Shown: in pieces, positions 1 to 64,000 of the stretch | Layout of the letters: each line of letters starts with the position of its first letter | Numbering within the stretch: the first letter of the stretch is position 1 | DNA from: Bryobacterales bacterium | Lineage (GTDB): Bacteria; Acidobacteriota; Terriglobia; Bryobacterales; Bryobacteraceae | Direction: 5' to 3' | DNA: 64,000 nt | Assembly: GCA_020854055.1 (NCBI GenBank) | Contig: JADZGD010000102.1 | Location: 1-64,000 of the forward strand | Notes under the pieces: model-generated | The model's input: the letters and a program-made list of their open reading frames with translations, nothing else | The model's database searches: none | Told to the model about the DNA's origin: nothing | Program-made: the position numbers and the translations under genes

Positions 1-880
1 GAGCAGTCAGTGTGTACTTCATCGGATCGGTGACGCCGGCATTGGGGTCCAATTGCCGCAGCTTTTGCCGGCGCGCGTCGATCAAGGCACGGTTGCGGTC
101 GTAGGCTTCAAGAACCACGTCGCCCAGACCCTTCGCTGTGCCGTGATCCCGCTTCCAGGCCTCACCCATGTCCTGACGGTCTTTCAACCGGTCCGCGTCG
201 GTGGCGCGTGGCTCGGCGATGGTGAACGCATCGGCCCAATAGCGCACCGCATCGGCGGTGCGGCCGGCGGCGAGCGCCCACCTGGCCGATTCCCGGGCGC
301 CCTCGGCGGTCGCGAAGGTTTGGAAACTTTTTTGCGCCAGCGCCAGCGCCGCTTCGCTGTTGCCCAGGTTGCCGGTGGCCCGAGCCTGAAACACCAGCGC
401 GCTCGCCTGGCCGCGGTCCAACTCCTCGGCCCGCTTCGCCTGTTCGCGCGGATCTCCGGTTTCCGGCGTTTCCCGCAGCTTGAGGAGTACCTGCTCGTAA
501 TTCCGGGCGTATCGCAGGGCCTTTTCGTTGTTCTGGCGGCCGGAATCGCTTAGCAGTGCCTGGGTTACGTGTTCCAGCGCCGTTGCGTCGCTGCCATCAC
601 GGGCCAGTACCCGCTCGCCGTAGCGGATGATACGGCGAGTGTCTTTGACCTCGATGGCTACCCTCAGCAGCGCACGCTCCAGTTCCGGCTTCTTCGGGGA
701 GTTGGGGAAGCGGGCCAAGTGATTTTCCAGCGCGCGCAGGAACTCAATGGGGCTGGATCCAGCCTCGGCGACGGCCTGCCGCAGTTGATCCTGCTCCCCT
801 TCGGAGAGATCTTCAGCACGCAGGCAGAGAGTGCTGCCGAGCGTAAGGGCCAGCAAAAATGGGAGAGCGAACCGCTTCAT
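1..880 (-). CDS. Secreted helical-repeat protein, possible TlpA-type thioredoxin N-terminus (partial, runs off left edge)
   Basis: The frame is open from an ATG whose complement lies at 878-880 to the window edge, giving about 293 residues without a stop. It begins with a signal peptide ([15 protein letters not shown]...CLRAE). The rest is Ala/Arg/Glu-rich helix with TPR-like character (for example LARFPNSPKKPELERALL, ALVFQARATGNLGNSEAAL). The last residues in the window (QLDPNAGVTDPMKYTLT) resemble the linker that precedes a TlpA/redoxin domain in acidobacterial proteins, but no CxxC is inside the window, so the redox role is inference. The start overlaps the stop of the preceding lipoprotein gene in an ATGA (877-880), which suggests translational coupling in a yebC-ruvC operon. 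Confidence 0.6.
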   Translation of the reverse strand, partial: MKRFALPFLLALTLGSTLCLRAEDLSEGEQDQLRQAVAEAGSSPIEFLRALENHLARFPNSPKKPELERALLRVAIEVKDTRRIIRYGERVLARDGSDATALEHVTQALLSDSGRQNNEKALRYARNYEQVLLKLRETPETGDPREQAKRAEELDRGQASALVFQARATGNLGNSEAALALAQKSFQTFATAEGARESARWALAAGRTADAVRYWADAFTIAEPRATDADRLKDRQDMGEAWKRDHGTAKGLGDVVLEAYDRNRALIDARRQKLRQLDPNAGVTDPMKYTLTA

Positions 881-1521
881 GGGACGGGGGCGGGGTCCGC
901 CGGTTGGGCTTTCTGCTTCTGGAACGAGTCCAGCAGGCTGGCCGCGCGTTCGCGGGCCATGTGCAGGAAGCTATCGTTGCCAGCGATCCGTTTAAGCATG
1001 GGATAAAACTGATCGGGCGCCATCAGACGCCGCCGCTCGTAGACGACCTGCAGGTCGATGAGGCTCTTGTTGACGCCCAGTTTATCGAACCTCATTACGC
1101 GGTCCAGGTCGATGAAGCGCTGTTCGGTCTCCGCGATTCGTTCAAACCAGTCGAGCAGCAGCCGGGCATCGGCGATCTGGGAATAGTTGAACGTTGTTTC
1201 ATGCTTCTCGCTTCCGCTTTCCCACCGGAAGGTCTTGGCGCCCAGGTTGGCCAGTTTCAATCCGGATTCGAGGTTCCCCTTGAAGTAGTCCAGCTTGCCG
1301 GCCAGTTCGAACATGGTATCGGCGTCGGCCTTGCTGATGCGGAAGTGAATCGGGTTGTCCTGCTTCGGGTCATCGTTGTACACGGTTGCCCCGTCGCGCT
1401 CGACCGCGATGGAGTAGAATGGCGGTTCGCTGCCACGGAAAATCTTGGTGAAGACGATTCGCGGCGACGATTGGGCGAGCGTGCCGCAGGCGGCTAACAG
1501 TAACACGAGGGCAGTTTTCAT
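877..1521 (-). CDS. Conserved hypothetical lipoprotein
   Basis: The 214-residue product begins [17 protein letters not shown]. The LAAC lipobox predicts lipidation at Cys12; cleavage after LAQ by signal peptidase I is the alternative. The mature part is a mixed alpha/beta domain of about 190 residues with no recognised motif, ending in a Pro-rich tail (PADPAPVP). The phrase [16 protein letters not shown] looks like a small beta-domain opening. The gene shares a 4-bp ATGA overlap with ruvC upstream (1518-1521) and another with the next gene downstream (877-880), so all three are probably cotranslated. Function unknown. Confidence 0.75.
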
Positions 1522-2012
1522 CGGCTGGCTCCCAGGATCGGGTGGAGAGCGTGGACGCCGTGGCAGATGGCTGCCGCCAGCGCGTCGGATGCATCCTCGG
1601 ATTCCACCACCTGCTCCAGTTTTAACAACGATTGCACCATCAATTGCACCTGCTGTTTCTGGGCCCGGCCGTAGCCGACCACGCTGGTCTTGATCTCCAG
1701 CGGCGAATACTCACCCACCGGCAAGCCGGCCTCGGCCGCCGCCAGCAGCGCCACTCCGCGCACGTGGGAGAGTTTCAACGCGGTCTTGACATTGGCGGCG
1801 TAAAACACCTCTTCCACCGCCACCGCCTGTGGTTCGAAGTTGCCGATCACATCGCGTAATCGGCGGGCGATTACCAGCAGGCGCTTCTCCAGCGGATCCC
1901 GGGGGCTGGTACGGATCACACCGCAATCGATCATCCGGTGCTGCTTGCCGTCGCTGTCGACAACGCCGTAGCCGGTCCGCTCGGTCCCGCAATCGACACC
2001 CAGAATCCGCAT
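1518..2012 (-). CDS. ruvC: Crossover junction endodeoxyribonuclease RuvC
   Basis: RuvC resolves Holliday junctions with RuvAB by symmetric cleavage. The 164-residue product has the usual family length and opens with [18 protein letters not shown], the RNase H-like first strand carrying catalytic Asp7. The acidic residues expected of the tetrad are visible: Glu67 in [12 protein letters not shown], and Asp140 and Asp143 in [14 protein letters not shown]. It lies 18 bp downstream of yebC in the same direction, the common yebC-ruvC arrangement. No ruvA or ruvB is seen in the window. Confidence 0.96.
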
Positions 2013-2030
2013 CCGGGAGCAGGCGTCCGG

Positions 2031-2774
2031 CTATGCGAGCGCCTGCAACTCCTTTTCGTCAATATCGAAATTCGACCAGACGTTCTGTACGTCGTCGTGC
2101 TCTTCCAGCGCCTCGCTTAACCGCAGCATGCCGGCGGCGTTCTTGCCTTCCAGTTTGATCAGGTTCTTGGGGACCTTGGCCAGTTGGGCCTCAAACGTGG
2201 GGATGCCGGCAGCCTCCAGCGCCGCCAGCACTGCCTCGTGACTCTCCGGCGCAGCCAGGATCTCCCAGTTCGAGCCGTCGTTGCGTATGTCTTCGGCGCC
2301 CGCATCGAGAACCACATCCATCAGTTGATCTTCGCCGGCTTTGTCCCCTTCGACGAAGATCTGGCTCTTGCGTTCGAACATCCATCCCACGCTGCCTACT
2401 TCGCCGAGATTGCCGCCGTTTTTCGAAAAGATATGGCGGATTTCACTGACCGTCCGGTTTCGATTGTCGGTGGCTACTTCCACCAGCACGGCTGCTCCCC
2501 CGGGACCGTATCCTTCGAAGGTGACCTCGTCAATCTGGCCGCCGTCCAGTTCGCCGGTTCCACGCATGATGGCCCGCTTGATGTTATCGGCGGGCATGGA
2601 GACTCCCTTGGCGGCGGCAATGGCTGTGCGCAGGCGTGGATTGGCTTCCGGATCGCCGCCGGCACGGGCGGCGATCATTATTTCCTTAATGATGCGGGTG
2701 AACATTTTCCCGCGTTTGGCGTCGAGGGCGGCCTTTTTATGTTTGATGGTCGCCCATTTTGAATGACCTGACAT
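2031..2774 (-). CDS. yebC: YebC/PmpR family protein (translation factor/transcriptional regulator)
   Basis: The 247-residue product starts MSGHSKWATIKHKKAALDAKRG, the hallmark YebC N-terminus. A longer frame begins 14 codons upstream, but the conserved start and an AAGAGG ribosome-binding site 6-7 bases before it favour the ATG at 2774. Other family blocks are visible: NPRLRTAIAAAK, MPADNIKRAI and YEGYGPGG-like FEGYGPGG. Family members act as DNA-binding regulators or as factors that relieve ribosome stalling; which applies here cannot be read from sequence. It leads the yebC-ruvC operon. Confidence 0.95.
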   Translation of the reverse strand: MSGHSKWATIKHKKAALDAKRGKMFTRIIKEIMIAARAGGDPEANPRLRTAIAAAKGVSMPADNIKRAIMRGTGELDGGQIDEVTFEGYGPGGAAVLVEVATDNRNRTVSEIRHIFSKNGGNLGEVGSVGWMFERKSQIFVEGDKAGEDQLMDVVLDAGAEDIRNDGSNWEILAAPESHEAVLAALEAAGIPTFEAQLAKVPKNLIKLEGKNAAGMLRLSEALEEHDDVQNVWSNFDIDEKELQALA

Positions 2775-3023
2775 GTGAACCTCTTGGGAGGAAGGAGCTA
2801 TCCGGACGCCGGGCACAGTTCACCCGTCGCAGCGCCGGAACCCAACCATACAGAATAACAAAATCGGCTAAAGCCGCGCTAAACCGGTCTTCGATCGATG
2901 GATTCCCCGGTCCCGGGTCCCCGATCCCCATCCTGACGTATGCTTTGACGCCGGCCATCCGGGTCAGGCGCGCCGAGCGCAGTCCGGCGTGGGGATGTCC
3001 TCGGGATTTTTGACCATGCTACG

Positions 3024-4481
3024 ATGACGTGTGCCGTGACTGCCGCCCCTGAAACTCACCGCGCCATTCACCAACACGCGCGCATCCCGCTCAGAACGAT
3101 CCTGCTCAGTACCATGCTGCTGGTCTCCTCGTCCGCCCTGGCGCTGACCGGGCCAGTACGCACCGAGTCGGGCTTGCTCGCAGGAGTCGGAACCGACGTA
3201 ACCGTTTTCAAAGGCATCCCGTACGCTGCCCCGCCGCTTGGCACGCTGCGGGGTCAGCCTCCCCGTCCTCCGCTGCGTTGGAAAGGCGTCCGGCAGGCTG
3301 ACACGTTCGGCCCTATCTGCGTTCAGGACCAATCACTCCTTCGCGATCCCAACAGTCCCATGAGCGAAGACTGCCTCTCGCTGAACATCTGGACCGCGGC
3401 CAAAGACGGCGGCGCATCCCTGCCGGTGATGGTCTGGATTCCCGGAGGAGGCTTCCGGCGGGGTTCGGGATCTCAGCCGCAGTATGACGGCGCCAATTTT
3501 GCCCGCCACGGCGTCGTGCTGGTGACCATCAATTACCGCCTGGGGGAAATCGGTTTCCGCGAGGGAAACCTCGGCCTGCTCGATCAGATCGCCGCACTCA
3601 AGTGGGTTGAACGCAACATCCGGGCTTTCGGCGGCGACCCCACGCGCACTACCATCTTCGGCGAATCCGCAGGCGGGTCCAGCGTACTCCTGCTGAATGT
3701 TTCACCGCTGGCGAAAGGACTCTACCGGCGCGCCATCTCTGAAAGCGGCGGTCTCGGCGCCCAACCGCGCGGCGGCGAGCGCCAGCGGTACGGCCCGGTG
3801 ATCGACGGGCGCGTAATTCCGGAAGATCCCGTCGAGGCCTACCGCCAGGGCCACATAAACAACGTGGAGTTGATCGCCGGAACCAATGCCGACGAAGGCA
3901 CCCTGCTATCCGGTGGCGCCAAAGTGGAGACACTGGCGCAATTGCGCGGTTTTATCGTTGCGCGCCTCACCGCCACACCGGCCGAAGCGGACCGGATCAT
4001 GGAGGCGTACGGCGCGCGCGGCGACGCCGATGCCGCCACCGCCGCCAGCAAGGTGCTCGGCGACGTGATGTTCGCCTGGCCCACACGGGAAGCCGTCCGC
4101 GGTATGAGCCGGCTCAATCGCCACACGTATCTCTACCAATTCACGCGTATCAATGGCGCAGGTAAAACGAAGATGAAAGCCGGTGCATTCCACGGCTCGG
4201 AGATTCCTTATGTGTTCGGCAACCTCAGCGTGGTCCCGATCGGGTTTGGCCCCGTCAAGCCCGGTACCTATGACGAAACTGACGAGAACCTCTCGCGCGC
4301 CATGCAGGACGCCTGGGTCCGTTTCGCCGCCACCGGGGATCCGAACGGCCCCGATCTGCCCCGGTGGCAGCCATACACGGCGAGTGACGCCACCTATCTG
4401 GAGTTCGGCGATCGCATTCAGCCGAAGTCCGGACTGCGCTCGAAAGAGCTTGCCGCCGTGGATGCCTTGAAACGCCGCTGA
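3024..4481 (+). CDS. Secreted type B carboxylesterase
   Basis: The 485-residue product is an alpha/beta hydrolase of the carboxylesterase/lipase type B family, near the usual 500 residues. The nucleophile elbow GESAGG places the catalytic Ser at about residue 215. The second family signature is EDCLSLNIW, the oxyanion-hole strand is WIPGGGFRRGS, the acid is probably the Glu in GTNADEGTL and the base the His in AFHGSEIPY. The hydrophobic stretch TILLSTMLLVSSSALA looks like a signal peptide. The annotated start leaves a 24-residue extension before it; an internal ATG at 3114 would cut into it, so the start is uncertain. Substrate unknown. Confidence 0.88.
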   Translation: MTCAVTAAPETHRAIHQHARIPLRTILLSTMLLVSSSALALTGPVRTESGLLAGVGTDVTVFKGIPYAAPPLGTLRGQPPRPPLRWKGVRQADTFGPICVQDQSLLRDPNSPMSEDCLSLNIWTAAKDGGASLPVMVWIPGGGFRRGSGSQPQYDGANFARHGVVLVTINYRLGEIGFREGNLGLLDQIAALKWVERNIRAFGGDPTRTTIFGESAGGSSVLLLNVSPLAKGLYRRAISESGGLGAQPRGGERQRYGPVIDGRVIPEDPVEAYRQGHINNVELIAGTNADEGTLLSGGAKVETLAQLRGFIVARLTATPAEADRIMEAYGARGDADAATAASKVLGDVMFAWPTREAVRGMSRLNRHTYLYQFTRINGAGKTKMKAGAFHGSEIPYVFGNLSVVPIGFGPVKPGTYDETDENLSRAMQDAWVRFAATGDPNGPDLPRWQPYTASDATYLEFGDRIQPKSGLRSKELAAVDALKRR

Positions 4482-4604
4482 GTTCCGCTGCTCGTCCGAG
4501 CCGCCCGTCCGAAAATTGTAACCTCCCACATTACGGGTGCATACTAAGAGTAGGCCCTGATCGTCCGTCCCTGTTCCGGCAGGCAGCACAAGGAACGGCG
4601 GTAG

Positions 4605-6251
4605 ATGATTTCATCCTGTCCAGATCCTGAACACAAAGATCCCCGGAAGTTACTCGATCGCCTCCACCAGGCGGAAACCGACCTGGCTTTGTGCGGCCAA
4701 CTCCTCGACACAATCACAAAGGACTCGGGAGCCGTAGCCTGGGCGTCTGATGCCCAGCGCCACATTCTTTCTGTTCGCGGCGTCCGAACCCAATCCGGCG
4801 GGTTACCCGCCCTGGCCCAAATCTTCGGCCTCACCGGTGATCCCGCTGCCGATTTTCCGCCGCTGCTTGCCACGCGCGAAGCGCTCCGCGGTAAACCGGC
4901 GGATTTTGACCTCCGTGTCGCTGGCACTCGCTGGCATGGTCATATCGACCCGGTCTGGGGCTCCTCCGGATCGGTTATCGGTACCGCTGGCATCGCCTCT
5001 CCGCTGGCGCCTTCCACCGGCCGCTCCGGTGCCGAGCCGGAACTCCATGACCGTGAATCACGCCAATCCGCCATCGCCGCCTTTGGCCGGCACGCCTTGG
5101 AAGGCAATTCCATACAATCGCTGATGGATGAGGCGGTCCAGCTCACCGTCCGGGTGCTTGGTGTTGAGTTCGCTAAAATTCTCGAACAACAGCCGGGTTC
5201 CGATTCCCTTCTGCTCGCCGCCGGCGCCGGCTGGCGCCAGGGGCTGGTTGGCACTGTCACGCTCGATGCCCGCTCCGGCTCCCAGGGCGGCTATGCCCTC
5301 CAGGCCCGCGAACCGGTCATCGTTGATGACCTCGCCAGCGAGACCCGCTTCCGAGGCTCCCGGCTGCTGCTTGGCCACGGCGTCGTCAGCGGCGTCACGG
5401 TCTTGATTCCCGGCCGCAAGGAGCCTTTCGGCATCCTCGGCGCCCACTCTGCTCAGCGCCATCGGTTTACCACGGAAGATCTCCACTTTCTCGAAGCCAT
5501 CGCTCATATCCTCAGCGCTGCCATCGAGCGCAAGCGCTCGGAAAAGGAACTCCAAACGCAGGCTCGTGAATTGGAACACTCCAACGCCGAACTGCGGCAG
5601 TTTGCGTACGTCGCCTCCCACGACTTGCAAGAGCCTCTGCGTACTATCGCCAGCTTCACCCAGTTCCTTGCCCGCCGCTACCGCGGCCGCCTCGACGCCG
5701 AGGCCGACGAATTCATCCGCTACATTGTCGGCGCCGTGACCCGCATGAGCAACCTGATTAACGACCTGCTCGATTACTCCCGTCTCGCCAACCCCAAACC
5801 GGAGATCTTCACCCGCGTTGATACCGGGCGGGAAGTGTCCGCCGCCCTCGACAATCTCCGCCAGGCCATCGGCGAAAGCCATGCCGAAATAAAAGTCGCC
5901 GCAAATCTCCCCAGCCTTCCCGCCGATCCGGTCCGCCTCATCCGGCTTTTTCAGAATCTGATTTCCAACGCTATCAAATACCATTCCGAGCGCCCCCTTG
6001 AAATCCACATCGACGCCGCCCCGGAAGGTAGCTTCTGGCGATTCGCCGTCTCCGACAACGGCATCGGCATCGACCCGCGGTACTTCGAACGGATCTTCGG
6101 CGTGTTCAAACGCCTCCACGGCTCCGAATACCCAGGCACCGGCATCGGTCTCGCCGTTTGCCGCAAGATCGTGGAAATCCACGGCGGCCGTATCTGGGTC
6201 GAATCCGAACCCGGCCGGGGCTCCACATTCTTCTTCACGCTCCCCAAATAA
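4605..6251 (+). CDS. Soluble sensor histidine kinase with GAF domain
   Basis: The 548-residue protein has no transmembrane segment. Residues 1-140 resemble a degenerate PAS region. Residues about 155-310 form a GAF domain (LMDEAVQLTVRVLGVEF ... AIERKRSEKELQ). A HisKA domain of the phytochrome-like type follows, with the phosphoacceptor His339 in FAYVASHDLQEPLRTI. The ATPase domain shows N (NAIKYH), G1 (DNGIGI) and G2 (GTGIGLAVCRKI) boxes and ends GRGSTFFFTLPK. No response regulator is adjacent, so it is an orphan kinase. The GAF ligand cannot be inferred; no bilin-binding Cys motif was recognised. The next gene starts 44 bp downstream. Confidence 0.92.
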   Translation: MISSCPDPEHKDPRKLLDRLHQAETDLALCGQLLDTITKDSGAVAWASDAQRHILSVRGVRTQSGGLPALAQIFGLTGDPAADFPPLLATREALRGKPADFDLRVAGTRWHGHIDPVWGSSGSVIGTAGIASPLAPSTGRSGAEPELHDRESRQSAIAAFGRHALEGNSIQSLMDEAVQLTVRVLGVEFAKILEQQPGSDSLLLAAGAGWRQGLVGTVTLDARSGSQGGYALQAREPVIVDDLASETRFRGSRLLLGHGVVSGVTVLIPGRKEPFGILGAHSAQRHRFTTEDLHFLEAIAHILSAAIERKRSEKELQTQARELEHSNAELRQFAYVASHDLQEPLRTIASFTQFLARRYRGRLDAEADEFIRYIVGAVTRMSNLINDLLDYSRLANPKPEIFTRVDTGREVSAALDNLRQAIGESHAEIKVAANLPSLPADPVRLIRLFQNLISNAIKYHSERPLEIHIDAAPEGSFWRFAVSDNGIGIDPRYFERIFGVFKRLHGSEYPGTGIGLAVCRKIVEIHGGRIWVESEPGRGSTFFFTLPK

Positions 6252-6294
6252 CCACGCCCGCGCGCCCATCAACCCGGAGTACAACTATAGAGAT

Positions 6295-7746
6295 ATGCGA
6301 AACGGCTGGCTGCGCTCAATGCTTCCATTGATGGTACTCGCGGGTCTGGCTGCGCTCCCTGCCTGCGGAAGCTCCAATCCGGATTATTTGGATTACGTGC
6401 GCCGCTCCGCGGACACGTTGCTTGCCCATGGTCTCGATGTCTACGGCCCGAAGAAGACCCCATTGTGGGCCGGCGTCATCGACACCCGTACCATGACCGT
6501 TCCCCGGGACGGTGTTCCCACCCTGCCCGGTATTCGCCCTCACGACCGTGCCGTGGGGGGCGCGAATGCCTATCACGACGTCGTCACCTGGCGAGTCTTC
6601 CATCTTCTCAGCGCCCTGACCAATCGTCCCGTCTACGCCAGCGCCGTCCACGACTATCTGGCCTTCTTCCTGGCCAATGCACAAAATCCCAAAACCGGGC
6701 TGCTCGCTTGGGGAGAGCATCTTTACTACGACTTCTTCCGTGACGAAGTGGCCGCCGAACGCCACCAGCACGAACTGCTGGAATGGACTCCGCCCTGGGA
6801 CCTGCTGTGGGCCGTCAATCCCGAAGCCGTCCAACGCGAAATTGCCGGCATCCGCTACCATTACTACGCCGATGACCCCACTGCGCTGTTCAACCGCCAC
6901 GCCTGGTGGGATCGGCCCGAACACCAGAAGCCCGGCGGCCAGCCCTGGATCAAGCACACCGGCCTCTATGCCTACTCGTTTTCATTCCTCTACTCGAAGA
7001 CCCACAACCCTCTCTGGCTCGAGTGGCAGCGCGGCGTTTCCGTGCTGTACTGGAATCACCGCAACCCGCAAACCAATCTCACCCTCGGCTGCATCGGCGA
7101 CCCCCGGCCCTCCTCCCAGACCGCCGCGGTCAATATGCCCGATCTCGCCTACTGGCTCCTCAAGGCCTGGCAATTGAATCCCTCCGAAACCGGTCTGCGC
7201 GATCAGGCGTTGGCCTTTCTCACCGCCTACGACCACTACTTCTACGATCCCGCTACGGATGCCTATCGAGCCTCCGTGGATCTCACCGGCGAGCCGCGTT
7301 CCAGCCAGCAGACCAGTGTCTGGGACGTGGTCTACGGAGCCGAAGGGCTGCTTCCGGTTGGCCGCATCGCCGCCTATTTCGCGCGCGTGGAAAAGTCTCC
7401 CCGGTTCCTCGCCATGGCCCGCCGCATCACGGCCATCGCTGCCCGGCGGGAGCCTCCCGCCGACGCCTCGGCCGAAGGCGTGGCCTTCGCCCTGGAACTG
7501 AATCTCGACCTCTACGATCTGACCGGAGAACGTGCCTATCTCGACCACGCCCGCCACTACGCCGATCTGGCGATCCAGCGTTTCTGGGTATCACACGGGA
7601 AAGAAGGGCTGTTTGTCCGCAAGGCGCGAGATCCCTACTACGAATCGAAGGCCGGAACCGGAGACCTGCTGGCCGGACTCCTCCGTCTCCATCTCCGCCT
7701 CCATCCCAAACTGAAGGACCCCAATCTCTACGACTGGAGCTATTGA
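6295..7746 (+). CDS. Predicted lipoprotein with (alpha/alpha)-barrel fold, glycan-active enzyme-like
   Basis: The start is the ATG at 6295; the open frame extends upstream only as a shadow of the kinase gene. The 483-residue product begins MRNGWLRSMLPLMVLAGLAALPAC, with a lipobox-like LPAC. The body is rich in Trp, Tyr and His in repeating helical hairpins (AYHDVVTWRVFHLLSALT, LLEWTPPWDLLWAV, DLAYWLLKAWQLNP, SVWDVVYGAEGLLPVG), typical of alpha/alpha-toroid glycosidases and polysaccharide lyases. No family could be named. It stands 29 bp before a GH95-like enzyme on the same strand, so a role in the same glycan pathway is likely. Confidence 0.7.
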   Translation: MRNGWLRSMLPLMVLAGLAALPACGSSNPDYLDYVRRSADTLLAHGLDVYGPKKTPLWAGVIDTRTMTVPRDGVPTLPGIRPHDRAVGGANAYHDVVTWRVFHLLSALTNRPVYASAVHDYLAFFLANAQNPKTGLLAWGEHLYYDFFRDEVAAERHQHELLEWTPPWDLLWAVNPEAVQREIAGIRYHYYADDPTALFNRHAWWDRPEHQKPGGQPWIKHTGLYAYSFSFLYSKTHNPLWLEWQRGVSVLYWNHRNPQTNLTLGCIGDPRPSSQTAAVNMPDLAYWLLKAWQLNPSETGLRDQALAFLTAYDHYFYDPATDAYRASVDLTGEPRSSQQTSVWDVVYGAEGLLPVGRIAAYFARVEKSPRFLAMARRITAIAARREPPADASAEGVAFALELNLDLYDLTGERAYLDHARHYADLAIQRFWVSHGKEGLFVRKARDPYYESKAGTGDLLAGLLRLHLRLHPKLKDPNLYDWSY

Positions 7747-7775
7747 GCCGCCACCGGCAATACAATGAATCACTG

Positions 7776-10229
7776 ATGCCATCGTCGCGCCGTGCTTTTC
7801 TCCAGTCCGCCGCCGCTGTTCCGCTCGCCAGGCGCCGGCCGGTTACCGGACCCCTCCCCGAGGGGCACCGTATCGCCGCCCGCCACTCTTTCATGGCCGA
7901 TCTCGCCACGCCGGACTTTTTCTCCGGCATGCTCATGGGCAACGGAGACATCGGCCTCTGCGTTACCGTCCGTCCCGACGCCCTGGGTCTCCATCTGGGC
8001 AAACTGGACATCTGGGACATCCGCGTCAGCGAAGATCACGTCCAACACCTGCTGCCGTTTGACAAACTGCTCGAACTCTGGCAGCGTGCCTCAGACCAGG
8101 CGAAACGAGACGGCAACCCCCGTGCCGTTAGCCTCGAAAACTCGCCCACGATGAAGGACTACACCACCCGCCTCCGGTCTTCCTACGCTCAAAAATGGCC
8201 CCGTCCCTGGCCCGCCGGCCTTCTCTGGTTTCACTGGGACCCGCGACAGATCCGGGTTGCCCTCCAGCGCCTCGATATTTCGGACGGCCTCTATTGCCTC
8301 CACCTGGATTTCGACGACCTCCATGGCAATGAACGCCTGGTCACCGTGTCCTGCTTTGTCAATTGGGAATGTGGCCACCTGCGCGTCGAATCCGATCATC
8401 CTTTGCCGGTAAGCTCCGTCGTCTACACTCCGCACACCGACACCGAAACCCACATGCCGCTGCCCGAGCTCTGGGCCGGCTCCGATCGCGCCGATTTCGG
8501 CGCCCTCCAGCGATTGCCCGCCACCGCTCCCACTGCCACCGAACCCAACCCCGGTTCCTCGCCTGATGATCGCCACTTCGCGCTGCACGCCCGTATCGGC
8601 GGAGCCTGGAATCTGGCGGTCTCCTCCAACGGCATCCACGCCACCGCTATGCAACCGGCCCAGCGCCTCCAGGTCGATCTCGCCCTCGTCACCACGCTCG
8701 ACGACCCCGACTGCCGCCGCCGCGCGGCTGACATCGTCACCGCTCTGTCCACCCAACCACTCGAGCAGGCTCACGCCGCCACCCGTCTGGCCTGGGAGAA
8801 CTACTGGTCCCGCTCGGCCGTCGAACTGGAAGACGAAATGCTCGAGCGGCTTTGGTACCGGAACCACTATCTGCTCGCCTGCTGCCTGCGTGAAGGCAAG
8901 GTTGCCCCCGGCCTGTTCGGCAACTGGACCAGTGGAAGCATCGGCACCGCCTGGCACGGCGATTACCACATGAACTACAACACCCAGCAGGTCTTCTGGG
9001 GGTTGTTCTCCAGCAATCACGTCGATCAGCACCTGCCCTACGTCAAGCTCGTAGAAAATCTCATGCCCATGGCTGAGTGGAATGCCCGCGTCCAGTTTGG
9101 CCTGCCCGGCGCCTACTTCCCCCATTCCGCCTATCCCGTGCCGAGCAAGGTAAATCCATACCCGGTTCCGCCCTGGGGCTATGAAATCTGCGAAACTCCC
9201 TGGACCGTCCAAAGCCTCTGGTGGCACTACCTCTATACACTCGATAACGCCTACCTCCGCCGCGCTTATCCTTTGCTCAAGTCCGCCGCCGATTTCCTCA
9301 CGGCCTATCTCCGCAAAGAGTCCGATGGCCGCTACCATGTCGTCCCCACCGTCTCACCGGAAAACTGGGGCCTCACCGTCGATCAGCGGCTCAACCGGGA
9401 CTGCATCATCGACCTCGCCCTCACGCGCTTCGTGCTGGACGCCGTCATCGAAGCCTCCACGATCCTCGAAACCGGATTGCAACTCCGCGACCGCTGGAAA
9501 GAGATCCGCGACAATCTCGCCCCCTGGCCCATCGTCGACGGTCCCCATGGCCGGGTCTGGCTCGACGTGCCCGGCGCCCCCGCTGAGCATGTCTATAACG
9601 TGCCCGTTACCGCCGCCCCGGTCTTCCCCGCCGAGCAGGTTGGCATCGATCGAGGCCGTGAGCATTTGGAGATCGCCCGCCGCACGGCCCGGACGATTCG
9701 CCTCGAAGGCGGCAACGACATCGTATGGCAACCCCTGTTACGCGCCCGCCTGGCGATGCTCGATCTCGAGTGGTTCAAGCGCGAAGTTCGATACTCGATG
9801 CTCCCCAATGGCGTCGTCAACGATCGCGTCCGCCAGGTGGGGGGCCGCTATCACGACTCCACCAACTTCGATTTCATGATGCGCATGGGCATCTGGACCG
9901 AAAACCTGTCGCTGCCCGTGGTTCTCAACGAGTGCATGCTCCAGAGTTACGCCGGCGTGCTCCGCCTGTTTCCCAACACCTGCAACCTTGGCAGGGCTCG
10001 CTTTCGCGACTTGCGCGCCGTGGGCGCTTTCCTCGTCTCCTCCTCCTGGGATGGACGCCAGGTGGGTCCGGTGGATTTGTTCAGTGAAATGGGAACTCGC
10101 GTCCGGCTTGTCAATCCCTGGCCCGGCAACGTGGTCCTGGTCAACCGCAGCCGCGCCATTTCCCGGGCCGGAATGATCGAATTCGATACCCAGCCCGGGG
10201 AGCGCTACCACATTACTCCTGGTTCATAG
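7776..10229 (+). CDS. GH95-like secreted glycoside hydrolase (alpha-L-fucosidase family-like)
   Basis: The start at 7776 gives 817 residues. The N-terminus SSRRAFLQSAAAVPLA is a Tat-type signal with a twin Arg. The opening domain contains GMLMGNGDIGLCVTVRPD and KLDIWDIR, like the GNG and DxWS region at the N-terminus of GH95. The catalytic (alpha/alpha)6 region has WHGDYHMNYNTQQVFWG and later PTVSPENWGL, matching the DYH...N.Q layout and the SPEN motif of GH95. GH95 enzymes release alpha-1,2-L-fucose or related L-galactose by inversion; the exact linkage here is unknown. The frame also stays open far upstream inside the previous gene, which is a shadow. Confidence 0.75.
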   Translation: MPSSRRAFLQSAAAVPLARRRPVTGPLPEGHRIAARHSFMADLATPDFFSGMLMGNGDIGLCVTVRPDALGLHLGKLDIWDIRVSEDHVQHLLPFDKLLELWQRASDQAKRDGNPRAVSLENSPTMKDYTTRLRSSYAQKWPRPWPAGLLWFHWDPRQIRVALQRLDISDGLYCLHLDFDDLHGNERLVTVSCFVNWECGHLRVESDHPLPVSSVVYTPHTDTETHMPLPELWAGSDRADFGALQRLPATAPTATEPNPGSSPDDRHFALHARIGGAWNLAVSSNGIHATAMQPAQRLQVDLALVTTLDDPDCRRRAADIVTALSTQPLEQAHAATRLAWENYWSRSAVELEDEMLERLWYRNHYLLACCLREGKVAPGLFGNWTSGSIGTAWHGDYHMNYNTQQVFWGLFSSNHVDQHLPYVKLVENLMPMAEWNARVQFGLPGAYFPHSAYPVPSKVNPYPVPPWGYEICETPWTVQSLWWHYLYTLDNAYLRRAYPLLKSAADFLTAYLRKESDGRYHVVPTVSPENWGLTVDQRLNRDCIIDLALTRFVLDAVIEASTILETGLQLRDRWKEIRDNLAPWPIVDGPHGRVWLDVPGAPAEHVYNVPVTAAPVFPAEQVGIDRGREHLEIARRTARTIRLEGGNDIVWQPLLRARLAMLDLEWFKREVRYSMLPNGVVNDRVRQVGGRYHDSTNFDFMMRMGIWTENLSLPVVLNECMLQSYAGVLRLFPNTCNLGRARFRDLRAVGAFLVSSSWDGRQVGPVDLFSEMGTRVRLVNPWPGNVVLVNRSRAISRAGMIEFDTQPGERYHITPGS

Positions 10230-10286
10230 ATGTAGAATCGTAGAACCGCCGGCCGTCCGGAGGCTGCGGATTACACGGAACAATCC

Positions 10287-11402
10287 ATGGAAAACAAGGC
10301 TAAGACAGCTCCGGTGAAAACCGGACGCATTACCTCGATAGACGCCCTGCGCGGGTTCGACATGTTCTGGATCAAGGGCGGCGAGAACCTTGTTCATAGT
10401 ATCTACGCCCTGATTCCCGTTTCAATCATGACAGCCATCGACAAACAGTTCGATCACGTCGAGTGGGCCGGTTTTCATTTCTACGATCTGATCTTCCCCC
10501 TCTTTCTCTTTCTGGTCGGTGTTGTACTACCGTTTTCCATGGGCCGCCATCTCGAACAGGGCGGTGGCAAGAAGGCACTTTACTGGCGAGCTTTTCGCCG
10601 CCTGATCCTATTGTTTTTTCTCGGTTTGGTCTACAACGGCCTGTTCAGGCACAGCCTGCATGACCTGCGCATCCCGGGAGTTTTGCAACGTATCGCCATT
10701 TGCTACTTCATAGCCGCCATCGTAGTAATCAACTTCAAGGTGCGCGGCCAGGCGATCATCACCGGTTTGCTTCTGCTGGGTTACTGGGCCGCCATGGCGC
10801 TGATTCCCGTGCCGGGGATCGGCGCCGGAGTCATTACGCCCGCCGGTAATCTATCGGGCTACATCGACCGCCAACTGGTGCCTCATCCGTTCTGTTGCTA
10901 CGCCTTTGGCGATAACGAAGGGTTGTTTTCCACGATTCCCGCCGTCGCCACCGCACTACTCGGCGCGCTTGCCGGATGGTGGCTGCGCTCCGGCCGCCAG
11001 CCGGCGAAAAAGGCTGCCGGACTCGCCCTTGCTGGAATCGGCTGTCTCGCCGCCGGGTCCATCTGGAGCATCTGGTTCCCCATCATTAAAAACGTCTGGA
11101 GCAGCTCCTTCGTCCTGTTCGCCGGAGGCTGGAGCCTGTTGTTCCTGGCGCTGTTTTACTGGATCATCGACGTTCGTGGCTTCCAGCGCTGGTCGTTCTT
11201 CTTCGTTGTGATCGGCGCCAACGCGATCCTCATCTACGTTCTACGTGGGCAGATCAACCTCAACATGGTCCTCGGCTGGCTCGGCTACGGCCAGAAAGCT
11301 CTCGGAGCAGGCTGGATGCTCTTCTGGCGGCTGGTCGAAATCGGAGTCTTCTGGGTCTTTCTCTACTTCCTCTATCGCAAGCGCTGGTTCCTGCGCGTCT
11401 GA
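10287..11402 (+). CDS. NagX/HGSNAT-like heparan-alpha-glucosaminide N-acetyltransferase family membrane protein
   Basis: The 371-residue protein has about ten hydrophobic helices and opens with the diagnostic RITSIDALRGFDMFWI block (acyltransferase-3/DUF5009 type). The loop FYDLIFPLFLFLVGVVLPFSM and the phrase RIPGVLQRIAICYF are also typical. Human HGSNAT acetylates terminal glucosamine across a membrane, and bacterial NagX genes occur in N-acetylglucosamine clusters. A GH20 hexosaminidase lies a few genes downstream, which fits a role in amino-sugar handling. Acceptor and direction of acyl transfer are inference. Confidence 0.85.
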   Translation: MENKAKTAPVKTGRITSIDALRGFDMFWIKGGENLVHSIYALIPVSIMTAIDKQFDHVEWAGFHFYDLIFPLFLFLVGVVLPFSMGRHLEQGGGKKALYWRAFRRLILLFFLGLVYNGLFRHSLHDLRIPGVLQRIAICYFIAAIVVINFKVRGQAIITGLLLLGYWAAMALIPVPGIGAGVITPAGNLSGYIDRQLVPHPFCCYAFGDNEGLFSTIPAVATALLGALAGWWLRSGRQPAKKAAGLALAGIGCLAAGSIWSIWFPIIKNVWSSSFVLFAGGWSLLFLALFYWIIDVRGFQRWSFFFVVIGANAILIYVLRGQINLNMVLGWLGYGQKALGAGWMLFWRLVEIGVFWVFLYFLYRKRWFLRV

Positions 11403-11418
11403 CCCCCGGCGGGGCCGC

Positions 11419-12174
11419 TCAGAGCGCAACTTCGATCACCTTCAAACACTCCTCTTCGTAGGGAGCCATGGCGAGCAGTTTGCCACCCGGTCCCATCGCG
11501 ATTGAGTTCCCGATGCACTTGCGTCCCCTCCAGGGTCCGCCCTTCATCGGGCCGAGCGAACTCACTCCCACCACCGTCATCGGAAATTTTTCCGTCAGTG
11601 TCTTATACGCTCCCAGCCAGAGGTCCCCATAGGGCTTGGCCGTATTGTCGTGATTGCCGTCCACTGCCCAGGCGCAAGGAGACAACAGCAACTTGACGCC
11701 CATCCAGCCCAGTGATTCACCGAGCGCCAGCGATTCGGGAAAATTATCGGCGCAAATCGTAACTCCAATCCGCCCGAATCCGGTTGCAATCGCCGTTAGC
11801 CGGTCGCCGCGGTCATAAACATCGTGAGCAATCCTGAGTTCGTTGATCTTCCGGTGCCGCGCTCTCAGTTCGCCTCCGTCATCAAGGACCACCGCCGCGT
11901 TGTAAACCGATTCGCCGTCCCGCTCCGTTAACCCGGCCACCACCCAGATCCAATGTTTCCGTGCCGCTTGTGCCAGCTTCTCACTCCGTTCACCGGGAAT
12001 TTCCATCGCCATCCGCCGGGCCTCCGGGTGAGTCCATCCCAAATCCATACACTCCGGCAAAACCACCAGCCCGCAACCCGCGGCCGCCGCCCGACCGATC
12101 ATCTCCACCGCCCGCTGCAGATTCGCTTCCGGCTCACCCCACCGGACCGCCATCTGCGCCATACCGATCTTCAT
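11419..12174 (-). CDS. Carbon-nitrogen hydrolase (nitrilase superfamily amidase)
   Basis: The start chosen is MKIGMAQMAVRWG at 12174; the frame is open a further 122 codons but that part is a shadow of the next, divergent gene. The 251-residue product has the Glu-Lys-Cys triad of the superfamily: Glu41 in VVLPECMD, Lys109 in RHRKINEL and Cys141 in GVTICADNFPE. It is cytoplasmic, with no signal peptide. It is the only minus-strand gene between two glycan blocks and starts 42 bp from the divergent secreted protein. The substrate (an amide, N-carbamoyl compound or nitrile) cannot be told from sequence. Confidence 0.9.
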   Translation of the reverse strand: MKIGMAQMAVRWGEPEANLQRAVEMIGRAAAAGCGLVVLPECMDLGWTHPEARRMAMEIPGERSEKLAQAARKHWIWVVAGLTERDGESVYNAAVVLDDGGELRARHRKINELRIAHDVYDRGDRLTAIATGFGRIGVTICADNFPESLALGESLGWMGVKLLLSPCAWAVDGNHDNTAKPYGDLWLGAYKTLTEKFPMTVVGVSSLGPMKGGPWRGRKCIGNSIAMGPGGKLLAMAPYEEECLKVIEVAL

Positions 12175-12216
12175 TGAGTTTCCTCCGCTTTTACCCGCGC
12201 TCAAACAAGCAATATC

Positions 12217-13959
12217 ATGTGGGGTGTGAAGCTTATCGCTCGCCTGGCCCTTCTTCTCAGCCTGGCCGTCTCTGTCTTTGCTGCCGGCCCGCTCCAATTG
12301 AGTGTATTCGCCGAAGCCGGCGATGTGAAGCAATACCTCTCCACCGCCGAGGGGCGCCAAGATGCAGCCACCCGCCTCAAAAAGCTCCATATCACCGGGA
12401 TCTACCTCGAGAGCCGTCTCGCCGACACCTACGTTCCACCGGAGGAAATGAAGCCCATCCGGGACTTCTTTCTTGCCCTTGGTTTCCGTGTCTCCGCCGG
12501 CACCGTCAACACTCCCGGCCAGCACTGGGGCGTCCGCCAAAAGGGTCCCTTACTGTGGCTCAACTACCAGGCCGAAAAAACTCAGCGGGATATCCGCCAA
12601 ACCGTCCATGAGAGCGCCAGCGTGTTCGACGAGATCATCATCGACGATGATTACTGTACCGAAGATACGTCGCCGGAGTCCGAAGCAGCACGTGCCGGCC
12701 GCGGTTGGGGCCAGTACCGTCGCGACCTGCTCGTCTCCCTGCTCCAGCCGATGATCTTCCACCCCGCCCGCCAGGCGCGCCCGGGCGTAAAGCTGATCCT
12801 CAAATACCCGCAGTGGTACGACCGCTTCCATCTGTTTGGGTACGACCCCGCCCGTATGTCCATCCCCTTCGATCGCATCTGGGTCGGCACCGAAGTCCGT
12901 AATCCCCAAACAAAGCGTATGGGCTACGTCCAGCCCACCGAAGGCTACATCAATTTCCGCTGGGTCCGAGATGTTGCCGGGCCCAAGACCGTCGGAGCCT
13001 GGTTCGATCACATCGATTGTACCGCGCAAAATTTCATCGACCAGGCCTGGCAAAGCGTGCTCGCCGGCGCGGATGAGCTGACCCTATTCCACCTGAGCGA
13101 CATCATGAAGGGACATCCCGGTCACGCGCTCCTGATGCGCGATTGGGATGCACTGGTCCGCCTCCATCAGGCAGTCGCTCCGCTTACCCCCGCCGGAGTG
13201 CCGTATTACAAGCCCGTTAACAGCGATGGCGACGGGAATATGTGGCTGATGGACTACCTGGCCATGATCGGAATCCCCGTGATGCCGGTCTCCGCCTACC
13301 CGGCAGCCGCAAAGTCAATCATCCTGGGAGTCCAGGCATCGGCCGATCCGAACCTGATGTCAAAAATCGAAGCTCACCTGAACACCGGAGCCACCATCGT
13401 CGTCACTCCGGCGCTACTGCGTAAACTCGGTTCGCGAGCAGCCCGTCTCAGCGGAGTTGCCCTGGCCGCGGCCTGCATGAAAGGCCAGGCCGGCCAGGTC
13501 AACAATGTCGAGTTAACCCGCCCGCTCGAAGTCGATCTGTCCGTCCAGGCGCCGGCCGCGAACGTGAAACTCTGGGCCACCGCCGCCCAAAAGAAAATCC
13601 CTTACATGGCCGCCCGCCGGGCCGGGAAGGGAACCATCATCACCTGGAATGTTCGAACCTTCGATGAAGCCGACTACACCGCCAACAACGAACGTCTCCT
13701 CGCGCCAGCCCAACTGGGCCTTCCCGTGCTGCCGCAACCGGTCGCCGACGCCATCCGCGAACCCATTCTGACGCCTCTAGGTCTGCATCTCTCCGCCCCA
13801 GCGGGAGTAGGCTTCTACCTCTTCGGAACCCGCCACTACTTCTACAACTTCCAGGACCACCCCGTAACACTCACCCTAAACACAAAACCCGTGACAGTAC
13901 ACTCAAACACCCTTTCTTCCGAAGCCGGAACGAGCGCTCCGCCAGCCAGTGAAAAGTAA
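12217..13959 (+). CDS. Secreted protein of unknown family, tandem copy 1 (TIM-barrel-like plus GATase-like domains)
   Basis: The 580-residue product starts MWGVKLIARLALLLSLAVSVFAA, a signal peptide. Residues about 25-330 look like a TIM-barrel hydrolase: an Asp-rich strand FDEIIIDDDYCTED, followed by LILKYPQWYDRF, RIWVGTEVRNP and AGADELTLFHLSD. Residues about 345-450 resemble a class I GATase-like or GH42 trimerisation-like domain (LAMIGIPVMPVSAYP, SIILGVQA, GATIVVTPALLRKL). A beta domain follows. It aligns end to end with the next gene. Its C-terminal tail (SSEAGTSAPPASEK) differs from that copy. I do not recognise the family; glycosidase activity is inference from fold-like features and context. 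Confidence 0.75.
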   Translation: MWGVKLIARLALLLSLAVSVFAAGPLQLSVFAEAGDVKQYLSTAEGRQDAATRLKKLHITGIYLESRLADTYVPPEEMKPIRDFFLALGFRVSAGTVNTPGQHWGVRQKGPLLWLNYQAEKTQRDIRQTVHESASVFDEIIIDDDYCTEDTSPESEAARAGRGWGQYRRDLLVSLLQPMIFHPARQARPGVKLILKYPQWYDRFHLFGYDPARMSIPFDRIWVGTEVRNPQTKRMGYVQPTEGYINFRWVRDVAGPKTVGAWFDHIDCTAQNFIDQAWQSVLAGADELTLFHLSDIMKGHPGHALLMRDWDALVRLHQAVAPLTPAGVPYYKPVNSDGDGNMWLMDYLAMIGIPVMPVSAYPAAAKSIILGVQASADPNLMSKIEAHLNTGATIVVTPALLRKLGSRAARLSGVALAAACMKGQAGQVNNVELTRPLEVDLSVQAPAANVKLWATAAQKKIPYMAARRAGKGTIITWNVRTFDEADYTANNERLLAPAQLGLPVLPQPVADAIREPILTPLGLHLSAPAGVGFYLFGTRHYFYNFQDHPVTLTLNTKPVTVHSNTLSSEAGTSAPPASEK

Positions 13960-13963
13960 TAAC

Positions 13964-15676
13964 ATGTGGGGTGTGAAAATCCTCGCTCCCCTTGCCCTTA
14001 TCCTAAGTCTGGCCGCGCCGGTCCCCGCCGCCAAGCCACTCCAGATGAGCGTCTACGCCACGGCGGGAGGCGTGCGACGGTACCTCTCCACTCCCGAAGG
14101 CCGTGAAGAGGCAGCTCGGCGCTTCAAGAAACTCCACATCACCGGCATCTTTCTCGAGGGCCGGCGCGGCGGCGAGTACGTTCCTCCCGACCAATTGAGG
14201 TCCAACCGCGACTTTTTCCACGCCCAGGGATTCCGCGTCCTCGGCGGAATCGCAACCGTCCCGGGCAAACAATGGGGTGTCCGCCAAAAGGGCCCCTACA
14301 GTTGGCTCAATTTCCAGGATGAAAAGACCCAACGCGACATCAGCCAGTTCTTCCGCGAAAACGCCGCCATCTTTGACCAGATCATCATCGACGACTTCTA
14401 TTGCACTGAAGACGAGTCGCCGGAGTCCGTAAAAGCCCGCGGCAACCGCAGTTGGGGCCAGTACCGCCGCGACCTGCTCGCCTCCCTGATCGAACCAATG
14501 ATCCTCCGCCCCGCTCGCGAAGTCCGTCCCGATATCAAAATCATTCTCAAGTACCCGCAGTGGTACGACCGCTTCGATCTGTTTGGCTACGACCCCGCCC
14601 GTGAGTCTCCTCTCTTTAACCGCATCTGGGTCGGCACCGAAGTTCGCAACCCGGAAACCAAACGCATGGGTTACGTCCAGCCCATGGACGGCTTCGTCAA
14701 TTATCGCTGGATTCGCGATATCTCGGGCCCCAAGACCTTCGGAGCCTGGTTCGATCACATCGAGTGCACGGCACAAAACTTCATCGATCAGGCATGGCAA
14801 AGCGTTCTTGCCGGAGCGGACGAACTCACCCTGTTCCAGCTTGGCGACGTCATGGAAGGCCACCCCGGCCACGCCCTGCTGGTGCGGGATTGGGATGCCC
14901 TCGACCACCTTCATCAGGCTATCGCCTCCATGCCCACCGGCGGGGTACCTTATTACAAGCCCGTCAACGGCGACGGTACGGATAACCTCTGGCTGATGGA
15001 CAACCTCGGCATGATCGGCATTCCCGTTCTGCCGGTCGCATCCTATCCCGCCGCCGCCAAAGCGGTCATTCTGGGAAGCCAGGCTTCGGGCGATGCCCGG
15101 TTACTCTCGAAGATCAACACCCAACTCAAAACCGGGGCCACCGTCGTCATTACACCCGCGCTGCTCGGCAGACTCGGCGCCGCCGGAGCCCGCCTCACCG
15201 GGGTAAAAGTCGCCGCCGCTGGAGACCCGGGCCACGCCAGCCAGGTGAACGGTGTCGAACTCACCCGCCCGCTGGAAGTTGATCTCTCGCTCCAAGCCCC
15301 ACCCGCGACTGTAAAAATGTGGGCCGTTTCCGGCGGCAGGAAGATCCCCTATCTGGTCTCGCGTCCGGTAGGAAAGGGAACCGTTATTACCTGGAACGTG
15401 CGGACCTTTAGTGATGCCTCTTATGCCGGAACCGACGAGCGTCTTCTCGCCCCAGCGCTGCTCGGTCTGCCCGTGCTGCCGCAACCGGTTGCCGACGCCA
15501 TCCGGGAGCCCATTCTCAAGGCCCTCAACATACAGCTATCGGTTCCTTCCGGCGTTGCTTTCTACGAATTTGGGACCCGCCGCTGCTTCTACAACTTTCT
15601 CGATCACCCCGTGGAAGCGAAACTGAACGGAGCATCCATCTCCATCCCCGCCAACGGCTTCCGTTGGGCGGATTGA
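13964..15676 (+). CDS. Secreted protein of unknown family, tandem copy 2
   Basis: The start is set at the ATG at 13964 because MWGVKILAPLALILSL matches the start of copy 1; a frame-matched ATG at 13949 would overlap the previous stop and add five residues. The 570-residue product keeps the blocks of copy 1: FDQIIIDDFYCTEDESPES, YPQWYDRF, RIWVGTEVRNP, IDQAWQSVLAGADELTLF, GTVITWNVRTF and LPVLPQPVADAIREPIL. The conserved acidic cluster IIDD(D/F)YCTE(D) is the best catalytic candidate. Only 4 bp separate it from copy 1, so both are in one transcript. The shared start context ACATGTGGGGTGTGAA (ATCATG in copy 1) supports direct duplication. Confidence 0.75.
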   Translation: MWGVKILAPLALILSLAAPVPAAKPLQMSVYATAGGVRRYLSTPEGREEAARRFKKLHITGIFLEGRRGGEYVPPDQLRSNRDFFHAQGFRVLGGIATVPGKQWGVRQKGPYSWLNFQDEKTQRDISQFFRENAAIFDQIIIDDFYCTEDESPESVKARGNRSWGQYRRDLLASLIEPMILRPAREVRPDIKIILKYPQWYDRFDLFGYDPARESPLFNRIWVGTEVRNPETKRMGYVQPMDGFVNYRWIRDISGPKTFGAWFDHIECTAQNFIDQAWQSVLAGADELTLFQLGDVMEGHPGHALLVRDWDALDHLHQAIASMPTGGVPYYKPVNGDGTDNLWLMDNLGMIGIPVLPVASYPAAAKAVILGSQASGDARLLSKINTQLKTGATVVITPALLGRLGAAGARLTGVKVAAAGDPGHASQVNGVELTRPLEVDLSLQAPPATVKMWAVSGGRKIPYLVSRPVGKGTVITWNVRTFSDASYAGTDERLLAPALLGLPVLPQPVADAIREPILKALNIQLSVPSGVAFYEFGTRRCFYNFLDHPVEAKLNGASISIPANGFRWAD

Positions 15677-15709
15677 AGTACCTGGTTACTCCCTCGCAGG
15701 AGGAACGAC

Positions 15710-17731
15710 ATGGCCAAGAATCTTTTCGCCGCGGTCCTGATTTGCGCTGCAACGCTCGCCGCGCAGGATCTCAAACTGATACCGCTGCCGCAATCGGTGA
15801 AGACCGCCGCGGGACAGCTCATGCTTCGCGCCCCGGTACGAATCGGAGTGGCCTCGGCAAGCGAAGCCGACAGATTCGCCGCCCAGGTGCTCATCGAAGA
15901 CCTGAAGCAGGTAGCGCATCTGGATGCCACGCTGGCAAACGGTGGCGGAAAGAAGTTCGCCATCGTCATCGGCAAACCGGGCGATCGCGCCATCGATGCC
16001 GAGATCGCACGTCTCAAGCTGGACACCTCCACACTCGGCAAGAGCGAATCGTATCTGCTCAATGTCAGTGATTCCGGCGTCCTCATAGCCGCACAGACGG
16101 ACGAGGGTGTTTTCTACGGTGTCCAGACTCTCCGCCAACTTGTACAGCCGGGCATCAAAGGCGCCACCATTCCCTACGTCACAATCGCCGACTGGCCCGC
16201 ATTGCGCTATCGCGGCATCTCGGTCGATATCAGCCGCGGCCCCATTCTGAATGACGATCAGATCCTGTCGATGATCCGCCGCCTGGCTGCCTACAAGCTG
16301 AACATGCTCAGCTTCTACATGGAGCACGTTTTTCCCTATAAGGCTTCTCCGATGGTTGCGTCCGAAGGCGGGGAGTTCCCAGCGGAACTGCTGCGGCGCT
16401 TTGTAGATTACGCCGGCAAGTACCACGTCGAAATCGTTCCCCAACAGCAGACCTTCGGCCACCTCCACCACATGCTGAAACTGGAACGCTACGCCGATAT
16501 GGCGGAGGTGCCGCACGGCCATGTGCTGGCGGCGGAAAGTCCCCAGGCCTACGAATGGATCAAAAACGCCGTAGAAGAACTGGCCGGCTGTACAAAGAGC
16601 CGTTTCCTGCACATCGGCAGTGACGAAACGAACGAACTGGGCCAGGGGCGCAGCAAAGACTACGCCGAACGCGTAGGGGTAGGGCAGGTCTATATGGACC
16701 ATATGCGGAAGGTGGATGCCCTGCTCAAGCCCCTCAACCGTACCCTCATGTTCTGGGGCGACATCGCGCTCCATCATCCGGATCTGGTACCGACACTTCC
16801 CAAAGACATGGTTGCCATGACCTGGGTCTACGATCCGAAGGAGAACTTTGACAGCTACATCCTGCCTTTCAAGAATGCGGGCCTGCAATTCTTCGTCTGT
16901 CCCGGCGTGAATAACTGGAACCGCATCTTTCCCAATCTCACCAACGCGATCGGAAACATCAACAATTTCGTGCGTGATGGCAAAAGATACGGCGCGCTTG
17001 GGATGTTCAACACCGAATGGGCCGACGACGGTGAGGCGCTGTTCAATATGACCTGGTATGCCAACGTATTTTCCGCCGCCGCCTCCTGGCAGAGCGGCAC
17101 GGTTGACGTGGAGGCGTTTGACAGAGCCTTCGACTGGGCCTTCTACCGAAGCACCGGGGGCCAGTTCGTAAAGGCAATCCGCGACCTGGACCGCATTCAC
17201 GGCCTGCTCGGTTCGGTGGGCGCCGGCGACGGCAATGATGATCTGACCTGGTTCGATCCCTTCTCGCGCCTTGGAGCAGGGCGCGTGAAGAAGATTGCCC
17301 CGGTAGCGGCCGAGATTCGGAAGGCCGCCGAAGATGTCTACATCCAAGTGACGGCGCAGGCGAACCACGCCGTGCTCAACCAGGACACCCTCCCGCTGAT
17401 CACGTTCGCGGCCAAACGCTTCGATTACGTTGGCATGCGCGTGCAGTTCGCTTCGGAAATGGCCGAGGCCTACCGCAATAAGCGGCCCGGAGCGGCCAGG
17501 GAGCGCGCCGTGGACCTACGGGATTCCATCAATGACCTGAAGGTGAATTACCGGAAACTGTGGCTCGCTGAAAACCGCCCGTACTGGATCGACAACGTCC
17601 TCATCAAATATGAAAACGAGGCCCTCTATTGGGTCCGGAAAGCAGGCCTTATCGGCATGGCGGCGGAGGATCTTCGGACCACGAAAGCCCTGCCCGATCC
17701 TGAGTCAATCGGCCTTTTCCTCCAGCAATAA
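15710..17731 (+). CDS. Beta-N-acetylhexosaminidase (GH20)
   Basis: The 673-residue secreted protein has a signal peptide (MAKNLFAAVLICAATLAAQ) and a GH20b N-terminal alpha/beta domain (residues about 25-155, ending ESYLLNVSDSGVLIAAQTDEGVFYG-like). The catalytic TIM barrel opens RYRGISVDISRGP and carries the Asp305-Glu306 pair in LHIGSDETNELG. GH20 enzymes release terminal GlcNAc or GalNAc using the substrate acetamido group. The C-terminal part after about residue 480 is helical. An AGGAGG-like site (GCAGGAGGAACGAC) precedes the ATG. It follows the tandem pair by 33 bp and fits the amino-sugar theme set by the NagX-like gene. Confidence 0.92.
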   Translation: MAKNLFAAVLICAATLAAQDLKLIPLPQSVKTAAGQLMLRAPVRIGVASASEADRFAAQVLIEDLKQVAHLDATLANGGGKKFAIVIGKPGDRAIDAEIARLKLDTSTLGKSESYLLNVSDSGVLIAAQTDEGVFYGVQTLRQLVQPGIKGATIPYVTIADWPALRYRGISVDISRGPILNDDQILSMIRRLAAYKLNMLSFYMEHVFPYKASPMVASEGGEFPAELLRRFVDYAGKYHVEIVPQQQTFGHLHHMLKLERYADMAEVPHGHVLAAESPQAYEWIKNAVEELAGCTKSRFLHIGSDETNELGQGRSKDYAERVGVGQVYMDHMRKVDALLKPLNRTLMFWGDIALHHPDLVPTLPKDMVAMTWVYDPKENFDSYILPFKNAGLQFFVCPGVNNWNRIFPNLTNAIGNINNFVRDGKRYGALGMFNTEWADDGEALFNMTWYANVFSAAASWQSGTVDVEAFDRAFDWAFYRSTGGQFVKAIRDLDRIHGLLGSVGAGDGNDDLTWFDPFSRLGAGRVKKIAPVAAEIRKAAEDVYIQVTAQANHAVLNQDTLPLITFAAKRFDYVGMRVQFASEMAEAYRNKRPGAARERAVDLRDSINDLKVNYRKLWLAENRPYWIDNVLIKYENEALYWVRKAGLIGMAAEDLRTTKALPDPESIGLFLQQ

Positions 17732-17742
17732 AGAGTCCCTGT

Positions 17743-18801
17743 TTAGCGCGAGCCCGCCGGAACGGTGGCCCCGCGACGGATCGGGTGTCCCTGCGCCTGC
17801 TTCACTTCGGGCCGGTTATCCTCAGCGGCAAAGCGTTCGTATTCAGCTTTGAGGCGCTCGGCGGAGAACTCGCCTTCATGGATCAGGACTCGATATCGGA
17901 ACGTGAGTGACTTCCCTCCAGGGATAGTCCATGAGCCGTCCCTATCCGGATCCTGGGTAAACTCTCGCAGGCCGAAAGGATTGGCCGCAAACAGCCCATA
18001 GCTTCGCGCATGCCAGGTAGTTGGGTGACGGAAGCTTTCGGGGTGATCGAACACGGCGATGCCGGCCGGCTGTCCCGAGATAGTTCCCGAGTAATCAACC
18101 CAATCGGCGGGTTTTCCCCAGATCTCTTTCTCGCCTACTGCGCCGTTGGAATTTACCATGCGGACGTTGGGCGCGCTTAACTCGGGGCCCAGCCTGATGC
18201 CAAACGTCCCTTCTTTCGTGTCGCCAAGGTCGATCGGTCCGTTGGTGGCGTAAAGAACGAATGTGCAGTCGATTGTTCGCGTTCGCGGGCCGCCGCTGAA
18301 GACGAACGATTGGACCTGTTCGCCGATCACGCGATTGTTCGGGCTCAGTTCGGTGAAGCGAGCCCGGATCACTGCTGAAGCAGCTTGTTCGTGAGCATCT
18401 TCCACGTTCTTCAGCACCATGCGGCCATACGCCTGGCGCTGATGGAAGTAGCGGTCAAAGACCGCCTCGCCCCAGAAGTCAAGGCCGTCAACATTGCCGT
18501 GGCCAAAGTACAACGGCCGCTGGTGCGGTTCAAACGCCTTCATTTTCGGGTTGGCCATTGAAACGTCGTTACGAACGGGGAAGGGCCGTGAAATCACGTC
18601 TCCCGACGCCGTGCGCAACGGCATCAGGTACGGCTTGGCCATCTGGGGGTCGAAATAGTAAGTGGTAAACGGCTTTCCATCGATACGGATGTCGATCTGA
18701 TACTGAGCGCGCTTCAACTCAACGGTTGCGGCAGTGAGAACCGATAGTCCGGCACAACCGAGCAGGCAGCACCACAGGGATCGCCCGATGCGGATTGACA
18801 A
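17743..18801 (-). CDS. DUF6807 (PmoA-like) secreted protein
   Basis: The 352-residue product has a signal peptide (MSIRIGRSLWCCLLGCAGLSVLTAA). The mature part matches the PmoA/DUF6807 family by its layout: DIRIDGKPFTTYYFDPQMAKPYLMPLRTASG, broken here into IRIDGKPFTTYYF and KPYLMPLRT, then ISRPFPV, HQRPLYFGHG and GIAVFDHP near the C-terminal half. Such proteins are common beside sugar-degradation genes in Planctomycetes and Acidobacteria; their reaction is not established, and the link to methane monooxygenase in the name is not supported. The gene converges on GH20 with 11 bp between stops. Confidence 0.8.
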   Translation of the reverse strand: MSIRIGRSLWCCLLGCAGLSVLTAATVELKRAQYQIDIRIDGKPFTTYYFDPQMAKPYLMPLRTASGDVISRPFPVRNDVSMANPKMKAFEPHQRPLYFGHGNVDGLDFWGEAVFDRYFHQRQAYGRMVLKNVEDAHEQAASAVIRARFTELSPNNRVIGEQVQSFVFSGGPRTRTIDCTFVLYATNGPIDLGDTKEGTFGIRLGPELSAPNVRMVNSNGAVGEKEIWGKPADWVDYSGTISGQPAGIAVFDHPESFRHPTTWHARSYGLFAANPFGLREFTQDPDRDGSWTIPGGKSLTFRYRVLIHEGEFSAERLKAEYERFAAEDNRPEVKQAQGHPIRRGATVPAGSR

Positions 18802-18870
18802 TTATCCCTCCCGGGTCTTCAGGCCGCGTGATGATCCGGAATCACCTCGGGCCTCGGACCCTAATTCAGA

Positions 18871-18885
18871 TCTCTCTCTCTCTCT
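18871..18885. repeat. (TC)n microsatellite, about 15 bases
   Basis: A run of TC dinucleotides lies in the 175-bp gap between the DUF6807 gene and the GH106-like gene, both on the minus strand. On that strand it reads as a GA tract upstream of the DUF6807 start. No promoter could be assigned around it. Confidence 0.85.
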
Positions 18886-18976
18886 GACCAGTATGACTGG
18901 GTCGTCATAATCCGGACAACGGCACCCGAAGCAGGTTCGGCGCTGTCAGGTGGCGGCCTATAACCGATTCACGCGC

Positions 18977-21718
18977 TTACCGAATTTCATAAGGAATCAC
19001 CTGCACCGGCCCCAGCAAACCGGATGGCACGGGCTCGGAGATCAACTTCTTCTCTTGAGGGAATGGGAACCGTAATGGCTCCAGCGCCCGGTAGTCCGGG
19101 GTGGGCGATCCGATCACGCGGTTGATCGGCAGATTGGTGACTCCCACGGTGATACGGTTCCTGCCCGGCCTGGCTGCGCTTGATAGATCGACGCGGTAAG
19201 GCAGTTTCCACCGCGCGCCAACTGCCTGCCCATTCACCTTGACGTCGGCGATCTCCCGAACGTCTCCCAGGTCGAGCCAGACGCCACGGTTTTTTCCGAA
19301 GAGGCTTTGCGGCAACTCGATTTCGAATTCATAATCGGCACGGCCGGAAAAGAATCGCAGTGCGTCAATGTCGGTCCACGAGCGCAGTGTTTTCAACTGG
19401 TACTGCTCATCACCACGGCGCAGGGAAAACGGACCAGGCACGGAACGGTTGGCGCCGGCGATCTTTTGAGGCAGCGCTTTCGCCGGACTGGCGGTGGGAT
19501 CGAAAACGACAATCGTAGACCCGTACGGCTCCAATTCGATCGGAACCCGGGTTCCCGCGGGAGTTGAATCAAAATGCCGCACGGCCGAACGCACACCATT
19601 CATCGCGTCCCATATCTGCGGCTGGCATTCGCCGTCGCGGAATACCGGTTGCAGCGACTTCGGCTTGGCGGAAGTGTTCGTTAGAAAGTACAGGTGCCGT
19701 TTCGCTTCGCCGCGGTGCAGGAACGCCAGGTCCGCATCGGGAGCCGCGAAGCGAATCTCGGGTCTCAATGCCGCCAGCACCTTGGCAAATTCGGAACCTT
19801 CGTCAGGAACGTAAATAGCCACTCCGCGGCCGAACGCGTGGCGGCGCGCAATTTCCGTCGAACCATCGCCGAATATCTCGCTCACCAGTTGGCGAACTCG
19901 CGCGTAGTTGGCATCGCGATCTCGAACGCCGTAGGCAGCCTCCGGCAGCCGCCGTGTCGCAATCAACACTCCGCCGTTGCGGCAGAAATCGGCAAGTTTT
20001 TCCAGCATCGGCAGCGAAATTCCGCGTAGATTGGGAAGAACGGCGATGCGGTAGGCAACGTCGCCGATCTCCAGTCGCCCGGCGGCGGTCTTGAGATCGG
20101 ACCGTAGCAGCCCGCGGTCTATCCCGTCGAATGTGAAGCCACTCGTGATCAGGGTCTTGATGACCGGAGACTCGGATTGGAGCGCCGCGGGCAGGCCAAA
20201 TTCGGGTACGCTCCTTCCGTCTCCCAAATGATCCTTCGTCGACATGTACAGGTTCAGCCCGTTGCCCACGGGTTGACCCGCCATGACGTCATCCTCCGGA
20301 AGATAGAGCGCCACGCCGGCCGCGGGCTTGCCGAGCGTCAGAACGTAACTCACCCGCCGTACGTAGTCCGAGAGGTAGCGGAAGTAAGGCCAGAACGGAT
20401 TGTTGTCGTTCAGCATTACCGAGGCATAGTATCCCCAGCCGGGAATTCCTTCTGATGGGGGAGAGTACGCATACCCATGCGCGACCATCTTGGTAACGCC
20501 AGAAATGAAGTGCAGGTCTGAACCCAGCTTCAGATCCTGGAGCGTCGAAATGTAACGCGGATGCCGGAGCCAGGTGTAGGCTTCGGCCGAGGTGGATTTG
20601 ATACCCATCTGGTGAGCGGCCGAACTTGCCCAACGCGAGGCGTCGAACATCTTCCACTGGTAGTGTTCGCCCATCGGAAGATCGACCCCGGCGTAGCTGC
20701 CCATATCAACCGGCGGGTTGCCGTAGGATTCCGCCTGAAGCTGGAGCCCGCGCGAATGTGCCCATTGTTGCAGCGGACGCACATAGTTGTCGACAGCCAG
20801 TTCGCCGACCGTGCGCCAGTAGTCGTTTCGAACATCAGCCGTCAGCGGGCCGGCGTCGATTGCAAGCGCGGGCAGGTAGGGCCGGAGATCGTAGCCCCGC
20901 CGTTTGGAGAACTCCGCCAGAAAGCCATCTGTCCACTCCGTCCCGTAAACTTCCATCGAATCCGAGTGGATTGCACGGATCGTACCCGGCTTGATGAGCC
21001 GTAGCAGTGGCTCGCCCACACTGGCGATGTAAGTATCGAGCGCTTTCCGGTTGAGGTGGTCCATCACCAGGCCTTCGGCCCCGAGCGATGGGCGTTTTAC
21101 CTGCATCCTGGTCGGGCTTTGAATAAAAGTCATCAGCACCCAATCCCCTGGGCGGTCCTGGCGGAGGCCCGTGCCCAGGCGGTTGGTGACATCGATCGCA
21201 CCAGCAAGATTCACCTGCTTCGGATGGCCCCGGACGAGTAATGCCGCCTCCAGCTTTTCTTCCGCCTCCAGGGCCGGCCGGTTCACGACGGCTCCCGTGG
21301 CAACAGGGCTCACAACCACTTTCAGGCGCTTGGCGCCGAGGGCCGGCGTGATCGATGGGCCGCCGTAAGGCCAGCCGGTTCCAAGCAAAACGTCGGCGGT
21401 GATTTTCAGGCGCCGGGCTTCGGCCGTTGCATGCGCCAGCACATCCTGAAATTCCGGCGATAGATATCGCAGGTTGCGAATGCCGCGCGCGGGATCATCC
21501 ACGCTGATCGGGTAGATTGGAAAGATCAGCACGTAGCTGATTCCGGCACGCTGCATGACTTCGAGTTCCCGTGTCACTTCGGGTTTGGTGACGGCGGGTC
21601 CGAACCACCACCAATAGACACCCATTCCGTATTCCGGTGCCGGGTCTTGAAACCCCGATTCCCAGCTTGGGGCAGACCACAGTTGGGTGGTCATCAGAAG
21701 CGCTAATAGGAGTCGCAT
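18977..21718 (-). CDS. GH106-like secreted glycoside hydrolase (alpha-L-rhamnosidase type)
   Basis: The 913-residue protein begins with a signal peptide (MRLLLALLMTTQLWSAPS). The opening of the catalytic domain, YWWWFGPAVTKPEVTRELEVMQRAGI in two parts (YWWWFGP and ITRELEVM-like TRELEVMQRAG), is the typical GH106 N-terminus, where a W-rich motif precedes an alpha helix. Later blocks FSKRRGYDLRPYLPAL, LQAESYGNPPVDMGSYAGVD and TSAEAYTWL also fit. The C-terminus has a jelly-roll with WLDLGDVREIADVKVNGQAVG and a GH2-like sugar-binding fold. GH106 removes alpha-L-rhamnose from pectic and other glycans; the substrate here is inferred. Confidence 0.8.
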   Translation of the reverse strand: MRLLLALLMTTQLWSAPSWESGFQDPAPEYGMGVYWWWFGPAVTKPEVTRELEVMQRAGISYVLIFPIYPISVDDPARGIRNLRYLSPEFQDVLAHATAEARRLKITADVLLGTGWPYGGPSITPALGAKRLKVVVSPVATGAVVNRPALEAEEKLEAALLVRGHPKQVNLAGAIDVTNRLGTGLRQDRPGDWVLMTFIQSPTRMQVKRPSLGAEGLVMDHLNRKALDTYIASVGEPLLRLIKPGTIRAIHSDSMEVYGTEWTDGFLAEFSKRRGYDLRPYLPALAIDAGPLTADVRNDYWRTVGELAVDNYVRPLQQWAHSRGLQLQAESYGNPPVDMGSYAGVDLPMGEHYQWKMFDASRWASSAAHQMGIKSTSAEAYTWLRHPRYISTLQDLKLGSDLHFISGVTKMVAHGYAYSPPSEGIPGWGYYASVMLNDNNPFWPYFRYLSDYVRRVSYVLTLGKPAAGVALYLPEDDVMAGQPVGNGLNLYMSTKDHLGDGRSVPEFGLPAALQSESPVIKTLITSGFTFDGIDRGLLRSDLKTAAGRLEIGDVAYRIAVLPNLRGISLPMLEKLADFCRNGGVLIATRRLPEAAYGVRDRDANYARVRQLVSEIFGDGSTEIARRHAFGRGVAIYVPDEGSEFAKVLAALRPEIRFAAPDADLAFLHRGEAKRHLYFLTNTSAKPKSLQPVFRDGECQPQIWDAMNGVRSAVRHFDSTPAGTRVPIELEPYGSTIVVFDPTASPAKALPQKIAGANRSVPGPFSLRRGDEQYQLKTLRSWTDIDALRFFSGRADYEFEIELPQSLFGKNRGVWLDLGDVREIADVKVNGQAVGARWKLPYRVDLSSAARPGRNRITVGVTNLPINRVIGSPTPDYRALEPLRFPFPQEKKLISEPVPSGLLGPVQVIPYEIR

Positions 21719-21962
21719 CAGATCACTAGCTTAATACTCAATTGGATGGAGCGGCTCGGGCCGCCCGTGTGCCTCAAATGCGCCACCCATTTGTAGAGCT
21801 GACGCATCTGGGGCAGTGGAGGCGGGAAACGGTTGGTCTCCCGTAGCGTACGCCGTACGGGAAACAGGCGAAACGGCTGATTTTCGACAAATCCGCGCTC
21901 AAACGGAGATCTGGCATCCGGCGTGCGTTACACCACCGTAGACCAACGATGATGAGGACGAA

Positions 21963-23219
21963 GTGAGACTTCCGCTGATCCTGGTGCTGGCAATCCAGGC
22001 ATATTCCGCCCCAGGGCAGCCGGCCCCGGAACCGGGTGTCAACCTTGCAGATCTTGTCAGCGAAGCAATGCGGAATAACCCGGAAATCGTCGGGGCGCAG
22101 AAGAGTTACGAAGCAGCACGCCAGCGGCCCACACAGGAGGCCACCCTGCCGGATCCAATGATCTCCCTGGGATACACCAGCGTCGGCAATCCTCTGCCGG
22201 GAGCCGGCTTGGGCGCCGAGCCGATGTCCAACATCGGCATGATGGTTTCCCAGGAGTTGCCTTACCCGGGCAAACTGAAGCTCAAAGGGGAGATTGCCTC
22301 CAAGGAGGCAGAGGCAGCCTTCCAGCAATATCAGGCGGTCCAGTTGGGAGTCGTCTCCCGGCTTAAACAGGCCTACTTCCGCCTTCAGTACACCTGGGCC
22401 GCATCGAACCTGCTCGTCCATAACCGGGAACTGCTCAACAAACTCGCCAGAGTAGCCGAAGCGCGCTATTCAGTCGGCAAGGCGGCGCAGCAAGACGTTT
22501 TCAAGGCGCAGACGCAAGTCAGTATCCTGGAAACGCGCCTGGTAAAGCTGGATCAGGAACGCAACAGCAGCGAGGCTGAGATCAGCAGTATTCTGAACCG
22601 CCGGCCGGGAACTCCCATCGGGCGCCCCGGCACCGTCAGGCCCGCCAAGCTGACCGCCACCATCGCGGAACTGTTCGCCGCCGCCCAGGAGAACTCGCCG
22701 GTGCTGCGCCGCGAGCAAAAGATGGTGGAACGTTCGAGTCTTTCCGTTAACCTGGCGCGGAAACAATACTATCCCGATGTGACGCTGAGCGGCGGCTATT
22801 TCAATGCCGGATCCATGCCGCCGATGTACCAGTTTCAGGCGAGCGTCAATGTGCCCATCTACTTCTGGCGGAAACAACGGGCCGGAGTGAATGAACAGGT
22901 TGACCTGCTCTCCCAGGCGAAGAGAAACTACGAAGCTACCGGCCAGGCATTGCATTACCGGATCAAAGACGACTACACGCTCGCCGAAGCGTCATCGAAA
23001 CTGATGACGCTGTACGAACGGACCGTCGTGCCGCAGGGTAATCTGGCGCTCGAATCCTCATTGTCGACTTATGAAACCGGCATGGTGGACTTTCTTTCGG
23101 TACTTACCAATTTCACGACGATTCTGGATTACGAAATGAACTACTACGACGAGGCGCTTAGCTATCAACTGGCATTGAGCCGTCTTGAAGAACTGACCGG
23201 CCTGCGGTTGACCGACTGA
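21963..23219 (+). CDS. cusC: Outer-membrane efflux protein (CusC/TolC family)
   Basis: The start is a GTG at 21963 with GAGGACGAA just before it. The 418-residue product has a signal peptide (RLPLILVLAIQAYS) and two long helical repeats of the outer-membrane factor family (ADLVSEAMRNNPEIVGAQKSYEAA and later AAAQENSPVLRREQKMVERSS). TolC-type proteins form the trimeric exit duct of tripartite pumps. The cognate adaptor starts 10 bp downstream and the RND pump follows, so this is the outer-membrane part of a CusCBA-like heavy-metal exporter. The symbol is assigned by context. Confidence 0.88.
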   Translation: MRLPLILVLAIQAYSAPGQPAPEPGVNLADLVSEAMRNNPEIVGAQKSYEAARQRPTQEATLPDPMISLGYTSVGNPLPGAGLGAEPMSNIGMMVSQELPYPGKLKLKGEIASKEAEAAFQQYQAVQLGVVSRLKQAYFRLQYTWAASNLLVHNRELLNKLARVAEARYSVGKAAQQDVFKAQTQVSILETRLVKLDQERNSSEAEISSILNRRPGTPIGRPGTVRPAKLTATIAELFAAAQENSPVLRREQKMVERSSLSVNLARKQYYPDVTLSGGYFNAGSMPPMYQFQASVNVPIYFWRKQRAGVNEQVDLLSQAKRNYEATGQALHYRIKDDYTLAEASSKLMTLYERTVVPQGNLALESSLSTYETGMVDFLSVLTNFTTILDYEMNYYDEALSYQLALSRLEELTGLRLTD

Positions 23220-23229
23220 GGCGAATGGA

Positions 23230-24669
23230 ATGAAGCTGATTCGCGCGATTCTATTGCTGGTTCTGGTTGCCGCCGCATTTTTCGGAGGCTACATTTACAA
23301 GGCCATCCGGAGCGGCAACGCGGGTGGGCCCACGCAAAATAGCGGGCGGAAGATTCTCTATTGGGTAGACCCGATGCACCCGGCATACAAATCCGACAAA
23401 CCGGGAATCGCGCCGGATTGCGGAATGAAACTGGAGCCGGTGTACGCCGATGGAGGGGGCGAAAGCGTGGCGGCGCCCTCCGGCGAACGGAGGGTCCTCT
23501 ACTACCGCGACCCGAAAGATCCAAAATACCAGTCCCACAACCCCGGGCTGAATCCCGAGACCGGCAACGAACTGGTGCCGGTCTATGCCGACGATCTGTC
23601 GGCGATGCCCGCCGGCACCGTGCGGATCACACCCGAGAAGCAACAACTGATCGGTGTGACCTACGGCGAGGTGGCGTTTAGTGGCGGTACACGAACGATT
23701 CGCGCGGCCGGTAAAGTGGCCGTTGATGAAACCAGAATCCAGCATGTCCATACCAAGGTGGATGGCTGGGTGGATCAGGTCTTTGTCGATTACACCGGGC
23801 AGCTTGTTCGTAAAGGTCAACCGCTGCTGACGATCTACAGCCCGGAGATGCTGGCGTCGCAGCAGGAACTGCTGCTGGCGGCCAAAGCCACCCGCACGAT
23901 GAAGGATAATCCGCTGCCGGCCGCGTTCGATCAGAGTGAATCGCTACTGCGCGCTGCCCGGCGCCGGCTTCAACTCTGGAATTTGAGCGATGCGCAGATC
24001 GAGCAGGTGCTCGAGACCGGACGGCCCATCAAGAACGTTACTCTCTACTCGCCCGACGCCGGCTATGTGACCACGCGCAACGCGTTTCCGCAGTTGAGGG
24101 TCACACCGGAAACGGACCTTTACGTCATCGTAAACCTGAACCGGGTGTGGGTGATGGCCGATCTGTTCGAGTACGAAGCGCCGAACGTTCACACCGGCGA
24201 AGCGGCGCGCATTACTCTTCAGGCCGCTCCCGGGAGAACGTTTTCGGCTCGCGTCAACTACGTCCAGCCGCAGGTGGATCCGGTGACGCGGACGCTAAAA
24301 GTCCGTCTCGATATGGACAACCCCAGGCTCCTGCTTAAGCCGGAGATGTATGTGAACGTCGAGTTCACGGTGCGCCTGCCCGCGCAGCTCACCGTGCCGG
24401 CCGGCGCCGTGCTCGATGCCGGGGAGCGAAAGACGGTGTTCGTCGATCGTGGCAACGGATTCTTCGAACCACGGCAGGTGACCATTGGAGAGCGCGACGG
24501 AGATAGGATTCAGGTCCTGTCAGGTCTCAATGCCGGCGAACGAATCGTGACCTCGGGTAATTTTCTTATCGATTCCGAGAGTCAACTGAAAGCGGCTGCC
24601 GCCGGAATGGGAGGCATGGCGGAGATGCCGGCCATGGAGGAGAAAGGCAATGATCAACACCATCATTGA
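23230..24669 (+). CDS. cusB: CusB-like RND periplasmic adaptor with two heavy-metal-binding repeats
   Basis: The 479-residue membrane-fusion protein is anchored by ILLLVLVAAAFFGGYIYKAI. Residues about 42-72 hold a heavy-metal-binding motif (YWVDPMHPAY, then PDCGMKLEPVY). Residues about 90-118 hold a second, altered copy (YYRDPKDPKY, then PETGNELVPVY) with the Cys, Met and His positions replaced. The adaptor core follows with VHTKVDGWVDQVFVDYTGQLVRKGQPLL and the hairpin and beta-barrel. The tail ends GMGGMAEMPAMEEKGNDQHHH, rich in Met and His. The gene overlaps the pump gene by 20 bp, indicating coupling. Confidence 0.92.
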   Translation: MKLIRAILLLVLVAAAFFGGYIYKAIRSGNAGGPTQNSGRKILYWVDPMHPAYKSDKPGIAPDCGMKLEPVYADGGGESVAAPSGERRVLYYRDPKDPKYQSHNPGLNPETGNELVPVYADDLSAMPAGTVRITPEKQQLIGVTYGEVAFSGGTRTIRAAGKVAVDETRIQHVHTKVDGWVDQVFVDYTGQLVRKGQPLLTIYSPEMLASQQELLLAAKATRTMKDNPLPAAFDQSESLLRAARRRLQLWNLSDAQIEQVLETGRPIKNVTLYSPDAGYVTTRNAFPQLRVTPETDLYVIVNLNRVWVMADLFEYEAPNVHTGEAARITLQAAPGRTFSARVNYVQPQVDPVTRTLKVRLDMDNPRLLLKPEMYVNVEFTVRLPAQLTVPAGAVLDAGERKTVFVDRGNGFFEPRQVTIGERDGDRIQVLSGLNAGERIVTSGNFLIDSESQLKAAAAGMGGMAEMPAMEEKGNDQHHH

Positions 24670-27600
24670 GTTCTCCGCCAGGAACAAATTCATCATTTTC
24701 ATCCTGATCGGCGCGGCGGTCGTGGGCGGCCTCTGGTCGATGTGGAACGTGCCGCTCGACGCCCTTCCCGATCTGAGTGACACCCAGGTCATTGTCTACT
24801 CGCGCTGGGACCGAAGTCCCGACATCATGGAGGATCAGGTCACCTACCCGATCGTGACCGCCATGCTAGGCGCTCCGAAAGTGAAAGACGTGCGAGGATT
24901 TTCGGACTTCGGTTACTCGTATGTGTACATTATTTTCGACGAGGATACGGATCTGTATTGGGCGCGATCGCGCACCATGGAATACCTCTCGTCGGTGCTG
25001 CCCCGGCTGCCACAGGGCGTCAAGACAGAGTTGGGCCCGGATGCGACCGGGATCGGCTGGGTCTTTCAGTATGCGCTGATCGACACCTCAGGCACCCAAA
25101 GCCTTGCCAGCCTGCGCAGTTACCAGGATTGGAATCTCCAGTATTCCCTCAAATCGATCCCTGGCGTGGCCGAGGTGGCGCCGCTTGGCGGATTCGTCCG
25201 GCAGTATCAGGTGAATGTCGATCCGAATAAGCTCCAGGCCTACAACATCCCGATCAGCAAGGTGGTGGAAGCCGTCCGCGGCGGCAACAACGATGTCGGC
25301 GGAAGGGTAGTGGAGTACACCGGCGTCGAATACATGGTCCGGGGGCGCGGATACGCTCAGTCGACGTCCGACATCGCAAAGATCGTTCTGGCTACAAATC
25401 CGGGCGGCGTTCCCGTTCGCGTGGGTGACGTCGCCCACGTTGCCCTGGGACCCGATATCCGCCGTGGCGTTGCCGATTGGAATGGCACGGGCGACACCGT
25501 ATCCGGCATCGTGATCATGCGCCAGGGTGAGAACGCGCTCCAGGTCATCAACCGGGTGAAGCAAAAGCTGAGCGACATCGAGGGTTCCCTACCACCGGGC
25601 ACAAAAATCGTCACCGCTTATGACCGCTCCGAACTGATTCTTCGTTCGATCGATACTCTCAAGCACACGCTGACCGAGGAACTCATTATCGTCGCTATCG
25701 TCATACTGATATTCCTGTGGCACGTGCCTAGCGCCATCATTCCGATCGTTACCATCCCGGTGGCAGTCATCATTTCATTCATCCCGATGAAGGCCATGGG
25801 GCTGACCTCCAATATCATGTCGCTCGGCGGCATTGCCATCGCGGTTGGGGCAATGGTGGACGCGGCCATCGTGGTAGTGGAGCAGACCCACAAGAAATTG
25901 GAGGAATGGGAGCGCACGGGCCGGCGGGAGGATTACCACCGCGTAGTGGTCGATGCCGTGAAGGAAGTGGGCGGACCCAGCTTCTTTGCGTTGCTGGTAA
26001 TCGCGGTGGCATTTCTGCCCGTTCTGACGCTCGAAGCGCAGGAAGGCCGTCTTTTCAAGCCGCTTGCCTACACCAAGAACTTCTCCATGATCATCGCGGC
26101 GGTGCTGGCGATCACGCTGGATCCGGCCATGCGGCTGCTGTTCACCCACATGAAGAACTTCGAGTTCCGCCCGCGTTGGCTTGCCCGCGCCACCAATGCC
26201 GTACTGGTGGGGAAGATTCATTCCGAGGAGAACCACCCAATCAGCAAGATCCTCATCCGGCTCTACGAGCCGGTTTGCGCCTGGTCGCTGCGGTGGAAGT
26301 ATTTTGTAATCGCCGCCGCTGCCGGTTTGGTGATTGTGACGGTGCCGGTGTTTGAGCATCTCGGATCGGAATTCATGCCTCCGCTTGACGAGGGCACGCT
26401 GCTCTATATGCCCTCGACGCTGCCGGGAATCTCCATCACCCAGGCCCAGCAACTGCTACAGGTCCAGGATCGCATCATCCGGCAGTTTCCGGAAGTGGAG
26501 AGTGTTCTCGGTAAGGCGGGCAGGGCCGAGACTTCAACCGACCCCGCGCCGTTGTCGATGATGGAGACGGTCATCGTGCTTAAGCCGGAGGATCAGTGGC
26601 GGAAAGTGGATACCTGGTATTCCTCCTGGGCGCCGGGGTGGGCAAGGCGGATCTTCGGGCGCTTCACTCCGGATCACATCTCCACCGACCAGCTTGTCGA
26701 CGAGATGAACCAGGCTTTGCAGATTCCCGGCACCTCCAATGCCTGGACCATGCCGATCAAGGGCCGCGTGGACATGCTGACCACCGGCGTGCGGACGCCC
26801 GTTGGAATTAAGATCTACGGCGCCGACATGAAGCAGATTGAACACATCGGAACCGAGATGGAGTCCCTGCTGCCGCGAGTGCCCGGGACGCGCAGCGTCT
26901 TTGCCGAGCGCACCAGCGGCGGTTATTTTCTGGACTTCAAATGGAACCGCGACGAACTGGCGCGTTACGGTATCTCCATCAGCGACGCCAACGACGTGGT
27001 GATGAGCGCCATCGGCGGTGAAAATATCACCAATACGGTCGAGGGCCGGGAACGATACCCGGTTGACGTTCGGTATTTGCGGGACTTTCGTACCAGCCGC
27101 GATAAGTTGGCCCGCGTGCTGGTTCCGGCCATGGGCGGCCAGGCACATATCCCGCTCGCGCAACTGGCGGATATTCACATAGTGAGTGGTCCGGGCATGT
27201 TGCGCGATGAGAACGGAATGTTGAACGGTTACGTGTATGTGGACGTAGCCGGACGCGATATAGGCAGTTATGTCGAAGACGCGAAGGACTTGGTTCGTAA
27301 GAATATCAAGCTGCCGCAGGGTTATTCGCTGAATTGGAGCGGACAGTATGAGGCCATGCAGCGTGTCCACCAGAGGCTGAAACTTGTCGTTCCTCTGACG
27401 CTGTTTCTGATCGTGATGTTGCTGTACCTTAACACCAAGTCGATGACCAAGACCATGATCATCATCCTCGCGGTGCCGTTTTCAGCGATTGGCGCCGTGT
27501 GGCTGCTGCATCTTCTGAACTACAACATGAGCATCGGCGTGTGGGTGGGCCTGATCGCGTTGCTCGGTGTCGATGCGGAAACCGGCGTCTTTATGATGTT

Positions 27601-27913
27601 GTATCTGGACTTGGCGCACGACCAGGCGAAGAAGGAAGGCCGCCTCCGCAGCCTGGCCGATCTGCAGGAGGCCATCATGCATGGAGCGGTGAAGCGGATC
27701 CGCCCCAAGTTCATGACGGTCACCACGATGTTCGTGGGCCTGGTGCCCATTATGTGGTCCGCCGGAGCAGGAGCGGACGTTATGAAACGCATCGCGGCCC
27801 CGATGATCGGCGGTATCTTCACGTCCTTCATTCTGGAACTGGTTGTCTATCCCGCAATCTACGAGATATGGAAATGGCATTTCGAACTGAAAAAAGAGTT
27901 GGCACGCTCCTAA
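24650..27913 (+). CDS. cusA: CusA-like heavy-metal RND efflux pump
   Basis: The 1087-residue inner-membrane pump has twelve predicted transmembrane helices and two large periplasmic loops. It starts MINTIIEFSARNKFIIFI and has the RND proton-relay helix VGAMVDAAIVVVEQTH. The three methionines that bind Cu(I)/Ag(I) in E. coli CusA are conserved by position: Met587 in LYMPSTLPG, Met637 in APLSMMET and Met709 in GRVDMLTTG. This argues for copper or silver over zinc/cobalt. Relative to E. coli there is an insertion of about 20 residues between the second and third Met (around WYSSWAPGWARRIFG). Complete, ending at a TAA. Confidence 0.95.
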   Translation: MINTIIEFSARNKFIIFILIGAAVVGGLWSMWNVPLDALPDLSDTQVIVYSRWDRSPDIMEDQVTYPIVTAMLGAPKVKDVRGFSDFGYSYVYIIFDEDTDLYWARSRTMEYLSSVLPRLPQGVKTELGPDATGIGWVFQYALIDTSGTQSLASLRSYQDWNLQYSLKSIPGVAEVAPLGGFVRQYQVNVDPNKLQAYNIPISKVVEAVRGGNNDVGGRVVEYTGVEYMVRGRGYAQSTSDIAKIVLATNPGGVPVRVGDVAHVALGPDIRRGVADWNGTGDTVSGIVIMRQGENALQVINRVKQKLSDIEGSLPPGTKIVTAYDRSELILRSIDTLKHTLTEELIIVAIVILIFLWHVPSAIIPIVTIPVAVIISFIPMKAMGLTSNIMSLGGIAIAVGAMVDAAIVVVEQTHKKLEEWERTGRREDYHRVVVDAVKEVGGPSFFALLVIAVAFLPVLTLEAQEGRLFKPLAYTKNFSMIIAAVLAITLDPAMRLLFTHMKNFEFRPRWLARATNAVLVGKIHSEENHPISKILIRLYEPVCAWSLRWKYFVIAAAAGLVIVTVPVFEHLGSEFMPPLDEGTLLYMPSTLPGISITQAQQLLQVQDRIIRQFPEVESVLGKAGRAETSTDPAPLSMMETVIVLKPEDQWRKVDTWYSSWAPGWARRIFGRFTPDHISTDQLVDEMNQALQIPGTSNAWTMPIKGRVDMLTTGVRTPVGIKIYGADMKQIEHIGTEMESLLPRVPGTRSVFAERTSGGYFLDFKWNRDELARYGISISDANDVVMSAIGGENITNTVEGRERYPVDVRYLRDFRTSRDKLARVLVPAMGGQAHIPLAQLADIHIVSGPGMLRDENGMLNGYVYVDVAGRDIGSYVEDAKDLVRKNIKLPQGYSLNWSGQYEAMQRVHQRLKLVVPLTLFLIVMLLYLNTKSMTKTMIIILAVPFSAIGAVWLLHLLNYNMSIGVWVGLIALLGVDAETGVFMMLYLDLAHDQAKKEGRLRSLADLQEAIMHGAVKRIRPKFMTVTTMFVGLVPIMWSAGAGADVMKRIAAPMIGGIFTSFILELVVYPAIYEIWKWHFELKKELARS

Positions 27914-28671
27914 GCGGCCTGCTGCTGGCACCGGCGTTCCTGCTCGGGCAGCAGACGTTTCGGTATCAGGTCTGGCACGGGCATTCGCGTTTGTACTCGC
28001 TACCGCCACACGTCCACAAAGCCGGCGACGCCGGAACGCTGACCATCGACGATGCCGGGGTGTCGTTCCGGCAGACATCGAAGAAGGCGAAGCGAGCCAG
28101 GCACCCCGAGGTGTTGCATTGGGGCTATCAGGATATCCAACAGTTGAAGATTGCGCCGAAATCGCTGACGGTGCTTACTTACCAGGATGATAAGTGGAAG
28201 CTTGGCGCCGACCGGCAATACGACTTTGACCTTGTTGCCGGACCTACTTTCGAGGATGCCTATCGTGTTCTGAAACTCCGCCTCGACCAGCGGTTCGTGG
28301 CCGTGATTGCGGACGCCGCTCCACGGGCGTTGCTGTGGGAGATCCCGGTGAAACATCGAATCCGGTTTGGAGGAGACCAAGGCGTGCTCCAGGTAGGGGC
28401 GGGTGAAATCGTGTACCGATCTGCCCGGTCCAAGGAATCCCGCACCTGGCGCTACGAGGATATCGACAATATCAGCACATCGGGTCCGTTTCAACTGACC
28501 ATCACCACGTTTGAGCGGGCCAAGCTGGATTACGGGAGCCGTAAAGAATTCAATTTTGAGCTGAAAGAGCGCCTCGGCGAATCCCGGTACAACGATCTGT
28601 GGCTACGGCTTAACCGTGCCCAGGGATTGAACGTGCTCGGTTCCTACCGGGAGCAGGTTGGTGCCCGTTAG
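27868..28671 (+). CDS. Hypothetical secreted protein overlapping the CusA gene
   Basis: The 267-residue product starts MEMAFRTEKRVGTLLSGLLLAPAFLLGQ, a signal peptide, at 27868 (a second ATG at 27874 is possible). It overlaps the last 46 bp of the pump gene in another frame. The mature part has two similar halves of beta-rich sequence with Trp/Tyr (VLHWGYQDIQQLKI and RTWRYEDIDNIST), which look like PH-domain-like modules, each followed by a helix. No metal-binding motif is visible. Its place at the end of the cus operon suggests a linked role, but function is unknown. Confidence 0.7.
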   Translation: MEMAFRTEKRVGTLLSGLLLAPAFLLGQQTFRYQVWHGHSRLYSLPPHVHKAGDAGTLTIDDAGVSFRQTSKKAKRARHPEVLHWGYQDIQQLKIAPKSLTVLTYQDDKWKLGADRQYDFDLVAGPTFEDAYRVLKLRLDQRFVAVIADAAPRALLWEIPVKHRIRFGGDQGVLQVGAGEIVYRSARSKESRTWRYEDIDNISTSGPFQLTITTFERAKLDYGSRKEFNFELKERLGESRYNDLWLRLNRAQGLNVLGSYREQVGAR

Positions 28672-28799
28672 CGCTGCCTCAAATCAGGCAGTGCCGCCAA
28701 CGCAGTGTATGGCGAATATCGCTAATCCGTTGTTTTGCAGGGCCCGTCAGGTTTGGCGGGATTCGTGCATAGTGTCCATCAAAGGAAACTTTTGAATAT

Positions 28800-29138
28800 A
28801 TGACCAAGCTAGCTTTCTTTTTCCTCGCGGGCGCCCTGGTTTCAGGCGCGGCCACCGAAACCTTCACCGGTGTTATTACCGATTCGATGTGTGGCAACGA
28901 TCACGCCATGATGAAGGTGTCACCGAATGAACGCTGTGTGCGGGATTGCGTGAAGCACGGCAGCAAGTATGCCTTGTTCGACGGCAAAAACGTCTATGTT
29001 CTGAGTGATCAGAAATCGCCGGAGCAGTTCGCCGGGCAAAAGGTTAAGGTGACCGGTACGCTTTACCAGAAAACCAAAATCCTCAAAGTGGATTCCATTA
29101 GCGTTGTATCCCAGGCCGGTTCCAGTCAAAAACGCTGA
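28800..29138 (+). CDS. Small secreted Cys/His/Met-rich protein
   Basis: The 112-residue product has a signal peptide (MTKLAFFFLAGALVSGAA) and a TFTGVITDSMCG N-terminus. Within residues 30-53 it carries Met30, Cys31, His35, Met37, Met38, Cys46, Cys50 and His53. The second half is an OB-fold-like strand set (FAGQKVKVTGTLYQKTKILKVDSI). This family is widespread in Acidobacteria. Copper binding is inference from residue content and from its position 128 bp after the cus operon; disulphide bonds would be an alternative use of the cysteines. It may have its own promoter, but none was assigned. Confidence 0.75.
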   Translation: MTKLAFFFLAGALVSGAATETFTGVITDSMCGNDHAMMKVSPNERCVRDCVKHGSKYALFDGKNVYVLSDQKSPEQFAGQKVKVTGTLYQKTKILKVDSISVVSQAGSSQKR

Positions 29139-29154
29139 TCCGTGCGCCGCGCGC

Positions 29155-29646
29155 TTATCTGGTGAAGGCGGCGGCGGCCTCGCTGAATGGTTCGACGCCG
29201 CCGCCGTGCTCAGTGGCGAACCGCATGGCCCGGTCGCGATCGTCGAAGGCGATCAAGCTGGGCGCGCAGCGGTCATAGAGCAGATCCGCGGGGTGCTTGC
29301 TGGAGTCCACTAACTCCTTCTTCATTTCGCACAGATTGACGTCACTGCCTCGAACCAGGTATGCGCGGCCGGGCGCGATCGGTTTTCCCGTGTCGAACGA
29401 CGTCAGTTGGGTGATTGTGACGGCCTGCCCGCCTTGTTCGTGTTGCGAAAGGGCACATGCCGGACAGCAGAAAAACCGCTTGTGCCCGTTAACGGCCGCG
29501 GTGGTTCTTGAGTTCGCGTGAATCGGACGGTTGCAAGCAAAGCACCGGTCCGGCGCCCGTTTTGAATATGTCGTCCAGCCCACCAGCCCCAGCACGGACA
29601 AAAGCAAAACGGCAGCCAGGCGGGACACCCACTCACGTCTCGCCAT
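29155..29646 (-). CDS. NosL-like membrane-anchored Cys-rich protein
   Basis: The 163-residue protein has one N-terminal membrane helix (AAVLLLSVLGLVGWTTY). A Cys-rich head follows: Cys35 and Cys38 in CFACNRPIH, His43, His55, then Cys60, Cys61 and Cys64 in FFCCPAC. The second half resembles NosL: SFDTGKPIAPGRAYLVRGSDVNLCEM, here broken into FDTGKPI and YLVRGSDVN, followed by AFDDRDRAMRFATEHGG. NosL binds Cu(I) for nitrous oxide reductase, but no nos genes are present. It stands at the downstream end of the two-component genes on the minus strand and ends 16 bp from the small Cys-rich gene, which supports a copper role. Confidence 0.75.
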   Translation of the reverse strand: MARREWVSRLAAVLLLSVLGLVGWTTYSKRAPDRCFACNRPIHANSRTTAAVNGHKRFFCCPACALSQHEQGGQAVTITQLTSFDTGKPIAPGRAYLVRGSDVNLCEMKKELVDSSKHPADLLYDRCAPSLIAFDDRDRAMRFATEHGGGVEPFSEAAAAFTR

Positions 29647-29700
29647 TGATCCCCCTTAACGCGATTCTACTGCATCGGACCGCGCAGGGAGCATTCGACC

Positions 29701-31098
29701 TCAGTCCACCGCCTCATCGCCGGCGCCGGTCTGTTCTTTGCGAAGCCCGAATTTTTCCATCCGATAGATGAGGGTCTTGCGGCTGAGGTCGAGATACCGC
29801 GCCGCATGCGTTTGGTTCCAGTTGAACTTTTCGAGCGCGCGCACGATCAGATCCTTTTCAATTCCCTCCAGGCTGATTCCTTGAGGCGGAAGATCAAAAT
29901 GAAATTCATCCGCCACTGGACGCTCCCGCCGCAGAAACTCCGGCAGATCCTCCAGTGAGATCTCCGGCCCGCGCGACAGCACCACCACGCGTTCAAGCAC
30001 ATTTTCGAGTTCTCTGACATTGCCCGGCCAGCGGTAGGCGCCGAAGTAGGGAATGAGCGGCGGCGGCAAAACAAGCTCCGATCTTCTCTGTTGATCTTTC
30101 GCTTTGAGGAAAAAATGCTGTACCAGTTCCGGTATGTCATCGGGCCGCTCCCGCAAGGGCGGTAGTTGAAGCGGGATTACCGCCAGCCGGTAATAGAGAT
30201 CCTGCCGGAATGTGCCGTCTTCCACCATGGCCTGAAGATTGCGGTGAGTGGCGGCGATGATGCGGACATCGACCTTGGTTGCCGCCGGAGCGCCCACCTT
30301 CTCGATCTCGCCGTTCTGGATGAGGCGCAGCAGTTTCACCTGCGATTCCAGCGGCAGTTCGCCGGCTTCATCGAGGAAGAGCGTGCCGCCGTCGGCAAGT
30401 TCCACCTTGCCCCGCTTGTTGGCCAGCGCGCCGGTGAAAGCGCCCTTGACGTGGCCAAACAGTTCGGATTCAATCAGGTCTTTGGCAATGGCGCCGCAAT
30501 TGATGGTTACAAACGGCCCTCCCTGGCGGCGGCTGTTGAAGTGGATGGCCTTCGCCAGCAGTTCCTTTCCCGTGCCGGTCTCGCCGTTGATCAGTATGGT
30601 CGAGGTCGACTGCGCCGCGCGGGATGCCATGTCCAGCACGGAAAGCAACGATTTGGACTGGCCCAGGATGTTCTCAAAACCGTACTTCTTGTTCAGGCTG
30701 CTGCGCAGGCTGCGCACCTCGTCACGCAAGGCAAGGTGTTCGAGACCGCGGCTCACGACCAGCCGCAATTCGTCCATGTTTACCGGTTTGGTGATGTAGT
30801 CGTATGCGCCGGCCTTCATCGCCTCCACCGCCGTTTCGACCGTACCGAACGCGGTAACCAGGATGACAAGAATTTCCGGGTAGGCAGCCTTCATTACCTT
30901 GAGTAACTCCACGCCCGACATCCCCGGCATCATCAGGTCCGTGATCACCATGTCCGGCGCCGCGTCACGAATACGCTCAAGGGCTTGTGGCCCGCTGGCG
31001 GCGGTATCGACCACATAGCCGCTTTGTTGGAGTTGCGCCTGTGTCACCCAACGCAGGCTCTCATCGTCGTCCACCACCAGAATTCGCTTCCGGATCAA
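29701..31098 (-). CDS. Sigma-54-dependent NtrC-family response regulator
   Basis: The 465-residue protein has a receiver domain with phosphoacceptor Asp54 (VITDLMMPGMSG) and Lys104 (YITKPVN). The AAA+ domain shows Walker A at residues 172-178 (GETGTGKE), the sigma-54 contact loop GAFTGA at 219-224, Walker B (GTLFLDEAGEL) and the arginine finger region (FRQDLYYRLAV). A Fis-type helix-turn-helix is at the C-terminus (NQTHAARYLDLSRKTLIYRM). The start overlaps the kinase stop by 4 bp, so the pair is cotranslated. Its target promoters are unknown; adjacency to metal genes suggests metal or envelope stress. Confidence 0.95.
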   Translation of the reverse strand: MIRKRILVVDDDESLRWVTQAQLQQSGYVVDTAASGPQALERIRDAAPDMVITDLMMPGMSGVELLKVMKAAYPEILVILVTAFGTVETAVEAMKAGAYDYITKPVNMDELRLVVSRGLEHLALRDEVRSLRSSLNKKYGFENILGQSKSLLSVLDMASRAAQSTSTILINGETGTGKELLAKAIHFNSRRQGGPFVTINCGAIAKDLIESELFGHVKGAFTGALANKRGKVELADGGTLFLDEAGELPLESQVKLLRLIQNGEIEKVGAPAATKVDVRIIAATHRNLQAMVEDGTFRQDLYYRLAVIPLQLPPLRERPDDIPELVQHFFLKAKDQQRRSELVLPPPLIPYFGAYRWPGNVRELENVLERVVVLSRGPEISLEDLPEFLRRERPVADEFHFDLPPQGISLEGIEKDLIVRALEKFNWNQTHAARYLDLSRKTLIYRMEKFGLRKEQTGAGDEAVD

Positions 31099-32186
31099 TT
31101 CTGTCTCCCATGGCGCAGCGGAACGATCACGGAGAACGTCATACCGCGATCGGAGTTTCTGTCCACCTTCACCGTGCCGCCGTGCTGCGTGACGATCTGG
31201 TGTACAACGGATAATCCGAGTCCGGTACCAGCATCCTTGGTGGTAAAAAACGGGTTGAAGATCCTTTCGATATTCTCCTCATCGATTCCAGATCCCTGGT
31301 CCCGAACGGCGATCACCACGGACGCATTGCCCGGACGCGCCGAAACGACAATCTCGCCGGACGACGCCATGGCCTGAACGGCATTGATTGCCAGGTTGAG
31401 AATCACCTGCTTCATCTGCTCCGGGTCGCACTCAAACGGCGGCGCGGAGTCCGAAACGTCTTTTCGGATCGTGATGCCCTTATGTTCCGCCGAATGGCCG
31501 GCCAATGTGATGATTGAGTCAATCAGACGCGCCGGATCCACCATCTGAAACTCCGGTTGGCGTGGCCGTGCAAAGTCCAGCAGATTGGTGAGCAGACGGT
31601 TCAACCGCCGGATCTCCTTGTGGATCACCGCAAAGGCCCCCCGCCGCGTCTCCTCGGGAGTTTGGGGGGATTCGAGCAGGTTGGCGGCCCCGTCGATACT
31701 CGCCAGCGGATTCCGGATCTCGTGAGCCAGGCTGGCCGAGAGTTGGCCGATCGCGGAAAGCCGGTCTGCCCGTCTGATCTGCTCGAAGCTGTCTTGCAGG
31801 TCCCGATTCACTTTGGCCAGTTGCTGCGAGGTGGCTTCCAACTCCATGCGCTGCCTCCTTCGCCGGTCCGCCAGGATACCGGTGACCGTTCCCACCAGAA
31901 CGAAAACGATGATCTCTGCATACTGATTCATCGCATACTCAGGCATGTGATGCTGCCACATCATAAAGATGTGGGGAATGTAGCAGAGCGCCGCAAACCC
32001 GGAGGCGATCAGCCCGCCGCGCCAGCCGAAGAAAATGGCGGCATAGATGATCGGCAGGTAATAGAGCCGCTGAAACAGTTCGTGCCAGAGAATCAGTGAA
32101 GGACTGGTCAGGTAGTGCAGGGCGCTGGCGACTCCGATCGAAACGGCCACTACCAGAACCCGCCCAAGCGCCTGTCGATCTCTCAC
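31095..32186 (-). CDS. Membrane-bound NtrB-type sensor histidine kinase
   Basis: The start is a GTG at 32186 with GGAG eight bases upstream. The 363-residue protein has about four membrane helices in residues 9-105 (the HELFQRLYYLPIIYAAIFFGW family region), with a His/Met-rich loop MMWQHHMPEYAM at about 75-86. A coiled linker leads to HisKA with His155 in ASLAHEIRNPL. The ATPase domain has NLAINAVQAM, DQGSGI and GTGLGLSVVHQIV. It pairs with the following response regulator through a 4-bp overlap. The His/Met loop could sense metal, but close relatives carry a similar loop, so this is only a possibility. Confidence 0.94.
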   Translation of the reverse strand: MRDRQALGRVLVVAVSIGVASALHYLTSPSLILWHELFQRLYYLPIIYAAIFFGWRGGLIASGFAALCYIPHIFMMWQHHMPEYAMNQYAEIIVFVLVGTVTGILADRRRRQRMELEATSQQLAKVNRDLQDSFEQIRRADRLSAIGQLSASLAHEIRNPLASIDGAANLLESPQTPEETRRGAFAVIHKEIRRLNRLLTNLLDFARPRQPEFQMVDPARLIDSIITLAGHSAEHKGITIRKDVSDSAPPFECDPEQMKQVILNLAINAVQAMASSGEIVVSARPGNASVVIAVRDQGSGIDEENIERIFNPFFTTKDAGTGLGLSVVHQIVTQHGGTVKVDRNSDRGMTFSVIVPLRHGRQN

Positions 32187-32203
32187 GCGATGTGCTCCAC
32201 CAT

Positions 32204-32233
32204 CTATGTCGATTTTGGCTATGTCGATTTTGG
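32204..32233. repeat. 15-bp perfect tandem repeat (2 copies)
   Basis: The unit CTATGTCGATTTTGG occurs twice in a row, at 32204-32218 and 32219-32233, in the 86-bp gap between thrS and the kinase gene. It lies 18 bases upstream of the kinase GTG on the minus strand. It could be a regulatory site pair or a recent slippage duplication; there is no further copy in the gap. Confidence 0.9.
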
Positions 32234-32272
32234 CCGATTCAAGCCGGAACGTGCCAACGGCGGAGCGATGGG

Positions 32273-34084
32273 CTAATCCAGCTTTACCGGCTTTCCGGTC
32301 TCGCGTTCCGCACGGGTCAACTCCAGAAAGGCGTCCACGGTCATGCTCTTCAAGTCGCCCTTGTCGCGGCTGCGGACCGAGATGGTGCCCTCGGCCGCTT
32401 CCCGCTTGCCCACCACCAGGGCATAGGGCGCTTTCTCCAGTTCGAAGTCGCGAATCTTGGCCTGCATCCGCTCATCGCGCGTATCGGTGCTGGTGCGGAC
32501 CTTCTCCATGTCCAACCGTGCCGCAACCTGGGCGGCGTATTCGTTCTGCTTGTCTGAGATCGGGATAATGGTCGCCTGCACCGGCGCAATCCACATCGGG
32601 AAGGCGCCGGCATAGTGTTCAATTAGCATGGCGAAAAACCGCTCCGCGCTGCCGAACAGCGCCCGGTGCACCATCATCGGCCGCTGCGGCTTTCCATCGG
32701 AGCCCGTAAACTCCATCGAGAAGCGCTCCGGCAGGTTGAAGTCCAGTTGCACTGTGCTCAACTGCCATTCACGGCCCAGCGAATCGCGCAGCTTGACGTC
32801 GATCTTTGGCCCGTAGAAAGCGCCGCCGCCGATATCGTATTCGTAGGGGACGTTCACCGCTTCCAGCGCACCGCGCAAGGTCTCCACGGCTTTATCCCAA
32901 TCCTCCACCGAACCAATCGCTTTCGCTTCCGGCCGCGTCGAAATGTAGGCCGTAAAGTCCGTCAATCCGAACGAGCGCAGCACGTAGAGGGAGAAACGTA
33001 GCGCCAGCAGAATCTCCGCGCCGATCTGGTCGGGCCGGCAGAAGGTGTGCGCATCGTCCTGGGTGAAGCCGCGAACGCGTGTCAATCCCTGCAACACGCC
33101 GCTGCGTTCGTAGCGGTAGACGGTTCCGAATTCGGCTAATCGCAGCGGCAGGTCGCGATAGGAGCGCTGATTACTCTTGTATATCTCGATGTGGAAGGGG
33201 CAGTTCATCGGCTTCAAATAGTACTCTTCCCCTTCCGACTCAATCGGGCTAAACATCGAGTCTTTATAGAAATCCAAGTGTCCGGAGGTTTTCCACAGCC
33301 CGGACCGGCCGATGTGCGGCGTATATACCAGCTGGTATCCGTTGAGTATGTGGGCTTCCAGGCTGAAACGCTCTGCCAGGTAGCGCACCATGGCTCCTTT
33401 GGGATGCCAGAGCGTCAAGCCGGGCCCAACCGCCTCGCTGGCGCTGAATAGGTCCAACCGTTTGCCGAGCCGGCGGTGGTCTCGACGCTTGGCCTCCTCC
33501 AACCGGTGCAGGTAAGCCTGCAACTCTTCCGGGGTCTTCCAGGCAGTGCCATAAATGCGTTGCAGCATCGGACGGTGTTCGTCGCCGCGCCAGTAAGCGC
33601 CGGCAGTGTGGAGAATCTTGAATGCCTCCGGATTGATCTCCCTGGTTGAGTGGACGTGCGGCCCGCGGCAAAGATCCTCGAAAGCGTCCTGGCGGAAAGT
33701 GGTCAGTTTCGGGGCCTCAGTCGTTTCCAGCGGCTGGCCGTACTCATCGGTGCCGCTCGCCAGAATGCCCTCGATCAGTTCGAGTTTGTAGGGCTGGTTG
33801 GCGAACAGGCTGCGCGCTTCATCGGCGCTGATCTCCCGGCACTCGAAGTGATGGTCGCCGCGCAGGATGTTGCGCGCCCGGGTTTCAATCTCCTCCAGAT
33901 CTTCCGGCGTCAGGGGGCGAGGCAAATCGAAGTCGTAGTAAAACCCATCCTGAATCGGCGGTCCGATGGCCAGCTTGGCATCGGGAAAAATCTCCAGTAC
34001 GGCCTGCGCCATCACGTGCGCCGATGAATGACGAATCTTGTATAGTTGTTGCGCTTCTTCAGTTTGACCAGCGTTGGACGGCAT
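32273..34084 (-). CDS. thrS: Threonyl-tRNA synthetase lacking the TGS domain
   Basis: The 603-residue product charges tRNA-Thr. It begins almost directly in the editing domain (YKIRHSSAHVMAQAV) without the N-terminal TGS domain of the usual 640-residue bacterial enzyme. The catalytic core has motif 2 (YRYERSGVLQGLTRVRGFTQDD in two parts: RYERSGVL and RVRGFTQDDAH). The zinc ligands are the Cys in MNCPFH, the His in DDAHTF and the His in MVHRALFGS. The anticodon-binding domain ends the protein. A good Shine-Dalgarno (AAGGGAAG) is five bases before the ATG. The TGS-less form occurs elsewhere in bacteria. Confidence 0.95.
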   Translation of the reverse strand: MPSNAGQTEEAQQLYKIRHSSAHVMAQAVLEIFPDAKLAIGPPIQDGFYYDFDLPRPLTPEDLEEIETRARNILRGDHHFECREISADEARSLFANQPYKLELIEGILASGTDEYGQPLETTEAPKLTTFRQDAFEDLCRGPHVHSTREINPEAFKILHTAGAYWRGDEHRPMLQRIYGTAWKTPEELQAYLHRLEEAKRRDHRRLGKRLDLFSASEAVGPGLTLWHPKGAMVRYLAERFSLEAHILNGYQLVYTPHIGRSGLWKTSGHLDFYKDSMFSPIESEGEEYYLKPMNCPFHIEIYKSNQRSYRDLPLRLAEFGTVYRYERSGVLQGLTRVRGFTQDDAHTFCRPDQIGAEILLALRFSLYVLRSFGLTDFTAYISTRPEAKAIGSVEDWDKAVETLRGALEAVNVPYEYDIGGGAFYGPKIDVKLRDSLGREWQLSTVQLDFNLPERFSMEFTGSDGKPQRPMMVHRALFGSAERFFAMLIEHYAGAFPMWIAPVQATIIPISDKQNEYAAQVAARLDMEKVRTSTDTRDERMQAKIRDFELEKAPYALVVGKREAAEGTISVRSRDKGDLKSMTVDAFLELTRAERETGKPVKLD

Positions 34085-34172
34085 GACTTCCCTTCAGGCT
34101 AGAATACTCGCTTATATCGTTCAAACTTCTCAACTTAGCACACATGATGGCTCCGAAGCCGGGCCGATTAAG

Positions 34173-34295
34173 TCACCGTAATTCGTCCGTAAGCCCGTTG
34201 CGGCCGGCTTTTCCCACGCCGGTGTAGACAATGCCAACACCTCCCAGGCGATGCCGCGCAGCGATCATGGGCGCGAAGCACTTATCGGGTGCCAT
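34173..34295 (-). pseudogene. Possible relic of a Ser/Thr protein kinase N-terminus
   Basis: On the minus strand this stretch reads about 40 codons to a TGA at 34173. The translation from 34295 contains APDKCFAPMIAARH followed by RLGGVGIVYTGVGKAG. With a one-residue gap, this lines up with the start of acidobacterial PknB-type kinases (PGTxLGPYEI..., then the GxGxxGxVY nucleotide loop and a RxxLGR-like stretch). Nothing kinase-like continues. It lies between thrS and the PduS-like gene. Chance resemblance cannot be excluded; I call it only a candidate. Confidence 0.25.
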
Positions 34296-34322
34296 GGTGC
34301 GGTACCCTGAATCTTGCCTGCT

Positions 34323-35633
34323 ATGTTGAGCGAGAGCTTGAAAAAGATGGGCGTGGTAGGGGCCGGGGGCGCCGGGTTTCCCACCTACGTCAAGGCACAG
34401 TCCAGCGTCGAATTCGTACTGGCCAACGGCGCCGAGTGCGAACCGTTGCTCCACAAAGACGTTGAACTGATGAAGCGCTACCCTGCCGAGATCGTCTCCG
34501 GTATGGAGCTGATGATGTCGGCGGTCGGCGCCAAGAGCGGGAAGTTCGGTGTCAAATCGAAGAATCCGAAGGCGGTCGAGGCCATTGCCCCCAAGGCCAA
34601 GGCAAGCGGCATCGAGATGGTGCTGCTCGGCGATTACTACCCGTCGGGCGACGAGTACGAGTTGGTCTACTCGGCCACCGGGCGGCTGATTCCCGCCGGC
34701 GGGATTCCGCTCCAGGTGGGGTGCGTGGTGAACAATGTTGAGACTTTGTACAACGTCCACCAGGCACAGCAGGGCAAACCGGTCACGATGAAGTTCTTGA
34801 CGGTAGCCGGCGCGGTGCGGAAGCCGTCGTCCTTCCAGGTGCCCGTAGGAACATCGTTTGGGGAACTGATCCGCCTGGCCGGGGGCGCGATTCCGCCGGA
34901 CTACGGCATTTTCGTCAGTGGCCTGATGATGGGTTCGCTCACCTTCGACCAGGACGAAGTAGTTACCAAGACGACTGCCGGATTGATCGTGCTTCCACGG
35001 GAGCATTACCTGGTAACGCGCAAGTCACAGCCCAAGCAGGCTCGCGACCGGATCGGGAAATCGGCTTGTGACCAGTGTACCTACTGTACGGAATTCTGCC
35101 CGCGCTATCTGCTCGGCTATGAAGTGAATCCGCACAAAGTAATGCGCAGCCTCGGTTTCACCCTCACCGGAGAGATGAAGTGGAACCAGTGGGCGGAGTT
35201 GTGCTGCGGTTGCGGCTTGTGCACACTCTACGCCTGTCCGGAAGACCTGTTCCCAAAAGAAGCTTGCGATGGCGCCAGGGCCGACATGAAGGCAGGCGGC
35301 ATCAAGTTTGTCCAGACCAAGCCGGTGCGCGTTCATCCCATGAAGGAATCGCGCCGCGTGCCGCTGGCCATGCTGCGCCGCCGCCTGAAGGTGGAAGAGT
35401 ACGATCGCGATACGCCCTATGCCGACCTTTCCTTCTCTCCCTCCCGGGTTCGAATCAAGCTTTCCCAGCACGTCGGCAAGCCTGCAACTCCGGTAGTGGC
35501 AAAGGGCATGCCGGTGCGCGCCGGCGACACGATTGCGCAGGTAGATGGCGATACTCTCGGCGCAAACATCCACGCCAGTATCGCCGGGTCAGTGGCTGAA
35601 GTCGCAGATACCTATATTGAAATCCACGCATAG
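34323..35633 (+). CDS. pduS: PduS/RnfC-like flavin and iron-sulfur electron-transfer protein
   Basis: The start is set at the ATG at 34323 (MLSESLKKMGVVGAGGAGFPTYVK); a TTG three codons earlier is possible. The 436-residue product matches PduS: an RnfC-type N-terminal NAD/FMN domain (GAGGAGFPT, LANGAECEPLL, VVNNVETLYNV), an SLBB domain (LTVAGAVRKPSSFQVPVG, in residues about 155-215) and two [4Fe-4S] motifs (CDQCTYCTEFCP and CCGCGLCTLYACP). A C-terminal barrel-sandwich domain follows. In the propanediol microcompartment PduS moves electrons between NADH and a corrinoid or the shell. It lies 9 bp before a PduT-like shell gene. Confidence 0.9.
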   Translation: MLSESLKKMGVVGAGGAGFPTYVKAQSSVEFVLANGAECEPLLHKDVELMKRYPAEIVSGMELMMSAVGAKSGKFGVKSKNPKAVEAIAPKAKASGIEMVLLGDYYPSGDEYELVYSATGRLIPAGGIPLQVGCVVNNVETLYNVHQAQQGKPVTMKFLTVAGAVRKPSSFQVPVGTSFGELIRLAGGAIPPDYGIFVSGLMMGSLTFDQDEVVTKTTAGLIVLPREHYLVTRKSQPKQARDRIGKSACDQCTYCTEFCPRYLLGYEVNPHKVMRSLGFTLTGEMKWNQWAELCCGCGLCTLYACPEDLFPKEACDGARADMKAGGIKFVQTKPVRVHPMKESRRVPLAMLRRRLKVEEYDRDTPYADLSFSPSRVRIKLSQHVGKPATPVVAKGMPVRAGDTIAQVDGDTLGANIHASIAGSVAEVADTYIEIHA

Positions 35634-35642
35634 TGAGACTCC

Positions 35643-36194
35643 ATGGCGAAGAATTCCATTGGTTTGATTGAACTCGGCAGCATCGCGGCCGGATTTCTGA
35701 TTACCGACGCGATGCTCAAGGCATCGGATGTGGAACTGGTGCTCTCCCGCAGCATCTGCTCCGGTAAGTACATGGTGATGGTGCGCGGCGAGGTCGGCGC
35801 CGTTCAATCGGCGGTGGCGGCGGGCGTTGAAGCTGGAAATTTTTCGGTCATCGACAGCTTCGTGATTGCCAATGTCGACGAGACGATTTTTCCCGCCATC
35901 GCGGGCATCACCAAGGCGGAACGCCTGGAGGCGCTGGGCATTCTGGAATCGTTCTCGGTAGCCAGTCTGATTGAGGGAGCGGACGCGGCCGTGAAGTCGG
36001 CTGCCGTTCAACTGGTGGAACTCCGCCTGGCGATGGCGCTCGGTGGAAAGGCATTCGCCACGCTCACCGGTAGTGTAGCCGCGGTGAACAGCGCCATCGA
36101 GTCGGGAGCGGCAGTCATCGCCGCGAAAGGACTGCTGGTGAACAAGGTTGTGATCCCACAACCCCGGCCCGAACTGCTCAGCGAGGTGTTTTGA
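35643..36194 (+). CDS. pduT: PduT-like tandem-domain BMC shell protein (BMC-T)
   Basis: The 183-residue protein has two BMC domains: residues about 4-85 (SIGLIELGSIAAGFLITDAML, given here as IGLIELGSIAAGF) and about 96-180 (SVASLIEGADAAVKSAAVQLVE, given here as SLIEGADAAVKS). Such tandem proteins form pseudohexameric trimers in microcompartment shells. The pore-side loop SRSICSGKYMV puts Cys39 where PduT has the cysteine that holds a [4Fe-4S] cluster at the trimer axis. With the PduS-like partner it forms the electron-conducting pair of a shell. Its last 17 bp overlap the convergent peptidase gene. Confidence 0.93.
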   Translation: MAKNSIGLIELGSIAAGFLITDAMLKASDVELVLSRSICSGKYMVMVRGEVGAVQSAVAAGVEAGNFSVIDSFVIANVDETIFPAIAGITKAERLEALGILESFSVASLIEGADAAVKSAAVQLVELRLAMALGGKAFATLTGSVAAVNSAIESGAAVIAAKGLLVNKVVIPQPRPELLSEVF

Positions 36195-38304
36195 CAGCGC
36201 CCCCCTGATCCGGCTCCATTGCCTTCAACAGAAACGCGTAGTCAAAAGCCACTTCCCGGAAGCGTTCATAGCGGCCGGAAGCGCCGAAGTGACCCGCGCC
36301 CATGTTTGTTTTCAGCAATAGCAGGTTGCCGTCCGTCTTGGTCGCGCGGAGCTTCGCCACCCACTTTGCCGGCTCCCAGTAGGAGACGCGCGGATCGTTC
36401 AATCCGGCGGTCACCAACAACATCGGATATTTCGTGGCCTTCACGTTGTCGTAGGGTGAGTAGGACTTCATGTACTCATAAGCCTTCTGGCCGGCGATCG
36501 GGTTTCCCCATTCTTCCCATTCGATAGCGGTCAGCGGGAGCGTGACGTCGCTCATCGTATTGATCACGTCGACAAATGGGACCCGGGTCACGGCCGCGTG
36601 GAACAGATCCGGACGCATGTTGAGGGTAGCGCCCACCAGCAGCCCGCCCGCGCTGCCTCCCATGATGGCCAGTTTCTCCCGCGACGTGTACCGGGCCGAG
36701 ATCAGCTTCTCGGCGCAGGCAATGAAGTCCCGGAAGGTGTTCTTCTTGCTCATCATCTTGCCCTCATCATGCCAGCGCTCGCCCAGCTCCGAGCCGCCCC
36801 GGATATGGCCGATCGCGTATACAAAACCGCGGTCGAGCAGGCTAAGCCGCTCCGATGAGAACGATGGCTCAGACGGCATCCCGTAGGCACCATAACCGTA
36901 GAGCACCGTGGGGTTGGCTCCGTCCCTCGCAAGGCCCTTGCGGTAGACAAGTGAAATGGGGATGCGAGTGCCGTCGGCGCTGGTGGCGTAGATCCTTTCG
37001 GTCTGATAGTGAGCCGGATCGTAACCGCCCAGCACCTCGTATTGCTTCTTCAACTCGCGGGTCCGCGCCGTCAGGTTGTAGTCAAAGACCGAAAGCGGAG
37101 TTGTCAGCGACGTGTAGCGGAAGCGCAGCGTGCCGCTATTGAAGTCGGCATTGCCGGCCGGAGCCACGGTGAAGGCCACTTCGGAAAACTCGATGAAGTG
37201 GCTGGCGCCGCCGTCGAGATCCAGCACCTGGAGCCGCCGCAACCCGTTGCCGTTGCGTTCGGTGGCCACCAGGTGATGGCAAAACATTTCGATGCCTTCC
37301 AGGTACGTACCCGGACTGGCCGCCAGCACGTCCTGCCACCCGGTTCGGGCGGGATTGGCTTCCTCCACCCGCACCAGGCGGAAGTTCTTGGCCCGGTCGT
37401 TGGTGCGGATGTAGAAGTGACGGCCGTGGTGTTCCACCGAATAGCGAATGTCGGGGCGCCGGGCGTAGAGCACGCCAAACTTCCCCCGCGGCTGGTCCGC
37501 CTTCAGAATCCGGTACTCGCTGGTGATGGAACTCTCCAGCCGCAGGAAAAGGTAGGCGCGGTCTTTAGACCGCAGCACGCTCAGATTGAACCGCTCGTCC
37601 GGTTCGTGATAAACCAGCGCGTCCGCCGCCGTCTCTCCCAGAGTGTGCCGGAACGCCTTGTAAGGGCGCTTGGCGGCATCCACTGCCGTGTAAAAGAAAG
37701 TCTTGTTGTCCGCGGCCCACTCGATACCGTAGTGGGCGCCTGGAATCCGGTCTGCGTACACTTCGCCCGTCTCCAGGTTCTTGACGTGGATGGTGTATAC
37801 CTCATCTCCTTCGGTGTCGATCGAGTAGGCCATCAACCGCTGGCTGGGAGAGATCTCCACATCGCCGATGCGGAAATAGTTGTGCCCGGCGGCGAGACTG
37901 TTTTCATCCAGCAGTATCTGCTCGGCGGCGTCGAGGCTCCCCTCTTTCCGGCAGTGGATCCGGTATTGCTTCCCGGTCTCGGTCCGTGTGTAGTAGAACC
38001 AGCCGCCGTAGAACGTGGGTACGCTGAGATCGGTTTCCTGGATACGGGCGACGATTTCGCGGTACAGTTGCTGCTGGAGCGGCTCGCTAGACTGCATCAT
38101 CGCAGCCGTGTACCGGTTCTCGGCCTCCAGATAGTCCAGTACCTCGGGATTGGTTTTTTCGCGCAGCCAGGAATAGTTGTCGATGCGTACCTCGTGATGC
38201 TGTTCGATCTTTCTGGGGTGTTTTGCGGCAACGGGAGGCTGCGCCGCGCCCACGGAGAGTGTAGTCATTGTAAGTAGGGCAGACAGACGATCGCGAACCT
38301 GCAT
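36178..38304 (-). CDS. S9A family serine peptidase, oligopeptidase B-like
   Basis: The 708-residue product has an N-terminal beta-propeller of the prolyl oligopeptidase type and a C-terminal alpha/beta hydrolase domain. The catalytic Ser is in MGGSAGGLLVGA, the Asp is likely in GLNDPRVSYW and the His in GAGHFGASGRYERF. The N-terminus (MQVRDRLSALLTMTTLSVGAAQ) could be a signal peptide. Oligopeptidase B cuts short peptides after Arg/Lys; specificity here is inferred from the length and the layout (DNYSWLRE near the start and FAEYARTEP-like PAHYQTERIYATSADGT split later). It converges on the PduT-like gene with a 17-bp overlap. Confidence 0.9.
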   Translation of the reverse strand: MQVRDRLSALLTMTTLSVGAAQPPVAAKHPRKIEQHHEVRIDNYSWLREKTNPEVLDYLEAENRYTAAMMQSSEPLQQQLYREIVARIQETDLSVPTFYGGWFYYTRTETGKQYRIHCRKEGSLDAAEQILLDENSLAAGHNYFRIGDVEISPSQRLMAYSIDTEGDEVYTIHVKNLETGEVYADRIPGAHYGIEWAADNKTFFYTAVDAAKRPYKAFRHTLGETAADALVYHEPDERFNLSVLRSKDRAYLFLRLESSITSEYRILKADQPRGKFGVLYARRPDIRYSVEHHGRHFYIRTNDRAKNFRLVRVEEANPARTGWQDVLAASPGTYLEGIEMFCHHLVATERNGNGLRRLQVLDLDGGASHFIEFSEVAFTVAPAGNADFNSGTLRFRYTSLTTPLSVFDYNLTARTRELKKQYEVLGGYDPAHYQTERIYATSADGTRIPISLVYRKGLARDGANPTVLYGYGAYGMPSEPSFSSERLSLLDRGFVYAIGHIRGGSELGERWHDEGKMMSKKNTFRDFIACAEKLISARYTSREKLAIMGGSAGGLLVGATLNMRPDLFHAAVTRVPFVDVINTMSDVTLPLTAIEWEEWGNPIAGQKAYEYMKSYSPYDNVKATKYPMLLVTAGLNDPRVSYWEPAKWVAKLRATKTDGNLLLLKTNMGAGHFGASGRYERFREVAFDYAFLLKAMEPDQGGAVKTPR

Positions 38305-38361
38305 GAGTGTAGCGTAGCAGGGCGGCGCAGGAGCAACGGAGGCGCGGAATGCGCGAACGGC

Positions 38362-39192
38362 CTACACAGCGGCGCTGCCGGGCACCCTGGCGGTGGGGTT
38401 GCCGGGTTTCGGCTTCAGGAAGCTGTCGTTGCCGTCAATCATTTTTGCGCCGGTTGCCAGGATGGCGCTGTCGGGCACCTTGTGCAACGGCGTGTAGCGT
38501 GGATGGTGCGAGTCCTTGTACGGATCGTTGCTGGCGGCGTTATAACAGCAGATCAGCGACCAGCGAGGAAACTCACTCGTGTTTGCCGCCGAGCAGTGCA
38601 GTAGATTCGAGTGGAAGAAGATCGCCGTTCCAGGCTCCATCTCGCAGTAGACCAGTTCCATTCGCTCGGTAGCGGCTTTGACGCGTTCGGCATCGGCTCC
38701 CGTTTGCTGGCCGGCGAGTCCATGCTCGATACGCCCCATCCGGTGAGAGCCTTTCAACACCTGCAGGCAGCCATTGGCCTTCGTGGCAGGGTCCAGCGCG
38801 ATCAGGCAACTGGCCATGTCCGGGAAGAGACATCCATTCTGATACCAGTAGCCGTAATCCTGATGCCACTCCCAGGCGCCGCCGACGCGCGGCTCCTTCA
38901 AGGTCATTTTGGAGTGATAGTGGTAGACCTCGCCGCCCAGCAGGTCCTCCATTCGATTGACGATCCGCTCGGTTCGGGAGACGATGCCAAACAGGTCGTC
39001 GCCCGGGTGATTCCATAGCGAGAGCCGGGTCTGGCGTCCGGAAGTGTCCTGGACGCCAAAGGCGTGATCCAGCATTTGATGGTCGTTTCTCGCCGTCTCC
39101 AGGATCAGCGATGTCTCTTCACGGCTGAGCAAGCCGGGCACAAAAAGATAACCGTCCTGCTGAAACTGACGAATTTCCTTCTCGCTTAACAT
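38362..39192 (-). CDS. Phytanoyl-CoA dioxygenase (PhyH) family protein
   Basis: The 276-residue product is an Fe(II)/2-oxoglutarate-dependent oxygenase. It opens with [20 protein letters not shown], here the [10 protein letters not shown] core of the family. The iron ligands are His and Asp in [10 protein letters not shown] and a distal His in [11 protein letters not shown]; the Arg of RWSL may hold the 2-oxoglutarate. The substrate is unknown: relatives hydroxylate ectoine, phytanoyl-CoA or small secondary metabolites. No ectoine synthesis genes are in the window. It is followed after 57 bp by the S9A peptidase on the same strand. Confidence 0.88.
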
Positions 39193-39243
39193 GGCGGGCA
39201 GCCTCCTCTGTTGCCGCTATTATACGGTGGCGCGCGGTTGCTT

Positions 39244-40110
39244 TCAAAGCCAGTTGAAGCGCCGCAGTACCCAAAGCAGGATGATGGTGCTACTCGCCAT
39301 CAATCCGGCTACCACCAGCACGCCGCCCGGAGTCTCGGCCCAGGGCAGGTGCTTCACGTTCATTCCGTAGAACCCCGAGATAACCAGGGCCGGCAGTGCG
39401 ATGGTGCTTAGCACGGTGAGCACCTTCATCACCTGGTTGGTGCGATTGGCCACGCTCGAAAGATAGATGTCCATGGCCCCGCTCAGCAGGTCCCGCTGCA
39501 TCTCTACAAGATCCAGGTTGCGCGCCAGGTGATCGTACACGTCACGCAGAAATGGCAGCAGGTCGGCCCGTATTAACGTGGACTCGGTGCGTTGCAGATG
39601 GCCGGCCACGTCGCGCATGTTCTGAAGCACGCGGCGCATCACAATCAACTCGCGCTTCAACTGGAAGATCGTCTCCACGGTTGCCGGAGAGGCATCGTCC
39701 AGTGCCCGGTCCTCCAGCGCGTCGATCATGTCGCCGTAGCGGTCCAGCACCGGAACGTAAAGGTCCACCACACTGTCCAGCAGGCGATAGAGCATGTGGT
39801 CCGGCCGTTGTCCGTTGGTCCTTGCTTGGAGTCGTTCCAGCAGACCGGCCGTACAGCTTGCCCCATCTTCATCGACGGTGATAACGTAATCCGGCCCTAC
39901 AAAGACGTCCAGGTCCGTAATGGATAGCGTGCCGTCCTTGGTGATTTCCACCGGCTTGACAACGACAAAAAGGTATCCATCACCCTCTTCCACCTTTCCA
40001 TTCTGGTTGCCATGACGGCAGTCTTCAATGTGCAGGGGGTGGAGGCGGAACTCTTCCCCCAGCCGGTCGAGTTCTTCGTTGTTTGTTTTTCGGATGTCGA
40101 ACCATCTCAT
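39244..40110 (-). CDS. corA: CorA-family magnesium/cobalt transporter
   Basis: The 288-residue protein has an N-terminal alpha/beta cytoplasmic domain, a long helix (residues about 140-220) and two C-terminal membrane helices. The diagnostic motif YGMNVKHLPW sits between them. CorA homopentamers carry Mg2+ inward down the membrane potential. It is a little shorter than the E. coli protein. It lies 8 bp downstream of queA on the same strand, so the two are probably cotranscribed. Co2+ or Ni2+ transport by this member cannot be excluded. Confidence 0.93.
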   Translation of the reverse strand: MRWFDIRKTNNEELDRLGEEFRLHPLHIEDCRHGNQNGKVEEGDGYLFVVVKPVEITKDGTLSITDLDVFVGPDYVITVDEDGASCTAGLLERLQARTNGQRPDHMLYRLLDSVVDLYVPVLDRYGDMIDALEDRALDDASPATVETIFQLKRELIVMRRVLQNMRDVAGHLQRTESTLIRADLLPFLRDVYDHLARNLDLVEMQRDLLSGAMDIYLSSVANRTNQVMKVLTVLSTIALPALVISGFYGMNVKHLPWAETPGGVLVVAGLMASSTIILLWVLRRFNWL

Positions 40111-40117
40111 AAGATCC

Positions 40118-41185
40118 TCAGAGAATCAGCATACAATCGCCGTAAGAAAAGAACCGGTAGCGTGATTGGACTGCGTGCCGGTACGCGGCGAGGGTCAACT
40201 CGCGGCCGGCAAATGCCGACACCAGCAGCAACAGACTTGATTTGGGAAGGTGGAAGTTAGTCAGCAACGCTCCGGTGACGCGGAAGTCGAATCCCGGATA
40301 GATAAAGATATCCGTCTCACCCGAGGCGGCGTGGAGCCCCCCCGCGCGGGCTACCGATTCCAGCGTTCGAACCGTCGTCGTGCCTACCGCTACCACGCGC
40401 CGGGCTGCGGCTGCGGCAGCGGCATTCTCGGCGCTGAGCCAATAGCTCTCCGCATGAAGCGAGTGATGCCGGAACTCCTCTTCATGAATCGGCTGAAAGG
40501 TTCCTAATCCGACGTGCAGGGTGACAAATGCCGTGGATGCACCCGCCGCGCGGCAGCGCTCCAGGACCGCCGGGGTGAAGTGGAGTCCCGCCGTTGGCGC
40601 GGCCACCGAACCACGCTCCCGGGCGAAGATGGTCTGATACCGTTCCCGGTCCTGCGGCGCGTCCGGACGGTGGATATAGGGCGGTAGCGGGACGTGTCCA
40701 ATCCGGTCCAGTTCCTGGTAGATGTCGCCTTGGGTCTCAAAGCGGATCGTGCGCTCGCCCAGTTCGCCGCGTCCGGTAATCGCGGCGTGTAGCGCCGGTG
40801 AGAACTCGATGCGTTCGCCGGTGCGCATCTTACGTCCGGGACGCACCAGGGCTTGCCATGTCCTTGAATCTTCCGAAATGGCGCGTAGCAGGAAGACCTC
40901 CACCCGTCCGGAAAGATTCTCATGCTGCTTCGGATTATTGCGCCCCACCGGCAGCGCAAAGACCCCGGAGCGGTGGCCGAACAGACGGGAAGGGAAGACC
41001 TTGGTGTCGTTGAGGACCAGGCAATCGCCGGCCCTCAGAAACCGGGGAAGGTCGGCAAACCGGCAATCTTCCCACGTTCCGGTATCCCGCCGCACGACCA
41101 GCATCCGCGACGCAGCGCGGTCGGCCACCGGCTCTTGAGCGATCAGGTCTTCAGGTAGGTGATAATCGAAATCAGAGAGCGTCAC
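40118..41185 (-). CDS. queA: S-adenosylmethionine:tRNA ribosyltransferase-isomerase
   Basis: QueA transfers and isomerises the ribose of SAM to make epoxyqueuosine in tRNA. The 355-residue product has the family blocks [37 protein letters not shown]-like [16 protein letters not shown] and TTVRTLES. The C-terminal [19 protein letters not shown] motif appears as [13 protein letters not shown]. The length matches the family. It starts 50 bp from the divergent tsaD. Confidence 0.96.
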
Positions 41186-41235
41186 GGCTTCTTTTCAATT
41201 GTCGCATTCACCGTTCGGAGCGACGGAGTATCTCA

Positions 41236-42318
41236 TTGCGTATCCTCGGCATCGAGTCCTCGTGTGATGAAACGGCGGCGGCTGTCGTCGAAAACGGGGA
41301 GCGTGTGTTGTCTTCGGTTGTAGCCTCGCAGTTGGATACTCACGGAAAGTACGGCGGCGTAGTGCCGGAACTGGCCTCCCGGGAACATCTGCGAGCCGTG
41401 GTACCGGTGGTGCGGGCTGCGCTGGAGCAGGCCAGGATTCGATTGGAGGATCTGTCGGCAATCGCGGTTACTGAGGGTCCGGGTCTGGTCGGTTCGTTGC
41501 TCGTGGGTATTACTTATGCCAAATCGTTGTGCTTTGTCTCTGGAGTGCCGCTGATCGCGGTAAATCACGTCGAAGGTCACATCCATGCCGTAATTCTGGA
41601 GGCTCGGGGACGGGGTGAGGTAATTCCATTCCCAACCCTGGCGCTGGTGGTGAGCGGCGGGCACACTCACTTGTTCGAATGCCGTGCGCCCGGCCAATAC
41701 CGCCTGCTGGGGAAGACACGCGACGACGCCGCCGGCGAGGCGTTCGATAAAGTTGCTAAACTGCTCGGTTTTGGCTATCCCGGAGGACCGGTGGTGGACC
41801 ATTTGGCTCCCTTCGGTAACCCCACGGCGATCCGGTTCACCCGCGCCAAAATGAAGGGCAATACGAACGATTTCAGCTTCAGCGGACTCAAGACCGCGGT
41901 TCTGCGCTGGGTGGAGAGCCGTGGCATGGAACAGGAAATCGAGCGGCGGCGCGAGTTGTTACGAACCAACCCGAGGCCGGCTCCGGAGCAGTGGCTGGAA
42001 GTAACACCGGCACCGACTCTCGACCTGTTGGCCAGTTTCCAGCGGACGGTGATTGAGGAGTTACTGCGGCACGTGGCAAGGGCAGCCGAACAGATCGCCG
42101 CGGCGTCGATCATCGTCAGCGGAGGGGTAGCCTGCAACTCCGGCTTACGCCAGGCGGCGTCCGCCGTGCGGTTGGGTGTGCCGGTCTATTTCCCCACGCC
42201 GGGGCTGTCCACCGATAACGCCGCGATGATTGCCGCCGCCGCCTTCATCCACCTTGAGCGAGGCGACTTTTCCGCAATGTCGCTCACCGCGCGGGCAAAT
42301 CTTCCGTTGGTAACGTAA
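41236..42318 (+). CDS. tsaD: tRNA N6-adenosine threonylcarbamoyltransferase TsaD
   Basis: TsaD acts with TsaB and TsaE to put threonylcarbamoyl on A37 of ANN-reading tRNAs. The start is a TTG at 41236 with GGAG nine bases upstream. The 360-residue product begins [18 protein letters not shown], an ASKHA-fold phosphate-binding strand. The metal-binding pair is in NHVEGHIHA, and VVSGGHTHL and [16 protein letters not shown] are also conserved. The family typical length is about 340. No tsaB, tsaC or tsaE is in the window. Confidence 0.96.
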
Positions 42319-42412
42319 GATTAATTACACAGTATATTTTGGCCCTGAATAATCAACAGTTTCTATCATTTTGCATTTTCATTTCAGGACCGGCGTGGTA
42401 CGTTTGGAGCAG

Positions 42413-42760
42413 GTGAAGGACTCGCGACGCAAATCCGGAAAGTCGGCTAGCGTACTCTCGCGTCTGCGTACTTCGAGACAAAAGCGGGGTATCTCACTCG
42501 AGGATATCGCGGAGCGCTCGAAAATCAGTCTGTTCTTCCTGAAAGCAATCGAAGCCGGCGAATTTGAAAAGCTGCCCGGCGGCATATACGACACCTGCTA
42601 CCTGCGGCAGTATGCCGCACACATCGGTTTCCCCGAAGCTGAGTTGTTTGCGCTATACCATTCCCACGCCCACCCCGCCACGCAGGATCACCCGGTTCGC
42701 TCGGTTTCCGCCAGGAACCGTTTGGTGGACCTGGTGAGCAGTTGGCTCGGCCATAACTAG
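42413..42760 (+). CDS. Small RodZ-type helix-turn-helix protein
   Basis: The start is uncertain. The GTG at 42413 has GGAG just upstream and gives 115 residues (KDSRRKSGKSASVLSRLRTSRQ...); a TTG at 42371 would add 14 residues. The core is an HTH_25-type domain: RGISLEDIAERSKISLFFLKAIEAGEFEKLPGG, cited here as SLEDIAERSKISLFFLKAIE. The YLRQYAAHIGF phrase is the RodZ signature. There is no membrane segment or periplasmic part, so it is a lone HTH domain, not a full RodZ. DNA binding is inferred. It sits between tsaD and the Mrp gene. Confidence 0.75.
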   Translation: MKDSRRKSGKSASVLSRLRTSRQKRGISLEDIAERSKISLFFLKAIEAGEFEKLPGGIYDTCYLRQYAAHIGFPEAELFALYHSHAHPATQDHPVRSVSARNRLVDLVSSWLGHN

Positions 42761-42818
42761 CGCCGCCGCTGGTGTGGTGTCGAACAAATCCCCAAATCGG
42801 TGTTGCTAAGATCGGAAT

Positions 42819-43652
42819 ATGGGACCAAAACCGACGGGCGACAAGCCGAAGCTGGCGATTCCTGGGGTACAACACATAATAGCAGTGGGCTCGGGCAAAG
42901 GCGGTGTGGGCAAGACGACCGTTTCGGTCAATTTGGCGGTAGCTCTAGCCGGCAAGGGTTACCGGGTGGGTCTGATGGATGCCGATGTCTACGGTCCGAA
43001 CGTACCGCTGATGATGGGTACCCGGGAGCAGCCCTACGCGCTTGGGGAGCGGATTCAGCCGATCGAACAGTACGGACTTCGGATCATGTCGATGGGCTTC
43101 CTCAGCCCGGGCGACAAGCCTCTGGTCTGGCGGGGCCCGATGCTGCACAACGTGATCCAGCAGTTCCTGCGAAACGTGGATTGGGGCGAACTGGATTACC
43201 TGATTATCGACTTGCCGCCCGGCACCGGCGACGTGCAACTCTCGCTGATGCAGACAGCGCCGGTCAGCGGCGCTCTGATCGTGACCACGCCGTCTGACGT
43301 GTCCCTGGAAGACGCGCGCAAAGCCGTGCTCATGTTCCGCCAGGTGAAGGTGGAGATTCTTGGAATGGTGGAGAACATGAGCTATCTGGTCTGCCCCCAC
43401 TGCCAGGAGCAGATCGATGTCTTCAGCCATGGCGGCGGCCGCCGGACGGCGGAACAGATGGGGGTGGAACTGCTGGCGGAATTACCACTCGATCCGGAGG
43501 TGCGCAAGGGCGGCGACACCGGCGCGCCGGTAGCCTTAAAGGACGGCAACGATTCCCACGCGGCGGCGTTTATTCAGTTGGCCGGCCGGGTGGTGGAGCG
43601 GGTACAGTCGCTCGCGGTAGCGTCCGGACCGACGATCGAGATCAGCGACTGA
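42819..43652 (+). CDS. Mrp/NBP35-family iron-sulfur carrier ATPase
   Basis: The 277-residue P-loop protein carries the deviant Walker A GSGKGGVGKTTVSV and the family blocks LMDADVYGPNVP, MSMGFL, VWRGPML and IDLPPGTGD. Two cysteines in LVCPHCQEQ form the CxxC that holds a bridging [4Fe-4S] cluster at the dimer interface. It lacks the N-terminal MIP18/DUF59 domain of E. coli Mrp. It probably carries Fe-S clusters to apoproteins. It is 58 bp downstream of the HTH gene on the same strand and converges on tadC. Confidence 0.94.
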   Translation: MGPKPTGDKPKLAIPGVQHIIAVGSGKGGVGKTTVSVNLAVALAGKGYRVGLMDADVYGPNVPLMMGTREQPYALGERIQPIEQYGLRIMSMGFLSPGDKPLVWRGPMLHNVIQQFLRNVDWGELDYLIIDLPPGTGDVQLSLMQTAPVSGALIVTTPSDVSLEDARKAVLMFRQVKVEILGMVENMSYLVCPHCQEQIDVFSHGGGRRTAEQMGVELLAELPLDPEVRKGGDTGAPVALKDGNDSHAAAFIQLAGRVVERVQSLAVASGPTIEISD

Positions 43653-43664
43653 CCGCGGCTGTGA

Positions 43665-44603
43665 TTAGGGAATTGCGCCGGTGAAGATCTTCAACTGTTC
43701 ATAGAGTTGGAGAACGGCCGGTCCCAACGTTACCAGCAGCACGGCCGGAAAGATCAGGAAAAAGACCGGGAAGATCAGCTTCACGCCGACCTTACGGGCC
43801 GACTCTTGAGCGGCGTACTTGAAACGAGTGCGCAGAAACCGGGCGTGCGTGCGCAGCGCCGGCCCGAGGCTGGTGCCGAAGCGATCGGCATCAATCAACA
43901 GCTTGGAAACCTTGGTCAACTCCGGCTCGTTGTTGCGTTCAGCCAGATGCCGCAGCGCCTCCAGGCGGGACTTGCCCGCTCGTAGCTCCATCTGAACCAG
44001 CCCCAGTTCGGCCGAGAGGTCGCCGTAGGTGGTTCGAATTCCAGCCGCCGCGGCGCCCAGCGCCTGATCGAACGGCTGGCCTGCTTCAAGTGCCAGGATC
44101 ATTAGATCCAACGCCGCAGGCAGACCGGCGCGCAGGCGGCGGCGGCGGAAGCGGATCCGGCTAACCAGTAATCTTTCCGGCAGCATGAAGCCGAAGGCGC
44201 CGCCGCACAGGCCTCGAAGCAGCATGTCGCCCAGGCTGGAGGATGTATTGGTTGCCACCACCGCCACGATGCAGCCGAAAATCACGGCGCTGGCTGTGTT
44301 CAAGCCAATGAATGCCGTATGCGCCGCGGGCCACCGGTAGCCGGCTTCGGCCAGCCGCTTACGCATGGCTCCGGTTCGATTTTGCCGCGCCGGCACCGCC
44401 TTGCCCACCATTTGCAACGTATCTACCAGCAGCGCGCGCGCGCCCTGCCCGCCGCGGGTGTCGCCGATCAGCGGTGATGCGCCATCCGCGCCGGCGCCGG
44501 AAGATCCGGCCGATGGTCTGAGGATAAGCGCGTAGCCGGCGGCCACCACGGACACAAGCACGAAGAGGAAAAGCCCCCCAAGAAGGACAATGGAAGCGCT
44601 CAT
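43665..44603 (-). CDS. tadC: TadC-like pilus/type II secretion platform protein
   Basis: The 312-residue inner-membrane protein has a GspF/TadC layout: membrane helices at the N-terminus (IVLLGGLFLFVLVSVVAAGYAL) and in the middle, then a cytoplasmic T2SSF domain with LPAALDLMILALEAGQPFDQAL and ELGLVQMELRAGKSRLEALRHLA. The C-terminus has KLIFPVFFLIFPAVLLVTLGPA. It is the second platform subunit of Tad (Flp) pili. Its start overlaps the tadB stop by 4 bp. Confidence 0.9.
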   Translation of the reverse strand: MSASIVLLGGLFLFVLVSVVAAGYALILRPSAGSSGAGADGASPLIGDTRGGQGARALLVDTLQMVGKAVPARQNRTGAMRKRLAEAGYRWPAAHTAFIGLNTASAVIFGCIVAVVATNTSSSLGDMLLRGLCGGAFGFMLPERLLVSRIRFRRRRLRAGLPAALDLMILALEAGQPFDQALGAAAAGIRTTYGDLSAELGLVQMELRAGKSRLEALRHLAERNNEPELTKVSKLLIDADRFGTSLGPALRTHARFLRTRFKYAAQESARKVGVKLIFPVFFLIFPAVLLVTLGPAVLQLYEQLKIFTGAIP

Positions 44604-45541
44604 AATCGAATGTCCACGATGCGCCGGATGATGAAGTGGGCCAGAATCAGGCAGCCGATCGCGGCGGCAATCAGGTCGCGGCCGTACTTGAAGACGAACA
44701 GGCTTTTCAGGTAATCCGGATTCACCGTGGCCATGATTGCGGCGATGAAAATGGGCAGGATGGTGAGGATGATCCCCGTCATGCGGCCGTGCGCCGCAAT
44801 GGCCCGAACTTCCGAGCGTAGCGCTTCGGCTTCCCTCATGCTCTCTGCCAGGCGCTCGATAACCTCGCTCAGCTTGCCTCCAGTGCGGACTTGAAGCCGG
44901 AGGGCGCTGGAAAAAATACCTACCTCGAGCAAGGGTACCCGGACGGCCAGATTGTTCATCGCCTGCTCGACCGGAAGTCCAAGCTGGACTTCGGCAACCG
45001 TACGGCGAAGTTCGCCGGATAGCGGCATCGTACTTTCTTCCCCAACCAAATCAAGCGCCGCGGCTACCGGATGGCCGGCGCGCATGGCCCGCGCAAGTGA
45101 ATCGAGAGCCTCCGGAAATTGCTGGGAGAGCTTGTTAAAGCGTCTGCGGCGGCGCCGGTTGACGTAGAAATAGGGCGCCAGAATGCCCGTAGCGCCTCCG
45201 GCAACCGCTGCCCATCCGGGGATCCAACTCCAGTTCAGAAGAACAGTGAAGCACACAGCACCGGACAAAAGCATCAGCAGGGTAATGCGTCCTACGCTCC
45301 AGCCAAGGTCAGCTTGTGCCAGCAGGGTCTTCAACCGATGGACGAAATCGAACCGGGCCAGCAGGCTGGACCATACGCCGATGCTGCTCAACTCTTCGCT
45401 GCGAATCAGCAGTGGGTTCTCGTCTGCCGCTGTCACGTCGCCGGGGGAAAGTCTCCCCATTGCCGCCGAACCGGCCGCAACCGCAATCACCGCGGCGGCA
45501 AAAACGATCGCGAAAAAGAACAGCACGATCGCCAGCATCAT
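44600..45541 (-). CDS. tadB: TadB-like pilus/type II secretion platform protein
   Basis: The 313-residue protein has N-terminal membrane segments and the T2SSF domain QQFPEALDSLARAMRAGHPVAAALDLV, with VEQAMNNLAVRVPLLEVGIFSSALRLQVRTGGKL split as RVPLLEVGIFSSAL and RTGGKLSEVIERLA. It is the partner platform subunit for the TadC-like protein. The start overlaps the upstream cpaB-like stop by 4 bp (45538-45541). The three-gene set looks like one transcript. The pilus ATPase (CpaF/TadA) and the pilin are not in the window. Confidence 0.92.
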   Translation of the reverse strand: MMLAIVLFFFAIVFAAAVIAVAAGSAAMGRLSPGDVTAADENPLLIRSEELSSIGVWSSLLARFDFVHRLKTLLAQADLGWSVGRITLLMLLSGAVCFTVLLNWSWIPGWAAVAGGATGILAPYFYVNRRRRRRFNKLSQQFPEALDSLARAMRAGHPVAAALDLVGEESTMPLSGELRRTVAEVQLGLPVEQAMNNLAVRVPLLEVGIFSSALRLQVRTGGKLSEVIERLAESMREAEALRSEVRAIAAHGRMTGIILTILPIFIAAIMATVNPDYLKSLFVFKYGRDLIAAAIGCLILAHFIIRRIVDIRL

Positions 45542-46818
45542 GGCTTAGCGTCCGGAATGAGCCGGTGTTCCGGCTTCAAAGCTGCGGTGTTGACCGGTTT
45601 TTCCAACCGGGGCGTCACCAGCGCCAACAGCGCGCCCATGCCGCTCCCGCCGGGTGACAGGCCCGTGACCACGAAACTCTGACCGTCGGCGAGTTCGACA
45701 TCCGTCTCGATTTTTTGCGACCACCCGCTGGAGATGACCTCCGGCTGGACCCGCAGGCGGACCCGGTTGGCGCTGACAATCGCCGGGACGAAACGAAGCC
45801 GGACGGCAGTGGACCGATCGGACGCCTGTACGCTGACCTCGCGGTTATCGGCGGCCGAAACGGTCGAGGCGGAGACAATCGAGAGACCGCTGTTTTCGCC
45901 CAATCCTCGCAGTTCGGTCTCGGCGTCAAAGCCGGGCCCGAGTGGGGCGACTCGCAGGACATTGGTGGAGTACGGAGCGCCGAGCCAGGCGGCTAGTCCG
46001 CCGGACGCCGGCCGCCCGCACTCGATGATGCGGACCTGGAACTCAACCCGCCGCGAGACCAGCCGCGACTTCTGCTGAATTTGCGCTACTGGCCGTGGTC
46101 CGGAGGCTGCCGCGCGCAGAACCGGCCCTCTCGTTACTTCAGGACGCAACAGCGAAGCGAGCGTCAGCGATTCCGCCGGATTCCGCTGTTTATCGAGCGG
46201 GTTGCGCAGTGTGAGCCGCAGGCGCGCCGAGGCATCGGCGAAAGCGACGAGGTCGGCCTGTTTCGGCGTCACCAGCAGGGTGACCACCGCCGGCTTGCCG
46301 GCGCCCTCTCCCGGTCCTTTGCCGAACACGGCTACGTCCTGCAGTAGAGTCCGTAACTGGCTCCCTCCATCGGAGCGAGCCACAAACACCTGTAGATCCA
46401 CTTTCTGCCCGGCGTCCACCAGTTCCATTACGCCGGAAGACTCCGACACGCGAACCGAAACGGCGCGCATTCCCGCGGGCACGCCCAATCCGCCCCCCGA
46501 ACCTTGCGCCGTGGCTACCCGGCTGGCCGTAAGCGGTTCGTTCTCCGCCACCGGCAGAATAACGGTGGATCCTACCGCCTCGGTAACCGTGCCGAAGGCG
46601 CCTTTGGGTGTGCTGCCGTTCCACCGGGTGACCCGCAGATCGTCCTGCCGGATGACCGCCCCCGGCTCCAGGTTGCGTGACGCCAGCACCACCGGCGTCC
46701 CGGACTTCGATTCAGCGATCGCTCGCAACTTCCCGGCGAATAGACCATAGAAAACGCCGGTACAGATAATCGCGACCACGAATGCGATTGCCAGCAGTGG
46801 AATTAATTTCCTGTTCAT
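45538..46818 (-). CDS. cpaB: CpaB-like protein fused to a secretin-like C-terminal domain
   Basis: The 426-residue product has an N-terminal membrane helix (LIPLLAIAFVVAIICTGVFYG) and an SAF/CpaB region at residues about 42-110 (VVLASRNLEPGAVIRQDDLRVTRW). The CpaB periplasmic part follows to about 235. Residues about 255-415 resemble the C-terminal beta-domain of secretins: EFQVRIIECGR, then SIVSASTVSAADNREVSVQ, VRLRFVPAIVSANRVRLRVQPEVIS split here as RLRFVPAIVS and RLRVQPEVIS, DGQSFVVTGLSPGG and ALVTPRLEKP. CpaC normally carries that domain as a separate protein. Both halves appear intact. It is the first gene of the tad set. Confidence 0.82.
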   Translation of the reverse strand: MNRKLIPLLAIAFVVAIICTGVFYGLFAGKLRAIAESKSGTPVVLASRNLEPGAVIRQDDLRVTRWNGSTPKGAFGTVTEAVGSTVILPVAENEPLTASRVATAQGSGGGLGVPAGMRAVSVRVSESSGVMELVDAGQKVDLQVFVARSDGGSQLRTLLQDVAVFGKGPGEGAGKPAVVTLLVTPKQADLVAFADASARLRLTLRNPLDKQRNPAESLTLASLLRPEVTRGPVLRAAASGPRPVAQIQQKSRLVSRRVEFQVRIIECGRPASGGLAAWLGAPYSTNVLRVAPLGPGFDAETELRGLGENSGLSIVSASTVSAADNREVSVQASDRSTAVRLRFVPAIVSANRVRLRVQPEVISSGWSQKIETDVELADGQSFVVTGLSPGGSGMGALLALVTPRLEKPVNTAALKPEHRLIPDAKP

Positions 46819-46931
46819 GACGCACCTGTTTAACCGGCGCGATTCAGCAACAAAGCGCCGTACCCTAAGTAAACCCTGAGAGGGTACCAGAGGGAAATCC
46901 GGTGTTCGTCCGAAAGGTACTGCATGGGAGA

Positions 46932-46980
46932 CCTTAGCGTGAGAATCGTCCGATACCGCGCGCCGTACACCCTTAGCGTG
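46932..46980. repeat. Direct repeat CCTTAGCGTG, two copies 39 bp apart
   Basis: The 10-bp word CCTTAGCGTG occurs at 46932-46941 and 46971-46980 in the 252-bp gap between cpaB-like and sdhB, both minus-strand genes. A gap of about four helical turns between copies could suit a regulator dimer pair, but this is speculative. A GGTACCCTCTCAGGGTTTACTTAGGGTAC-like imperfect symmetry is also visible near 46860-46885. Confidence 0.5.
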
Positions 46981-47016
46981 CCTCCGGGCGATCCACTTAG
47001 CGGCGGCTGTTCGATT

Positions 47017-47042
47017 CTTCGGCCTGTGCTGTATGGCCGAAG
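47017..47042 (-). terminator. Hairpin downstream of sdhB
   Basis: CTTCGGCC at 47017-47024 and GGCCGAAG at 47035-47042 form a perfect 8-bp inverted repeat with a 10-base loop, about 28 bases beyond the sdhB stop on the minus strand. A weaker stem, GGCCGG with CCGGCC, adjoins it at 47043-47069. There is no U-tract, so it may stabilise the mRNA or act with Rho and not as an intrinsic terminator. Confidence 0.55.
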
Positions 47043-47070
47043 GGCCGGTGAGTGGTTGTCTTGCCGGCCG

Positions 47071-47832
47071 TTACTCTGCTGGTTGGCCGCGGTCGACCCA
47101 CTCGGCCTTGATGTAGTGGCGGTTCATGCGGGCAATCACCTCGAGCGTAATCCCCTTCGGGCAGACGGCCTCGCACTCGCCGTGGTTGCTGCAATAGCTG
47201 AGGCCTTCCTCGGTGGCCTGGGCTACCATCCGCAGGGCGCGCTCGTTCCGCTCCGGCTGACCCTGCGGCAGCACACCCAAATGCGTGATCTTGGCGCCGG
47301 TGAACAGAGAGGCCGACCCGTTCGGGCACATCGCGGCACAGGCTCCGCAACCAATACAGGCAGCGGCGTCCATCGATATTTCGGCGCGCTCCTTGGGAAC
47401 CGGAATGGCATTGGCGTCGGGCGCGGCTCCCGTGTCGATGGAGACGAAACCGCCGGCCGCAACAATGCGGTCGAGCGCACTGCGATCCACCGCCAGATCC
47501 TTGATAACCGGGAAGGCCCTGGTGCGCCACGGTTCCAGGTAGAGGACGTCGCCATCCTTGAAATGACGCATGTGCAACTGGCAGACGGTAGTCTTCGGCA
47601 AAGGCCCGTGCGCCACGCCGTTCACCATGAAGCCACAGGTGCCGCAGATTCCTTCACGGCAGTCGCTGTCGAAAGCGATCGGGTCTTCTCCCTTGAGGGT
47701 CAGCTTCTCGTTCAGCACGTCGAGCATCTCGAGAAACGACATGTGCTCGCTCACGTCGTCCACTTCGTACTTCACCATGCGGCCGGGAGCAGTGGAATTC
47801 GCTTGCCGCCAGATATGTAGAGTCAGTTTCAT
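47071..47832 (-). CDS. sdhB: Succinate dehydrogenase/fumarate reductase iron-sulfur subunit
   Basis: The 253-residue subunit passes electrons from the flavin to the quinone site. The [2Fe-2S] motif is in [14 protein letters not shown], and the [4Fe-4S] and [3Fe-4S] motifs are in [14 protein letters not shown] and [14 protein letters not shown]. The start is 14 bp after the sdhA stop. The type fits the B. subtilis/epsilonproteobacterial branch of complex II. It is the last gene of the sdhCAB set, followed by a hairpin. Confidence 0.95.
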
Positions 47833-47846
47833 CGCTTGCGGCTCCG

Positions 47847-49760
47847 TTACTTGTAACTCCGCTGGGACGGGTGAACGTACTCGAAATCGAGATGCTCCTT
47901 CACCAGGGCGGGCGGAGCGCTATCCCCCTGATACTGCCAGGCGGCGACGTAGGAGTACTCGTCATCGTTACGGAGGGCCTCGCCTTCCGGCGTCTGATAC
48001 TCCTCGCGGAAGTGGCCGCCACAGGATTCGCTACGTTCCAGCGCGTCGCGGCAAATCAGTTCGCCGAGTTCGAAGAAGTCGGCCACACGCCCGGCGCGCT
48101 CCAGATTCTGGTTGAACTCCTCGTTCTCTCCCGGCACGCGCACGTCCTTCCAGAACTCTTCGCGCAACTCGGGAATCATGCCCAGGGCATCCTTCAACCC
48201 CTGCTCGGTGCGCGACATCCCGCAATGCTCCCACAGAATTTTGCCCAGTTCCCGGTGGAAGGAATCGATCGTTCGCTTGCCCTGAATACCCAGCAGTTGC
48301 CGGGTGCGCGCGTTGACCCCCTGCTCGGCTTCCTTGAAAGCGGGATGATCGACGCCCAGTTGATCCGGCCGGTGGGATGCCAGAAAGTCGCCGATCGTGT
48401 AGGGCAGTACGAAGTAGCCGTCGGCCAACCCCTGCATCAGGGCGCTGGCGCCCAGCCGGTTTGCGCCGTGATCGGAGAAGTTGGCCTCTCCCGCAACGTA
48501 CAGTCCGGGGATGGTGGACATCAGGTTATAGTCCACCCACAGGCCGCCCATGGTGTAGTGGGTGGCCGGATAGATGCGCATCGGCACGCTGTAGGGGTCC
48601 TCGCCGGTGATCCGTTCGTACATCTCGAACAGGTTGCCGTAACGCTCGGCGATTACGTGGTGTCCCAGCCGCTGCATCGCCTCGGCGAAATCGAGGTAAA
48701 CACCGAGACCCGAAGGGCCAACACCGCGGCCCTCGTCACACACTGACTTGGCGTTGCGCGACGCTACGTCGCGCGGAACCAGGTTCCCGAATGCCGGGTA
48801 CTTGCGCTCGAGGTAATAGTCTCGCTCGGCCTCGGGAATCTGAGCGGGGCGCCGCTTGTCGCCGATTTTCGCCGGGACCCAGATGCGGCCGTCGTTGCGC
48901 AGCGACTCGCTCATCAAAGTGAGTTTCGACTGGTATTCGCCGCTCACCGGAATGCAGGTGGGATGAATCTGGGTGTAGCAAGGGTTGGCGAACAGCGCGC
49001 CCTTCTTATAGGCGCGCCAGACGGCGGTCGCATTGCAGCCGCGGGCGTTCGTCGAAAGGTAATAGGCGTTTCCGTAGCCGCCCGTGGCAAGCACCACCGC
49101 ATCGGCGGCGTGGGACGCGACTTCACCGGTAAACAGATCGCGGACCGTGATGCCCCGGGCCCGGCCGTCGATCACTACCAGGTCCAACATCTCGTGCCGC
49201 GGATACATCTTTACCTGGCCGGCGCTCACCTGGCGCTGTAGCGCCTGGTAGGCGCCCAGCAGCAACTGCTGCCCCGTCTGCCCGCGGGCATAAAAGGTAC
49301 GCGAAACCTGGGCGCCGCCGAACGAGCGGTTATCCAGCAGTCCGCCGTACTCCCGGGCAAACGGAACTCCCTGCGCCACGCACTGGTCGATGATGTTCAC
49401 GCTCACCTGCGCCAGGCGGTAGACGTTCGATTCGCGCGAGCGGAAATCGCCGCCTTTTACCGTGTCGTAGAACAGCCGGTAGACGCTGTCGCCATCATTC
49501 TTGTAATTCTTGGCCGCGTTGATGCCACCTTGCGCGGCAATCGAGTGAGCGCGCCGTGGAGAGTCCTGGTAACAGAAAGACTTTACGTTGTAGCCGAGTT
49601 CGGCCAGGCTGGCGGCGGCCGAGCCTCCGGCGAGTCCCGTGCCCACGACAATGATGTTGTACTTTCGCTTGTTGGCTGGGTTTACCAGCTTCAAATTGAA
49701 CTTATGATTATCCCATCGGTCTTCAATCGGGCCGGAAGGAATCTTTGCATCGAGTTCCAT
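47847..49760 (-). CDS. sdhA: Succinate dehydrogenase/fumarate reductase flavoprotein subunit
   Basis: The 637-residue flavoprotein oxidises succinate to fumarate (or the reverse) with covalent FAD. The dinucleotide fold is [21 protein letters not shown], cited as [13 protein letters not shown]; the FAD-linking His is in [13 protein letters not shown]. The active-site Arg/His region includes [15 protein letters not shown] and [11 protein letters not shown]. The product lies between sdhC (15 bp upstream) and sdhB. The N-terminal extension before the FAD fold (about 35 residues) is typical of the Bacteroides/B. subtilis-like type. Confidence 0.96.
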
Positions 49761-49775
49761 GAAAACGCTCCCGAA

Positions 49776-50459
49776 CTACCGGATGATTCCGATCATCACC
49801 GAGACCGGAATCGAAATAAAGCCGATCGCGAGGATAAACGCGAACGTGGCGGCGAATCTCTTGAGCAGCGGGGTGTAGCGAGGATGGCTCACGCCCACCG
49901 ACTGGAACATGCTCCACAATCCGTGGTACAGGTGCAGGCACAACAGCACCATCGCCAGAATGTAGAACGCCGAAATCATCGGTACGCGAAAGCCATCGAT
50001 CACGCTGTGATAGACATCGGGCTCGTGCCCCGCCATCGCCAGCGGCACAATCTTGCCGGCGGTCAGGTGCAGCACGTGGAAGATGACAAACAGAGCGATA
50101 ATCGGTCCGCTCCAGATCATCGTCCGTGAGGCGTAGTTGGAGCCCGTCTCCTCTTTCCGGCAGTAGCCGACAGGCCGCGCCCGGCGTTTCAGCAGCCACA
50201 GTTGCGCAGCGGCGATAATGTGCAGGATGACAGCCACAAGCAGGACGATGCGGGCCGTCCAAAGCATGGGGGGGCTGGCATGCAGGAGTTCCGCATAGCG
50301 GTTGATGGCGGCTGGATTCCCGGAGTAAATCAGAAGGTTACCCGCCAGGTGGCCGATCAGATAGCCGAACAGGATGACGCCTGTCACGGCCATCACCACC
50401 TTCTTGGCCACGGGAGTCCGGCAGAAAAAGGTCGTGCGGTTGATGGCGATTGCGCTCAT
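49776..50459 (-). CDS. sdhC: Succinate dehydrogenase cytochrome b558 subunit
   Basis: The 227-residue protein has five predicted membrane helices and anchors SdhAB. Conserved His residues for two haem b groups are visible in IGHLAGNLLIYSG, ILHIIAAAQ, IFHVLHLTAGK and CLHLYHGLWSMFQ. A single cytochrome b subunit with two haems is the B. subtilis-like (type B) design, in which quinone reduction can depend on membrane potential. No sdhD is present, as expected. It is the first gene of the sdhCAB operon. Confidence 0.93.
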   Translation of the reverse strand: MSAIAINRTTFFCRTPVAKKVVMAVTGVILFGYLIGHLAGNLLIYSGNPAAINRYAELLHASPPMLWTARIVLLVAVILHIIAAAQLWLLKRRARPVGYCRKEETGSNYASRTMIWSGPIIALFVIFHVLHLTAGKIVPLAMAGHEPDVYHSVIDGFRVPMISAFYILAMVLLCLHLYHGLWSMFQSVGVSHPRYTPLLKRFAATFAFILAIGFISIPVSVMIGIIR

Positions 50460-50569
50460 GTCGTTAATCTCTGGCGGAAGGCAAGTCTCATTGTACTGGA
50501 TTGAACATTGATTGATGAATCACGGAAGATCAACTCAGGCTCTATGGAGAATCGGGAAAGGGTGGCTCT

Positions 50570-51559
50570 ATGTTTCGCGCGCTGGTAGTGAGGATGGAAG
50601 ACGGGCGGCAGCAGGCCGGCTTCGAGGAACTGGATGAGGCTGCGCTGCCTGAAGCAGACGTCACCATCAGAATTCAGTATTCTTCTCTGAACTACAAGGA
50701 TGCGCTGGCCGTGACCGGGCAGGGCAGGGTGCTTCGGAACTTCCCCATGGTGCCCGGCATCGATTTGGCTGGAACCGTGGTTGATGGTGGAAGCAGTGGA
50801 TTCAGCCCCGGAGACTCCGTCCTGGTGACGGGTAACACCGTCGGCGAGGCGCATTGGGGAGGATACGCGCAGATGGCGCGGGTTCGTTCGGCATGGGTGA
50901 TTCCCATTCCCAACGGGCTGGACGCGCGGCGTGCGATGGCCATTGGGACGGCTGGCTTCACGGCCATGCTATCGGTGATGGCGCTCGAAGAGCATGGACT
51001 CTCGCCGGCTACGGCCGATCCGGTGGTGGTCACAGGCGCCGGAGGCGGGGTCGGTAGCGCCGCCGTAGCGATCCTCTCGCACTTGGGCTACCGCACTGCC
51101 GCCGTAACCGGCCGGGAGGAACTTCACGGCTACCTGCGCGCGTTGGGCGCGGTGGATCTGCTCGAGCGGCGTGAGGTGGCCACCGCCTCCACGCGGGGAC
51201 TGGAAAAGGAGCGCTGGGCCGGCGCGGTCGATGCGGTGGGAGGCGAGATGCTGGCCGGTCTGCTTCGAACCATGAAATACGGCGCCAGCGTCGCGGCCTG
51301 CGGTTTGGCTGGGGGGAGCACGCTCAACACCACTGTCTTCCCCTTCATCCTGCGCGGCGTGAACCTGCTAGGCATCGATTCGGACTATTGCGGCCGGAAG
51401 CGGCGTCTGGCCGCCTGGCAGCGGCTAACCACCGATCTGCCCGCCGCTGCGTTGGAGCGAATGACTTCAGAGATTGGCCTGGATGAAATCTTCACTGCTT
51501 CTGAGCAGATTCTGGCCGGCGCCGTTCGCGGGCGTACCGTTGTCCGCATGGATGCCTGA
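50570..51559 (+). CDS. acuI: Acrylyl-CoA reductase/YhdH-type quinone oxidoreductase
   Basis: The 329-residue MDR-superfamily oxidoreductase has the YhdH/AcuI layout: YSSLNYKDALAVTGQGRVLRNFPMVPGIDLAG, cited as SLNYKDALAVTG and PMVPGIDLAG, then VTGAGGGVGSAAVAILSHLGY (cofactor-binding loop) and SDYCGRKRR near the end. There is no zinc-ligand set, consistent with the family. AcuI reduces acryloyl-CoA to propionyl-CoA with NADPH; whether acryloyl-CoA is the substrate here is unproven. It stands alone, divergent from sdhC. Confidence 0.88.
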   Translation: MFRALVVRMEDGRQQAGFEELDEAALPEADVTIRIQYSSLNYKDALAVTGQGRVLRNFPMVPGIDLAGTVVDGGSSGFSPGDSVLVTGNTVGEAHWGGYAQMARVRSAWVIPIPNGLDARRAMAIGTAGFTAMLSVMALEEHGLSPATADPVVVTGAGGGVGSAAVAILSHLGYRTAAVTGREELHGYLRALGAVDLLERREVATASTRGLEKERWAGAVDAVGGEMLAGLLRTMKYGASVAACGLAGGSTLNTTVFPFILRGVNLLGIDSDYCGRKRRLAAWQRLTTDLPAAALERMTSEIGLDEIFTASEQILAGAVRGRTVVRMDA

Positions 51560-51568
51560 CGCCCGGAG

Positions 51569-52384
51569 TCACTCGCCGGACGGTTTACGGCCGGCCACCA
51601 GGCAGGTGTCCCGTAACCGTGGCAGCCACCGGCCCAGCAGGCGGTCGCGCGCCGAGTGCGGGAAGGAGTCGAAGTAAGACGCCCGCAATTGGGTTAGCCC
51701 CGCTGCCTGGAAGGCTTCCTTCAACTCAGTAAGCGTGGGCTCGCGGGGATGGTGCCGTGCGTCCACCACCACGCCTTCCCGAAGGGCGGCGCAATCGGCA
51801 AACGGTTCGGCGATGTTCCGGTCGCGAGCGATGCGAACCACTGATTCCAACCGGTAGAGGTTCGGTGTCGTAACCACCAGCCAGCCGTTTGGAGCAAGCG
51901 CCGTGGCCAGCCGCCGGACGGCCCGATGGAGACTGATCTGCAAATGTTCCAGCACTTCGGAGGCGAGGACGATATCGTACAGTTCGTCTCCGGCGGACCA
52001 ATCATCCTGGTGCAGATCCCAGACCCGCGGCGGAACGCCCGCCGCAATCAACGGCCGTCCGTAGGAGGCGATGCTTGCGGCCATGTCGGCTCCGGCCACC
52101 CGGTATCCTGACGCGCGAAGCGCCAGCAGGAGGATACCGTAAGCGGCTCCGGCCTCGAGAACACGCCCCGGTGGAGGCAGGAGTGCCGTCGCCACGCGGG
52201 CAACGTGCTGGAAGCGGGTTCGATGGAGCGCGCAGTACTCCGCGACATGATGCCGGTCGATGGAGACTCCCCAACAGTCCACCGCCGGCGGATTCCGGTC
52301 GAAAGCGTTGATGACGCTGTTCTCGATTTCCGCCCAGATCGAGTTGGCCAGATCCGGCACCCGGCGAATCCTCACTTTCCACAA
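51569..52384 (-). CDS. Class I SAM-dependent methyltransferase
   Basis: The 271-residue product has a Rossmann-like core with motif I GRVLEAGAAYGILLLALR, motif II-like VAGADMAASIASYG, and IVLASEVLEHLQ with NGWLVVTTPNLYRLES, as in the Methyltransferase_11/23 group. Motif I reads EAGAAYG where most members have ExGxGxG. The substrate is unknown. The phrase TTPNLYR resembles methyltransferases acting on lipids or polyisoprenoid quinones or on capsule sugars. It is divergent from tdk with 91 bp between starts. Confidence 0.85.
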   Translation of the reverse strand: MWKVRIRRVPDLANSIWAEIENSVINAFDRNPPAVDCWGVSIDRHHVAEYCALHRTRFQHVARVATALLPPPGRVLEAGAAYGILLLALRASGYRVAGADMAASIASYGRPLIAAGVPPRVWDLHQDDWSAGDELYDIVLASEVLEHLQISLHRAVRRLATALAPNGWLVVTTPNLYRLESVVRIARDRNIAEPFADCAALREGVVVDARHHPREPTLTELKEAFQAAGLTQLRASYFDSFPHSARDRLLGRWLPRLRDTCLVAGRKPSGE

Positions 52385-52475
52385 GCGCTGGCGAATGTTT
52401 CAAGCCGCGCTTAGTGTATCGCAGAACCGCCGTCCAAAGTCCGCGTCCCGCCCGGCTATGGGATGATATCTCCTT

Positions 52476-53099
52476 ATGGATTTTGTGTCCGGCAATATCG
52501 GGTGGATCGAGGTGATCTGCGGTCCCATGTTTTCCGGAAAGAGCGAGGAATTGATCCGCCGCCTGCGCCGGGCGCTGATCGCCCGGAGAAGGGTTCAGGT
52601 CTTCAAGCCCGTGATCGACGACCGGTACTCGGACAATGAGATCGTATCTCACGGCGATCAGCGGATGCGCTCCGAGGTGGTTTCCAACGCCCAGGATATT
52701 CTCGACAAATTGGATTGGCGAACCCAGGTTGTCGGTATCGATGAACCGAACTTTCTTGGCGCCGATCTGATCGAAGTGGCCAACCAACTGGCCGATAGCG
52801 GCAAACAGGTCATCATCGCGGGGCTGGACACCGATTACATGGGGCGTCCGTTCGCTCCGATTCCCGAACTGCTGGCGCTGGCCGAGTCCATTACCAAGAC
52901 GCTGGCCATCTGCATGCGCTGCGGCAATCCGGCCAAGCACACCCAGCGCCTGGTGGAATCGACCGACCTGATCGTGGTCGGCGCCGCCGGGATGTACGAG
53001 GCCCGCTGCCGCCGCTGTTTTGAACCGGGCGTGCCGCGCCAGGAATTGCTGGAGTTCGCCCGTCCGCGAATCCCCGCGCAACCGGGTCCATTAGCCTGA
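52476..53099 (+). CDS. tdk: Thymidine kinase
   Basis: Thymidine kinase makes dTMP from thymidine for salvage. The 207-residue product is of the type II (TK1-like) class: P-loop [17 protein letters not shown], cited as [11 protein letters not shown]; the catalytic Glu is in [13 protein letters not shown] (normally DEAQF). The zinc site has [13 protein letters not shown] and CRRCFEPG. The lasso end [10 protein letters not shown] is also present. It is followed by the coiled-coil gene after 114 bp. Confidence 0.95.
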
Positions 53100-53117
53100 G
53101 CTAACGTTAACGAAACG

Positions 53118-53146
53118 TTCGTAACCCTTCCGCCATCCATTACAAT
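53118..53146 (+). promoter_or_regulatory. Possible sigma-70 promoter before the coiled-coil gene
   Basis: TACAAT at 53141-53146 matches the -10 consensus at five of six positions; TTCGTA at 53118-53123 is a weak -35 at 17-base spacing. The palindromic words TAACGTTAACG and AACGTT lie just upstream (53102-53120). It is 68 bases before the ATG, which has a clear GAGGAG site. Confidence 0.35.
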
Positions 53147-53213
53147 TGATGATGCCCGGTCAGCCGTCTCCAGCCTGGAGCCGCTACCACTGCGTCATGA
53201 GAGGAGCTTACGA

Positions 53214-54083
53214 ATGAGTTCACCTGACCCCAACCATTACCCGCCCGCGCCGTCGGGCGGTTCCGGATTGAAGATCCCGATTCTGTTCGGCGCGGTAATC
53301 GCATTGATCGCCGCTAACATTTATCTGTTTGTGCAATTGGACCACACCCGGACGGATATGTCGAAGATGCGCGACAGCCTGCTGTCGGAGATCGCCGGCA
53401 TGAAGGAGACATCGCACGTAAGCTCCCAGACCGCCCGCCGCAACCTGGAGTCCCTGCAGGAGGCGCTTGTTGAAGCCCGGCGCCAGGCTGCATCGGCGGC
53501 CGGCCAGGCGAAAGTGGACGCTTCCAGGCACGCCGAAGAACTTGCGAAAAAGCTCCAGGCCGAGCAGGCACGCGCCACCCAGGCCGTAAAATCGGAGATC
53601 TCCGAGGTGCGCCAATCGGCCACCGAGAAGATTGGCGCCGTCTCAACCGAGGTGGGCGCCGTCAAGACCGACGTCGCCAGTACCAGGAGTGAACTGGATA
53701 AGACGATCTCTGAGTTGAAGCGCGTCACCGGCGACCTCGGCCAGACCAGCAGCCTGGTGGCCACCAACGGTAAGGAGATCGCCGCGTTGAAGGCGCTTGG
53801 CGATCGAAATATCTTCGAGTTCGCGATCGCCAAATCGAAACAGCCGCAGAAGGTTGGCGACATCACCATCCAACTGAAAAAGGCGGATCAGAAGCGCAAC
53901 CGCTTCACCATCGATGTTGTTGCCGACGACAAGAAGGTGGAAAAGAAGGACAAGAACATCAACGAACCCGTCCAGTTCTATGTCGCCAAGGCCCGTCAAC
54001 CCTATGAGATCGTCGTCAATACGGTGAGTAAGAACCGGATCGCGGGCTATCTCGCCACGCCGAAGGTTCAAAATCCCCGATAG
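53214..54083 (+). CDS. Membrane-anchored coiled-coil protein, conserved hypothetical
   Basis: The 289-residue protein has a Pro-rich cytoplasmic tip (NHYPPAPSGGSG), one membrane helix (IPILFGAVIALIAANIYLFV) and a long coiled coil of Ala/Lys/Glu-rich heptads at residues about 45-185. The C-terminal 100 residues form a Lys-rich beta domain (GDITIQLKKADQKRNRFTIDVVADDKKVEKKDKNI, cited as DITIQLKKADQKRNRF). GAGGAG is eight bases before the ATG. Topology suggests an envelope-spanning spacer. No family was recognised. Confidence 0.8.
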   Translation: MSSPDPNHYPPAPSGGSGLKIPILFGAVIALIAANIYLFVQLDHTRTDMSKMRDSLLSEIAGMKETSHVSSQTARRNLESLQEALVEARRQAASAAGQAKVDASRHAEELAKKLQAEQARATQAVKSEISEVRQSATEKIGAVSTEVGAVKTDVASTRSELDKTISELKRVTGDLGQTSSLVATNGKEIAALKALGDRNIFEFAIAKSKQPQKVGDITIQLKKADQKRNRFTIDVVADDKKVEKKDKNINEPVQFYVAKARQPYEIVVNTVSKNRIAGYLATPKVQNPR

Positions 54084-54097
54084 CTTTCGAGGCAGCG

Positions 54098-54895
54098 TTA
54101 GTCGAGCGGCATTGCGGAGATGAACAACTTGCCCGGCCTGTCCACCGACACCGTCAGGTTTCCGGCGGCCTCCAGGTTTCCCGGCAACGTTAACACGTAA
54201 CGGGTGCGAACGACGTCGAATATCCGTTCTCCAATTCCCTGGCGGCTGGATTTTTCCAGCTCCCGCAGGTTGAAGACGGCGCCTCCGGTCTGGCGGGCCA
54301 GGCTCTCGAACATAGACTTCGAAGCGCCGGTGAGAAAGACCGGATAGATGGAAACGCCGTTGCGGCGGGCCAGCCGTATGACATCCCGTTGCGGGGTGCG
54401 GCTTGGCCCTTCGTATCCGGTGGTCACGAGAAGCACAACGCGCCGGTAGGCCGCATGTTCAAAGCCGCCGTCGATGGTCGCGTAAAGCGCGTCCAGTACC
54501 CTGGGACTGTTTCCGTAACGGATACCGGCCACGGCACGGTTCAGTAACTCGGTGCTGGCGGTGAAATCCTGAATCAGGTCCGCCGAGGAGTGGAACGCAA
54601 CCACGGCCATCTGCTCCTCCTTTTTGAGTTGGGAGATCAGGCCGGCCGCAACCGGTTTCACCGCGCCCCCGGCAAGGCTGGTATCGAGCAGCAGCATCAC
54701 GTCAATAGCGGCGCCTCCAAACTCCGCGCCCTCTACCCGGTGCGGCGTCCGGTCGCCGATCACGGTGAAATCGGAGGCCTTCAGATCGCTGACCGGGCGG
54801 CCGGTTCGCGCGTCCGTGACTGTCACCACCAGTCTGGTTTCACCCGATAGAACCGCCGCCAGAAGCAGAAACGGGATCAGCCCGAACCGTGTCAT
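54098..54895 (-). CDS. Secreted VWA-domain protein with altered metal site
   Basis: The 265-residue protein has a signal peptide (MTRFGLIPFLLLAAVLSGE), a short beta domain (VVTVTDARTGRPVSDLKASDF, cited as TVTDARTGRPVSDLKASDFT) and a VWA domain of the acidobacterial VWFA-related type. The metal site (MIDAS) normally reads DxSxS; here it is LLLDTSLAGGA. The later Thr-Asp-Gly is VTTGYEG. Both changes suggest weak or no metal binding. Ligand unknown. It is divergent from the PHP gene. Confidence 0.85.
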   Translation of the reverse strand: MTRFGLIPFLLLAAVLSGETRLVVTVTDARTGRPVSDLKASDFTVIGDRTPHRVEGAEFGGAAIDVMLLLDTSLAGGAVKPVAAGLISQLKKEEQMAVVAFHSSADLIQDFTASTELLNRAVAGIRYGNSPRVLDALYATIDGGFEHAAYRRVVLLVTTGYEGPSRTPQRDVIRLARRNGVSIYPVFLTGASKSMFESLARQTGGAVFNLRELEKSSRQGIGERIFDVVRTRYVLTLPGNLEAAGNLTVSVDRPGKLFISAMPLD

Positions 54896-54963
54896 CTTTC
54901 ACCTCGCTTGCGCGCGCCGGCCGGTGGCTCTGTGAAAGCAGGAAAGCCGATAGAATAGGCGCA

Positions 54964-55926
54964 ATGTCTACCCGCGGTTTCACCGTCGTTTTATTTGCGC
55001 TGGCCTCGTGCGCATTCGCGCAGGCTCCCGTTCCCGGCACCGGCCTCGCCTCGACCCTGTTTAGGCTACACGAAATGGATCTCCATCTGCACTCCGGCAT
55101 GGAGCGGCAGGTCTCGCTCGACAAGTGGCTGGATCTTGCCGCCGCTGACGGCCGCAAGGTGGTGGTGCTTCTGGACCACCTGGAACTCTACCGCCGGACA
55201 CCGGCCGAGTATCAGGCCTGGTTGGACAAGCGTAAGGATGTGGCTGCCCGTTATCCCCTGGGCCAAGCCGGGCATGAGGCGCTGTGGGCGGATTTCGAGC
55301 GCATGCGCCAGCGCAAGCACATGGTGGTCTTCACCGGTTGGGAAGTCTCGGAACTCGAACTGGATGAAGGTACCGAGCCGGATTCGCTGCTGCGGGTGGA
55401 TATGGTGGGCTTTCACATCAGCCCCAACAACAAAGGAAATGCGCCGGACGGACCACACCTGATCCGCCGCGCCCTGCAGGTGAAGGAGCTTCAGAAGAAG
55501 GTTCCCCGGCCGATGGTCTTATTCCACCCCTTCACGATGCGCGTCGAGAAAGTGCAGAAACGGGCTCGCCTGGCAGGCAAAAGCATCGATCAGATTCCCG
55601 TCTCCGACTACCGCTTCTTCCACGGCGATGAACAGAAGCGCCTGGCGGACATCCTCCGCGGAACGTCAATCTACGTTGAGATCGGCCGCGCAACCGGGGC
55701 CTGCATGCAGCAACCGAACTGCCGGCAGGCGATGATCGAAGATGTTAAACCGCTGGCCGATATGGGCGTGCAGTTTACTGTCTCCACCGATGCCCATAGC
55801 GTCGCCAGCCTCGAGCGGACGTTCCGGCCGGAGACTTTCTGCGAGCCTCTTGGGGTAACGGAGGCCAACGTAAACACATTGGTGCGCGAGTTGCTAGCCT
55901 ATCGCGCCCGGATCGCAACACGTTGA
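54964..55926 (+). CDS. Secreted PHP-domain-like metallohydrolase
   Basis: The start is set at the ATG at 54964 (MSTRGFTVVLFALASCAFAQ, a signal peptide); the frame is open 25 codons further upstream but overlaps the divergent VWA gene. The 320-residue product has the PHP metal-binding motifs EMDLHLHSGM (HxH), LLDHLELY, a later VLFHPFTM and the terminal STDAHS. The family covers phosphoesterases and similar hydrolases. With a signal peptide it would act outside the cytoplasm, unlike the usual PHP enzyme. Substrate unknown. Confidence 0.82.
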   Translation: MSTRGFTVVLFALASCAFAQAPVPGTGLASTLFRLHEMDLHLHSGMERQVSLDKWLDLAAADGRKVVVLLDHLELYRRTPAEYQAWLDKRKDVAARYPLGQAGHEALWADFERMRQRKHMVVFTGWEVSELELDEGTEPDSLLRVDMVGFHISPNNKGNAPDGPHLIRRALQVKELQKKVPRPMVLFHPFTMRVEKVQKRARLAGKSIDQIPVSDYRFFHGDEQKRLADILRGTSIYVEIGRATGACMQQPNCRQAMIEDVKPLADMGVQFTVSTDAHSVASLERTFRPETFCEPLGVTEANVNTLVRELLAYRARIATR

Positions 55927-55986
55927 GCCCAGTACTGTTCCGCGGAATCCGGCGCGCCTGTTAAGCGCGGCGTGAGACGCCGGGCG

Positions 55987-56721
55987 TCACTGCCGGCCGG
56001 CGGTCATTACCCCTGCTTCGCTCGTGGTTTCAGACTGGCGGGCGGCGGCCAGCAGTGCCTCGAACGAAGGCACGGTGATCACCCGGCGTCCCAGCGTGAT
56101 GATGCCTTGCCGTGCCATGGCATTGAGCGTGGTCGAGGTGGTCTCCCGCGTGGCGCCGATCAGGCTCGCCATTTCGCTCTGGGAGAGGTGAATGCTGAAA
56201 GACCCCTCACCACGGCCATAGATCTCGGAAAGCTCCAGCAAAGTCTGCAGAATCCGCTGTTCCACGTCGCGCAGAAACAGCAGGTCGAGCTTTCGCTCCA
56301 GCGCGCGTCCGCGCCTCGCTAGAAATGCCGCCAGTTGTTCCCAGGCCTGCTGGTTGCGGTGGCAGCCTTCCAGCATGATGGCGGCTGGAATCGCATAGAC
56401 GATGCCGTCGCTCAACATTTCGGCCCGGGTTTCCCGCGGGCACGGGCCGAACAGGCTCTCTTCCCCGAATATTTCACCGGCGCCGGCGATGGTGATCAGC
56501 AGATCGCGCCCTTCGGGTCCCTCGCGAACGATCTTAACCAACCCCGACTCAATGAAATAGACGTGGTCCGCGGTGTCGGCCGCGCGGTAGAGAACCATCA
56601 TCCGGCGGCCCGGTTCAATCCGTTCGACGCCGTCGATGGGAAGTAATTGTTTCGTTATTAGATCGGCTAATAACGTTCCCCGTTGTGGTAAGAAGCTGTC
56701 TTCGGGCGATTGTGGGAGCAT
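55987..56721 (-). CDS. Crp/Fnr-family transcriptional regulator
   Basis: The 244-residue product has a cyclic-nucleotide-binding-like beta roll (YRAADTADHVYFIESGLVKIVRE) and a C-terminal winged HTH with LSQSEMASLIGATRETTSTTLNAMARQGII, cited as LSQSEMASLIGATRETTS. The N-terminus lacks the Cys cluster of Fnr, so oxygen sensing by Fe-S is unlikely. GAGEIFGEESLF is the conserved dimer region. It starts 51 bp after the tyrA stop on the same strand and may be read through from the aromatic operon. Its effector is unknown. Confidence 0.92.
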   Translation of the reverse strand: MLPQSPEDSFLPQRGTLLADLITKQLLPIDGVERIEPGRRMMVLYRAADTADHVYFIESGLVKIVREGPEGRDLLITIAGAGEIFGEESLFGPCPRETRAEMLSDGIVYAIPAAIMLEGCHRNQQAWEQLAAFLARRGRALERKLDLLFLRDVEQRILQTLLELSEIYGRGEGSFSIHLSQSEMASLIGATRETTSTTLNAMARQGIITLGRRVITVPSFEALLAAARQSETTSEAGVMTAGRQ

Positions 56722-56772
56722 CGGTTTTCCTCACTCCGGACAAGCAATCGATCAATTATAGTGCAGCGAATC

Positions 56773-57660
56773 TTACTTTTCATAACACTCTTTACGGCCC
56801 TGACGCAATTCCTGCGCAAAAGTTTCAGCACGTTTGAACGCCTCGCGCATCTCCGGCGAGCCGATCAGCTCGCGAATCCTGCCCAGTTCATCGATATACG
56901 TCGAAAGCGCCTCCCTGACGCCGTCGATGTTAGTGGACAGAATATCTTGCCAGACGTCAAACGGACTTAATGCCAATCTCGTTTGATCTCTCAGCCCAGG
57001 CCCGGTGATAGTAAGAAGACTATCCTTAGATAGGTTGCAGCCAGTAAGTGCTGCCGCCAGCGCCGTGGAGGCCAGTTGGGGCAGATGGGAGGTGTAGGCC
57101 ACTACCCGGTCATGGGTGGCGGCGTCGATCACCACCGGGCGGGCTCCGATCTTCCTCACCAGGTCCAGCAGATTTCCTACCGGCGGAGCGCTGATGGTCT
57201 GCTCCGGGAGGGGAGTCAGCACATAGGCGCGCCCGCAAAACAGATCCGCGTCGGCTGAAGCCACCCCGCGCGACTCCTTGCCGGCCATTGGGTGTCCGCC
57301 CACAAAGTGCGCCTTGTGAAATACCTCGGCGGCGCGTTGAACGATGATCTGCTTGGTGCTGCCGGCGTCGGTCACCACGGTTCCCGGCGCCGCCCAGCGC
57401 TCCACTTCCGGCAAAATCTCGATAATCCGGGCAATCGGCTGCGCCAGGTAGACCAGGCCGGAGCGGGAGATCGCTTCTTTCAAAGGCAGGCCTTCGCTGA
57501 TCACCCCGGCCGCCAGCGCCCGTGCGATCGTTGCCGGTGAGCTGACGCCGTAAATCGGGCCCTGAAATCCGGCCTTTCTGAGCGCCAGCGCGAACGAGCC
57601 CCCGATCAGGCCCACACCGGCGATTGTCACCGCGTTCATCCCGGTTCCCAGCGAGTTCAT
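56773..57660 (-). CDS. tyrA: Prephenate dehydrogenase
   Basis: The enzyme makes 4-hydroxyphenylpyruvate for tyrosine. The 295-residue product has the NAD-binding fold VTIAGVGLIGGSFALALR, GSTKQIIV and the catalytic His region FVGGHPMAGKESRG, with SHLPQLASTALA and GLRDQTRLA-like TGPGLRDQTR. There is no ACT domain, so feedback inhibition by that route is not expected. The start may be M1 or M8 (57639); M8 begins MNAVTIAG. It follows aroF by 9 bp. Confidence 0.93.
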   Translation of the reverse strand: MNSLGTGMNAVTIAGVGLIGGSFALALRKAGFQGPIYGVSSPATIARALAAGVISEGLPLKEAISRSGLVYLAQPIARIIEILPEVERWAAPGTVVTDAGSTKQIIVQRAAEVFHKAHFVGGHPMAGKESRGVASADADLFCGRAYVLTPLPEQTISAPPVGNLLDLVRKIGARPVVIDAATHDRVVAYTSHLPQLASTALAAALTGCNLSKDSLLTITGPGLRDQTRLALSPFDVWQDILSTNIDGVREALSTYIDELGRIRELIGSPEMREAFKRAETFAQELRQGRKECYEK

Positions 57661-57669
57661 ACACCTGCC

Positions 57670-58683
57670 CTACATGCTGCGCCCGACGGCCTGGGCGATC
57701 ATCCGAAGCTGCTTCATCAGTTCAAAGAACTGATCGGGCCATAAAGACTGCGCGCCATCGCTTTTGGCGTGATCCGGGTCCGGGTGTACCTCCACCAGCA
57801 AACCATCGGCTCCGGCGGCAAGCACGGCCCGGGCCATCGGGATCACCTTGTCCCTCCGGCCGGTGCCGTGCGACGGATCTCCCACAATGGGCAGGTGCGA
57901 GAGCTTCTTCACCACCGGAATCGCCGAAATGTCCATCGTGTTGCGAGTGTAGCTTTCAAACGTCCGGATGCCGCGTTCACACAGGATCACGTCGTAGTTG
58001 CCGCCGGCCATCAGGTACTCGGCGGAAAGCAGTAGTTCTTCAATCGTTGCCGCAATGCCCCGCTTCAACAACACCGGCTTGCGCTGCTTGCCGAGTTCCT
58101 TGAGCAGGCTGAAGTTCTGCATATTGCGCGCGCCCACCTGGTACATGTCGACATAGGGATCCATCAGCGGAATCTGCGTGTGATCCATTACTTCGCTAAC
58201 CACTGGCAGATCAAATTCGTCGGCTGCCTCGCGCATCAGCCTCAGCCCTTCCTCGCCCATGCCCTGGAAGCTGTAGGGTGAGCTACGCGGCTTAAACGCG
58301 CCTCCGCGCAGGATTCGCGCGCCGCCCTGCCGCATCAGTTCAGCGGAGCGGCGAATCTGGTCGCGGCTCTCCACGCTGCAAGGGCCGGCCATCATGATCA
58401 CTTCATCGCCTCCGATAGCCACCTTGCCGATCCGTACCACCGTTCCTTGCGGGCGGAAACTGCGGCTCGCCAACTGGTATGGAGACATGATGCGATGGCA
58501 TTCCTGAACACCCTCCATGACCTCGAAATCGGCGCAATCGAAATCGTCCTTCGGGCCGACGCCGCCAAGGACCGTGTGTACCACGCCGCTGGAGCGGTGA
58601 ACCGTGAAACCGATTCCCACCATCCGGTCGATCACTGCCTGGATCTGCGCCTCCGAGGCGCCTGCCTGCATCACTACCAGCAT
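57670..58683 (-). CDS. aroF: 3-deoxy-7-phosphoheptulonate synthase (DAHP synthase, type I-beta)
   Basis: The enzyme condenses PEP and erythrose 4-phosphate, the first step of the shikimate pathway. The 337-residue product has an N-terminal ferredoxin-like regulatory domain (residues about 1-70) and a TIM barrel with MMAGPCSVESRDQI, GGAFKPRSSPYSFQGMG (cited as GGAFKPRSSPYSFQG), VLLKRGIAATIEE, CERGIRTFE and PIVGDPSHGTGRR. The fused domain is typical of the I-beta class inhibited by Tyr or Phe. It lies between aroQ and tyrA in the operon. Confidence 0.95.
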   Translation of the reverse strand: MLVVMQAGASEAQIQAVIDRMVGIGFTVHRSSGVVHTVLGGVGPKDDFDCADFEVMEGVQECHRIMSPYQLASRSFRPQGTVVRIGKVAIGGDEVIMMAGPCSVESRDQIRRSAELMRQGGARILRGGAFKPRSSPYSFQGMGEEGLRLMREAADEFDLPVVSEVMDHTQIPLMDPYVDMYQVGARNMQNFSLLKELGKQRKPVLLKRGIAATIEELLLSAEYLMAGGNYDVILCERGIRTFESYTRNTMDISAIPVVKKLSHLPIVGDPSHGTGRRDKVIPMARAVLAAGADGLLVEVHPDPDHAKSDGAQSLWPDQFFELMKQLRMIAQAVGRSM

Positions 58684-58702
58684 CGAAGTGCTCCCTTATC
58701 GC

Positions 58703-59020
58703 TCATTTCGCTTCCGCGCCGCCGCTTTGTTCCTGCACCATCCGTTCCCGTTGCACGCTGCGCATCTCATCGATCACGCGTTCAAAGATCCGTTTCACCG
58801 CATCGGCCGGCAAAGGCCCGCGGTTGCTTCCGGTAACGTTGCCGAACACCTGGTCTTCGCGCTTTGGCTCATAGATCGGCATCTTCTGATCGCGCTTCAC
58901 GCGGCCGATCTCCTCCACAATCCTGGTTCGCTCGTTGAGCAGCGCCAGAATCCGGCGATCCACTTCGTCGATACTCTCGCGGTATCGCGCCAGCGCTTCC
59001 AGGGCTTGCTTACGCGTCAT
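58703..59020 (-). CDS. aroQ: Chorismate mutase (AroQ class)
   Basis: The 105-residue protein converts chorismate to prephenate. It is all helical: LARYRESIDEVDRRILALLNERTRI, with the Arg pair and IDEVDRRIL core, then RVKRDQKMPIYEPKRE and a final helix with FERVIDEMRSVQRE. It stands alone, separate from the DAHP synthase next to it, though these two domains are fused in some bacteria. Its start overlaps the trpA stop by 4 bp, and aroF follows after 19 bp. Confidence 0.92.
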   Translation of the reverse strand: MTRKQALEALARYRESIDEVDRRILALLNERTRIVEEIGRVKRDQKMPIYEPKREDQVFGNVTGSNRGPLPADAVKRIFERVIDEMRSVQRERMVQEQSGGAEAK

Positions 59021-59829
59021 GCTCCAGGCGCCTCCAGTCCTGCCTTTAACTCCCGCGCCAGCGCCTCCAGTTTTTCGGCCAGGCGCGGATCGTCCGTGTT
59101 ATTCTCAATCAGCCGGACAAACGCGCTGCCCACCACCACGCCGTCGGCAATGCCCCGCAATGCCGCCAGGTGTTCGGGGCGTGAGATGCCGAACCCAACC
59201 GCCAGGGGAAGAGGCGTCACCGCGCGCATGGACTCGATCAACGGCGCCACCGAGTCCGAAAGCGAGTCCCGCTCACCGGTCACCCCGGTGCGCGATACCA
59301 GGTAAACGAATCCGGTGGAGTATTTGGCCACCAGCTTGCGCCGGCGTTCGCTGCTGGTGGGCGCGGCCAGAAAGATGGAATCGAGACCGTGGCCGTGCAG
59401 GGCTCCCACGTAAGGATCTGCTTCTTCCACGCTGAGATCGGTCAGCAGGCAGCCGTCAATGCCACTCTCTCGCGCATCGCGTGCCAGCGCCTCCAATCCG
59501 TAACGCAGCACCGGGTTCAAGTAGCTGAACAGGACCATCGGCACCGGCGAAGCCTGGCGGATCTGCCGGGCCATTTCGAGCACGCCCCGGAGCGAGGCGC
59601 CGGCCGCCAGCGCGCGGGCCGTAGCACGCTGGATTACCGGACCGTCGGCAACCGGATCCGAGAAGGGAACACCCAATTCAATCAGATCCGCGCCGCCGCG
59701 CACCAGCGCTTTCACCAGCTCGGGCGTCCGAGCCGGCGCCGGGTCGCCGGCCGTAATATAGGCGATCAGCGCGCCGCGCCGCTGCCTGCGGCAATCCTCA
59801 AAGAGCCGGCTGATTCGTGTCGGGGTCAT
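59017..59829 (-). CDS. trpA: Tryptophan synthase alpha subunit
   Basis: The 270-residue subunit cleaves indole-3-glycerol phosphate to indole. The catalytic Glu and Asp are in [19 protein letters not shown] (Glu first, Asp later), and [14 protein letters not shown] is the region near the active site. The phosphate loop is [10 protein letters not shown] and the tail has [10 protein letters not shown]. Its start overlaps the trpB stop by 32 bp. It is followed by aroQ, unlike the more common end of the trp operon. Confidence 0.95.
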
Positions 59830-61018
59830 CCAGGTCCTTCAGGTTCTCACGATAGATATCGATATCTTTGTCGCCGCGCCCGGAAAGGTTCACCAGGAAA
59901 ATCTGCCCCGTGGCGGCGGGCGCCCGCCGGATGGCTTCGGCCACGGCGTGCGCCGATTCGAGCGCCGGAATAATGCCTTCCACGCGCGACAGCAGGCGCG
60001 CGGCCTGTAACGCCTCGCTATCGGAGATGGAAACGTACTCGGCGCGGCCGCCATCGTGCAGCCAGGCGTGCTCCGGGCCAATCATGGCATAGTCCAGGCC
60101 GGCCGAGACTGAATGGGTGAGCGAGATCTGTCCGTCGCCATTCTGCAGAACGTAACTGAGCGCGCCCTGAAGCACGCCGGGTAATCCGCCGGCGAAACGG
60201 GCGGCATGCTGGCCCGGTTCCAGGCTTCTGCCCCCGGCTTCGATTCCTACCAGCTTCACCGCTTCATCCCCGAGAAAGTCGTAAAACAGCCCAATGGCAT
60301 TACTGCCGCCGCCGACGCAGGCAAAGGCGGTATCGGGCAGGCGGCCGGCTTGCTCCCGGACCTGCTGGCGAGCCTCGCGCCCGATAACGCGCTGGAACTG
60401 GCGCACCATCAGCGGGTAGGGATGAGCGCCCAGCGCCGAGCCGAGCAGGTAATAGGTACCGGCGACATTGGTCACCCAGTCGCGCATCGCTTCACTGATG
60501 GCATCCTTCAGCGTGCGGCTGCCGCTGGTGACCGGCACGACCGTAGCGCCTAACAGGCGCATCCGGAAAACATTCAGCCGTTGCCGGCGCATGTCCTCTT
60601 CGCCCATGTACACCACGCACTCGATTCCGAACAGGGCGCAGACGGTGGCGGTGGCCACGCCGTGCTGTCCGGCCCCGGTTTCGGCGACAATCCGCTTCTT
60701 GCCCATTCGCCGGGCCAGCAGCGCCTGCCCCAGGCAGTTGTTGATCTTGTGCGCGCCGGTGTGCAGCAGATCTTCCCGCTTCAGATAGATCTGTGCGCCG
60801 CCTATCTGTTCACTCAAACGGCGGCAGTAGTAGAGTGGCGTCGGACGCCCCGCGTAGCTGGCCAGCAGCGCATCGAGTTCGGTCTGGAACTGGGCATCTT
60901 GCGCGGCCTGTTGGTAGGCCTGCTCCAGTTCTTCAATCGGCGACATCAATACTTCAGGCACATAACGGCCGCCGTACGGCCCGAAATGCCCGCCGGCGTC
61001 CGGTTGGGAAATCGTCAT
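59798..61018 (-). CDS. trpB: Tryptophan synthase beta subunit
   Basis: The 406-residue PLP enzyme joins indole to serine. The PLP Lys is in [14 protein letters not shown], the phosphate loop is [10 protein letters not shown] and the C-terminus has [10 protein letters not shown]. It opens [15 protein letters not shown]. The start overlaps the trpF stop by 4 bp; the 3' end overlaps trpA by 32 bp, indicating tight coupling. Type TrpB1. Confidence 0.96.
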
Positions 61019-61638
61019 ACGTAATCCAGTAATCTTCGGGCGGCCAACGCTGCCCGGACAAAGTCGCGAACCCGGGTACGATCCTTACGCCCCGGCGCCG
61101 ATTCCAGGCGCGAACAGGCATCCACTCCCCATGGGCGGGCCTGGGCGATCGCGTCGGCGACATTGGAGGCGTCCAGCCCTCCCGCCAGGATGATTCTCGC
61201 AGCCAACCCGTGTGCGAGTCGCCAGTTAAAGGTGCGTCCCGAGCCGCCGCTCGAAGAGTCGAGTAGAATCGCCTCCACCGGCCATAGCGCCAGTTGAGCC
61301 GCGTCGAAGCCTTCGCCGGCGCACAGGGCCTTCCACGATCGAACTCCGGCCGGTTGCTGGCCGGGAGGCTCCTGTCCGTGAAGTTGCGCAACGTCCAGCC
61401 CGGCGCCGCGCACAATCGCCGCGATCGAATCCGCGGGTTCATCCACGAAGACGCCCACTTTGAGAATGCCGCCGGGCAGTCCGCCGATGATTCCCGCGGC
61501 GCAATCGGGAGTAATATACCGGGGGCTGCGCGGGCAAAAATTAAAGCCCAGGGCTGTGGCGCCCGCCTCTACGGCATCCAGCGCATCGCCGGCCGTGGTA
61601 ATTCCACAGATCTTGATCAGAAACCCGCTTTCAATCAT
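61015..61638 (-). CDS. trpF: Phosphoribosylanthranilate isomerase
   Basis: The 207-residue TIM barrel has the catalytic Cys in [13 protein letters not shown], the VGVFVDEP and VQLHGQE-like VAQLHGQE strands and the general-acid Asp region [15 protein letters not shown], with [10 protein letters not shown] near the end. It performs the Amadori step after anthranilate phosphoribosyltransferase. It is joined to trpC and trpB by 4-bp overlaps on both sides. Confidence 0.94.
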
Positions 61639-62423
61639 GCCGCCAGCGCCTTCAACGCCAGGGCCGGGTCGGCGGCCTTCATCAGGTGTTCCCCGATCAG
61701 GAACGCCTGAAAGCCGGCTTCCAGCAGACGCTCCACGCCGGCCCGGTCCTCAATGCCGCTCTCACTCACGCGAACCACTCCGGCGGGAATGCGTTCCGCT
61801 AGCCGCAACGAGGTTTCCAGTGATACTTCGAATGTCCGCAGGTTACGGTTGTTCACACCGATGATCTCCGCACCCGAGTCGATTGCCCGCGCCAGTTCCT
61901 CATCGTCGTGCACTTCCACCAGCGCCGCTAACCGCAGGCTGGCCGCGTATTCGCACAGGCGCCGCAACTGGTTCGCGTCAAACAGTGCCGCAATCAACAG
62001 CACTGCATCGGCGCTATGCGCCGCTCCCTGCGCGATGTGGGTCTCTTCCAGAGTAAAGTCCTTGCGCAGAACGGGCAGGGAAGTCGCGGAGCGGGCCAGA
62101 TATAGATCTTCCAGCTTGCCCTGGAAGAACTGGGTGTCGGTGAGGACCGAAAGCGCCGCGGCTCCTCCGGCTTCGTAGGTTCGGGCGATCTGTGACGGTT
62201 GGAAATCCGCCGTCAAAAGCCCCTTGCTGGGCGATGCCTTTTTGATCTCGGCGATGATTGCCGGAGTCCGGCTGCAAATCGCGCGGTGAAAATCGCGGCG
62301 GGACGCTTCGGCGCGTTCCGTTGCGTGCCGTTCCCAGACGGACCGCTGCTCACGGAGCCGTGGCAGCTCCACTCGCTTTTGCTCGACAATGCGAGCCAGC
62401 ACATCGGGTACTCGTCCAGGCAT
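61635..62423 (-). CDS. trpC: Indole-3-glycerol phosphate synthase
   Basis: The 262-residue TIM barrel closes the indole ring. Catalytic blocks are IAEIKKASPSKG, LSVLTDTQFFQG, VLRKDFTLEE, EVHDDEELARA, GVNNRNLRTFEV and SESGIEDR. It is the first gene of a minus-strand run trpC-trpF-trpB-trpA-aroQ-aroF-tyrA. The ATG has no clear Shine-Dalgarno and begins one base after a GGATGG/CCATCC hairpin. trpE, trpG and trpD are not in the window, so early tryptophan synthesis is encoded elsewhere. Confidence 0.95.
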   Translation of the reverse strand: MPGRVPDVLARIVEQKRVELPRLREQRSVWERHATERAEASRRDFHRAICSRTPAIIAEIKKASPSKGLLTADFQPSQIARTYEAGGAAALSVLTDTQFFQGKLEDLYLARSATSLPVLRKDFTLEETHIAQGAAHSADAVLLIAALFDANQLRRLCEYAASLRLAALVEVHDDEELARAIDSGAEIIGVNNRNLRTFEVSLETSLRLAERIPAGVVRVSESGIEDRAGVERLLEAGFQAFLIGEHLMKAADPALALKALAA

Positions 62424-62750
62424 TGGATGGAATAATCCATCCTATCACGCTGCTACCAACGCACTTTCCCGATCGCATCAGCCTCGCCGGCGGGTTGCCG
62501 CGAATACCCTGGGATTGATTGCCGGGGCCAGGCAGTGGAGCAGCGCCGCCAAGGCCATCTTCTGGATCAGAAAGGCCACCCCAAGGCTTAGCGGAAGGCT
62601 GATTCCGACTAAAACGAGTTCCATGCCCAGGCAGGATGCACACCTGGCGCCAAACCACTGGATGATTGATTCTTCAGGAATTCGCTTACCGAAGATGCGC
62701 ACCGGCATGGAAATTTCTACCGGCCGGCGAAAATCTGTAATTCTAGGAGC
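62424..62750. other. 327-bp divergent intergenic region between trpC and the C45 hydrolase gene
   Basis: Apart from the trpC hairpin, a minus-strand frame of 76 codons (62478-62708) encodes a peptide with one hydrophobic stretch (LVLVGISLPLSLGVAFLI) and three Cys. It has no clear Shine-Dalgarno and no recognised family, so I do not call it a gene. No confident promoter or other repeat was found. Confidence 0.5.
62425..62442 (-). promoter_or_regulatory. Hairpin immediately upstream of the trpC start
   Basis: GGATGG (62425-62430) and CCATCC (62437-62442) form a 6-bp stem with an AT-only loop, ending one base before the trpC ATG. In the mRNA it would occupy the ribosome-binding region. There is no Trp-rich leader peptide with adjacent Trp codons, so classic attenuation is not supported; translational control is possible. 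Confidence 0.4.
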
Positions 62751-64000
62751 ATGAAGCGGTTCGTACTGTCTCTGGCACTACTTTCGGCGGCGGTGGGAGT
62801 TGTAGCGTTGGCGCCGCCCCCGGATCTGGCCAAGACCGGCAGGGGCTTTCGCGAGCACGAACGCAACGGCTGGATCTACGTCCGGCTGGAAGGAGCGCCC
62901 GAGGCGATCGGCTTTCAGCACGGCTCGCTGTTGCGGCCGGAAATCGAAGACGCCTACGCGGTCATCCGGCTGGACTTGACCCACGATGGCCCTCACGGAT
63001 GGGATTACTTCCGAACTGCGGCCGAGCGGGACTTTTGGCCGCACGTCGAAGAGCAATACCGGAAGGAGTTGCAAGGGTTGGCGGAAGGACTCCGCTCGCA
63101 AGGCTCCCACCTCGATCTGTGGGATGTGGTGGCGGCCAACGCCTGGCTGGAACTGTCGCCGTATTACGAAGCCTGGCGCGACCACACGCCACAGAAGGCC
63201 CCGCCCGAACACTGCAGCGCCTTCGTGGCCACCGGGAGCTACACCCGTGACCACCACATCGTGATCGGCCACAACAACTGGAGTTCGTATCTTGACGGGT
63301 CGCGCTGGCGCATCATCTTTGACATCCGGCCGTCCTCCGGATACCGGGTCCTGATGGACGGAATGCCCGGGCTCATCCACAGCGGCGACGATTTCGGAAT
63401 CAACTCAGCCGGTTTGGCCATCACCGAGACCACCATCACACGCTTTACCGGCTTTGACGGCAACGGCATTCCGGAGTTCGTGCGCGCGCGAAAAGCCATG
63501 CAGTACGCCTCCTCGATCGATGATTTCGATCGCATCATGCGCGATGGGAATAACGGCGGCTACGCCAACAACTGGCTGGTGGCCGACAATAAGACCGGCG
63601 AGATTGCCAGCCTCGAGCTGGGCCTGAAGAATGTAACCCTACTGCGAACAAAAGACGGCTACTTCTCCGGTGCGAACTTTCCCGTGAATCCAAAGTTGAT
63701 TCGTGAGGAAACCACCTTTGATCCGGATGACAAATCGGCGAGCGCGGCGGCGCGCCATATCCGCGCCGATCAACTGGTAGCCCGGTACAAAGGCCGGATT
63801 GACCTGGCCTTCGGCCGTAAGTACCTGTCGGATCACTACGACAGCTTCGACAGGAAGGTGCAGCCCGGTGAACGGACGCTCTGCGGGCATATTGATCTTT
63901 CCGCCCGCGGTTCCATGCCCTGGCAACCGCCTTTTGGCGCCAGTGGAACCGTACAGGCCAAGGTTGCCGACTCCAGGCTGGTGAGCCGGATGAGCTTCAG
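62751..64000 (+). CDS. C45-family Ntn hydrolase/acyltransferase-like protein (partial, runs off right edge)
   Basis: The ATG at 62751 follows AGGAGC and the frame is open for 416 codons to the edge. The N-terminus is a signal peptide (MKRFVLSLALLSAAVGVVALA). GFQHGSLL is the usual pre-cleavage motif. After it, PPEHCSAFVATG puts Cys155 where the C45/phospholipase B-like families have their self-cleaved nucleophile, followed by VIGHNNWSSY and YANNWLVADN. Autocleavage before Cys155 would give a nucleophilic N-terminal cysteine. The substrate (an amide or acyl group) is unknown. Confidence 0.85.
   Translation, partial: MKRFVLSLALLSAAVGVVALAPPPDLAKTGRGFREHERNGWIYVRLEGAPEAIGFQHGSLLRPEIEDAYAVIRLDLTHDGPHGWDYFRTAAERDFWPHVEEQYRKELQGLAEGLRSQGSHLDLWDVVAANAWLELSPYYEAWRDHTPQKAPPEHCSAFVATGSYTRDHHIVIGHNNWSSYLDGSRWRIIFDIRPSSGYRVLMDGMPGLIHSGDDFGINSAGLAITETTITRFTGFDGNGIPEFVRARKAMQYASSIDDFDRIMRDGNNGGYANNWLVADNKTGEIASLELGLKNVTLLRTKDGYFSGANFPVNPKLIREETTFDPDDKSASAAARHIRADQLVARYKGRIDLAFGRKYLSDHYDSFDRKVQPGERTLCGHIDLSARGSMPWQPPFGASGTVQAKVADSRLVSRMSF

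Follow-up and report, generated by a model that had tools for sequence, protein, structure and literature searches.

The window, by which we mean the whole 64,000-nucleotide stretch that was analysed, carries a PduS/RnfC-like gene followed by a tandem-BMC gene with no other microcompartment gene beside them, and the question raised by this locus is what such a pair does there. The sequence-only reading left two answers standing, namely a satellite feeding a microcompartment encoded elsewhere or a role independent of any compartment. We consider it likely that the pair is a relocated two-gene satellite of an aldolase (PVM-like/ACI-like) metabolosome encoded on other contigs, where it would oxidise luminal NADH and export the electrons.

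The first gene of the pair and the motifs located within it were as follows.

34323..35633, plus strand, gene for a PduS-type NADH-binding flavo/iron-sulfur protein (436 aa; Pfam Complex1_51K 2.2e-42, Fer4_17, SLBB and RnfC_N)
34350..34382, plus strand, glycine-rich loop GVVGAGGAGFPT of the FMN/NADH domain (PduS residues 10-20/21, read in alignment)
35067..35099, plus strand, first [4Fe-4S] ligand motif of PduS, C249-x2-C252-x2-C255-x3-C259 (alignment and locus scan)
35202..35237, plus strand, second [4Fe-4S] ligand motif of PduS, C294-x2-C297-x2-C300-x4-C305 (alignment and locus scan)

The reading frame runs from an ATG at 34323 to a stop at 35633, with an in-frame TTG at 34314 as a possible alternative start. 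By Pfam, the window protein has the domain order of the PduS family, Complex1_51K, SLBB, dicluster Fer4 and RnfC_N, and this four-domain make-up is the one described for PduS (PMC6325248). RnfC and NuoF were its PDB homologues, and its AlphaFold2 model had a pLDDT of 84.9. The two cysteine motifs, CDQCTYCTEFCP and CCGCGLCTLYACP respectively, have the same spacing as those of Citrobacter PduS (C-x2-C-x2-C-x3-C and C-x2-C-x2-C-x4-C; PMC2982820). All eight cluster cysteines, four per motif, were invariant across nine aligned relatives, and both motifs were found in all 43 PduS loci. The glycine-rich loop corresponds in the alignment to the GxGGAxFPT loop of RnfC and was kept in those aligned relatives whose sequences are not truncated there. 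Assignment of the protein to RnfC itself was considered and dropped, as it scored slightly under the curated NCBIfam cut-off (232 versus 246 bits) and its barrel domain is C-terminal, whereas that of RnfC is N-terminal; the curated PrdC cut-off was also missed (211 versus 490 bits).

The second gene begins with an ATG at 35643, 9 bp past the PduS stop.

35643..36194, plus strand, gene for a tandem-BMC trimer-forming shell protein of the PduT type (BMC-T; 183 aa; Pfam BMC 2.4e-43, two copies)
35757..35759, plus strand, codon of Cys39 in the pore loop, equivalent by alignment to Cys38 of PduT, which is a ligand of the shared [4Fe-4S] cluster

BMC-T was colinear with PduT (3pac and 3n79) and with 3nwg, and fell below the curated TIGR02526 (eut_PduT) equivalog cut-off (122.6 versus 250.3 bits). 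Cys39 aligned with the cysteine of 3pac and with the serine of the C38S mutant 3n79, and it was invariant in all 42 BMC-T loci. A monomer model of the protein (pLDDT 91.7) had PduT 3pac as its top structural match (Z 29.5, rmsd 1.3 A, 181 residues). In this model Cys39 lies at the end of strand 30-39, ahead of a short turn to strand 42-49, which is the pore loop of the BMC domain; its predicted placement at the trimer axis derives from homology to PduT, the model being of a monomer. The coordinates, cysteine motifs, 9-bp spacing and protein identities given in the sequence-only reading were all borne out by the reading frames, Pfam and the alignments.

The pair is flanked by thrS and by a gene for an S9 prolyl oligopeptidase, the neighbours originally reported. 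thrS lies on the minus strand, divergent from the pair, and leaves a gap of 238 bp to the PduS ATG.

34085..34322, no strand assigned, divergent intergenic region between thrS and the pair, the expected site of the pair's own promoter

Such a promoter should lie in this region, and the peptidase gene, which is convergent, overlaps the 3' end of the pair by 17 bp. Bounded by these two genes, the pair probably forms a separate transcription unit of two genes. No operator or promoter motif shared among the regions upstream of the pair, the aldolase, BMC-H2/aldehyde dehydrogenase and DapA/BMC-T2 was detected against simple shuffles; short promoter-like elements were private to single loci (GATTGTA/TACAATC at the aldolase, TGTGATAC at BMC-H2). 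The absence of other BMC genes, first noted for the window, extends to the whole 79-kb contig, on which a profile search recovered no further PF00936 or PF03319 gene.

The remainder of the genome gave a different picture. The draft assembly (4.96 Mb, 159 contigs, 98% complete) carries the pair on contig C102, and a genome-wide profile search returned four PF00936 domains in three genes together with three PF03319 genes. Besides the pair, all BMC genes of the genome lie on contig C115, where a class II aldolase, a BMC-H and a BMC-P triplet occupy 4.5-6.9 kb and a second BMC-H (BMC-H2) with an aldehyde dehydrogenase occupies 18.7-20.9 kb, ~12 kb from the aldolase locus. The description of the pair as isolated is therefore correct for the locus only; the genome does encode a microcompartment, on another contig. 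No second PduS or PduT-type BMC-T was found genome-wide, and no rival pduS/pduT with its own linked BMC operon exists in this genome. The aldolase is of the fuculose/rhamnulose-phosphate type and represents the signature enzyme of the compartment; its C-terminus, compared in 14 aldolases, ends in a conserved helix after a variable linker, a putative encapsulation peptide whose hydrophobic moment did not exceed that of shuffles. Both the large subunit of diol dehydratase (PF02286) and the phosphotransacylase PduL (PF06130) are absent from the genome, so that the compartment is not of the propanediol type and the propanediol framing of the sequence-only reading does not hold.

The position of the pair was compared among relatives, with the family represented by a sample of 61 Bryobacteraceae genomes in which PduS was called at E below 1e-100. 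The pair and the BMC-P triplet were on different contigs in 35 of 36 family genomes; these are drafts, so that linkage may be partly hidden, and several pairs lay more than 20 kb from the contig ends. When 30 pair loci were compared, only PduS and BMC-T were widely common, any further gene recurring in no more than a few close relatives, and flanking by thrS and the peptidase was seen in no other locus examined. The BMC-H2/aldehyde dehydrogenase satellite served as a control. In most relatives it lies on a contig other than that of the main locus, and in all 17 genomes compared BMC-H2, aldehyde dehydrogenase, one and the same small gene, and recJ keep a fixed arrangement (L147-L160, L166, L093 and C115). 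Given these constant neighbours, the shifting context of the pair is not merely an effect of genome divergence. The small gene encodes ~165 aa with no Pfam hit and may be an overlooked component of the compartment.

In more distant relatives the pair was operon-linked. In G216, a single 5.13-Mb contig, it lies within one complete aldolase-type operon (DeoR regulator, three BMC-P, RpiB-like protein, PduS, BMC-T, PduL, aldehyde dehydrogenase, BMC-H, class II aldolase and acetate kinase), its PduS is 57% identical to that of the window, and the BMC-T start overlaps the PduS stop by 4 bp. G224 has three BMC-P genes, PduS, BMC-T, aldehyde dehydrogenase, BMC-H and aldolase in a row, in the G216 order for the parts compared. 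In the PduS tree these operonic pairs joined the satellite pairs in one well-supported group, and the window pair was closest to those of other Acidobacteriota that have aldolase compartments; outside the group lay a second operon type, ~46% identical, of G027 and G404. The PduS and BMC-T trees agreed in several deep groups, many inner branches being weak. An operon first, with dispersal later, is the simpler reading of the order of events.

Co-occurrence bears on whether the two proteins work together and with a compartment. PduS and BMC-T were present in exactly the same 37 of the 61 family genomes and both were missing from the other 24. BMC-P was found in 36 of the 37 pair-bearing genomes, and the 15 family genomes that have no BMC gene all lack the pair (PduS versus BMC-P table 36/1/9/15, Fisher p = 2.4e-7, uncorrected for kinship). 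Nine of the 45 family genomes with BMC-P lacked the pair. Together, the 15 BMC-less genomes without the pair and the nine BMC-P genomes that do without it point to a one-sided dependence, in which the pair needs the compartment and not the converse. Across the phylum sample, all 24 of the PduS-positive genomes checked had PF00936 and 22 had PF03319; at one locus (L059) no BMC-T was seen beside PduS.

These data bear on the second answer offered at the outset, that the pair acts outside any microcompartment, for example as a free soluble NADH-dependent redox complex. Its solitary place in the chromosome and its varying neighbours would suit such a role, as would G024, the one pair-bearing genome without BMC-P. 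However, G024 is only 92% complete and keeps the BMC-associated aldehyde dehydrogenase beside a BMC gene, and the pair is essentially never met without BMC genes and is operon-linked with them in G216 and G224. An independent role is accordingly highly improbable, and the satellite answer is the one that has stood. The isolated position and the lack of PduL could mark a decaying leftover of a lost propanediol-type operon, yet both reading frames are intact, all cluster ligands are kept in every relative and the closest pairs belong to Acidobacteriota with aldolase compartments. In G060, moreover, PduS and BMC-T are on different contigs, far from the contig ends, and both are retained with their ligands intact. 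We regard decay as the least probable of the explanations considered, and the co-occurrence in 37 of 37 genomes, this unlinked case included, upholds the proposal that the two proteins work together.

By analogy with PduS in the propanediol compartment, the pair might instead be a cobalamin reductase module. The family resemblance to PduS would fit, and the large subunit of diol dehydratase does occur in eight of the 61 family genomes, seven of which bear the pair. It is absent, however, from the window's genome and from 30 of the 37 pair-bearing genomes, and the signature enzyme of the compartment is a B12-independent class II aldolase, which makes a cobalamin reductase very unlikely here.

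For the satellite of an aldolase metabolosome, which is the reading we prefer, the following course of events is proposed. A once-compact operon would have become dispersed, the pair moving repeatedly and mostly as a unit. BMC-T trimers would be built into the shell, each binding one [4Fe-4S] cluster through its three Cys39 residues at the pore, and PduS would dock on the inner face of the shell. NADH made by the aldehyde dehydrogenase of the compartment would reduce the FMN of PduS and then its two [4Fe-4S] clusters, from which electrons would pass to the Cys39 cluster and on to a cytosolic acceptor, so that NAD+ would be regenerated within the compartment. Since no alcohol dehydrogenase is encoded in the BMC loci examined, regeneration of NAD+ is the obvious task for the pair. 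PduS is known to oxidise NADH, reducing FMN and its [4Fe-4S] clusters, and to bind PduT (PMC2982820), and PduT carries a [4Fe-4S] cluster in its pore (PMC6325248). In the enterobacterial proteins the PduS cofactors have a reported midpoint of ~-150 mV and the PduT cluster one of +99 mV (PMC6325248, PMC2982820), a difference that favours outward flow. Incorporation of the pair into this particular shell is inferred, as is the direction in which electrons flow.

The anatomy of the pair would suit either direction, and in a satellite running in reverse cytosolic electrons would pass through the BMC-T cluster to PduS for a luminal reduction, of a cofactor or of lactaldehyde. Electron import for the activation of a glycyl-radical enzyme has been discussed and the role called an open question (PMC6325248). 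However, the BMC loci examined showed neither a glycyl-radical nor a B12 enzyme, and the published midpoints make the path from NADH to the PduT cluster a downhill one; import of electrons is thus unlikely. The hydroxyacid dehydrogenase listed in ACI loci (Sutter et al., 2021; PMC8217296) could be an alternative recycler of NAD+, although none was apparent by eye among the C115 reading frames.

Near the BMC loci of the nine BMC-P genomes without the pair, no replacement redox gene or NAD+ recycler was found, and this, with the lack of the pair in nine of 45, argues that the compartment can dispense with the pair. Tentatively, and short of an even chance, the pair across Bryobacteraceae may be a dispensable, roaming redox valve of a B12-independent aldolase compartment, gained, lost and moved independently of the shell and the enzymes. 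If this is true, one and the same organelle would operate in some lineages with electron export across the shell and in others without it.

The pair and its compartment share features with several known systems. PduS and PduT of the Pdu type have the same four-domain PduS with two [4Fe-4S] motifs, the same PduT fold with a pore-loop cysteine and adjacent genes; the window pair differs in lying outside a pdu operon, in a genome without the diol dehydratase large subunit or PduL, and in that both proteins fall below the curated NCBIfam cut-offs scored. ACI loci comprise an aldolase, a BMC-P triplet and a BMC-H, with the aldehyde dehydrogenase on a satellite (Sutter et al., 2021; PMC8217296). The window's genome likewise has a BMC-P triplet, a BMC-H and a class II aldolase, whose C-terminal helix is conserved, and its aldehyde dehydrogenase is on a satellite with its own BMC-H on C115, whereas no ACI hydroxyacid dehydrogenase was apparent on that contig. 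ACI loci belong mainly to subdivisions 4 and 6 (Sutter et al., 2021; PMC8217296), and the window's genome to Bryobacteraceae. The main text of that survey makes no mention of a PduS/BMC-T satellite. PVM and PVM-like compartments also use a class II aldolase, and the G216 operon shares their DeoR regulator and acetate kinase, but the window's genome lacks PduL, keeps PduS/PduT in a separate pair and has another kind of aldehyde dehydrogenase, ~30% identical to that of G216. In Ca. Solibacter usitatus, two partial PVM-like loci could make one organelle (Axen et al., 2014; PMC4207490). Satellite BMC loci such as ccmK3/K4 are known (Axen et al., 2014, PMC4207490; Sutter et al., 2021, PMC8217296) and, like the pair, place shell genes distal to the main BMC-H and BMC-P locus; the pair differs in being a redox module, a shell protein with its reductase, that has no conserved place in the chromosome.

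PduS/PduT, satellite loci and aldolase compartments have each been described before. A PduS/PduT satellite without fixed position, with its genes kept together and tied to a B12-independent aldolase compartment, was not found in the papers searched; an earlier listing in the supplementary tables of the two catalogues is possible. The role of PduS/PduT in compartments without B12 chemistry is an open question (PMC6325248), for which Bryobacteraceae provide a natural experiment, with closely related aldolase compartments that have the pair (36 genomes sampled) or lack it (nine). On this reading the microcompartment draws on three or four separate loci scattered over the chromosome, and operon-based searches will therefore miss parts of it.

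Several further observations were made on these loci. The other operon type, with PduS and BMC-T of ~46% identity, three BMC-H and three BMC-P, was found at L067:6473-13744 and L119 (G027, f2 genomes); the G027 version adds a PTAC, an aldehyde dehydrogenase and an aldolase, and replaces the usual dispersed set. Pairs 62-67% identical to that of the window occur on contigs labelled Armatimonadetes and Bacteroidetes (L057, L060) and are nested in or beside the Bryobacteraceae group in the tree, reflecting either mis-binned contigs or transfer. Another satellite in relatives consists of a DapA-family lyase (PF00701) directly before, or overlapping, a tandem BMC of 195-211 aa (L104:5235-6880, L105:4143-5797, L106:4818-6454, L107:4522-6152, L108:4941-6583 and L122:5248-6899). 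This tandem BMC has a divergent N-terminal half, its closest PDB chain being 6ner, 'BMC-H tandem fusion', and the module is possibly a further aldehyde-producing one of the same compartment. The window's genome is without the tandem BMC that accompanies these lyases; a truncated DapA-like N-terminal reading frame just upstream of the aldolase on C115 (L005:4027-4443, PF00701 positions 2-103 of 289) may be a remnant. Finally, the aldehyde dehydrogenase (L005:18681-20000 and on; C115 18681-20591) has a long Pro/Ala-rich C-terminal extension that ends in a short domain, ESDVRSAIQKSQKIHVGPKTIITPAARELAGGTDVLVTI, resembling the N-terminal part of the RpiB-like protein of the G216 operon, EADILKAVDAGASSISLPKRTIVTPLARDSARARGIELK, and this likeness possibly represents a common compartment-associated tail.

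Follow-up and report, generated by a model that had tools for sequence, protein, structure and literature searches.

Aligning the inner-membrane engine of a Tad system with its outer-membrane pore is a step for which structures have become available only since 2025–2026 (PMC12307814; PMC13170226). RcpC, the CpaB of Pseudomonas aeruginosa (PDB 9gzr), is a dodecamer whose C-terminal hairpin has been modelled as completing a sheet of the N-domain of the secretin RcpA, that is, as docking there; the hairpin is required for Tad function in this organism, and on its own is dispensable for co-purification with RcpA (PMC12307814). In Caulobacter, a bridge protein, CpaI, has been placed between CpaB and CpaC (PMC13170226). 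In the Tad secretin RcpA, a CpaC-type protein (PDB 8odn), the tip of Gate 1 spans residues 242–255 and a lip segment extends into the membrane (PMC10499894). The nearest precedent for a separate cluster encoding CpaB and two platform proteins is Kil, a split Tad-like system of Myxococcus xanthus whose secretin and ATPase lie elsewhere (PMC8460266).

The locus described here lies in the window, a stretch of 64,000 nucleotides of contig JADZGD010000102.1 from a Bryobacterales bacterium. Its gene cpaB' (45538..46818, minus strand, 426 residues) encodes an alignment-ring protein of the CpaB/RcpC type with a fused mini-secretin domain. CpaB' shares with RcpC (PMC12307814) the N-terminal helix, the SAF domain (D1) and the RcpC domain (D2), but lacks the docking tail, carries in its place a secretin-derived domain of about 155 residues, and is encoded with tadB and tadC only. 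Among PDB sequences the best relative of this C-terminal domain is CpaC/RcpA (PMC10499894), from which it differs in having no N-domain, no segments of Gate 1 or Gate 2 length and no lip segment, in being joined to an inner-membrane protein, and in scoring below the Pfam Secretin cut-off. The Kil cluster, unlike the locus in the window, includes pilins, and no CpaB–secretin fusion is mentioned in the part of its description drawn on here (PMC8460266). Nor is such a fusion described in the titles and abstracts retrieved by full-text search, which is no proof of absence. The same genome also holds a canonical Tad locus with homologous CpaB, TadB and TadC, in which CpaB and CpaC are separate proteins.

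Architecture of the fusion protein

The open reading frame of cpaB' begins with ATG and ends with TGA; all features given below are on the minus strand. A predicted N-terminal helix (residues 5–36; 46711..46806), seen in an AlphaFold2 model, would by comparison with RcpC lie in the membrane. It is followed by the SAF domain corresponding to D1 (residues 42–101; 46516..46695; Pfam SAF E=1.1e-9, 39.1 bits, above the cut-off of 21) and by the RcpC/CpaB domain corresponding to D2 (residues 113–205; 46204..46482; Pfam RcpC E=9.1e-14, 51.8 bits, above the cut-off of 28.8). The family model TIGR03177 covers residues 8–236 with E=1.9e-36 and 125.6 bits, against a cut-off of 71. The whole model has a pLDDT of 81.2, and its top Foldseek match is RcpC (9gzr_A, E=1.5e-9). 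Superposition on 9gzr with VIA gives Z 10.7 with an rmsd of 13.5 over 159 residues, a deviation that probably reflects a different orientation of the two domains in the CpaB' model. Residues 8–236 are a CpaB/RcpC protein with the D1–D2 fold.

A low-confidence linker (residues 227–252; 46063..46140; pLDDT<50) leads to the mini-secretin domain (residues 256–408; 45595..46053), which is delimited by Pfam, profile and structure matches. The four motifs quoted in the preliminary description are all found in this reading frame: EFQVRIIECGR at residues 259–269, RLRVQPEVIS at 354–363, DGQSFVVTGLSPGG at 378–391 and LVTPRLEKP at 400–408.

The C-terminal domain is a secretin core

Taken as a single sequence, CpaB' gives marginal matches to Pfam and PDB secretins. 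PF00263 matches the whole protein with E=2.3e-4 and 21.2 bits, over profile positions 38–122 of 169, and the best PDB sequence match of the C-terminal part is RcpA with E=0.0086. The refuting condition set in the preliminary description, the lack of a significant secretin score for residues 255–415, did not materialise: residues 255–426 alone match PF00263 with E=3.6e-5. At 23.8 bits, however, they too fall short of the curated cut-off of 27.5, and single-sequence support is thin.

The family gives a firmer picture. Among 34 fusion proteins (33 relatives and that of the window), RcpC and SAF are matched in all 34 and Secretin in 25 at E<=0.01 (best 8.9e-9), the other nine missing this threshold. 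A profile of 33 C-terminal domains, from which the near-copy L080 was omitted, finds the Tad secretin RcpA first among all PDB sequences (E=3.4e-13), and all 16 of its matches at E<=0.01 are secretins. Compared profile to profile with nine canonical CpaC of Bryobacteraceae, the C-terminal domains match with a probability of 99.4 and E 3.9e-21. A chance resemblance to secretins is rejected on the strength of the family profile, marginal as the matches of the single protein are.

Because the VIA search with the whole model was swamped by SAF-domain matches, the C-terminal domain was folded separately, yielding a confident model (pLDDT 88.7, pTM 0.81). In a second VIA search the top 28 PDB entries are all secretins (Z 6.6–9.4), and the next entry follows at 5.7. 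Residues 6–157 of the model align with residues 131–370 of RcpA (8odn; Z 8.4, rmsd 4.0, 104 aligned residues, 31% identity). Z values of 8–9 are middling for VIA, and the weight is carried by the uniform list of secretins together with the sequence profile. The monomer model also bears a weak likeness to small closed barrels (Ail, Z 5.3; OmpA, 4.8), and Foldseek ranks a designed barrel first. The C-terminal domain of CpaB' is a secretin core that descends from CpaC, the secretin of the Tad system, and the preliminary description was right in reading the protein as a CpaB followed by a shortened secretin beta-domain.

Distribution and selection

Named contigs of bacteria and archaea gave no match when scanned with CpaB' as a single sequence. 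An alignment-based scan of the same contigs found 49 loci, all from Acidobacteriota by title; two are cut by contig ends and 47 are full-length, some of them near-copies and several on the same contigs as in the genome set. The C-terminal extension is present in 33 of the 47 (395–495 aa), so that relatives share the fusion, a point on which the preliminary description had called for comparison; it is absent from the other 14 (233–255 aa). The protein of locus L025 is a short triad-like one. Among 257 genomes of the order Bryobacterales, at least 47 have a fusion-type match, in 13 genera among the matches listed. Outside Bryobacteraceae, no match in 347 genomes of the phylum (E<=1e-45) reaches beyond profile position 317 of 444, and for 399 genomes of its class, matches listed as aligned from domain position 2–3 come from Bryobacteraceae and from one further genome, G044, the other rows listed being CpaC-like. 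The carriers of the fusion are described as a group of soil bacteria.

The possibility that two genes have been joined by a frameshift or a misassembly, the former raised by the preliminary description itself, is refuted and its probability is practically nil. The same architecture, in one frame, occurs in 33 further named loci, which include several near-copies and come by title from many separate projects, and codon usage is even across the joint (GC3 0.72, 0.65 and 0.78).

In 27 of 28 close pairs the dN/dS of the C-terminal domain lies between 0.03 and 0.19, the value for one pair being undefined; for the CpaB half it lies between 0.03 and 0.31 in the same 28 pairs. Purifying selection acts as strongly on the C-terminal domain as on the CpaB half, and the domain is therefore kept by selection where it is present. 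The domain could be seen as a decaying leftover of the fusion with no role of its own, given how much of its N-domain, gates and lip is gone and that 14 of the 47 named triads are without it. Such values make decay unlikely, however, and with a confidently predicted fold and an occurrence in at least 13 genera the leftover explanation is very improbable. The alternative that the preliminary description had offered, a non-pore remnant used for docking, came closer than its first suggestion of a pore, but the word remnant undersells a domain under such selection. The 14 triads in which CpaB' has neither docking tail nor mini-secretin imply that in those species the triad can carry out its task, whatever this is, without the domain.

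Loss of gates, lip and docking parts

Between fixed anchors of the secretin core, CpaB' has intervals of 19, 6, 4 and 8 residues. In nine canonical CpaC the corresponding medians are 48, 26, 19 and 35, and across the 33 C-terminal domains they are 19, 13, 8 and 24. We take the third interval to represent Gate 2 and the last one to represent the lip, in part from general secretin anatomy. The second was assigned to Gate 1 by alignment with RcpA and the published gate numbering, and all gate and lip labels on CpaB' depend on alignment to RcpA/CpaC. So labelled, the site of the missing Gate 1 is at residues 333–337 (45808..45822; six residues between anchors against 26–27 in CpaC), that of Gate 2 at residues 363–367 (45718..45732; four against 19) and that of the lip at residues 388–396 (45631..45657; eight against 35). 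The wall strands are kept, and the shortening affects both gates and the lip; in most relatives the lip is reduced rather than absent, as the medians indicate. With gates and lip reduced in this way, a role as an accessory collar or adapter in the periplasm is likelier than one as a pore.

The N-domain of the secretin is absent from the fusion, its place being occupied by CpaB. Canonical CpaB proteins of Bryobacteraceae have a conserved C-terminal tail of the type V-x-V-I-x-G. In one weak comparison (E=0.0016 for the whole) it aligns with the corresponding part of P. aeruginosa RcpC, close to the C-terminus. The CpaB/RcpC family models (TIGR03177, PF16976) do not depend on this tail. An HMM built from 16 such tails and run against 48 triad proteins gives no match at E<0.01, the best being 0.024; a canonical CpaB outside its training set (L042) is matched with 2e-4. 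With neither the tail nor the secretin N-domain, CpaB' has both sides of a P. aeruginosa-type joint removed. The CpaB–CpaC docking joint has thus disappeared on both sides, with a covalent link in its place. Since the RcpC hairpin alone is dispensable for co-purification, loss of the tail is no proof that docking is lost.

Genomic context

In the window, cpaB' is the first gene of an isolated cpaB'-tadB-tadC operon on the minus strand. An ATGA overlap joins it to tadB' (44600..45541), and another joins tadB' to tadC' (43665..44603); both encode T2SSF platform proteins, which are 42% and 34% identical, respectively, to their canonical counterparts TadB and TadC in this genome. The operon is flanked by genes for succinate dehydrogenase-like subunits and for an ATPase of the Mrp/NUBPL type. 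Among the 47 full-length named loci, TadB follows cpaB' in all, and TadC follows TadB in 46, the contig ending in the remaining one. No further partner gene is common to most of 48 triad neighbourhoods, recurring families being found in at most 16 of them, and in the loci examined the triad lies away from the canonical Tad genes. It might thus be a device of its own, serving secretion or surface sensing with unrelated partners encoded elsewhere, as this separate position would allow; however, its proteins are still typical of the Tad family and nothing ties them to another system, which makes such independence improbable.

The genome of the window (4.96 Mb in 159 contigs, 98.4% complete) has its canonical Tad locus on another contig (C85, locus L028), with CpaB and CpaC separate. 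We read the run there as a prepilin-peptidase-like gene followed by CpaB, CpaC, CpaE, CpaF, TadB and TadC, the names CpaE and prepilin peptidase being given from the sequence, without a family search. Three T2SSE matches in this genome are above the cut-off. The one in the canonical locus is, by its place and alignment range, read as the sole CpaF-type ATPase; the assignment of the other two to non-CpaF classes is likewise a reading of their sequences. Flp-pilin-like genes on two further contigs (C149 and C143) score 27.2 and 23.4, below the cut-off of 32.2. The triad locus of the window contains no gene for an ATPase, a secretin, a pilin or a prepilin peptidase.

A search for a separate secretin gene, as the preliminary description had advised, thus finds CpaC in the canonical locus of the window genome itself. 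Among 47 fusion genomes, hand-picked from the matches listed and including three with a partial fusion match, 45 have a separate CpaC (E<=1e-60), as do all 33 that are well assembled and all 13 genera; the two without a match are 62% and 58% complete. Some of the 45 CpaC matches are fragments (e.g. in G134 and G119). With a separate CpaC present in these genomes, the mini-secretin probably serves as a collar or adapter in the periplasm and not as the outer-membrane pore.

The triad could also be a regulator or competitor of the canonical pilus, in which CpaB', TadB' and TadC' form mixed or dead-end platforms that tune it and the C-terminal domain acts as a plug or decoy for CpaC. A triad locus without ATPase, pilin, secretin or prepilin peptidase genes, a single shareable CpaF-type ATPase in the window genome and the absence of the C-terminal domain from some lineages would all suit such a role. 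A matched set of CpaB', TadB' and TadC' is nevertheless found in every lineage seen, which suggests a functional platform rather than a decoy, and we regard regulation or competition as rather unlikely.

Origin of the fusion

G044, from another family of Bryobacterales, encodes a fusion of 491 residues that is followed within one base by CpaF and then by TadB and TadC. The segments for Gate 1 (18 residues), Gate 2 (19) and the lip (25) are longer than in the protein of the window and bring the G044 protein nearer to CpaC. No separate cpaC lies beside the fusion in this locus; the genome has its own separate CpaC all the same.

In a tree of TadB and TadC (61 rows, made by a quick method), all 52 triads group together with a support of 99, and G044 with all triads is separated from eight canonical loci with a support of 96. 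In a tree of the C-terminal domain, all such domains lie on one side of a branch with a support of 99/100 without G044 and of 92 with it. In the CpaB tree the placement of G044 has a support of 0. A single origin of the fusions in G044 and Bryobacteraceae is favoured by the TadB/TadC and domain trees. The trees show at least three switches between extended and short forms of CpaB'.

Since cpaC comes directly after cpaB in canonical loci, a single in-frame deletion between the two would yield the protein observed. A Tad operon of the order cpaB-cpaC-cpaE-cpaF-tadB-tadC would have been duplicated, and a deletion in one copy would have fused the 5' part of cpaB in frame with the 3' part of cpaC, removing both docking pieces and leaving a covalent linker in their place. 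The simplest history that we infer starts from one fusion, after which Bryobacteraceae lost cpaF, the gates eroded and some lineages later lost the domain.

The locus of G044 bears on the suggestion that pore and periplasmic partner are built from one polypeptide. In its full form this would have the C-terminal domains multimerise into an ungated outer-membrane barrel, the triad bypassing CpaC. The predicted domain does retain wall strands across the full secretin domain (model residues 6–157 on RcpA 131–370), and G044 offers a fusion with its own CpaF, longer gate and lip segments and no adjoining cpaC. On the other side stand a lip segment reduced from 35 residues to eight in the window, gates reduced from 26 and 19 to six and four, and a separate CpaC in nearly all fusion genomes, G044 included. 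The one-polypeptide pore is therefore disfavoured and such a bypass unlikely; CpaB' itself is probably not an outer-membrane pore. For the G044 protein a pore is less easily dismissed, although a separate CpaC is present there too.

Proposed function

We favour, with a probability of about one half, a reading in which cpaB' encodes the alignment-ring protein of an additional, pared-down Tad engine at the inner membrane and the mini-secretin serves as a collar or adapter. The CpaB part would form a periplasmic ring upon the TadB'/TadC' platform. The mini-secretin domains, stacked above this ring, would make an ungated periplasmic beta-collar that lengthens it toward the outer membrane and may touch, or slot beneath, an ordinary CpaC pore. 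Power would come from the shared CpaF.

A bolder version seems doubtful to us. It would give Bryobacterales a minimal second Tad-type engine whose ring and barrel, made as one polypeptide, act as an ungated trans-periplasmic conduit that has no need of a docking step, near-complete in G044 and further reduced in Bryobacteraceae.

Implications

The fusion ties together two partners of the Tad system and, in doing so, removes both surfaces of the known docking joint. With the joint cut out, it offers a natural test of whether docking serves beyond alignment, for example in the opening of the gate; it also tests how little of a secretin remains useful. For Bryobacterales, the triad may be part of a second, spare putative pilus engine, a conserved partial Tad locus in a group whose systems of this kind have, to judge from the literature search, hardly been studied.

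Variants and neighbourhood of the triad

In 14 of the named triads of cpaB', tadB and tadC (L100, L101, L102, L104-L107, L109-L111, L116, L118, L120 and L121), CpaB' is a short protein of 233-255 residues, devoid of both the docking tail of canonical CpaB and the mini-secretin domain. Upstream of the window triad lie succinate dehydrogenase-like genes (47071-50459); neighbourhood comparison finds such genes close to the triads of L095, L096 and L115 as well, and this neighbourhood is therefore old in part of the family. The window also encodes an HTH_25 (RodZ-type) protein of 129 residues (42371-42760), which seems to comprise the cytoplasmic helix-turn-helix portion only.

Canonical Tad loci and the four-gene operon

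In canonical Tad loci of at least six genomes, tadC is directly followed by the gene for a roughly 1000-residue protein that may serve the pilus as a secreted or surface-located partner (L028, from the window genome, 14989-18060; L039, 2-3118; L040, 16908-19901; L041, 2-2368; L043, 16484-19570; L046, 11095-13998).

Across the whole of G044, a genome from another family of the order, contigs C1, C7 and C10 carry several additional T2SSE matches that fall within the CpaF alignment range, beyond the fusion locus on C3, which suggests more than one Tad-like system in this genome. At that fusion locus (L171, 9733-14396), the CpaB-secretin fusion, CpaF, TadB and TadC are encoded in a four-gene operon whose neighbouring genes are spaced within one base. 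This operon appears to be the more complete arrangement, of which the window triad would be a reduced derivative.
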